Assembly (NCBI GenBank): GCA_033439255.1
Contig: CM065879.1
Location: forward strand, 1 to 37,500
DNA length: 37,500 nt
Origin: Hericium rajendrae
Taxonomy: Eukaryota; Basidiomycota; Agaricomycetes; Russulales; Hericiaceae
Direction: 5' to 3'
Part shown: one piece after another, positions 1 through 37,500 of the stretch
Position numbering within the stretch: position 1 is the stretch's first letter
Layout: each line of letters opens with the position of its first letter
The notes under the pieces: model-generated
Databases searched by the model: none
The model's input: only the letters and a program-made list of their open reading frames with translations
What the model was told of the DNA's origin: nothing
Position numbers and translations under genes: made by a program

Positions 1-139
1 CGGGACGCTCGTGCGTATCCACAGTCACGGGCGCTTGCCCGCAGTCGCGACATGCGCGAGCGTCCGGGACGCTCGCGCACGTCCACAGTCATGGGCGCTT
101 GTCCGCAGTCGCGACACGCGCGAGCGTCGCGGACGCTCG
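1..139. repeat. Tandem 64-bp repeat containing the GAGCGTC/GACGCTC palindrome
   Basis: Two 64-bp units lie head to tail (about 1-64 and 65-128) and start a third. Each carries the near-perfect palindrome GAGCGTCNNNGACGCTC (56-76, 121-139; the copy at 1-10 is cut by the window edge). The array lies inside an intron of the minus-strand helicase gene, whose donor GTGAGT reads on the minus strand from position 174. The array continues beyond the window. Confidence 0.9.
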
Positions 140-2134
140 AAGTTTTCTCCCGAATGACAATCGCTCGAACTCACCTTCGAGGCACCCCGTCTTCCCTCCT
201 GCGTGTGCACAGACTGCTCGAGCAGTGCCTCCAGTGCATCATACTCATGCTGGTAGAGCCGCATCGTAAAGATGTGCTCGGTGTACGGCCGCAAGGTCAG
301 CAGCGGCTTCCCTCCCAATCCACCGACGCTATCGTCCGCCGGATGACGAGCCCCGAAAAGTGTTCTCGCATTTGCGCGACGTACGGGGCCATCTCCTTCG
401 ACACCTCGCTGACCGTGTCGGTATCCGCACCCCGAAGCACGTTGGTGACCGACTCGGGGTCGACGGCCCGTTTCTTACGGTCCTTCCGCAGCCCACGTAT
501 TTGCGCCCGGTTCATGTCGCGTGCCTCCGCGTCGTTGGAGATAAAGAACTCGATTCGCAATGCCCGTCCGACATTCCACAGGTCCTGCAACAAGAACAAC
601 AGGGTCAGTCCAGTCGGTCGTGCAACCCGCCACCAGCCTTACCATGGCCTTGCTCGAGACCGGTGTCGCTGACATCCCCAGGACCCCATGCGACATGGAT
701 GCTAATGCCGTCACTCCCATGAAGAACTGGCCAATGTTGCGGCACTGATGGATCTCGTCGATCACCGCAAGACCCCACTGCCGCCCGAATACCGTCTTTG
801 CAGCCATCTCCTTGGCTTGCGCCCCCATGCGCACCTCTGGCGCCTTCGACGGGGTGTTGCGCGTGTTCGAGAGGGCAACTTTCCCCGTGTTCCCCAAGGT
901 CTGCAACCCAACGACGTCAGTCCTCTGCTCAACCACACCCAGATCATGTCCACGTACCGGATGTGAGACCACCATGATCCTCTTGTGCGGTGGTTGGTTC
1001 GATTTGTCGAACACCTCCCACACTGGCTGCTGCGAGTTGTATGTCCCCAGACACAATGCAATGTCGAAGGACGCCGGCCCCAAGTACCTGTGAAGCTCAA
1101 CCACGATCTGGTCCACCAAACTCACCGGCACCACAATAATATGTGGACGCGCGAGCTCCTCCTTCTTGAGGGCTTTCAGCCACCAGTCGGTCGCTGTGAA
1201 CATCCCATCAGTGCCCTGGCTCACTGACGAACCAAAATGGACTTACAAACAGCAAACATCCCTGGCAGCTGGCCTTCGCCTTGCTCCGCGATGGTCATGG
1301 TCAGGTCGACCAACCACGCGTAGACAGCGATGGCCCCGACCGCCTGCAATGTCTTGCCCAGGCCCACTGCATCCATGTTGAGGGTGGGCCGAAGCTTGAT
1401 GATATTGTTGAGGATCTTCAGAATCCCCGCCAGCTGATGCCAGCGCGGCGCAAACGGGACGGGGGCGGGACAGTGCCGCCCACGCCTGAGTCTCCCACGG
1501 CGTCACGACACCCTCTGGATCCACCGTCGTGTTGAAGAAAGGGAGCGTGGTGCGCCCCAGCCGTGCCCACAGGTCGTCCAGCGACAGGGTCTGGAACTCT
1601 GGGATGCCGTTGTCCCATTGCATGACGATCTCGTCGTCGACCATGAGCGAGGGCAGCAAAAGGACGTCGTCGTCGTCGGAGGCTTCCGTCATGGCATCCA
1701 GCTCAGCCTGAAAGACCTGTGCCCAACGCTGGACGTCAGCCCGCGACGCAAGCTGTTTGGCTATGTCGCGAAGCCACTTGGGTAATTCTATGGTTGGCGG
1801 GCAATTTAGTTAGTTTGTTGCAAGAAAACGGATCATATTCACTTACTTGTCGCGTCCCCCTGTCGCACACCGTCCCCACGCTTGGAACTTTTCACCCCCA
1901 ACCCATCCATCAAATCCAACAAGAACCCCCTCATGTCCTCGAAGGAGCGTTGTTGGTCACTGTTGTATATAAACATCTCGAAGACCGGCTTCATCATCTT
2001 GAAACGGTTACTGATGTAGCGCAGCCGTGCCAACCGGATCTTCTCGCCGTCCCTCTTCAACTCTGCAACAGACGTCCAGTCAGCATTTCGCTCTCGCACG
2101 GGGAACCCCCCCTGCGCGCAATCTGTGCAGCGGA

Positions 2135-2432
2135 CGAGCGTCCTGGACGCTCGCGCATGTCCTGGCTCGCGTACCCACGGAGGTCACGTGCCGGAAGAGT
2201 GGGCACGCGAGCCAGGACATGCGCGAGCGTCCAGGACGCTCGTCCCTGTCCTGGCTCGCGAGCCCACTCTTCCGGCACGTGACCTCTCGTGATCCCCGTG
2301 AACGCGTGAGCCCGGACACGCGCAAGCGTCGAGGACGCTCATTCCTGCCACTGCACCGCTGGCACCCACCGCTTGATGTCCGCTATCACGGGCATGCCGC
2401 GGCTGGTACACGCACGAGCGTCGAGGACGCTC
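2135..2432. repeat. Intronic array of palindromes and a long cruciform
   Basis: GAGCGTCNNNGACGCTC palindromes occur at 2136-2152, 2225-2241, 2324-2340 (first base A) and 2416-2432. Around the second copy is a longer inverted repeat: the 24 bases at 2181-2204 are the exact reverse complement of 2262-2285, giving a hairpin of about 105 bp. A second overlapping inverted repeat pairs 2135-2180 with 2198-2242. Copies at 2136-2340 lie in the helicase intron that ends near 2063. The copy at 2416-2432 lies either in an intron starting with GTGAGT near 2489 or in frame in the exon. Confidence 0.85.
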
Positions 2433-3261
2433 ACGCTTGTGCCCTCGTGTGCAGGCATTGATGCCACAATATAGAGCGTGGACTCACCATTCTTCATTTC
2501 CTCAAACTCCGTCTTGAACGGGCCCAGTCGAGCCCACGACCGCGCCACCATCTGCTGCTCCCTGTGCCATTGCAGCGCCATCCATCTCCTCACAAACTTC
2601 TGCACCGCTGGACGGGCACCCCCCGGTTGCCGTCGATCACCGTTCATCGTGTCCGGGTACTTGGTATCGGCCCCAAACCATGCCTCGGCAATCTTCCCGA
2701 ACTGCCAGTCGATCCCGGCGTCCTTCATGTCCGGAAACTACAGACATCCCATATTCAGCAACATCAACCAAATCAAGAAATCGGTTCCACTTACCGTCCC
2801 ATCGGACCGCGACTGCGCCAACTCTTTGGGGTGGGCACCCGATCCTTCCAGGATGTCATACACGCTTTGCGTGAGCGTCCACTTCTTCATCTTCGACGCG
2901 ACCCATCTGTTCCACAAGGTCCGCCCTTCAGAGTCGACGCGGATGTCACCTTTGCCCACGCTCTCCCGCTCGCCCGCCGGTGTCGATGCAAACTTCTTCA
3001 CGTACGCCCGGACCTTCTCCAAGCCCGTCGACCCCGCTGTCCCCCAATCGTCACTGTTCTCCACCGCCCACGGTGCCCCTTCGGCCGATGGCGACCTGCC
3101 ACGTTGGCCAGGTCCAGCACTCTTCGTTCGTCTCCACCGACAAGTTGAGGAGAGTGGAGCCATAGGTTTGGTGATCCTGCACCGGTCGATCAGTTATGCT
3201 CTGTGACTTGGACAATGAACCACAATTACCTTTCCCATTGTTTTTGTTTTTGATGTTGTTG

Positions 3262-3358
3262 CTGCTGGTGCTGCTGGTGCTGCTGGTGCTGCTGGTGCTG
3301 CTGGTGCTGCTGGTGCTGCTGGTGCTGCTGGTGCTGCTGGTGCTGCTGGTGCTGCTGG
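3262..3358. repeat. 9-bp minisatellite (CTGCTGGTG)n
   Basis: About 10.8 nearly identical copies of a 9-bp unit follow the presumed start of the helicase gene. The long Leu/Val or Gln/His frames across it are repeat translation and are not supported as protein. Confidence 0.95.
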
Positions 3359-3820
3359 AACGGGCGAAAGTCGCTAGCGCTACAATACCCTTCTACTCGT
3401 TTATATATAATAACCACCCATCCTCCTCATGCCGACCCCCTGAACCTCAAGCTCGCCGCACGGCAACGAAAATTTTCCTTAATTCGCCGCATGTCATCAC
3501 AGATTTCCTTCTAATCAGGCTTCTGCACTCATTATCCAATAGCGGCGATCATTTCATCATCCCCGATCGCATCACCATCGGCACGTTCCTCACCCCCGTT
3601 TTCCTATTCCAGTCATATTGTAGCCATCCTTCCTCTTTGGTCGACGCTCATCCGGCACTTTTCTGCCTTCTTATTTCATCTCATACATTCTTGACTCATC
3701 ATCCATTCAATCAATCAATCAGTGTGCCTGTACGCGCACGGCGTGTCAGGCCATGCGGCTAAGTGTCAAGGATGCTTCCTCTGCGACACATGTCACACGC
3801 CTCGTGCTGTCTGCATGGGC
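3359..3820. other. Non-coding spacer upstream of the helicase gene
   Basis: No supported gene was seen. The stretch has a TATA-like run (TTTATATATAATAA near 3399) that could serve the minus-strand helicase, and a short CAAT repeat near 3707-3721. Confidence 0.5.
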
Positions 3821-4002
3821 AAGCGTCCTCGACGCTCATCGCTGTCTTGGATGCTGCAGATGTGTTCGGTTCATGTCACGTGTAGGAGCGCCCTCCACGC
3901 ACGAGCGTCCTTGACGCTCCTCACTGTCCCGAAGTCTGCACGCACTCCAGCATGTGCTGCGCATGTCCGCGCTCTCCACACAGACGAGCGGGAAGGACGC
4001 TC
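3821..4002. repeat. Palindrome array, copy A of a dispersed ~200-bp repeat
   Basis: Three palindromes of the GAGCGTC/GACGCTC family occur at 3821-3837, 3903-3919 and 3986-4002, about 83 bp apart. The spacers include TTCATGTCACGTG. The block matches the array at 5132-5316 in order and spacing, so the two are duplicates. Confidence 0.85.
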
Positions 4003-4084
4003 GTCCGCAGTACGTCACCCTTCCTCTATCTGACTGTGCTGCTCACCAAAAAATGCAGGGTCGTTGAGATGATGCACAGTCTCC

Positions 4085-4245
4085 TCGAGATGTTTCCTGC
4101 ACCTGGCATGCCTGTCTCCCTTCGCAATATACCCGCCAAGTATAATATCAACCTCCATCTGTAGACACATGGTTTCCACTGCATCCTCGAGAACCTCCGC
4201 TGCTCTTCATTAACCTCCAAGATTCCTCTACTATTACCCACATGA
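4085..4245. repeat. Direct repeat, first copy
   Basis: About 160 bp here (from CTCGAGATG to near 4245) recurs at 4795-4945 in the same orientation with roughly 90 percent identity by eye. Minus-strand frames across both copies stay open, but no family was recognised. Between the copies lies the ribosomal protein L10 fragment. Confidence 0.85.
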
Positions 4246-4508
4246 CGCCGCAGCAATTGTACATGTTTGGTTGTAACTGCTTTCGCGCGTCTGCAATGCA
4301 AGGGAACACGAAGTGAACTAGTGCTGCAGAATCTGTGAGAAATGATATCAATCTTTGCCCCCTTCCCCCTAACCACCATCCATTGTAATCGGATGATGTA
4401 GTGAATATAGAGGCATAAAAATGGAAATCACACATCACACAATTAGCTCAACGGATATCTTATAGACCCACAGCAAATACGGTACACGAGAAATCAACGA
4501 CAGACATC

Positions 4509-4740
4509 TTATGCCCTGAGCTGAGCCTTAAGATTGTTCTCGAGGGGACCCCTGGGGCGAATGAACTGCACGTAAGCGCCATCCCTGAACCAAAGGTCAG
4601 AACAAATCGAGCGGAGCAAAACAGGCCACGTACTGGACGACAAGCTTATCCTCCTTGAGCTTGGGGTAGTCCTCGCGGTTGACGTTGGTGAAGCCCCACT
4701 TGCACGAGACGATGATCTTCTGGCGACCAGGGAACTTGTT
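4509..4740 (-). pseudogene. RPL10: 60S ribosomal protein L10 gene fragment, 3' end
   Basis: The minus strand encodes the C-terminal part of eukaryotic L10 (uL16 family). Residues [12 protein letters not shown] and WGFTNVNRE are followed, after an intron at 4585-4633 (GTACGT...TTCAG, 49 bp), by DGAYVQFIRPRGPLE and a stop at 4509. About 60 codons remain of a protein normally near 215 residues. Retention of the intron shows a genomic fragment, not a retrocopy. Homology stops abruptly at 4740, where the repeat at 4741 begins. No promoter or start is present, so it is taken as a captured or duplicated remnant. Confidence 0.85.
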
Positions 4741-4965
4741 TCATCCACTATGCATACACTTTCTATACCCGCCTGCTTGAGGAGCAGACACCCCTCGAGA
4801 TGTCTCTTGCAGCTGGCATGCCCGTCTCCCTTCGCAATATACCTGCCAAGTATAATATCACCCTCTGTCTGTGGACACATGGTTTCCACTGCATCCTCGA
4901 GAACCTCCGCCGCTCTTCATTAACCTTCAAGATTTCATCTACTATGCATACACCTTCTACACCAT
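4741..4965. repeat. Direct repeat, second copy
   Basis: This copy matches 4085-4245 and also contains a short internal duplication: about 30 bases at 4741-4770 recur at 4936-4965. It abuts the broken end of the L10 fragment. Confidence 0.8.
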
Positions 4966-5027
4966 CAGCGAGCACCCCGCAGTGCGCATTCACGATTCGT
5001 GCACATGTCAGCACTCTCTGCACAGCC

Positions 5028-5316
5028 GAGCGTCAAGGACGCTCGTCCCTGTCTGGGAGTTCGTACATCTCTGAGTGCTCGTACCTCTCTTTGCCATAGG
5101 TGTGCCACGTCTCAGTGCTCTCCACACGAATGAGCGTCCTCGACGCTCATCACTGTCTAGGAGTCCACAGACGTCTTCGGTTCATGTCACGTGCAGCAGT
5201 GCTCTCTACGCGCGAGCGTCCTCAACGCTCGTCCCTGTCTCGAAGTCCGCAAGCACTGGAGCACGTGTTGCGCACATGGTCAGTGCTCTCTATGCAGCCG
5301 AGCGTCAAGGACGCTC
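5028..5316. repeat. Palindrome array, copy B
   Basis: Four palindromes of the GAGCGTC/GACGCTC family occur at 5028-5044, 5132-5148, 5214-5230 (one arm AACGCTC) and 5300-5316, at 82-104 bp intervals. Spacer sequences match those of the array at 3821-4002. Confidence 0.85.
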
Positions 5317-5445
5317 GTCTTCGTTCTAGAGCCCACAGATGCTCAAATGCACATGACTCCTCTCTGACACAGGTTATGTGCACCAGCGCACTCTGCACAG
5401 CTGAGTGTCCTTCATTGTTCGCCCGTGTGACCGAGTGTGGTTGGT

Positions 5446-5690
5446 GGGCAGGGTGACTAAGGTGGACAGCAGAAAGGGTGGATGCAGGTTGGCATGCAGG
5501 GTGGCTAGGGTAGGCAGGGCAGGCAAGGTAAGCAGGACAGGTAAGGTAAGCAGGACAGGTAAGGTAAGCAGGGCGGGCAGGGTGGACAGGGTAAGCAGGG
5601 CAGGCAGGGTAGGCAGGGTAAGCAAGGCGGGCAGGGTAGGCAGGGTAAGCAGGGCGGGCAGGGTAAGCAGGGCAGGCAGGGTGGGCAGAT
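5446..5690. repeat. GGCAGGGTAA-type minisatellite
   Basis: About 245 bp of G/A-rich short tandem repeats, built from GCAGG, GTAAG and GTAGG blocks with a 5/10 bp period. Open frames through it on both strands are repeat artefacts. Confidence 0.9.
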
Positions 5691-5790
5691 GGGATCCACC
5701 CTGCGTCCAACCTGGGGAGTCTCATAACCCAACATATGTAGATGATGTGACTTGGTCTTCGAGCTATCCCTATGCTCATTAAAGTTCTGT

Positions 5791-7230
5791 GCAAACAATG
5801 TGAGAACATGTCCTAGCATGTCGAGACTCTGTGAGGATGTAGAATGAGCAGAGATAAACAGTATGCATGGGCCAGCAGAAGCACTATCTGAATTATTTGC
5901 CTCTAATCAAAGTGTGTCTCTCTTGTGAAACAAATCTCTTCCAAATAATTGAAATATTGCTGCTGTAGCTCTGAACTTCTTCACGTCAGACCCAACGTAT
6001 GCAAACCACATGTATGATAAGTTTGAGCACGATCAGACCAGACACAAATGCATAGCAAAAGTAACCTCCTTGAGGAGGTGGCAGAGAGCAAACAATGTGA
6101 GATTGTGTCCTATTGTCTCGAACCTCTGTGAGGATGTACAATGAGTATGAATGAGTACCATGTATAGACCAGCTATACAACAAAAGCAGTATCTGAATAT
6201 TATTTAAAGCCAATGAAGGTACATATCCCCCAGAAGAAGATGTAGCTCAAATAATTCAAATATTATAGCTATAACTCTGAATGCTTCCACATCTGACCTA
6301 ACATATACAAAGCACATGTATGGTAAGTTTGAGCATGATCGGACCACACACAAATACACGGCAAAAGTTACCTCCTCAAGGAGGTGGTAAAAGGCAAACA
6401 ATGTGAAATTACATCATATACTCTCAAAACTCTGTGAGGATGTATATTGAATGTAGATAAACACTATGCATTGACAAGTTATACAGGAAAAGTAATATCT
6501 GAATTATTTGAAGCTAATCGAAGTATGTATCCTCTAAAACAAGATGCAGCTCAAATAATTTGAATATTGTGGCTATGACTTTGAAACTTTTCATGCCTCA
6601 TCTATCATATGAAAAACACATACCAAATAAGTTTGAGGATGATCGGACCACACACAAATACGTAGCAAAAGTCAGTCATGTTCTTGAGAAGGTGATAGAG
6701 GGCAGACAATTTGGAAATGTATGGTATGACCACGAAGCTTTGTGAGTATGTATATTGAATGTACACAAACATGATTCATTCATCAGTTATGCAGCAGAGA
6801 GAATATCTGAATTATTTGAAGCTAATTAACATATGTATCCCCTAAAAAAAGATGTAGCTCAAATAATTTGAATATTGCAGCTATGATTCTGAAACTTTTC
6901 ACATCTCATCTAACAAATGCAAAGCACATATACTATAAGTTTGAGTGCGATCGAACCACACACAAATGTGCAGCAAAAGTTGCCTCCTCGAAGAGATGGT
7001 AAAGGGCAAACAATTTGAAAACATGTTGTATGATCATGAAACTTTGTGAGCATGTATATTTAATGTACATGAACATGATTCATTCATCAGTTATGCAGCA
7101 GAGGGAATATCTGAATTATTTGAAGCCAATCAAAGTATGTATCTCCTAAAACAAGATGCAGCTCAAATAATTTGAATGTTGTAGCTATGATTCTGAAACT
7201 TTGCATGTACAGCACTGCATATACCATGCA
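5791..7230. repeat. ~304-bp satellite, about five tandem copies
   Basis: Landmark GCAAACAATKTGA recurs at 5791, 6088, 6394, 6702 and 7006 (third base changed at 6702), giving unit lengths of 297, 306, 308 and 304 bp. Other shared blocks are TATCTGAATTATTTGAAGC, CTCAAATAATTTGAATATT and ACCTCCTCAAGGAGGT, itself a palindrome. Copies are well diverged, and the last fades out near 7230. No coding frame is conserved across copies. Confidence 0.9.
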
Positions 7231-7321
7231 CATACCATGCATGTTTGAGCGAGATTGGACCTTAGGATAATGAGTGGTAGAGGTCTTCTCCTAGAGGGGG
7301 TCAATTTTAGACAAATGTGCC

Positions 7322-7439
7322 CCAAACAATTCAGGCATTGCTCTTGGCAGGTCCATATTGCTGCAGCATCATAATACAGCATGTATGAACAATATGTATG
7401 CACCCAAATGACCCCAACATTGCTGCCTGAATTGTTTGG
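7322..7439. repeat. 118-bp unit with 16-bp terminal inverted repeats
   Basis: CCAAACAATTCAGGCA at 7322-7337 is the exact reverse complement of 7424-7439. No clear target duplication flanks it. It may be a MITE remnant. Confidence 0.55.
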
Positions 7440-8169
7440 ACCATCTTCTCCTCCTCTCCCCCCCACAACAATGATTGCCTTGCCGAGAAAGAACGGGACC
7501 GCCGTTTTTGCTAAAATTTCACATACAAGGGCTTCATATATATAGCTACCCACATACAAAATTTCAGGGCAAAATTCCATGACAACAGTTGTTGAGATGC
7601 AGGAATGTGGGTACCAATTTCCTTTTTTGGGACCTAGTAACATTGATGGTGCTGACTAAGAGCTCAGTAACACTGCCCGATTGGGACAAGATCGAAGACG
7701 ACAGCGCCGAGGAGCCAAAGGGTGGGAAACTTGGGTCCGCGTCGTGAGCACTTAGGTTTTTGGACGTGCTGGACACGACGGCAAAGACGTCGTGGGAACA
7801 GGGCCCTCCAGGAAAAAGATGTGGAAAAAAGGTTACTGAACCCCCTCAGTAAGATTATTCAATAGAGTGATTTAGCCTAACTAAGCCTAACTTATTACCC
7901 TTATTTCTCTACAACCACTTTAAATTACCCTTAGCAACTACCACTTCTATACTTAGATAGATGATGCCTATGATGACTCTTTATTGTAGCCAAAAAGGTA
8001 AAGGTTTGAGCTAGCAAAGATCGCTTGTGCTCAGTCTTATAAGTCAAAAAACAGAAAAGCATGAATATCTTGAGAACCGCTTGGAGGTACTGTTAGGTAC
8101 CTTCAGATCTGAGATTGTATATGAATACCTAACATATCCACAAAATTTGAGAGAAATCGGAGAGGGTCA
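7440..8169. other. Mostly non-coding stretch before the F-box gene
   Basis: No gene can be supported. A GC-richer block at about 7640-7820 is open on the minus strand and reads as a Ser-rich peptide, possibly a gene fragment of unknown family. The rest is AT-rich. Confidence 0.4.
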
Positions 8170-8191
8170 CCGTAACGTGGCCACGTTACGG
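8170..8191. repeat. 22-bp perfect palindrome
   Basis: CCGTAACGTGGCCACGTTACGG is fully self-complementary. It sits 14 bp before the open frame of the F-box protein tail, at the likely break of that gene. Confidence 0.8.
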
Positions 8192-8204
8192 CAAAGCAAA
8201 TAGC

Positions 8205-9005
8205 TTGGACAATTTTTCCACCGTGACCCATTTTCTCAATAACCACGTTGCACCTTATCCTATGACGATGCGAGTTAAGCCTGTCTCGTCATCTGAGTCC
8301 TGGGACCTGTCTTTCTGGGCCGATGTTCCTCTCCCTCAAGACACGGACTATCCCCCTGGCAGTGCAGATATCCCGTGCGCACGTGTGGTTGCCCATGTCG
8401 CCCGCGGGAGGTCTGAGGGAGTATTGCACAGGCACTTCCTCGAGCCCTTGGACCATTGTCCAAGCCCAGAGACTAAGGTCTCCATCCGACACCTGATCGT
8501 GGAGTCCGGCAAGGATCACGGTTTAAACTGGGCCCACAAGTCTGGCCACGAGAACCTGCAGTCGAGCAACTGGATCTCCCATTTTGCCAGTTACACCAAT
8601 ATTCACACTGTATCCGTCAAGGGCGACGTTGGCCGCACATTATGCATGGCACTTGCTGCCCCCTGCTCGTACATGCCGAAGCTAGAGCACGATGAAGTCC
8701 AAGAAACGATACCCCCGGACTTCCCGCATCTCTTCAGAAATGTCACCCAAATCCATTTTTCAGAAGTGGATTTTGACACTGAGCATCCGAGGATTGAAAA
8801 CCGTGAATTCTTTGCCCCTCGTCCTTCTTACGCTGTTGGCTACATTCTCAAGCAATCCCTGGCCTATCGCCATGCAGCGCTTGGGACACGGCTCACTCTC
8901 GTTATGCAGAACTGTGCAATCACAGTCAGCCAGGTGGAGGCCTTGCGAACCCTTGCGGATGTGGAATGGGACTCTGTGCAGTCTCCGTTGACAGCAGAGG
9001 ATTAG
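8205..9005 (+). pseudogene. F-box-type protein, N-terminally truncated
   Basis: An uninterrupted frame of about 266 codons ends at 9005. Its end, with LTLVMQNCAI followed by QVEALRTLADVEWD, resembles the C-terminal tail common in large Agaricomycete F-box protein families that act as substrate adaptors for SCF ubiquitin ligases. The F-box domain expected near the N-terminus is absent. The frame opens with a TTG at 8205, and the first in-frame ATG is at 8262. The 22-bp palindrome just upstream and the loss of the N-terminal half suggest a truncated copy. The family call rests on the tail only. Confidence 0.5.
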
Positions 9006-9786
9006 AGGGGATGAGGAAGTTGCAGGGGAGCCCGGCTTGCATTATGCAATTCCGTGACTGCATGTACTTGTACCTCATGTGTCGTCTTGTCATTTTGCTG
9101 GATCGAATGTCATCTGTGATTATTCACCCTGTTACCAAAAGGACCTCCATTCTGGCTTATGATGCAAATGATGATATACACCTCCCTCGGACCCGACGGT
9201 TGACGCTATCCTATCATTTGAATCCGAAATCGTACATGGTCCGGTTATTGTCCCCCAGCGATTGCAATGTCCATTACCACTTCCCAGGTACGCCCTTACC
9301 GGACTGAAACATCCAGTGCGACGGAGCTATATCATCCCCAGTCATACCAGTACCGCACCGGGGTATGATTCCCTAGCTATGCCAATCTCTATAACCAATT
9401 CTCTGGCATCAATTTCTACGGTTCCACTGAGTCATTATGGTGGATGCGACACCGTGGCAGATCGAAGGACTCGGGCGATGTTCTAGATGGTGACTGAGTC
9501 AGTGGGATCCTGTCCGGAAAGCCGGAATGGTCTGCCGGATCTGGCCATGCTTCCGAAAGAATGGTTCTCTGGGACAAGCCGCTTACCGAGCGTCATTCTA
9601 GACATGATGCTGGGGTGGCCTACATCCGAAGACAGTTGCCGTCCGAAGGAGTGTTTGCATGTCGGATCAGCTCTGGCTAGGACTAGGACCCTGACATAAG
9701 ATGACCCGCAGCATGTCCCATTGCAATCTAAGGATAGCGTCCAAGCCTTCTAATAAGTTGACTGAGTCTACCAGAATATTTTAGCT
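9006..9786. other. No supported gene
   Basis: The stretch holds scattered TCCGGA/GTCCG-rich sequence and short open frames. None shows a recognised domain, splice signals or a convincing start. Confidence 0.4.
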
Positions 9787-10080
9787 ACTGCTCTTCATAG
9801 AAAAGCTCCGAGGTTTTCTGTAATTGAATATGGAGCTCGATGAGCTCCCGCAATTCCTCCGTCTTCCACGCAATCAAGCGACGCAAAACGCCAATTTCTT
9901 CTAATCGGCTCGGTCTGCTCAGTTGAGTCCGGTGTGAAGGGTAGGCGCTCACCGGTCAGGACCTGGTGCTGCCAGGCCTTCCTGTCCGGTTCTGACGGAA
10001 GGGTCAATGTCGACGTAATATGGAGCCACTGTACCAATGATGAAGATGCGGCTCTATAGCGTAATGATGAAACTTGCCTC
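9787..10080 (-). CDS. Unrecognised protein, 3' exons only
   Basis: The minus strand has a final exon ending at 9787 that encodes a helical, Glu/Leu-rich tail (AWKTEELRELIELHIQLQK, then a stop). It can be joined to an upstream open exon (about 9958-10080) by an intron with GTGAGC...GATTAG ends. The upstream part has two competing open frames and no family was recognised. It may be a gene fragment. Confidence 0.3.
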
Positions 10081-10421
10081 AGGTGGGGTGATATCAGAAT
10101 CATTCCGGCTCGAGGACAAAAAAGATGAATTCTGTCCAGGCTGATGGGACTCGGTTGAGACATAGTTCCGGCGGTTTGGCGACTGGCGCGAAGCAAGGGT
10201 GGAGTCCTGTACATGCAACACAAGGAGGCAGGAGCAATGGAGTCCAAAAAGAGACATGTTTAAGTGGACTAATAGTGACAGGTTTACAAGTGCATTCTAA
10301 CCTTGTTCAGGACTGTTTGTTTTGTGGTATTGTCAGACATATTGTTTTGAGAGGACAAGAACAGGACAAGCAGACGGGACCCAGTAAAGGCGTTCTCGGT
10401 CTGCATGGAGGTGTCGCCAAT

Positions 10422-11020
10422 ATGTTGTCACAGTCACGCATCACGGTCACCTCGGATCGCCCATCCAGCGGCTATTGCCGGATGCTGTGTCTGCCAGCAC
10501 AGTTGTACTGTTCCCCCTCCCACGCTCACTTCGTTGACATTGTTCGCCCACCCGGTATGACTACTACTTCAGAACTCCTCGGCAACCTTCAATTGCACGA
10601 GGTCCATGTGGGGTGTGCCATGGTCGCTTTGAAGAAGGCCATTGAGATTCAGCCGATGTCGAACAAGTACCAGGAGTGGTGGCACCGCCGATTGTTGAAA
10701 GAATGTGTAAGTTCTGTTCTAGCTTTTAGCTTGTACATTTAGCTTACTGGGGTCATGTTGTTAGGACACAGCGTCTTGCATCATTCAAATGCTCAAAGTG
10801 ATGGACAAGAACAAGACATTCGCATTACCCCCGCTGATCCAGAGTGTTGGCAGGAATTTGGTTGGTCTCATAAGGGCGAAGAAATTGTTGGATCCGAAGA
10901 CCTTCGCGGGCACGGTGGACTCCTTTTCGGAGGGGAGGGATGATTGGTCGAAGTGTGTGGGGAGAATTCCATTGTCAGAGCGTTGGTGGGTTTCAGAAGA
11001 TTTGGATCACAACACAACCG
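10422..11020 (+). pseudogene. Coiled-coil protein gene, 5' half (split by transposon)
   Basis: Two exons are joined by an intron at 10707-10764 (GTAAGT...GTTAG) and give a continuous frame containing SELLGNLQLHEVHVGC, EWWHRRLLKEC, PPLIQSVGRNLVGLIRAK and WSKCVGRIPLSERWW. The frame runs to codon ACC-G at 11017-11020 and then enters the TIR of the element at 11021. The gene resumes at 13276: with a single CG the codons read ACC GTG CCC, in exactly the frame of the proline-rich exon. The family looks like the basidiomycete-specific proteins found in many copies; the function is unknown. The start at ATG 10422 is a guess. Confidence 0.6.
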
Positions 11021-11344
11021 CATCTGGAAAAACCGAAGTTGCTACCATTGGCTACAGTAGCAATCTGTAGTCTACAGTAGCTACCTGTAGATCCTATAGT
11101 ACCTGTAGTACTCGTAGGAACCCCCCCTTCTACGGTGGCTTCTGTAGTGACCTGTAGTGAGGATCTTTCTACTGTAGTAACCAAACATGTTATAGTAGTT
11201 CTATGAACTTAAGCATAGACTATTAATGTTAGCAGTTTATTTCACACAATTTTAATAAATCAGATCATTCAATATTCTCATTGTTGTATTAACTACAAAA
11301 AAACTAAATACTCTAATCTATACTATTACAACCCATCTATGTAT

Positions 11345-11610
11345 ATAAGGGGGACATGCAAGGGTGCAGGGTGCAGGCATGTAGATGTGCAGGTAAGCAT
11401 GTGGGCAGGCAGGCATGTGGGTGAGTGGGCAAGCAGATGAGCGGGTGAGCAGGCAAGCGGGTGAGCGGGCAAGCGGGTGAGTGGGCAAGCAAGTGCAGGT
11501 GAGCAGGCAAGTGGGTGAGCGGGTGAGCAAGTGAGCAGGTGGACAGATGGACAAGTGAGTAGATAGGTGGGTGGGCAAGTATGTGGGTGGGCAGGTAGAC
11601 GTACACATCA
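11345..11610. repeat. GGGTGAGYGGGCAAGC-type minisatellite
   Basis: About 265 bp of imperfect 8/16-bp tandem repeats inside the non-autonomous element. Frames through it are repeat translation. Confidence 0.85.
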
Positions 11611-11849
11611 GTACTGAAGCTTCTAAGATACAAACAAATTTACTTACCTTTTACGTTCTTGTTGCCACCTCTTGCACCCAACTGGCTTGAAAAGAAATGA
11701 GAAGCCAAGAAAAACAAGACTTACAATGATATAAGAAAAAAAGAAAGAGAAGAAAAAAAGAGGTGAGGAGAGAGAGTGAGGAGAGAGTGAGGAAGAGTGG
11801 TAAAGACGACGCACATTGCTGGCAAGTCCTGAGGCCAAACAACACCAAA

Positions 11850-11891
11850 GGCAGAAATCAGATTGCCATATTTGGCAATCTGGTTTCTGCC
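11850..11891. repeat. 42-bp hairpin, with a degraded second copy at 11988-12025
   Basis: Arms of 19 bases (11850-11868 and 11873-11891) match except for one T/C. The core GATTGCNATATTTGGCAATC recurs in a worn copy at about 11998-12019. Confidence 0.75.
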
Positions 11892-12289
11892 CCCTTGCAG
11901 AATACGTTGTAAGTTACACTACTTACAAGTTTTTTTAAAACATCTAGTAATGCTAGTTCTACACCAACTTATGTTTACCTTGTACTGGCAAAAATAAGAT
12001 TGCTATATTTGGCAATCTGTCTTCCTTAGTTGCATGCGTCGCAGCTGAAAGGGGCATGGGAGAGTGTCCGGGTCCCCCTGACAGATCTCCCTGTCTCTTC
12101 TACAAAACTCAATTCTTATCCGATTAGCACGTACCTAGTACCGTTCGAACCGTGTGATTCGTCTCTTTCGAACGGTGCCCTATACGATGTGATACGTTGA
12201 ATATTGAAGGCACTATAGCCCGAACACTATGGGTGACCTTTAGTAGGTACAAAAAGTGGGATAGTGCCTTGAATACTGCACGCACCACA

Positions 12290-12800
12290 AAACTGATTTG
12301 ACCATCTGAAAGCTCTAATCAATAGCGTTCGGACAAGCCCTCATGCCCCATGATAGGGGCAGAACTCGTACCATAGGGGCAAAATCTCTGAAAATGAAGG
12401 TCAAATATTGTTTCAGGCCTATCTCAACAACGCGAGAACACACCATGAACGTTTCAACTGTTCTGGAAAGCGGTTGATCGTAGCTTTCGAACGGTGTCAT
12501 GCATGACCCGATCTGAGAACTTCTAAAAATCGCCCCTCTAAACAAGAATGGGCTGTATCATAGCGAAGAATGGACGTACCACAGACGTTTTTGGCGCGTT
12601 GGAAAGAGCCCATCAAGAGCTTTCAAACGAGCCATCATGCGACCTGGTAGCTGCAAACCTGGAGCCACTAGAATGAAATCTCTGAAACTGTCAGCAAAAA
12701 CATGTTTCTGAAATATTGTTACAATGAGAAAATGCACCGGAGACATGTTTAGTGTTCCAGAAAGCGGTGATCCGTACCTTTCGAACACATGTACATACAT
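12290..12800. repeat. Two diverged ~280-bp direct repeats
   Basis: The stretch 12370-12500 (AAATCTCTGAAA ... TTCTGGAAAGCGGTTGATCGTA ... CTTTCGAAC) has a diverged counterpart at 12675-12790 with the same order of blocks. No coding potential was seen. Confidence 0.55.
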
Positions 12801-13273
12801 GCAAATTGATGTACTTCTTGGTACACAACATCGAAATCTAGGATATAAGATAGTTAGTTAGAGCGTCAATCACACATACCTTTTCATAACCAAACTTCCT
12901 AGAAGACGTTAATCAAGATAATTTGAATACACTCACATTTTTTCTTAACTTGTGCTTTGCTTGCCCTAGGACATAAATGCAGAGTGGGGAACTGCAAGAG
13001 GTGCGCTACATGTGTATGTGACATGTCACTTGTGGTGACAGTACATGAGTCATCAAAGAAGTCAGACTATATGATAAACACAAGTACAGCTTTATTTTTC
13101 AGAAACATTCAAGGAATATAATGAATTGAAAATATAGTATAACTACAGAGAGCTACAGAAGGCTACCGTAGAATGAGATGAGCTACAGTATCTGCCGAAG
13201 AACACCGGTAGTTACTATCAGTGCTTCTGTAGGCACATCACCTGATTTAGTGAAACTCCGGTTTTTCCTGATG

Positions 13274-14667
13274 CGTGCCCCCCCCCCCCCCAGTCCCGGG
13301 AACATCACGTGGGGCCACAGAACGCCTTCCTACCGAGTCTGTGCGGTCTGCTGAGTCCGTTGACGGTGGAAAGACACCTGCTGCGTCAACCAGCAGACCG
13401 ATCCGACCCCCTGCTGTACAATCCGTGGGACATGCCATCTTAGCAACGACTGAAATGGCCGTTAAGCCTGTCAGTTTCACATCTGCACCCCATCTGGCAC
13501 CACTAAGCACTACTCAGAGCGCAACAACTGATGATCCTCTGGAGAGAAACGAGCAGAGGCCATCTGGATCTTCGATCACATTTACAGAAGACCGCCGCAT
13601 CCCAGCCCAGATTCCCTCTGGAGCTCCAACGACCCTGGCCCTGACTGCGCCGGCTCCACCAGTCCAGTCCGGCCTCCAAGTCGCACATAATGAACAGCTC
13701 GATGTGGTTATAGCAGGCAGTCCGGGGGATCAGGAACTGGACCGACCCCATCACGCCGAAGCGGAGAGCTCTCCGGACGTGCAGGATCCTCCTGCAGGTA
13801 ACGGAGCGGGAAAGAAGGGTAAAGGGAGTCCTATGCCCGATGGGCCCCCAGACGACCTACCTGTAGTGATAAGCATATCTGCCTTTCTCTTGTTTGTTCC
13901 TGCATGCTAAAGTCTTCATTCAGTCCCCACCTTGTTCCCCCTGTAGTCGAAAGGGTACTTGATGCATACGGTCTGAAAATTCGAATGGAGCATGCTGGTG
14001 GTGTTGGAAATGCCGGGCTAAGTGTCCCTTGGCAGGTGGGCAGGGCAAGACCCGTAGAACAGGCAAGAGAGGTTCCGATGGAGAAAGCGGGGAGCGGGAA
14101 GCCGGGGAGCAAGCGGCAGAACGAGCTACCAACGTCTCGGGACGGAAACGTAAAGGTAATCCACTCCATCGCCGAGAGTATGGGGGCTCATTAACCATAT
14201 TTCTAGGCCCTCCGAAGTCCGCAGAATATGTTGTCACAGACGACGATGGAGCAGAACCAATTCCTGCTGCACCTCCTGTAGGGAAGAAACCTCGCACGCT
14301 GCCCCCACATCACCCGGACCGAGAGGGTAGTCCGTCTGCAGCTAGAGGATTGCCAGGTGCCAAGAACAGCTCTAATAGTCGTGTCACTCTGACCAGTGAT
14401 GTGAGCTTGCACTCAATTCGGGACCTCGCACAATGCTCATGGTCAATGGCGCAGTCTCTCCAAAGCCAGGTTGATGACCTCAAGGAGGAAGTGTGCAAGC
14501 TCCGAGGGCTCATCAAGACTCACGCACGTGACAACAGTTTGGGGCAGCAGCGCCTGGAGGAGGACTACGTTGTGCTGCAGGGCCAGATGCGAAACCTCCA
14601 GGTGGACCAGAACACGTTGAAGGACCAGGTGGCACATGTCACAAGGATCCAGGTCGAGAGTGCGTAG
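13274..14667 (+). pseudogene. Coiled-coil protein gene, 3' half (split by transposon)
   Basis: This continues the gene broken at 11020. A proline/serine-rich low-complexity segment begins at the 14-base C run (13278-13291) and stays open to about 13865. A cysteine cluster CWWCWKCRAKC (13993-14025) follows, possibly zinc-binding, then a Lys/Arg-rich segment, an intron at 14156-14206 (GTAATC...TTCTAG) and a final exon whose Gln/Leu/Glu-rich end (about 14410-14660) predicts a coiled coil. The stop is at 14667. The junction between the proline-rich exon and the cysteine cluster does not splice cleanly in frame by eye, so a frameshift or an odd splice near 13862-13990 is likely. Low complexity plus DNA- or RNA-binding-like clusters gives no firm function. 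Confidence 0.5.
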
Positions 14668-15270
14668 TCACAGTCAGTTCCTCATTATTTACATTTTATT
14701 TAGTCAGGCATGGATTCTCGTGCGCGTTTATCAGTAGTTCCCTTCATCGTGTGGATAGTCCGGCTGAGAAAGTAGTAGTCCGCAGACAATACAATTGTAT
14801 TCTGATTCTCGTATACCGGTCCATTGCATGCTGAAACCGGTTGGCCCAAGTCCGTTGAGTGAATCTGAATCTGCAGCCAGATTTGAGCATAAGTCCGAGG
14901 CCTAAGGATCTGAGAATCTGAAATTCCGAGTCCGAATCCGAACCCTAGTCCGAATAATATAAGTCCGAATCCGAGTCCGAGTCCGAGTCCAAATGTGCAT
15001 GCAGTGGTCCGAGACCGGGCTGGTGAATCTGGACAGGGACGAGGCCAGTTGAGCTGGGCCGTAGTTTGCGAGGCATTAAATATGGGTGACCGAGCTGCAC
15101 CGTAAACTGCAGTACATATCTATGCAAGCCGACCCGTAACCTACGGTCTATTCCCAAATCCAGCTGGTTCGTGGCTTACGGACCAAAAACGGTGATTCCA
15201 GCTGGCTTTGACCAGTCCGTAACTTACGGCCTTAGGCCACTTTTGTCTGGCCTGTAGGTTGCGGCGAAAG
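14668..15270. repeat. Spacer with (GAGTCC)n microsatellite and CCGTAA...TTACGG palindromes
   Basis: No gene was seen. GAGTCC/GAATCC hexamers cluster at 14930-14995. Several short inverted sites of the type CCGTAACNTACGG lie at 15100-15260, for example CCGTAACTTACGG. Confidence 0.6.
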
Positions 15271-16884
15271 TCAATGTATTGTGTGGTCAATGATTCTTGG
15301 ACTCGTATGCACAAGGCGGATATCATGAATAGATGGCATGGAGATAAGAAACGAACAGTCGGTCTGAACAGCGGTGACCGCACGCGAAGTACGGCTCACC
15401 TGGAGTCGATACTGCTCGCGGCCCTCGCGAAGGCCTTCTGTACGTCCCTCCCGAGTGCCGGACCTTCTTCCAGCCTCCATTCCTTCCTGGAAGCCACTGT
15501 GCTTCCCTTTCTTCAATCCTGCAGCCTCGCCCTTTGCACTCGCTGTCGCGATGATCTCGCGCAAGAGACCGTGGTCGATCTCATGCACGGTTCGCACGCG
15601 AGTGAGCATGGAGGCACGTGCATTGTCGGACAAAGGGGACGAGAGATGTGGGGGTGTGTCATGCACGTGAACGCCGGTGACCAATGGGGTACGCGAGTCG
15701 AGATGGGATGAAGTGGGCTGCGCGGGAGGATCGGCTTGCACGCCGACGTGAACGCGGGTGGTGGGAATAAGTGCTCGGGCTGGGGCATCGGACTGAATAC
15801 CGGTGTCGACGCACGGAGTCGTGGGTTTGAAGCGCGGGGTCGTGATGCATGGGCATGCGGGCGGGGAGAGCGTCAAGGCATGGCCATCTGTCTGGACATC
15901 TGCATCGATGTGCGAGCGAGTGGGGATCGTGTGGATGGAAGGGGAATGGGGAGGCCCGGTGTCGTCCACCTGGACGGTCGCGTCGACTCGAGTATGCGTA
16001 CTTACCTCGGTACGCGCGACCTCCAGCCCTTCTCGATATCCATCCCACCGTCCTTGCTCATACCCGTCCTTCCAGGCTTGCTCCCTCCGCCTGTCCTCGG
16101 TCCTCGCTTCCTTCCTCACTTCTCTCCTCACTTCTCTCCGGCCTTCCTCGTGGATTTCCTCAACTAGGGCCTCGTCGATCTCGTGGACCGACTTGGCCAT
16201 GCGCGGGGTCATGTCCATCGATGGAACGTCGTGCGACATCGGGTGGTGGGTCTTGCGTCGCTCGAGCTTCTGCGCATGGTCCACGATCTGCGCCAGGAGC
16301 TCGTCGTCGATTTCGTCGAGCGATTTGGCCCATCGCACGGGCGCGGAACGGTCGTGGTCGTCGCAGGTGGTCGTGAGCTCGAAATTCTGCGAGGGACTCA
16401 TTATGTACAAGTCCGGGGGGCCGATGAGAGCGATAGCGGTCGCGAGATCCGCGGCTGCGTCTGCTGTGGTAGCTTGGGCAGAGCATGCGGGGATGAGGGC
16501 GTGTGGTGCAGTGCGGGCGTTCACGGCGGGTGCGGGCTTGCAGGGCTCGGGAAATGCGTGGGCTGCGTGCATTTGCGGCATTGCTATGGTAACGGCAGTA
16601 GCCAGGTGTGCGTCAGGGGTTGCTGGCTCGAGACCGAGCGAGGTGTTGTGGGTGGGTTGCGCGAGGGATGCTACATGAGGCGCGCGAATCGCGTCTGCCT
16701 TGTGGCTAACGCGCGGTTGCGGTGGGCGGTTCGCGAGGAGTTCCTCAGCGTCGGATGCGGGTGTCGTGTCGACTGGGGTGATGCATGTGTCAAGCGGACG
16801 TAGTGGGCCCGTGGTAGCAGCTGGTGCTGGTGCTGTTGCTGCTGTTGCTGCAGCTCGGCGCGCGGCTGAGCGTCTCTTACCCAT
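15271..16884 (-). CDS. Repeat protein with a deca-GX3 motif, function unknown
   Basis: A single-exon frame of 537 codons runs from ATG at 16884 to a stop at 15271. Residues 1-160 are Ala/Pro/Thr-rich and probably disordered. A 15-residue unit of the form AKSxxEIDxxLxxEI occurs at 186-200, 230-244 and 430-444. Residues 245-270 are highly charged (Arg/Glu). Glycines repeat every fourth residue at 274-286 (four times) and again at 452-488 (ten in exact register), a GX3 pattern known from the Yae1/Lto1 iron-sulfur maturation adaptors. Five V/I-Q-x-D units (near 304, 330, 362, 382 and 506) form another repeat. In-register repeats support real coding. It lies just downstream of the gag remnant on the same strand, but no retroelement domain was seen. 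No homologue is recognised, so the function is open. Confidence 0.65.
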   Translation of the reverse strand: MGKRRSAARRAAATAATAPAPAATTGPLRPLDTCITPVDTTPASDAEELLANRPPQPRVSHKADAIRAPHVASLAQPTHNTSLGLEPATPDAHLATAVTIAMPQMHAAHAFPEPCKPAPAVNARTAPHALIPACSAQATTADAAADLATAIALIGPPDLYIMSPSQNFELTTTCDDHDRSAPVRWAKSLDEIDDELLAQIVDHAQKLERRKTHHPMSHDVPSMDMTPRMAKSVHEIDEALVEEIHEEGRREVRREVRKEARTEDRRREQAWKDGYEQGRWDGYREGLEVARTEVSTHTRVDATVQVDDTGPPHSPSIHTIPTRSHIDADVQTDGHALTLSPPACPCITTPRFKPTTPCVDTGIQSDAPARALIPTTRVHVGVQADPPAQPTSSHLDSRTPLVTGVHVHDTPPHLSSPLSDNARASMLTRVRTVHEIDHGLLREIIATASAKGEAAGLKKGKHSGFQEGMEAGRRSGTREGRTEGLREGREQYRLQVSRTSRAVTAVQTDCSFLISMPSIHDIRLVHTSPRIIDHTIH

Positions 16885-17146
16885 ATCAGGTAATCATGCA
16901 GATGATGTTGAACGCGGGTTCGAGTGCACGTAAACGATATGCAAGCATCGAAATATGAGCGCGGGAAGCGCGGGGAGCACTTGAGGTTGACACTAGAAGA
17001 CGCGAGACACAGGGGAGACTTGAGCACGTGAGGAGACGAAAAACGTGTGCAACACGGGGCACGAGAACGGAACACGAGGCACGCGAGAGAGACAACGAAA
17101 ATGATGCGAAAAAAGCAGTGAAAAAGCCAGAAAAGACTGAAGTGAC

Positions 17147-19063
17147 TCAACCCAAAGCTGAAGTGGGTCGAATCACACTCTCATCACCAAGATGGAGTGG
17201 CCCAAGGGCACGAGCTAAGCCCAGGGATGATGATAGCAGGATGCCTACTACATACAGGAGGCAGAGACTATCTAAGTGGATGCTGACTAAGCCTCGGCAT
17301 CCTCCGAACCTCTGGATGCAGGGAGCCTCTGGCTCCCTAGTCCAACGGGGGTTGGAGTCGGCATTGAGGGGGCAGTCGCGGAAGCCATGGCCCTTCTGGC
17401 GGCAGCGGAAGCAACCACCCTCACGCCTGAGACGCTCACGGTCAGGCTCTGAGAGTTTGGGCAGTGGGGCACCTGTAGCAGCAACTGTGCGGGATCGGCC
17501 AGTAGATGTGGACTGAGGGGAGCGGGTGCTCACCGGGGTGCGCCCAGTTGTAGGGCGGGGACTCTGAAACCGGGTGCGCATGAGGTAGGCAGCATTCCTG
17601 TCACGGGCCCTTGCCTTCCACTCATCCAGGGTGGTGGGCGTGGGGTAGCTGCACTGGCAATCATCCCGCAAGGTGCTGTTGAGGCCATGCAGGAACCAAT
17701 TGAGCAGGGCCACATCGTTGTAGCCAGTGCGAGGAGTGAAGGACTCGAACTCGGTGATGTAGTTGACTACCGGGCGTGTACCCATCTGGAGGGTCTGGAT
17801 GGCATGGGAGGCATCCTTGGAGTCGTCAAGGGGGGAGAAGTCCAAATTGAAGCGAGTTCGAAGGGCAGCGAGGTTGGCGTAGCGAGGGACATGGGCTGGA
17901 GATGTGTTTGCAGCCACAAGATCGTCATCCTCAAGGATCTCCTTGACACGCTGGGTGGCCCACTGGCTGGCAATAGGGCCCTGGCAGAGGTTGAGGAAGA
18001 GGGAGATCTGGGCAGTATCATCTTTATACCGGGTAGAGTTGGCGCGAAGGAATAAGCGAATACGCAACTGGAACTCCTTGGACTTGGAACGATCTCCCTC
18101 AAAGGGAGCAGGTTTGATGCCGATCTTGGGGTTGGACATGTCGTCGGGCGGCTGAACAGGGGGAGCTGGGGCGATGATCGGTTTGACGTTGATGGTGGAT
18201 GTGGATGTAACAGTGGTAACAGGTGGAGCGGGTGAGGGGATTGGTATCGGGGTTGGGATGCGAGGGGGTAGTGGTGAGCGGAGGACTGCGAGCCGGGCAA
18301 CTCGCTCTTGCTCGCGGGCTTCTAGGACTTGGTGAGAGAGAGCGAGTTCAGATTCAGTGATGAAAACGCTACTGGCCTGCCAAAACCACTGATCTCTTCC
18401 TTCTACTAGGTTTGGTCTCCAGCCAACGACTAGGCGTCGAGAGTTGGAACGGTATGCGTAGTACTTCCTGGTAACGGCATTGAAGATGATACCTGCTGGT
18501 ACAGAGAGGGGTTCGGTGCGTGCAGGAGGGGAGTTGATACTAGGAGGGGCAATGGTGGGGAGCGGTGGAGTGGCTGGGTGTAGGCGGTGGTGTTCTTCTC
18601 TGGCAACGTCGAAGTCAACGAGTTTGAGGTAGGGGAAGTCTTCACGCTCAGCGAAGTACCACTGGCAGGTGGCAGGGTCTTGGTGAGAAAAGTGGATCCG
18701 GGCGATGCCAGCAAGGGTGTAAACGTGGTAGTCCCCAAGGGACTCGAAGATCCCGAGTGGGAAGGGTGCAGTGGTCTTGAAGCGGGGGTCGGTGGAATCA
18801 ATGGTGATAACCTACAGGAAGTCTGCCGCAACTGGATGATGTCCAAGGGCACAAGGGTACAAGGTGGTGGAGTATGGGGTTCTGAGGAATCGGTGACCGA
18901 GGCGTTCTCTGGCCCACACAGGCTCAGGTGAGGGTTCTGGGGTGAAGAAACCTAGTGTGCAAAAGGGGAATGAGGTCGATGGCAGGATGCTCGCAGGGGA
19001 TCCTCGGTTGGGTTGGCGACAGTGGTAGGCGATGTCCGAGGCACCAAACGTGAATTCTTGCAA
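17147..19063 (-). pseudogene. gag: Ty3/gypsy gag remnant with one in-frame stop
   Basis: From 18139 the minus strand encodes a retrotransposon capsid protein. Its retrotrans_gag-like region contains FEGDRSKSKEFQLRIRLFL and SPLDDSKDASHAIQTLQMG, followed by a CCHC zinc knuckle CFRCRQKGHGFRDC (plus-strand span about 17372-17413). The same frame extends upstream without an ATG to about 19063, adding roughly 300 residues, and is broken only by a TAG at 18812-18814 just before VITIDSTDPRF. A CAG-to-TAG change is likely. No protease, reverse transcriptase or integrase follows, because after about 17290 the frame runs into unrelated sequence and stops at 17147. Gag normally packages element RNA in cytoplasmic particles; here it is a dead, gag-only fragment. 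Confidence 0.8.
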
Positions 19064-19424
19064 GTCGACGTCAAAAGCAACTCAAATTTGAACGTATAAG
19101 GCAATGGAGATAGCACCTGCACATGATTTCCACGATCTCAATTGAAACCAAACTCCTTCGGCTTCCCAACGCTTCACAGCACAATAGCGGAGGAGGGGAA
19201 TGAGTGCACTGCCCTCAATGGTGTTGGCGATGGGGAAGGAGAGATGAGGTTGATGGAATGGATGTCGAGATACGGTGAAGATGTCAGCAGTGAAGGGTTC
19301 AAAGAAGAGAGGTATGATGGGCGATAGTAGGGAGGTGAGGCGGGTGTATGAGAGATTGTCCAGGTGTCAAGACTCGGTCGTAGACAGCAGAGAACCACCC
19401 AAGTCACCAGCAATGATGAGAGCG

Positions 19425-19830
19425 AGAGAGCAGAGAGCGATTAGCAGCGCAGTGACCTGTATTGGAGGTACAGTACGGTACAGACAAAATGGACAATCTA
19501 GGGAAATAGGCGAGCGACAGGGAGCCTATAAGTACTGGGACGACAATGGGAAAAGAACAATGGACACCATAATGGGTCGAACAATAGAGTGAGAACAATG
19601 GTGGCCAAAAGGAGAACAATGGGAGGGAGAACAATAGGGTGTCCCAAAGGGGAACAAGGGCATGGGTGAAGGATAGCCCCAGGTCATGTGAGGAAGTGAA
19701 CATGTGATGGGGCTGCTGGAGCACATGACCGATGCGATGCCTTGATGGCAGAGAAGAAGGCGGAGAGAAATGGAGCGATCTGTGACACTGTTGAAGTAAA
19801 CAGAGCCATACTTTCACAAAAATTTCCACT
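19425..19830 (-). other. Possible 5' LTR of the gag remnant
   Basis: Upstream of gag on the minus strand is a stretch with degenerate GAGAACAATGG repeats (19555-19640) and a TATA-like CTTATAGG (about 19530 on the plus map). It is followed, toward gag, by TGGTGACTTGGG, which could be a primer-binding site. The second LTR was not found, so the limits are guesses. Confidence 0.3.
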
Positions 19831-20584
19831 TAGCAACATATCCATGGGTCATAACCTGGACGGATACATTCGTAATTACAGCTTTACCTGTAAATTACGA
19901 TTCCTTAGAATCGTTTACTCTATATCGGCTTTTCCTATCGAAAACGACACCAAAACGATGACCATCCCTATTTGGCAGTTGGCTTATATAATCACAAGTC
20001 AACAATCTGACGAGTTTGCAGGTTCAATTCCAGTTCAATCTTGAATTCTTTTCTTTCATTTTACAATCAACATATCTCACTGTCACTGTTCACAATCATT
20101 ATATAGAACATTTATATCTCATTATGATTTCTTGGAATCATTTACTCTAACTAATTTCTCATATAAAGTGAGGTTATAAGTTTGATTCTGCCAATTGCCA
20201 TTCTTATAATTTTGGATATTTCTTAGAGATGTTCAGTCTTTCAAATCTAACTAAATCATTGTTAGACTATATGCATATTTAAATCAATGCTAGTCATATT
20301 AGGACCAGAAGTTCTCAGTATGAAAAAGTGCAAACTTGTTACAAGATAGTGAATAAATGTACTTCATAGTAAAGTCTGTATCTTTTTATTGATGTAAGTG
20401 AGTGTGATATATGGTAATATAATGAGAGCAAATTTTACCTCCTCAGAACATTTGTTTTCATAACAATAGGTCCAGAAATGACTGAGATATGAGCAAATCA
20501 CTTCAAAAGATATCCTTGAGAAGGAGATCATAGTGATTGCATTGTAGTGGAGCAATGAGTGGTGCTATTTACACGCTAAAGATA
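19831..20584. other. AT-rich spacer, no gene seen
   Basis: The stretch is low in GC with short chance frames on both strands. No splice-supported exon or known domain was found. Confidence 0.5.
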
Positions 20585-20619
20585 CCGTTGGAAAGGTCTG
20601 ATTTGCACCTTTCCAACGG
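20585..20619. repeat. Perfect 13-bp stem hairpin
   Basis: CCGTTGGAAAGGT at 20585-20597 pairs exactly with ACCTTTCCAACGG at 20607-20619 across a 9-base loop. Confidence 0.8.
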
Positions 20620-20882
20620 CATATTATACAAGACGATCGGATAAGTATTGAGAAAACGCGGTAGCGATTACTGAAGGGTTGGTATTAGAGGTAGGGGCAA
20701 ACTTGTTGAGGCCATATCTTTTTATCGACTCATCCAATTGTAGTGTACCTAGTGTTGTTGAAAAGGTATAATGGAGATCTTTCTGACGCAATCAAGGGAC
20801 CGATGATATCTCCAGTACTTAAGGAGGTACACTCGAATTATCACAAAACCTCCTATTTGCCTATTTTCAAGGTCTTACATAA

Positions 20883-20966
20883 TCCGCAGCACGGGCAAAA
20901 TGACATACTCCCATCCCATGACATCATGAGGGGGACGGGAGTACGTCATTTTGCCCGTGCTGCGGA
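20883..20966. mobile_element. 84-bp MITE with 8-bp target duplication
   Basis: Terminal inverted repeats begin TCCGCAGCACGGGC and match for 22 bases, then continue for 12 more with two mismatches, both CpG versus CpA. The flanks carry the identical 8-mer TTACATAA at 20875-20882 and 20967-20974. An 8-bp duplication is typical of hAT and of KDZ/Zisupton-type transposons, so this is a foldback derivative mobilised by one of those, not by the Plavaka element, which makes a 2-bp duplication. Confidence 0.88.
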
Positions 20967-21286
20967 TTACATAAGCAATTTATAAGCAGGAAAAAATCGA
21001 AAAAATCATTCAAGTCTAGGGCAAATCATCAGATCATCTGAGAATAGACACATACTGAGTAGTATAAAAAATCAGTAAAAATCGTGTCAATATGGTCATT
21101 GATAGTACTATTTAGAAACACTTGAGTTTATGTTTATAGCTAGAGAATTGACAGAGATACAGCCAAATTACTGATTCAGACCCCTAGAAGGCAAAAATAA
21201 AATCAATCTAGACAACATACAACAGTTGACAGACCTTCAAAGGCCACACTTATGTACTTCATAAATGTAAACACAATTAATGAGAA

Positions 21287-21332
21287 GTCACATGCAACAG
21301 CGAGCCTGACCGAGCTCGCTGTTGCACGTGAC
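21287..21332. repeat. 46-bp foldback hairpin
   Basis: Nineteen-base arms (21287-21305, 21314-21332) differ at one site, CACATG versus CACGTG. No target duplication is evident. Confidence 0.75.
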
Positions 21333-21639
21333 CATTATTTTGTCATTAGTTCAACTCTTGCTGGTAGCAAAGTTTAAAAATAAGAGATAAGTGTAAAACA
21401 ATATACTTTGAAGATGGAGATCTTTGCAGTATGACAATACTAGTATATTCAATTCTCTGTTATCTTATTAATTCTGTGAGCATAACACTACAAAGTTAGA
21501 ACAATTTAAAAGGAATCGTATTGCCGTGCAGAGCATCGGCCCTCTTCCCCCAAGTTAGAGCAAGGAGCATCAACTGAAAATGGCCAGAGTGACATCACTC
21601 AGTGGTCTTAAAAAAAGCCTCATTATGGCAACGTATCCA

Positions 21640-22354
21640 CATTGGTCTTGCGGCAAGGTTTTTTTGCCCCTGATAAGAGACAATACCTACAGCAGCAGGT
21701 GGCACCTATGGCCAAGCGTGTTTTCCGCAGCTCTTCATCCATCTGTACAGTCATCATTCAACACTCTGCCCTGCGTTCTGACCATCTCAGCATGGTGGCA
21801 GAGTGGTTTCAAGGTGGCCAGAAGACTCCTCTTACTTTGGTATTTATCAACAGCAGAGGTGACTAGGATGAGGTGTGTTGGCCCTTTAGAGCTTTTCTTT
21901 AAGGCTAAGTCCTCTGAATTCACATGTTGTCCTGCAGATGATCTATCAAGAGCATGATTATGTATGGGATGATCAAGACCACTGGGCTTCTCTTCTTTCT
22001 CACTTTCCTCTCATCCGGAGAATTATCATCTCAGCATATTGGCTGATTTCAGATTGGCCTGAAGGCAATGAAGATAATCCCGATCAACACAACTGGGATC
22101 AGTCTGAATTTTCTGAGAGCAAGCTGTCAAAGGAAGCTTTTTTGGAATGTGGGGTGGACATTTTGGCTATGGAGAAGGCTCTGGTGGACAGGACAGTGGC
22201 TGCTGTTCCAACCCTGAATGCCATGTGGATCATGCAGGGAGAGGGGTTTAAAGAAGGGTGTTGTGGTGTTTATACCTTTTCAGATATGCTACAGGAGTGG
22301 AGCAGGGAGAAGATGTCTACTGCTCAGCATTTGCAGTGGATGGTCATTCAATAA
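21640..22354 (+). CDS. Unrecognised two-exon gene
   Basis: A frame open from about 21640 (containing APDKRQYLQQQVAP and VAEWFQGGQKTPLTLVF) ends near GTGACT at 21858. A second frame open from ATG 21938 to a stop at 22354 encodes an acidic, Trp-rich protein (DYVWDDQDHWASLL, EFSESKLSKEAFLECG, YTFSDMLQEWSRE). A putative intron ends in CCTGCAG at 21937, but the two frames do not join in phase with the obvious donor, so the gene may start at 21938 or be broken. No domain was recognised. It stands alone in AT-rich sequence. Confidence 0.4.
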
Positions 22355-24333
22355 TCACTATCTGACTGTTTTTGCCTGTACTATCTCTGTGTAATGTGTA
22401 GAAAATTTTGTGCAGGCTTTTACCATCTTAGAAAGTGATGAGTTCAGCTGATAGAAGTTTTTTCAAAGCCCCCTACCATTATTCCAATTAAACCTCACAC
22501 AAAATGACATCTGTTTGTACTCAGACCTGTAGAGATAGAGTGTGGCCATAAGAAAGTAAAAGCACTGATGAGCAAGGCCATCTTCTACTCTACCAGTAGG
22601 GTAGACACAAGGTGCAGAGACCGGACAAAAAAAAAGGTAAATGCTGGCTTGTTTCAAGAAATAGGGTGGGTCCAAAAACATTTGTAGCACCAGCATCACT
22701 GTCACCTTCTGTACTGCATCCATCGTCTCTCCACAACAACCAAAAAGTAGCTTTTTTTGTGTGCTAAACCACCCAGTGACCTTTTACGCATTCTTACATG
22801 CAGAGGGTAGAGACACCGAAGCATAATCTGAGACCTGTCAGGATAAGCTCATCTTCTGCCATGACACTGGGTGCAAGATCCCATAACCCTGGACGAGATT
22901 GTGAGAAAATATGGGAAAAGAAGTACTGCTGATCTTAATGTAATTGGACCAAAAAAATAAGAAAGCTATCCTAAATAGCTTCAACATATACAAGTGCAGA
23001 TATCAAGAAAATATTATAAGTACCATCTCATTATTTTCTACATGATCAATATATCTCTGACATAAACCCAGTCATAAAGAACATATGATGTTTGTATTCA
23101 AGGTTCTGCAATGGATTGTAGCACTCAGGATACATAAATGATATTCAGGATAATTTTCACTATTTCTGGCTCAGATTATACAGAAAACAATAGGACTATT
23201 CTTTCTATATTTTCTCATAGACTTGCTCTGAGTTATTGAGTCTTGTACCCAGTGTGACTGTCACTAGTGCACTGACCTGCACCAACGCTGGACCTAACTG
23301 AGTTTGAAACCTAACGGAGTTTGAAACTCGGTGGCACCTCACCAGACTCGCATGCAGTGGATAGCATCTCGCTCAGTCTTTTCGGTTCCGGTAAGCTCGT
23401 AGATTGTGTGAATACACAATACTTTACATATATTTAATTTTGCTCGATGTGCAGCTAGCACAGTGACAAACAGCAACACGAAAGTTTGCCTTCGGACTAA
23501 TGCAGAAAGGCTGTCTTCTGTGTGAGGTCAGCAATGGAGACTAGGAAGGACTGAAGGAAAGGCAGAGGTGCTGTAGGCCGGTGATGCGCACTGCGCGGAG
23601 TGGTGGGTAAGCTGTGGTAAATCATAAGGAGGAGATAACAAACCGTTCTAGGGCCTACATTGTATTTCTGATGGGTGATGCTGGCAAGCTTGATGTTGCT
23701 CGGTTTTGCTCGTCATTACTCGGTTTTACTCGATTCTACTCGTTTTTCCTCTTACTTGTCATTGCTTGTTATTGCTTGTCATTACCCGTCACTACCCTGG
23801 GTTCGGAACAAGCCGCCTTCGAAACTCTGGTTTGCAGCTCTGCAGCACCTTCGAAGAAGGGGCTGGCTTCAGACTGCAGGAATTGGAGGGGTTAGTGAGG
23901 AATTTCTTCTGGGTGACATTCACGTGACTGTGACCTCAAACTCGCAGCATCTCTTTATTAGAAGTGATAGACATGATTTCTGATTTTGTCACTATTAAAT
24001 GTTGTGAATTACATCTATTAAGTCTTCATCAATAGAGGGCTAAATCCTCTCTTTTTCGTAGGCCCTCTAGCATACAACTAAGACACGATAATTATAACTT
24101 TACATCTCGCAACCATAGCACGCACATATATCAGCCTTCACTCCACCAAAAATCGTGTTTAATGGGTGAGAGCATGCCCTCCGATCTGCGTCGATGGAGG
24201 AGAAAGTGCGGAAATGTGCAAGCACTGTTATGCAGACGTAATCACTGCATGCACTCGTGATCTCAGATCAACGCATCTGGCGCATCCGCCCTGCAAAAGT
24301 CGTCCAGTTTTAAGTCCGTATACTCGATCCGCT
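22355..24333. other. Long spacer, no supported gene
   Basis: Mostly AT-rich sequence. A degenerate repeat built on TTACTCG/TTGCTTGTCATTACTCG lies at about 23690-23800. A short open stretch at 23815-23920 (LRNSGLQLCSTFEEGAGF) may be a gene scrap but has no recognised family. Confidence 0.45.
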
Positions 24334-24999
24334 ATGGCCTCTCCCCACACACCAAGCACACCATCTACTCCCAAGGGATGCCGCCATCGTCAATTCCACT
24401 CTCCGAGGTCTCGGAAGACACCATCCTTCGCTTGCCTTCAAGGATCGAAGAAGGACGCAGAAACACCTGCAACCATCAAAGAAAAAGTAGCAAAGCCGAT
24501 TGACAGGCGCACCTAATTCACAGGATTTGCCAGCATTATGATTCGATATTTCTCGCTGGCACAGGATCTGGAAAGAGCATAATTTTCCAGGGGCTTGCTG
24601 CTATGAATAAGAGCAAGATTGCTGTCGTTATCAGCCCCCTGAAAGCATTAGAGTGAGATCAGGTGCGCAATTAAGAGCCAGGCAGACATAATGAATGCTT
24701 ACCGTCACACGAAAGGTCGAGGAGGCCGAGAAGAAGGGCCTACGCACAACAATGATCAATGAGATCACAGCAAAGGACCCTTCTGTCTGGGAAAGGCTAT
24801 GCAAGACGAAGGACCACCTGTACTATGTGTCACCTGAGATGGCACTGGGAGACAGCTTCGTCAAATTCTGGCAGGACGTGCGGTTCCGCTCCAAGGTCCA
24901 AACTGTGGTGGTTGAGGAGGCACATTGCATCGACGAATGGGGAGATAGGTTTCGTGCCGAGTATGGAAATCTGTCGAAGCTGCGAGACTACATCGGCCA
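24334..24999 (+). pseudogene. RecQ-like DNA helicase, 5' part, interrupted by transposon
   Basis: The start ATG at 24334 opens a Ser/Pro-rich N-terminus. Walker A AGTGSGKS (about 24556-24579), motif Ia VISPLKALE and motif II EEAHCIDEW (24914 on) are those of the RecQ branch of SF2 helicases, 3'-5' unwinding enzymes. The copy is dead even without the insertion: the region just before Walker A is out of frame with the N-terminus, and a TGA at 24654-24656 sits where relatives carry Arg (CGA-to-TGA fits). The first Asp of the DEAH box is Glu. An intron (24663-24715) joins SPLKALE-x-DQ to VEEAEKKG. At 24999 the transposon begins; the next helicase codons are at 37415. Confidence 0.8.
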
Positions 25000-25015
25000 C
25001 ATCTGGAAAAAGTGT
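25000..25015 (+). repeat. Left terminal inverted repeat of the 12.4-kb element
   Basis: CATCTGGAAAAAGTGT, identical in reverse complement to 37399-37414 and identical over its first 12 bases to the left end of the element at 11021. Confidence 0.92.
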
Positions 25016-25219
25016 TTTTTGATTGATAGCCGTGGCTACATTACGTTTCATTACAGAACTGGCACCGGTGTTACTGATAGATTGCCGGTGGGGTATAATA
25101 GCCGGTGTTCTGATATTGATTAACGCCCATTGTTACGTGTGGTAGCGAGCTTTCTACTATAGCATCTGTAGCGCAGCCTCCAACGAAAGGAAGAAACATG
25201 AAATATATTCAAAATTAAG

Positions 25220-28200
25220 CTACCAAATTGTCTGATATGCATACATGCTTGCCCAATTATTAACATAGAATGAATGCGCCTGATCCAAGACCTTTTCCGA
25301 AGCCCAGGATCTGTCAACCTTCTCCGCAAAATGTGGGATAAGTTGACAAGATTGTCGAATTTGAGATAACGGTACAATACTTCCCTCTCGTTTCGCTGTT
25401 GTGGACACGCTGTACATCATGTGGTTTTTGTTTGCAGTGGGCTGAAAGGGGTATACCACTCCACATAAGCCAATTCCTCTTTGGTCCATGACGGCGTAAA
25501 GTGGGCGACCTTCTCTGGAAGCTTGAAGATTACACGAACACGTCCGACACGAGTCCCTAAATAGTCCTATGAATTAGAAAGGTGAGATTAAGGTGAGATT
25601 AAAAGGTACCTTCAACACCTGTAGACTCTGCGCCAGCTGAATACAGTCCAATAATGGTGTCAAATCGAGCTGCCTGTTTACGCGTCGCAGGCTGCGCTTT
25701 TACTGTCTCTCGTTCACGATCAGGTGAAGTCATGACATCTGAGTGTCCAAGCTCTGTACGGGTGAATTTGAAGCTGCGGTATAAGGCAAGATCCGTAAAG
25801 GGGAGTGTGCCATCTTGAATTTGCCTGCGTTTGGCCTTTTCCATGGTAGGAAGAAAATTGTTGATATAGCGCTTGAGAGCTAGGGTGAAACCAGGAGCGT
25901 CATGTTCCTTCTCGATAGACAATATGGGAACCTTGGGAAATGGGGGTCGTTTGGCAACCTGAATGGATGGTGTCGTTTTCAAAGGAGGTGTAGTACAAGG
26001 TGTTGTCGTAGCTCCCTCTCGCTGAAGAAAGGTATCAAACATGGCCACTTTTTCCCGACGAGTGAGCCATTGCGCCATCTGCGGTCGCTCGTCTCGATGG
26101 TTTGAAGCGCGCCATGCCTCCTTAGCAAAGTCAATGTGAAAGCGTTCAAACATTTCAGTATTGTAGTTATCCGTCGTTCCAAACAGACGGATAGACTCTG
26201 TATAGTGAACCAATGAATGAAGTTTAGGAATATTGAAGTGCTTTCGTATGCCGAGATTTTTCAAGACCTGCCTGTTCTTGAAGAAGTCATCTAATGCCTT
26301 CTCCAGATAGCCAAGCGTTGTATCATCATGAGTAGGATACTGGGCGATATAGATGAAATCTAAAAGGGCACGAAAAGCGACCAGAAGACCGGAAGGGACT
26401 CTCCCAACCAAACAAGCAAGGAGAATCTTTGCCATGTTCTTGCGCTCTGTTCCGGGTATTTGAGAAAGAGCGGAGAGACCATTTTTGAAGTGCCGTACAC
26501 CAAATGCAGGAGGGAGACGGCGGATGCGTTCATCAAGTTCCTCGCTAGTCAACAGCTTTCCGCACCATTTGACGACGTACTTGAAAACACCCTGATGGAG
26601 CTGATGCAAAATGTCAGGGGTGATGGACCTGTAGATGTCCGTGTGCGGAAAGCCCTCCCAGAAAGGGTGTTCTATGCCTGCCACGCTTTGATCTAAACAT
26701 GCTTCGCTAAAAGCAGATCTTGACTTTGTGTTCGCCTTCGAGAGTTTGATGATGTCCAGCGTCTCCTTGTGGCTACGTTTGGTACCTGGCTTGCGAGATT
26801 CCAACGCCTTGGGTCTGCATTTAGGGCAGTCACCGTATTTGGTGCAGGCCACGAGGCACTGCTCTGGGTAATCTGCCACGTATGCTGCAAGAATGGGGTG
26901 GATCTTGCGTATTTTTCCGTCACCGCAAGTGATAGAAATTCCTTTCTTCCAGCTTCCTTCAATGGCTGGAGAATTAACCGCATGGAATCATGGAAAAGAA
27001 TCTGAGCGCGGGCCTTGCGCTCAGCCTTGGTGATACCAGCCTTCCTGATTTTAGCAACTGAGAGATAGCCTATGAGAATGCAAGCTTGCTGAGATGGTCG
27101 GCGTCGTATTGATCGTGGAATGTTGCCCAGCGTGAGGTATACAGGATAGGACGTCTTATTGCCGGTGAACTGGGTAAGCTGTGTTTTGTCGCTGGCAATA
27201 ATGACCGGCGCAATGCAATGTCCTTCGGGTATTAGATTCTATAGATGACGAACTGTGAGCAAGCTTCAAGGAAGGAGCAATTAAGCTAGTAACACACCTG
27301 AACAACGCTCCACCATTTACCGGTCTACATTTCTTGGTAAATCCTTGTCTTCCGATTCTTATCGGCGAATACTTTGGATGGTCGGTAGACGATATGTTGC
27401 GCATGGGTTGGGTTGCCCAAGAGAGCTTGTATTGCGTCCAAAGGATTTCTGTACTGAACGAAATGCTCCTCATCGAGCCTGTCTGGGAATACGAACGTCT
27501 TGGTGAGCCAGTCAGCACGGGCTGGGATGGAGTCGACAATATTCAAAAGTTCCCACGTATTGTGGTACTGGATACCGAGACGTTCTACCATCTGCAAGAT
27601 AGATCAGCCCCATTGGGAAGTACAACCGTGGAAAGATTGAACGTACCCCAGGGATGGCCAGGAATCGGTCGAACGTGTTGTGACCTATATTTTCTTGAAC
27701 AGCCCACTTCGCAACCCTCCAGTCCATCTCAGATCGAAAAGGAGCCCAGTTTTGGATCTTTTCTGCATCTCCTACTTCGAGATGCTTGCTGCGCATGAGC
27801 TGAAAGAACTGACGCCAACTTGCGTCTAGGGTGGCATCCTCTCCGAACTCCCGCGCTGCAGTGGGATGGATATCTTCTACGCGCAGATCTTCATCGTCAT
27901 CAAGAGATAAAGCATTCACAGTAGGCAGCACACGGCGAGAAGCTGAGGCCATAGTAGAAGGTCCGGGATCTCCTCCACCTGCAGACTCAGGCACCGCAGA
28001 AGAATCTGGTCGCGAAAGAGGTAAAAATCTGTAGAAATCTTCATTAAAGGCTCTCAGTACTTGTGCGGGGTCATCGGAAATGTCCTCATCCTCATCGTCA
28101 TCAGATCCCACTTCATCCCTCTCTGGCGTGTGCAAAAGGGTCTCTGGGATATCCCATTCTGTCTGCCAGACCTCCCTCTTCTTCCCCATGTTGTATTCCT

Positions 28201-28330
28201 TGCAAGATTTTGAGGTGCGTTGATGGTAGTAAAGGCCCGTTACCGTGTCGAACCTGCCTCCACAATTTCCGCACCGCAGATCGGTCGCGATGGCGGACCC
28301 ATCGAGGGAAAGTCGGCGACGTTTGCCCAT
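25220..28330 (-). pseudogene. Plavaka transposase, four exons, disrupted
   Basis: The start ATG is at 28330 and the stop at 25220-25222. Introns are at 27592-27646, 27239-27297 and 25567-25609. The N-terminus has a zinc-finger-like C-x2-C...H...C cluster (residues about 20-43), then an acidic linker. The catalytic core follows the Plavaka pattern: IIASDKTQLTQFTGNK, YPVYLTLGNI, ADYPEQCLVAC, DILHQLHQGVFK, FIYIAQYPTHDD, GIRKHFNIPKLHSL and YNTEMFERFHIDFAKEAWR. The C-terminal exon has RVGRVRVIFKLPEKV and VPLSQIRQSC. Three breaks are seen: a TAG at 27325-27327 in place of the Trp before TGKWW, a one-base loss near 26938 and another shift near 25445. The intact protein would cut and paste the element by recognising its TIRs; this copy cannot make it. 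It is transcribed away from the cargo. Confidence 0.88.
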
Positions 28331-28420
28331 TAACTAATACCATATTAGTCCCCCCCATTAACACGTTAACATGGACAACAGGAACTTACCTCAACAAAGT
28401 ATACTGCGATAATGAGGGAG

Positions 28421-28460
28421 CGTGGAAATTGTTTGGCTACACCCAAACAATTCCCACGCA
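28421..28460. repeat. 40-bp palindromic element, copy 1
   Basis: GTGGAAATTGTTTGGC and its near reverse complement form a hairpin. It is related base by base to the palindrome at 31256-31303 (shared blocks GTTTGGCT, CCAAAC and TTCCCACG). Confidence 0.7.
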
Positions 28461-28479
28461 CAGAAAAGCAGTGTCCCAA

Positions 28480-28864
28480 TGAGTTCGTAAGTGCAAAAGC
28501 ATAAAAATTGTTCCAGGAGCACTCACCGGTGAAGGCACCCAAACTCAATAGGACGGACAGGACGGGGTGAAGGTCGTTGGGGGGAAAGCCAAACGATAAT
28601 GGCATGGGACCTGCATGCACGGCATCTGCACGCACGGTGCCTTCAACATGTGGCACATGATAATCTAGAATTCTAAGAAGGGAAACAGTCAGCATAAGTA
28701 ATATGGCAAACGTCACTTACCACAGAACAGCCGTAAGTTGTGCTCTTGAGTCCAGCATGCACTTGGGGGTTCATTTCTGCCCAGAACTGCATTCCTTGAC
28801 CGTTCTGATTGGCTCCCTGCCACAGCACAATGCTATAACTGTCATAAGATGGTGACGCTGCCAT
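28480..28864 (-). CDS. Uncertain small gene beside the transposase
   Basis: The minus strand opens with ATG at 28864 and a 48-codon exon (WQGANQNGQGMQFWAEMNP...), ending at a good GTAAGT donor. After the TTCTTAG acceptor a second open stretch encodes ILDYHVPHVEGTV...LSFGFPPNDLHPVLSVLLS and ends at GTGAGT. The two do not join in phase, being one base off, so the gene is broken or spliced differently. No family was recognised. It lies between the transposase and the Ulp1-like gene, inside the element. Confidence 0.35.
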
Positions 28865-28935
28865 GGAGGAGCGACGATGAGGGCAAGACCATCTGCAATG
28901 CGTACTTACGAGCGTTTACAGCATTGAATGCGCGC

Positions 28936-29061
28936 AAGTCGTGAGGTGTTAGACGCGCTTCCAGCGGGCCGCACGTTCCGTGCATTTTTGTTACCCATAT
29001 TTAGGCAACAAAAACGCACGGAACGCGGCCCGCTGGAAGCGCGTCTAACGCCTCGCGACTT
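28936..29061. repeat. 126-bp foldback hairpin upstream of the Ulp1-like gene
   Basis: Arms of about 58 bases pair around a short centre. Substitutions between arms are four, three of them CpG versus TpG/CpA, plus one 2-base indel. No clear target duplication flanks it. It occupies the divergent region before the protease gene, so it could influence expression or simply be a nested insertion. Confidence 0.85.
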
Positions 29062-29212
29062 GGGCATGTTCGACTTCAAGCAACGTCTCATTCTCCCTCC
29101 ACCGTTCTTCCTCAACGCCAAACCGTAAGTCAATCATTTTTTATCTTCAAAAAGGTGACTCACATTCTTGCACATTCCATGCAATGCATTTTTAGAGCTG
29201 GTAGAACATACT

Positions 29213-31135
29213 ATGGCCACTTCGAGCCGTTCTCGAACGTCGAAGGGCTCTCGGTCAGAGTCAAGGCGCGGTGTCCCGTACACGGCAGAGGAGCGGGCCA
29301 GGATGGATGCGAGGAATGCGAAGGTCAAAAAGTGAGTACCACATCCTCTCTCAGCTGACACAAATAGCTTACCTTTCTTTGCCGTTGCCGTTCGTTAGGG
29401 ACAAGCAGGCGGCGAAGTGGGCTGATAGCTCCATCTTCGTCGTCTCAACGTCCGAGGCTATAGCAGCACACGCCCGACGACTTGAGACAACCACTCATAT
29501 GCGGGTTCGTCTATCTCGCCCCCGCGCCCCGTCCCTCATGGCAGTTTCCCATACCCTGCTTTCGTCTCAGCACGGACCACCTCCCAACATCCTCCTTTCT
29601 CCCTCTGTTGCTTCGCAAGTTCTGAAATTTTTCGATGCGTTCCTCGAGTGGCTCGACTCGGCTGAGCTACAATGGCTGTGGGCCTGCGCCGATCTCGACA
29701 ACGGCGTTGTCTCTGAGCAGCGCACCATTCACAACCAGGTCTTAACCCTGCTGCAAGATGGAACAGAAGCCAGCTATGCGCTCGTTCTCGCCCTCCAAAC
29801 CAGCTACCAGGAGGCCGTTGTCCTTGGCTTAAGCCATCTCGGCAGCTTTGAGGCCCGACTGTCTCAGTTGAAGATGGGGAATGAGCAAAGGGCCCTACTG
29901 CGCACGGTTGGCAGCCGCTTTAGGGATGTGGTATTTGGTTTGAAGATGTGGAGTATGGGCGTGCGGGTCGTGCTTATCGATTGGAGAGATGCAGGAGGTA
30001 TCAACGTACAGAACGTTCTGCGCCAGGTACGTTGCCTTTGTCCTTTACTTTGCTTTAGCTAACAGCAAGCCCTTTTTTGGGTCTGGAAGACTGTGAAAGG
30101 ACAAGTCGTCGACGGTAATTTCATTGTGGAAGTGCATAGCGTTCTCGATGGAAAAGTTTGCACCGACGACTGTAAGGTCGCCGATGTCGAACGACTCCGT
30201 CCAGGGCAGATGCTCAACCACGCTGTCATTAATTACTTTGCTTACAAGTGGAGCCACAAATACCGTGACAGCATTGTGCTGCGTACAGAGTTCATGAGTC
30301 TCCGGTTTCCTGTCTTGCCCCCTCCTAATCCCGCTCTCATCTTTAAGTACCGGGGATTGCAGGTAAGTGAAGTCAGTTTGCTCTGGGTGTACGGTGCCTG
30401 ACGTACATCCATTGAACAGGTTGTGTCTAGGTCCGGCATCATTCCGTGGAAACGAATACTCATTCCGGTGCACCTCCCGTCGCAAACATATTGGGTAGCA
30501 GCTGCAATCGATTTTGAACGTCTTCGCATCGATGTGTACGACAGCCTACCTGGTGTGCGCGAGGCAAACAAGGGCCTGAAGTTGGAACAACAGGCCCATT
30601 GGCCCATCGTTGCTCGTCTCAAGTCCTTCGTCAACCACCTGTTTCACGCGCTCGGAAGATATCATGGTATTCGCATCTCTAACTATTGGCCTACATGGGT
30701 ACTACGCCCCCATGCATCTGTACGTATCGTGTACGCACAGCAATTCTTTGCTGACGTGCTTCTGTAATTTCACAGTGTCCCACCCAATCCAACGCTGTTG
30801 ATTGCGGTGTTTTCGCCCTGTTGACCATGTTCCATCTGCTCCACGGCGGCCTTCAATCGTGGAGCGTCCCTGCCGAGTTTGCTTTCACCTTTGACAGGCC
30901 GCGCGCGCTGGACGGCGTTCGACTTCTCCTGATGGAGGAGCTGATTCAGGACAGGGAGGAGGGCCGGAGCTTTCAAGGTGGACAGCAGGTCGACATCACG
31001 CAGATGGAGGCCGCTATCGTGGATGGCTGGGACGATTCGGACGTCGAGCTGCTGGAGATGACGGACGGGGACGGCGGGGACGGCAGGAGCGAGAGCGGGA
31101 GCGGGAGCGAGTCTGCTGTTGAGGTTGTGGGGTAG
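29213..31135 (+). CDS. Ulp1-like C48 cysteine protease, catalytic His replaced by Tyr
   Basis: Five exons (29213-29331, 29399-30026, 30066-30362, 30420-30719, 30776-31135), all with GT-AG introns, give 567 residues without a break. The N-terminus is short and basic (SSRSRTSKGSRSESRR), followed by a helical region. The protease fold is at about residues 345-500. IPVHLPSQTYWVAAAIDF aligns with the His-Trp strand of Ulp1, YDSLPG carries the catalytic Asp389, and TQSNAVDCGVFAL carries Gln452 and Cys458. Yeast Ulp1 has His 17 residues before the Asp; here that residue is Tyr372 (codon TAT, one transition from CAT). The tail is acidic and Ser/Gly-rich. Ulp1 enzymes remove SUMO, and transposon-borne versions are common in fungi. 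Here activity is doubtful, and SUMO binding without cleavage is possible. Confidence 0.85.
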
Positions 31136-31255
31136 GTGCCGGTGCGTCAGTACGGCCCCCCTCCCTTTGTATTAGACTTGGCCTGAGATAGACTTCTTCA
31201 ATCACATGTGTTTTGAACCTGATTATTTAGAAAACGCGAAACTGAGGAACTTTTT

Positions 31256-31303
31256 GGGGCCGCGGGAAACGTTTGGCTGCAGCCAAACGTTTCCCACGGC
31301 CCC
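31256..31303. repeat. 48-bp palindromic element, copy 2
   Basis: GGGGCCGYGGGAAACGTTTG and onward forms 24-base arms that differ only at one CpG/TpG site. It lies between the Ulp1-like and TET/JBP genes and is related to the palindrome at 28421-28460. Confidence 0.8.
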
Positions 31304-31432
31304 CGCGTAACGCCCGTCGCATCGCGTCGTCTCGCGTCGCCTAGCCAGCAGCCTTGAACGTGCTTCCACATCCCGCACGCCCCGCACGCCCTCTGCTCAT
31401 CTACGCACTCCCCGCGCCTGGCCTCTACCTCG

Positions 31433-34345
31433 ATGAACGCCGTCCCGATTCCCTCGGACGTGCTGCAAGACGTGTTGCGGGCTCTTACGTGCCTTGAGGC
31501 CGTAGAGTCGCGGGCTTCGGAACATTCGAGCAGCGGTACGTCGCGGCTCCTTCTGCAACTCACCCGTCTGGCCCAGGAAAGCCGTGCGTGCGGCTCTCCT
31601 TGCTCCGACAACCGCGTCACCCGCCCTACAGAGGCTGATCCCGCCCGCCCACATACGCCGCCGTCAGGCCAGCACGCGCTCTCCCCCTTCAACTCTCCGA
31701 GCCCGCTCATGCCGCCCCCACGCACACCTCCGTTCAACCTGCACGACCTGAGGGACTCGAGCGAGCCCGATTCTGATGGGGAACCGGAGATTGAAGGGGA
31801 CGGGCAGCCGCGGTTGGGTGAGGGCGGCGCGGGTGGAGGAGGTGGTGGAGGTGAGGGCGGCCCCGACGTCCAGCACCTCTGGCACGATGGCTGCCGTCGA
31901 GGGGGAATTCCGGTTTGGGTCATCAACAACGACCCAGCCTGGGTCGTGACCAGAGACGCGCGGGGCTTTATCGCCATGCTCGGCGCGTGGGGCCACGTCG
32001 GTATTGGCGTGCGTCGGCCGCGGAAGGGAGCTTCTTCGTCTGGGGCGTCGTCTGACGCGCTGGATTTTAGCAGACTGAAGCAATGGGCGCAAGATGTTCG
32101 CATGGAGTTGGAAGGGGGGAGAGGCAGCCACGCTGGGGGGGGGTTCCAGGCAGCCCTGCGAGATTGCTGGTTGATCACCAGCAGGCAAGTCGGGGTCAGC
32201 TTTGCCACCATGGTAAGCTTCATGACCCTTGTGGTGAGAGTTGAGAAGTGAGTACCTAGGTCCTGGTTGAGCACATACGCTAAGCTCTTGTTTAGCCTCC
32301 AGAAGCAAAACCGGCTGCCCGACAAGCTCGCATTTTGGAGACGTTTCGTGGAAGCCGAATCGGATTTGCCTGTCACCTATAGTACTTTCCTTGAATGGCA
32401 CAGCAAGGGCAGCAAATATGCTGCAATTGCATCTGGAGGTGAGTTGTTATTTTGTTCGCGTGGCATTTTCAGCGTCCACTGTCGCAGTGGCTCATTCAAT
32501 TTCAGGATCTATCTACGCCCTGGTACTGATAGCGGGCCTCAAGCTACGGGACAAGCTCCATCATATTCAGGACCTGAGCCCCAACATCATGACCAATCTG
32601 CTGCGTGTTCCGCCGCCAGGCACGCACGACATCGGAGTGGTGGTCCGCACAAAAATCATTCCGGCGGTGGCATATCTCAGCCGGATCCTTCCCATGAGCC
32701 TTGCGGGTCTGTTCTCACCAGAGGACCTGCTACCCTGGAACGTTCCCCCCTCCATGGACTGCTTTAATTTGCAGTTCTCTGACGGGTTTTTTGAGATTAT
32801 ACCTTTTAAGTGCGTCTTATCTCCGTTTCCGTTTTCCTTTATTCTTGGCTAATTCAATTTTCAGTAATTTTCGCCCCTTGTCTCGTGATAAAGAGGCATG
32901 GGCGCCTTGCTCGGCCAACGTACCCTGGGCATCGACATCGTTTCTCACCTTACAGGAGGTTGTGCGACGTCAATCAGGGATCTCTCATTTTCCCTCCTCG
33001 TCCGGCCTGTTCTTACCGACACCAGAGCCTTCCAACCCTTCCACGCCATCTGCGTCCTTTCTTGATATTTCTGAGGACGACAGGGTTCCCATGGACTTAG
33101 ATCCTTCAGGTCCAGCCCTAATCATTTCAACCGGATACCAGCACCGTCACCCGCAAAATGTGGCAACATCTGCAGCTGTGGATCATGAGGAGAACTACCA
33201 GTGGACGGAGATGCAGCGAACACTTGCTGCAGCATGTCTAGAACACCCGGCGACGTCAGTTGAGGACCTATCCTCCAAGGTTGGTAGGCTGTTTGGCTTA
33301 AATATGATTCATTCTGATTTTGTTTTTCGAAGCTGGGTATGCACTACGTAGGTGGGATCCGACGAGATCCCACTTCCTATGTGGCTTTCTCCACGAACAT
33401 TATTGAGTGCATACTTTTGTAGCCACTTTATATATCTCTCCTGTCTTTCTGATATATTTTTACAGGGATAACGTTCGAATCCAGAATGACGACGGAAGCC
33501 TCATGGCTTTCATTTGTACATCTCTACCCTCCCATATCCGCGACAATTTGCACTCTGGTCTTAGGGCCTGTGTTGGGGAGATCCTGTACAGTCGGGACTC
33601 CAGTGCTGAGGGAGAGGCGTTGAAGTTCGGCACCTACCATTTTTCGTGGTATAATCGACATGCGACCAAGGTACACCTTTGTGATACCCTGCTTTTTTCC
33701 TTAATATTTTCTTAATGACTTTAACAGGGCACGAATGCCCCTCCTGGTGTCCAACCTCTGTATTTGTCTAAGGATGGCACATCTCGAACGAATCGCACGC
33801 AGATGACGGCCTATCCCTCCACGGACATGCAGAAGTACGCTACTACTTTGGAAAAGATGGAGGTAATATTCCAAGAGCTTTTTCAATGGATCGAGGCAAA
33901 GGTATGCACATTTGTGCGCGGATAAAATTGTGGTTGCTAACAGCTCCTATTGTAGCTTCTTGATTGTTTGCCGTGGGAGTACATGCAGCTGTCTGTGTCC
34001 TCAAAGGACCTCCCAGGCAATGCGCAATCAATTGTACGCCCCTTCGTAGGCTTTGTCATCAACATCAACGTCGCCACGAAGGGCCATCGAGATGACAAGG
34101 ACGAATCTCACTGTCTTGTCTTACCTATTGGTGCATTTACCGGTGGCGCTCTAGTGTTCTATGAGCAGGGCGTGGTGATTGAAGCTCATCACGGTGATAT
34201 TGTTGTTTTTAATTCCAAGGATACCACTCACTTAAACCTCCATTATTGTGGCGAGCGAGCGTCCTTCGTCTTTCACACAGATGCTGCTATGGCAGAGTGG
34301 ACAAGGAATCGCAATGGTTGGGACGACAACAGAACATTTTTTTGA
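31433..34345 (+). CDS. TET/JBP family 2-oxoglutarate/Fe(II) dioxygenase
   Basis: Eight exons (31433-32247, 32296-32438, 32506-32809, 32865-33279, 33333-33406, 33466-33670, 33728-33901, 33956-34345) join in phase to 839 residues with no stop. The C-terminal double-stranded beta-helix has the iron ligands His754 and Asp756 (KGHRDDKDE) and His802 (DTTHLNLH), and a basic residue Arg811 (GERASFVFH) placed to bind 2-oxoglutarate. TET/JBP enzymes oxidise 5-methylcytosine (TET) or thymine (JBP) in DNA in the nucleus, and Agaricomycete members are expanded and transposon-linked. Residues 1-650 have no domain I recognise: Pro/Ser-rich, a Gly run at about 136-150, then conserved-looking segments such as SIYALVLIAGLKLRDKLHH. 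It lies 297 bp after the Ulp1-like stop and 248 bp before the next gene, same strand. The ligands are intact, so activity is plausible. Confidence 0.88.
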
Positions 34346-34593
34346 TACATAATTTCACTCTTTACTTACCGTACTCGTACTCAATATCTCTTAATCCAAC
34401 AGCTTTTTGTTTGTGCAAGTGAAATTTCTAGAGTGTGCTAGCGTGTGCGAACCAGCAGGGAGTGGCAAAACATTTCTCACCCTTCTCTAAGCGAGGACGG
34501 AGACAGGATACCGCGTAACCAAGCGCCGCTTCATCTTCGTCCAAGCCACGTAGCATCCGTCTTCCTCCTCACCGCTCCCCTACTCCTTCCTCT

Positions 34594-36907
34594 ATGGCTA
34601 GCACCAGGTCCAAAACAAAGGGTATCCAGTCCAAGCCTGTTTCTGCACCAACCACCAGGGCTAAGAACCCAGTGCCCGCATCAGGGAAGAACGCGGCAAA
34701 GGTGAGTGACCTACTCGTACAGTTTTGAGATAATAAAAGCTTACCATTTGTATCATATCGTATGCAAGGACAAGACCAAGAAGAGCGCGGCTGCTGCTGC
34801 TGCTGCCGTCAAGGCAGCAGCTATAGCCAAGAAAGCTGGAAACAAGAGAGAACGTGATGAGGTGTCTGACAATGAGGAGCCTGTCCCCACGCCAACAAAG
34901 CCCAAGCCCAGGCCGGTCAAGAAGAAGAAGACTCAGGCAGAGCTGGTGGAGGAGGAGCGCGGTAGGTTCCGATTTACCATCGCCAGACGGTACTGACGTC
35001 GATCTAACCCAATTTTCTTATTCCACATTGAAACGATCAGAGCTAGCAGCACGCACCATGGATCTCGTCCATGCCGAAGCCAATAACGACGGCGATGACG
35101 ATTCCAACCAGGATGAGGAGAACAACGCAGACAGCGACGTTGGTGTAGAAGATGGCCTCCGCACTGACTGCCATGGGGGTCTAGATGATGAGGAGAAGGC
35201 GTTAGGGGATGACCTGGATGACGGCGGTGAAGACGACGAAGACAGTGAGTTTATACTTTGAACGTTTAACTTGAGATTGACTGACTGTGTTTTTAGGCTC
35301 AAACTGTGAAGACGAATCTGATCGTCCGGTACAAGAGGACAGCGACGAGTCAGTGGTCGATGTAGAGGAGAGAGACGAAATTGAACATGGAGAGAAGGTG
35401 TCAGGCGCTAAGAGCAGTGATCAAGTGCCAAAGAAGGCTAACGTTAAGGGACGTAAAGGACCCTTCAGCGGCGCAAAGGTATGTCCTTATGAAGGCTATA
35501 GACTGTTTTTATTACTCATTGTTCATCATTTGTCGTTGAAGCTTATGGCTGTTGCCGAAGAGCTTTCTGCCAAAAGTGGTCGGTAAGTCTTTTTATCAAG
35601 AGCGTGTTTCTTTTGATGAGATATTTCTTCGTAATAGGAAGAAGTGCGGAACCTCAGGTGTACAATTGCAAGCTGCATCAGACGTTGCGCCAGATATAGC
35701 AGCATTGTTGGGCGGCATACCTCTACGACCCGGGTCCTGGCCTCTACCCCAAATAGAGCGCGTCTTTGGCGATCTAGCAGGACAGATCAGTGCCATGGGC
35801 CGCCGCTTTATACGCGTAATGGTTTGTACTGAAGATGCTTTTCCCATGTCCACGCAGTCCAAGGATAAAGCCTTACGGACAGCCCTGAAAAGGGCTACAG
35901 CAACCAGCACACTGTTGCAGCCTGAGTACGACAAATTGTGCAAGGCCATGGCCAGTGATGCCAGTCCTGCGCTACAGCTGGAATTTGACAAAGTAACGTC
36001 TTACGTCAGTACTTCAACTTCGTACTTCAACTTCTACATGACATGTCCGCTAGCTAATATATATATATATTACAGATATGGACTGGTGTTGCGCAAGTAC
36101 GTGGTCAGATCAAGATGCAGGCTGTCAAAGCTTGCAACAATTATTTTGGGCTGGAGAAGCTACGCGCTACTGCTGGTGCAGACACTGTGAAGGACGTGGT
36201 AACGTGGCTGTTGTCTGGTCCCACTCCGGTCTTCACCTTTGGAGACATAGACGTAGAGGTATGTGTATATTGTGACCGATAATATGTGCTAATCTGTGTG
36301 CTATTTTAGGCAAAGACTTACAATGAGGAGAAGGCGCTGAAACTTCCAGTGGTCGTCACGGTTATAGCAAAACAGTGGTACGGTAAGAAAGGCGACGGAA
36401 ACCGTTCACTGTTTGCAAAAAACTATCAAGAGTTCAATATTCCTCTGTTGGCTGTGGTTTTTACAGCAGTACGTGTCATATTTTCTGTGAGATATTTGAC
36501 TGAGATATGACCAGATTGAAAACGCAATTGTTGAGTATCAAGAAGGATATAAAAAGGAGATAGAATTCAGTGATACCCTGTTTTACAGCAGGTACGTCGT
36601 TCGTGTTTACCAGCCTTGTTGTACTGATTTGATTTACTTGATATTAGGTACATATACTACCAGGATCTATTCTCAGATTTAAAAGAGCAGATGCCTGTAT
36701 ATTGGAAGCGAAAGGTTGTGGGTAAATTACGAGAGGATGTCCTGTAAGTTCTTCTTCCGACGTCTGTTCATCTACTCAATTATTCTTTCTTCTAGGACAA
36801 GCGTCGGGAGGATTTGTAACAATAAAGTTTATGATTCCAAAGCAGGGGCGGGGCTAAATTTTGCGGCTCTCGAAGCAAAAGCTATTGCTGAAAGCAGGGA
36901 TCAATAG
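34594..36907 (+). CDS. DUF6532-like protein
   Basis: Eleven exons (34594-34701, 34769-34961, 35041-35244, 35297-35478, 35542-35582, 35638-35992, 36076-36258, 36310-36468, 36515-36591, 36648-36743, 36796-36907) join in phase to 569 residues. Residues 1-100 are Lys/Ala-rich with likely nuclear signals (PRPVKKKKTQAE), about 100-235 are strongly acidic, and a short basic stretch follows. The C-terminal 300 residues (MQAVKACNNYFGLEKLRA, NIPLLAVVFTAIENAIVEYQ, YYQDLFSDLKEQMPVYW) follow the layout of DUF6532, a basidiomycete-expanded domain of unknown function often near transposons. The open frame across eleven exons argues for recent function. The domain name is given from memory of the pattern and needs a profile search. 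Confidence 0.65.
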
Positions 36908-37398
36908 AACACGGCTTCTTTTTGTACTTAGACATAGACTGCAATATCATGCTGGTGCATCCAGAAGTTTACTTTTAACTATTGAATGATCTATTTCTCA
37001 AGATGAACATTCGTACAAGAGCCTCTGAACTGGTAACAACAAGATATATCCTATAGCAAGCATTTAATTCCTATACCAATAAAATCTATACTATAACAAG
37101 TATCTAATATCTATACCTAGAAGAATAATACTGTCTTACATTATATTAACATGAACAGTACAAGACTTCACATATATATACTATAGATCTACGGTAGCTA
37201 CAGTAGCTGGACCATATAGCTACAGTAGATACCGACATCTACAGACGCTATAGATCACTACAGACTGACTATAGGCTGATACAGACCACTACATGTACTT
37301 GTAATAAAGACCCACCTATCAACAGATGCTACAGAAAATATATAATCTATTACAGCTATTGTAGATCATATTTTCTACTGTAGGCTAAAATAGTACAG
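36908..37398. repeat. Right subterminal region with CTACAG/CTATAG repeats
   Basis: No gene follows the DUF6532-like stop. From about 37170 to 37390 there are many copies of GCTACAGTAG, CTACAGA, CTATAGAT and CTACTGTAG in both orientations. The same motifs sit next to the ends of the element at 11021-13273. In CACTA-type transposons such subterminal repeats are transposase-binding sites; that role here is inferred. Confidence 0.75.
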
Positions 37399-37414
37399 AC
37401 ACTTTTTCCAGATG
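37399..37414 (-). repeat. Right terminal inverted repeat of the 12.4-kb element
   Basis: The reverse complement reads CATCTGGAAAAAGTGT, exact match to 25000-25015. The duplicated CA follows at 37415-37416. Confidence 0.92.
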
Positions 37415-37500
37415 CACGCCATCCCCATGGTTGCATGCACCGCGACATGCTCCACAGAAACCTTCGAGGTGATAATCATTCGGGCATCGTCCATTCTGGG
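37415..37500 (+). pseudogene. RecQ-like helicase, continuation after the transposon
   Basis: Joined to codon positions before 25000, this stretch reads in frame AIPMVACTATCSTETFEVII, the TAT-containing motif III region of RecQ helicases. The gene continues past the window end. Confidence 0.85.

Follow-up and report, generated by a model that had tools for sequence, protein, structure and literature searches.

The maize Spm protein TnpA is a transposon-encoded regulator of silencing, and the Zisupton transposon contains a Ulp1-like domain. Plant Vandal elements encode their own regulator acting against silencing (introduction of PMC12730594). A Plavaka transposon carrying a TET gene (PlavakaB) was reported from Agaricus bisporus and Gymnopus confluens (Kojima, December 2025; PMC12730594). 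According to the main text of that paper, the TET proteins of transposons fall into the PU, AG and PE types, with only the PE type, marked by an HxE motif, occurring in Plavaka; Asp337 of CcTET is described there as essential for 5mC, not for 6mA, and an anti-silencing role is proposed for the Plavaka TET. DUF6532 and Plavaka are listed together by one paper on the domains of some Ganoderma species. Here, an element that combines a Plavaka transposase with a TET/JBP dioxygenase, a Ulp1-like protease and a DUF6532 protein was analysed in Hericium rajendrae.

Ends, target site and genes of the element

The window, i.e. the whole stretch of 37,500 nucleotides analysed, lies at the beginning of contig 2 in the genome searched (46.8 Mb, 19 contigs). 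The introns of this genome and the Plavaka, KDZ, TET and DUF6532 families found in it are in keeping with a mushroom-forming fungus. It contains a transposon of 12,415 bp (25000..37414), which is recognised by its terminal inverted repeats (TIRs), a CA duplication and two other full-length copies. The 16-bp TIR, CATCTGGAAAAAGTGT, is exact at both ends (25000..25015, plus strand, and 37399..37414, minus strand), and the target-site duplication CA is located at 24998..24999 and 37415..37416. At up to 3 mismatches, the TIR was matched 4 times in the window, as compared to a mean of 0.33 in shuffled sequences (0/100 reaching 4). When the flanks were joined with a single CA, an open frame was obtained (...RAEYGNLSKLRDYIGHAIPMVACTATCSTETFE...). 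The part of the interrupted gene to the left of the insertion (24695..24999, plus strand, its extent being that of one open frame) is similar to RecQ helicases, with human RECQ5 structures as the best match (E 2e-8), and the frame stays open from 37417 to the window end at 37500 (plus strand). The exact TIRs, the 2-bp duplication and the in-frame repair of the RecQ gene upon removal of the element, as claimed in the preliminary description, were all borne out. Across the assembly, the joined stretch matched solely its own two halves; an intact copy of it was not detected.

There are 41 exact occurrences of the TIR in the genome, and similarity starts at the TIR in the TIR-bearing loci examined. 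The ends read CATCT..AGATG in 6/6 elements, with 4/5 bases in common with the CATCA..TGATG ends of PlavakaB. A TIR-ended 14.1-kb stretch on C9 was rejected, as it is made up of a 3.9-kb low-complexity repeat present twice in inverted orientation and matches none of the four proteins.

Protein models were built from the sister copy C2b, with manual editing in two cases, and their exon coordinates were carried over to the window; the state of each gene was scored exon by exon in the window copy, C2b and the third full-length copy, C4b. The transposase gene lies on the leftward strand and the three cargo genes on the rightward strand. The Plavaka transposase gene (25220..28330, minus strand; PF18759) has four exons in the model, whose domain scored 339 bits in C2b (cut-off 26.3), with single open frames in the window reaching 149 and 126 bits (E 2e-43 and 3e-36). 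It is open across 966 residues in C2b, interrupted by a stop at 731 in C4b and broken in the window copy by a first stop at codon 317 and a net frameshift.

The gene for the Ulp1/C48-like protease (29213..31135, plus strand; PF02902) comprises five exons and is open in the window, frameshifted late in C2b and stopped at 67 in C4b. The C48 domain of a composite model scored 39.8 bits against a cut-off of 20.7, with the window frames alone remaining below it (19.1 and 16.8 bits), and a fragment from C4b matched SENP1/ULP1 structures with E-values of 2e-4 to 6e-4. The catalytic motifs HW...YDSL...DCG are kept in C2b, C4b and the elements on C9 and C14, and the catalytic His reads Tyr in the window copy. 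The conserved catalytic residues are what points to a putative role in the SUMO pathway.

The TET/JBP dioxygenase gene (31433..34345, plus strand; PF12851) encodes a long N-terminal region followed by the oxygenase part (~33466–34345). The domain stays just below the Pfam cut-off (34.5 bits vs 34.9 in the C2b model), with a single open frame in the window giving an E-value of 1e-7. The iron- and 2-oxoglutarate-related residues (HRD as the HxD motif, the distal His and GER) are invariant in the TET of three lineages. The frame is open in the window and C4b copies; in C2b, reading straight through the first exon meets a stop at codon 215, a place where the adopted model has an intron. HRD, not HxE, was present in 7/7 TET sequences read (window, C2b, C4b, C9, C14 and relatives on C7 and C2), so that none of these is of the PE type. 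In a profile-based structure search, neither CcTET (7vpn) nor any other solved structure was matched by this Plavaka-class TET. The AG TETs of the same genome match CcTET with an E-value of 2.8e-19, and the Plavaka-class and AG profiles match each other with an E-value of 3e-6. A Cys is found at the position aligned to Asp337 of CcTET, which leaves the substrate uncertain, and the two marks of the AG type, a close CcTET match and Asp337, are both missing from the Plavaka-class TET. A structure prediction for the final TET exon, based on three rows, was set aside (mean pLDDT 35, pTM 0.23).

The DUF6532 gene (34594..36907, plus strand; PF20149, 98.4 bits against a cut-off of 24) has ten exons in the adopted model, with which the frame stays open in the window copy and in C2b and is shifted in C4b. 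An alternative exon choice was discarded, with the frame being lost in all three copies.

The spacers contain two further features. The first is a long hairpin between the transposase and Ulp1 genes (28932..29065; z -16.1); every lineage has such a hairpin at this place, with a sequence that differs between lineages (z -15.6 in C2b, -9.0 in C9 and -13.4 in C14). The second is a palindrome of 48 bp located between the Ulp1 and TET genes (31256..31303; z -5.4 for 31220–31340), which the first and second lineages share apart from one paired change close to the centre. Its 26-bp core was found at 42 places in the genome (up to 3 mismatches; reversed control 0), 16/42 of which lie 1.8–2.5 kb inward of an exact TIR and 23/42 up to 7 kb inward. 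These features may be small dispersed repeats.

Copies, lineages and methylation-type decay

The two further full-length copies are situated at C2:3857472-3869885 (C2b) and C4:1119862-1132277 (C4b). Over 12.4 kb, they differ from the window copy in 41 and 62 alignment columns and from each other in 40, and the duplications of the window, C2b and C4b copies are CA, TC and CA. A second lineage, with ~65–70% DNA identity to the window family in matching parts, is represented by a complete element of 13,326 bp on C9 (duplication TG/TG) and by an element at C4:342-360k that is 99.8% identical to the C9 element and contains one nested insertion (CT/CT). The third lineage (C14:64208-76994, 12,787 bp) shares the TIR core of the others, with flanks that do not match (GG/AG). 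Matching 2-bp duplications were thus present in five of six TIR-bounded elements, with C14 as the exception, and the four genes were found in all six, in the same order and orientation. Remnants of the element exist on C5, C7, C8 and C18. The independent copies with their own duplications, together with two diverged lineages that carry the same cargo and TIR core, establish the element as one mobile unit with four genes, as had been proposed. Within this genome, they also answer the refuting case named in the preliminary description, in which other copies with the same TIR pair would never contain the cargo.

The proteins of the C14 element have diverged to different degrees from those of the window family, with identities of 39–70% by piece for the transposase (68% over residues 325–768), 36% for TET over residues 392–801, 26–37% for Ulp1 and 24–28% for DUF6532. 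Compared with the C9 lineage, the ratio of non-synonymous to synonymous changes (dN/dS) was 0.10 for TET (763 codons), 0.18 for DUF6532 (518) and 0.20 for Ulp1 (509), at synonymous differences near saturation (pS 0.69–0.71). The transposase comparison with C9 (pS 0.79) and all four comparisons with C14 were left out as too saturated. Purifying selection acts on all three cargo genes between lineages. In each of the young copies (window, C2b and C4b), two or more genes carry damage, and the window copy, with its broken transposase and the Tyr in place of the catalytic His, is decaying.

Substitutions private to one of these three copies (56, with indels left out) were distributed as 27 in the window, 3 in C2b and 26 in C4b. 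Fifty of the 56 are of the C-to-T type, and 42 of these 50 fall on CpG, as compared to 22.6% of C residues lying in CpG. Transitions at CpG also accounted for 14/16 between the C9 element and its C4 twin, 12/15 in a TIR-bounded pair without TET and 78/94 in a repeat unit shared by C7 and C2. An old, CpG-poor control pair (L028 vs L029, 84% identical) had 1 CpG among 34 transitions, so that the signature is absent from some repeat comparisons. At 0.90, the CpG content of the window family remains near expectation, which indicates that the decay is recent, and five exon matches to C5-methylases were found in the genome. The CpG-biased C-to-T changes are the mark of 5mC deamination, of which the copies are targets. 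Their use as a sign of TET action was abandoned, since the TET-less pair shows the same decay and the signature is not TET-specific. Carriage of TET spares no copy visibly, and self-protection is not visible.

Genomic distribution of the cargo families

All genome-wide domain counts are lower bounds (123/166 candidates scored in one scan; in another, figures resting on the matches listed among 172). Neighbouring matches were merged by hand (DUF6532, 18 to 15 loci; C48, 21 to 17 places), and some short fragment matches beside larger ones were left out of the association count. As a control, 3.8% of random points lay within 12 kb of a Plavaka transposase and 6.2% within 12 kb of KDZ, with the lengths of C3, C6 and C13 guessed. 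Compared with these random points, the association of the cargo with Plavaka held for TET and DUF6532. Among at least 46 Tet_JBP matches, 6 belong to the Plavaka class, and each of them lies 7.0–7.7 kb from a Plavaka transposase. The other matches listed were located within 12 kb of Plavaka in 0/40 and within 12 kb of a listed KDZ match in 36/40 cases, two of them (C2:1607678 and C10:2012791) being partial, below the cut-off and grouped by position. For DUF6532, at least 10 of 15 loci are within 12 kb of a Plavaka transposase; of the remaining five, one belongs to the C4 element (12.7 kb) and another to the truncated copy on C18, and for those on C3, C6 and C8 no Plavaka link was seen in this assembly. 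The C3 locus is 2.3 kb from an exact TIR and was not counted as inside an element because this TIR faces away. The proximity of 5/5 own-class Ulp1 loci to Plavaka is circular, as these loci were picked for lying in elements; among the 12 remaining C48 loci, C8:1586508 is a relative of the element Ulp1 (39% identity).

When the N-terminal region of TET was used as the query, three extra loci missed by Pfam were uncovered (C7:394k, C2:2236k and C8:1584k), so that the tie of this TET class to Plavaka, exclusive by Pfam (6/6), is strong and not exclusive, and the exclusive version was dropped. The C7 and C2 loci are two copies of one repeat (97–99% identical in blocks) that encodes an HxD TET domain (39–40% identity); no match to Plavaka transposase, Ulp1 or DUF6532 was found in 20 kb, and a KDZ-associated cysteine cluster was matched weakly (E 0.012, below cut-off). 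At C8:1584k, a decayed TET adjoins a Ulp1 relative, with the nearest Plavaka match 20 kb away. This TET class is therefore mainly, not only, a Plavaka gene. At least ~79 merged Plavaka loci were counted; for 6 of them a TET, whatever its class, lies no more than 12 kb away, and ~73 are without a Plavaka-class TET nearby.

Role of the cargo and comparison with known systems

The locus is best explained as a Plavaka cut-and-paste transposon in which four genes are inherited as one unit and the cargo is kept because it serves the element, with TET relieving silencing, a reading that we consider probable. The mobile unit, the identical gene set in three lineages, the purifying selection and the CpG decay of the copies are observations. 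The likeliest purpose of the cargo is counter-silencing; its retention in three diverged branches suggests a tool kit against gene silencing. TET would oxidise methylated bases on the DNA of the element, and silencing would be relieved; the Ulp1-like enzyme may remove SUMO from the transposase or from host factors for silencing or repair; and DUF6532 might be a DNA- or transposase-binding partner, each of these enzymatic and regulatory steps being inferred. The divergence of TET, with its Pfam score just below the cut-off, its profile matching no solved structure and Cys at the Asp337 position, counts against this explanation, as do the decay like that of the TET-less pair and the damage to every young copy.

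A more specific proposal, tentative and rather doubtful at present, is that one branch of Plavaka has a cassette specialised in anti-silencing, in which DUF6532 would bind the element and recruit TET to it, TET would strip methyl marks and the Ulp1-like protease would undo SUMO-dependent heterochromatin. Unless it is of the PU type, TET would then form a further, HxD class beside AG and PE, and DUF6532 would be a transposon accessory protein. The idea that transposons strip their own silencing marks can be tested by comparing Plavaka elements with and without the cassette in one genome.

It is unlikely that TET and its partners act in the reaction or timing of transposition instead of silencing, with oxidised bases at ends or targets marking sites for cutting, repair or host factors. 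The cargo does stay with an active-type transposase in three lineages, and the CpG decay of TET-bearing copies argues against efficient protection; most Plavaka loci, however, are without TET (only 6 of at least ~79 have any within 12 kb), which shows that Plavaka transposition does not need it. We give a similarly low probability to a TET whose substrate is not 5mC (but 6mA or thymine) or which is an inactive DNA-binding protein. The Cys in place of an Asp essential for 5mC and not for 6mA (main text of PMC12730594) and the missing sequence match to any solved TET are consistent with it, but the HxD motif, the distal His and GER are invariant in three lineages and the genome shows 5mC-type decay. 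Captured genes that merely ride along, perhaps serving the host and having no role for the element, appear more improbable still: TET transfer between transposon superfamilies has been described (main text of PMC12730594) and a TET of the same class resides in the C7 and C2 repeat, yet order and orientation are the same although TET, Ulp1 and DUF6532 differ at more than half of their residues, and all three are under purifying selection. That repeats and genes lie together here by chance, or through an error of the assembly, has nothing in its favour and is refuted by the independent insertions, i.e. full-length copies with their own flanks and matching duplications in 5/6 elements.

Several known systems share parts of this arrangement. 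Like Zisupton, the element is a transposon with a SUMO-protease-like part, and it differs by its transposase. As with Vandal and Spm TnpA, its silencing would be countered by a protein that it encodes itself, if the analogy holds; those systems are not known to contain an oxidase. Kyakuja and other KDZ elements with a CcTET-like, AG-type TET provide a second transposon-linked TET in the same genome, but have another transposase, and their TETs match CcTET, whereas the Plavaka class does not. The TET-bearing PlavakaB, as presented in the main text of PMC12730594, agrees with the window element in having a transposase of the Plavaka type, a TIR-enclosed TET/JBP gene, duplications of 2–3 bp and CATC ends, and differs in its PE-type TET (HxE there, HxD here) and in its terminal bases (CATCA..TGATG there, CATCT..AGATG here).

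The earlier statement that no Plavaka element with this cargo set had been described therefore does not stand for TET (PMC12730594). For Ulp1 and DUF6532, no report linking either of them with Plavaka was found in the literature searched, including the main text of that paper, in which the words Ulp1, protease and DUF6532 do not occur. Within the same literature, and as far as searched, three features are new: an HxD TET in Plavaka, as opposed to the HxE (PE) type reported, the stable Ulp1–TET–DUF6532 set and the largely Plavaka-linked occurrence of DUF6532 (10/15 loci), an uncharacterised fungal domain that gains a likely context in Plavaka elements. By its transposase, its duplications and its near-canonical ends, the element is a Plavaka and is best placed beside the published TET-bearing Plavaka elements.

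Repeats lacking the Plavaka transposase

Two inverted copies (L056 and L057) of a 3.9-kb low-complexity repeat are located at C9:1485703-1499796. The copies are 99.2% identical and lie in opposite orientation, and the repeat starts with the same terminal inverted repeat (TIR) as the window element. No matches to the transposase, Ulp1, TET or DUF6532 proteins were obtained in this repeat, and the two copies are likely non-autonomous relatives. A separate, near-identical pair of repeats (L061, C7:390-396k; L062, C2:2232-2238k) carries in both copies an HxD-type TET gene of the same class as that of the window element; Plavaka transposase was not found in 20 kb of sequence at either locus.

Palindromic core and spacer hairpin

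The palindromic core AAACGTTTGGSTRYASCCAAACGTTT is situated at window positions 31267-31292, with a weaker copy at 28432-28447. Allowing up to three mismatches, it was detected at 42 places genome-wide, compared with none for the reversed control, and 16 of these places lie 1.8-2.5 kb inward from an exact 16-bp TIR. A long hairpin (window 28932-29065) occupies the spacer separating the divergent transposase and Ulp1 genes. Comparison with the corresponding spacers of the C9 (about 554932-554999) and C14 (about 72998-73082) elements revealed a long hairpin in all three lineages, alike in position and differing in sequence.

Other window matches and insertion sites

Elsewhere in the window, a weak SNF2-like match (E 3e-5) close to the beginning of the contig spans 475-1242 on the minus strand. 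Positions 17147-18811, also on the minus strand, contain a gag domain of retrotransposon type (E 8e-7). Comparison of the flanks of the full-length copy C4b (near C4:1132.3k) and of the C9 element (near C9:559.9k) showed that each is inserted in its own copy of one host sequence, at sites that differ by ~40 bp.
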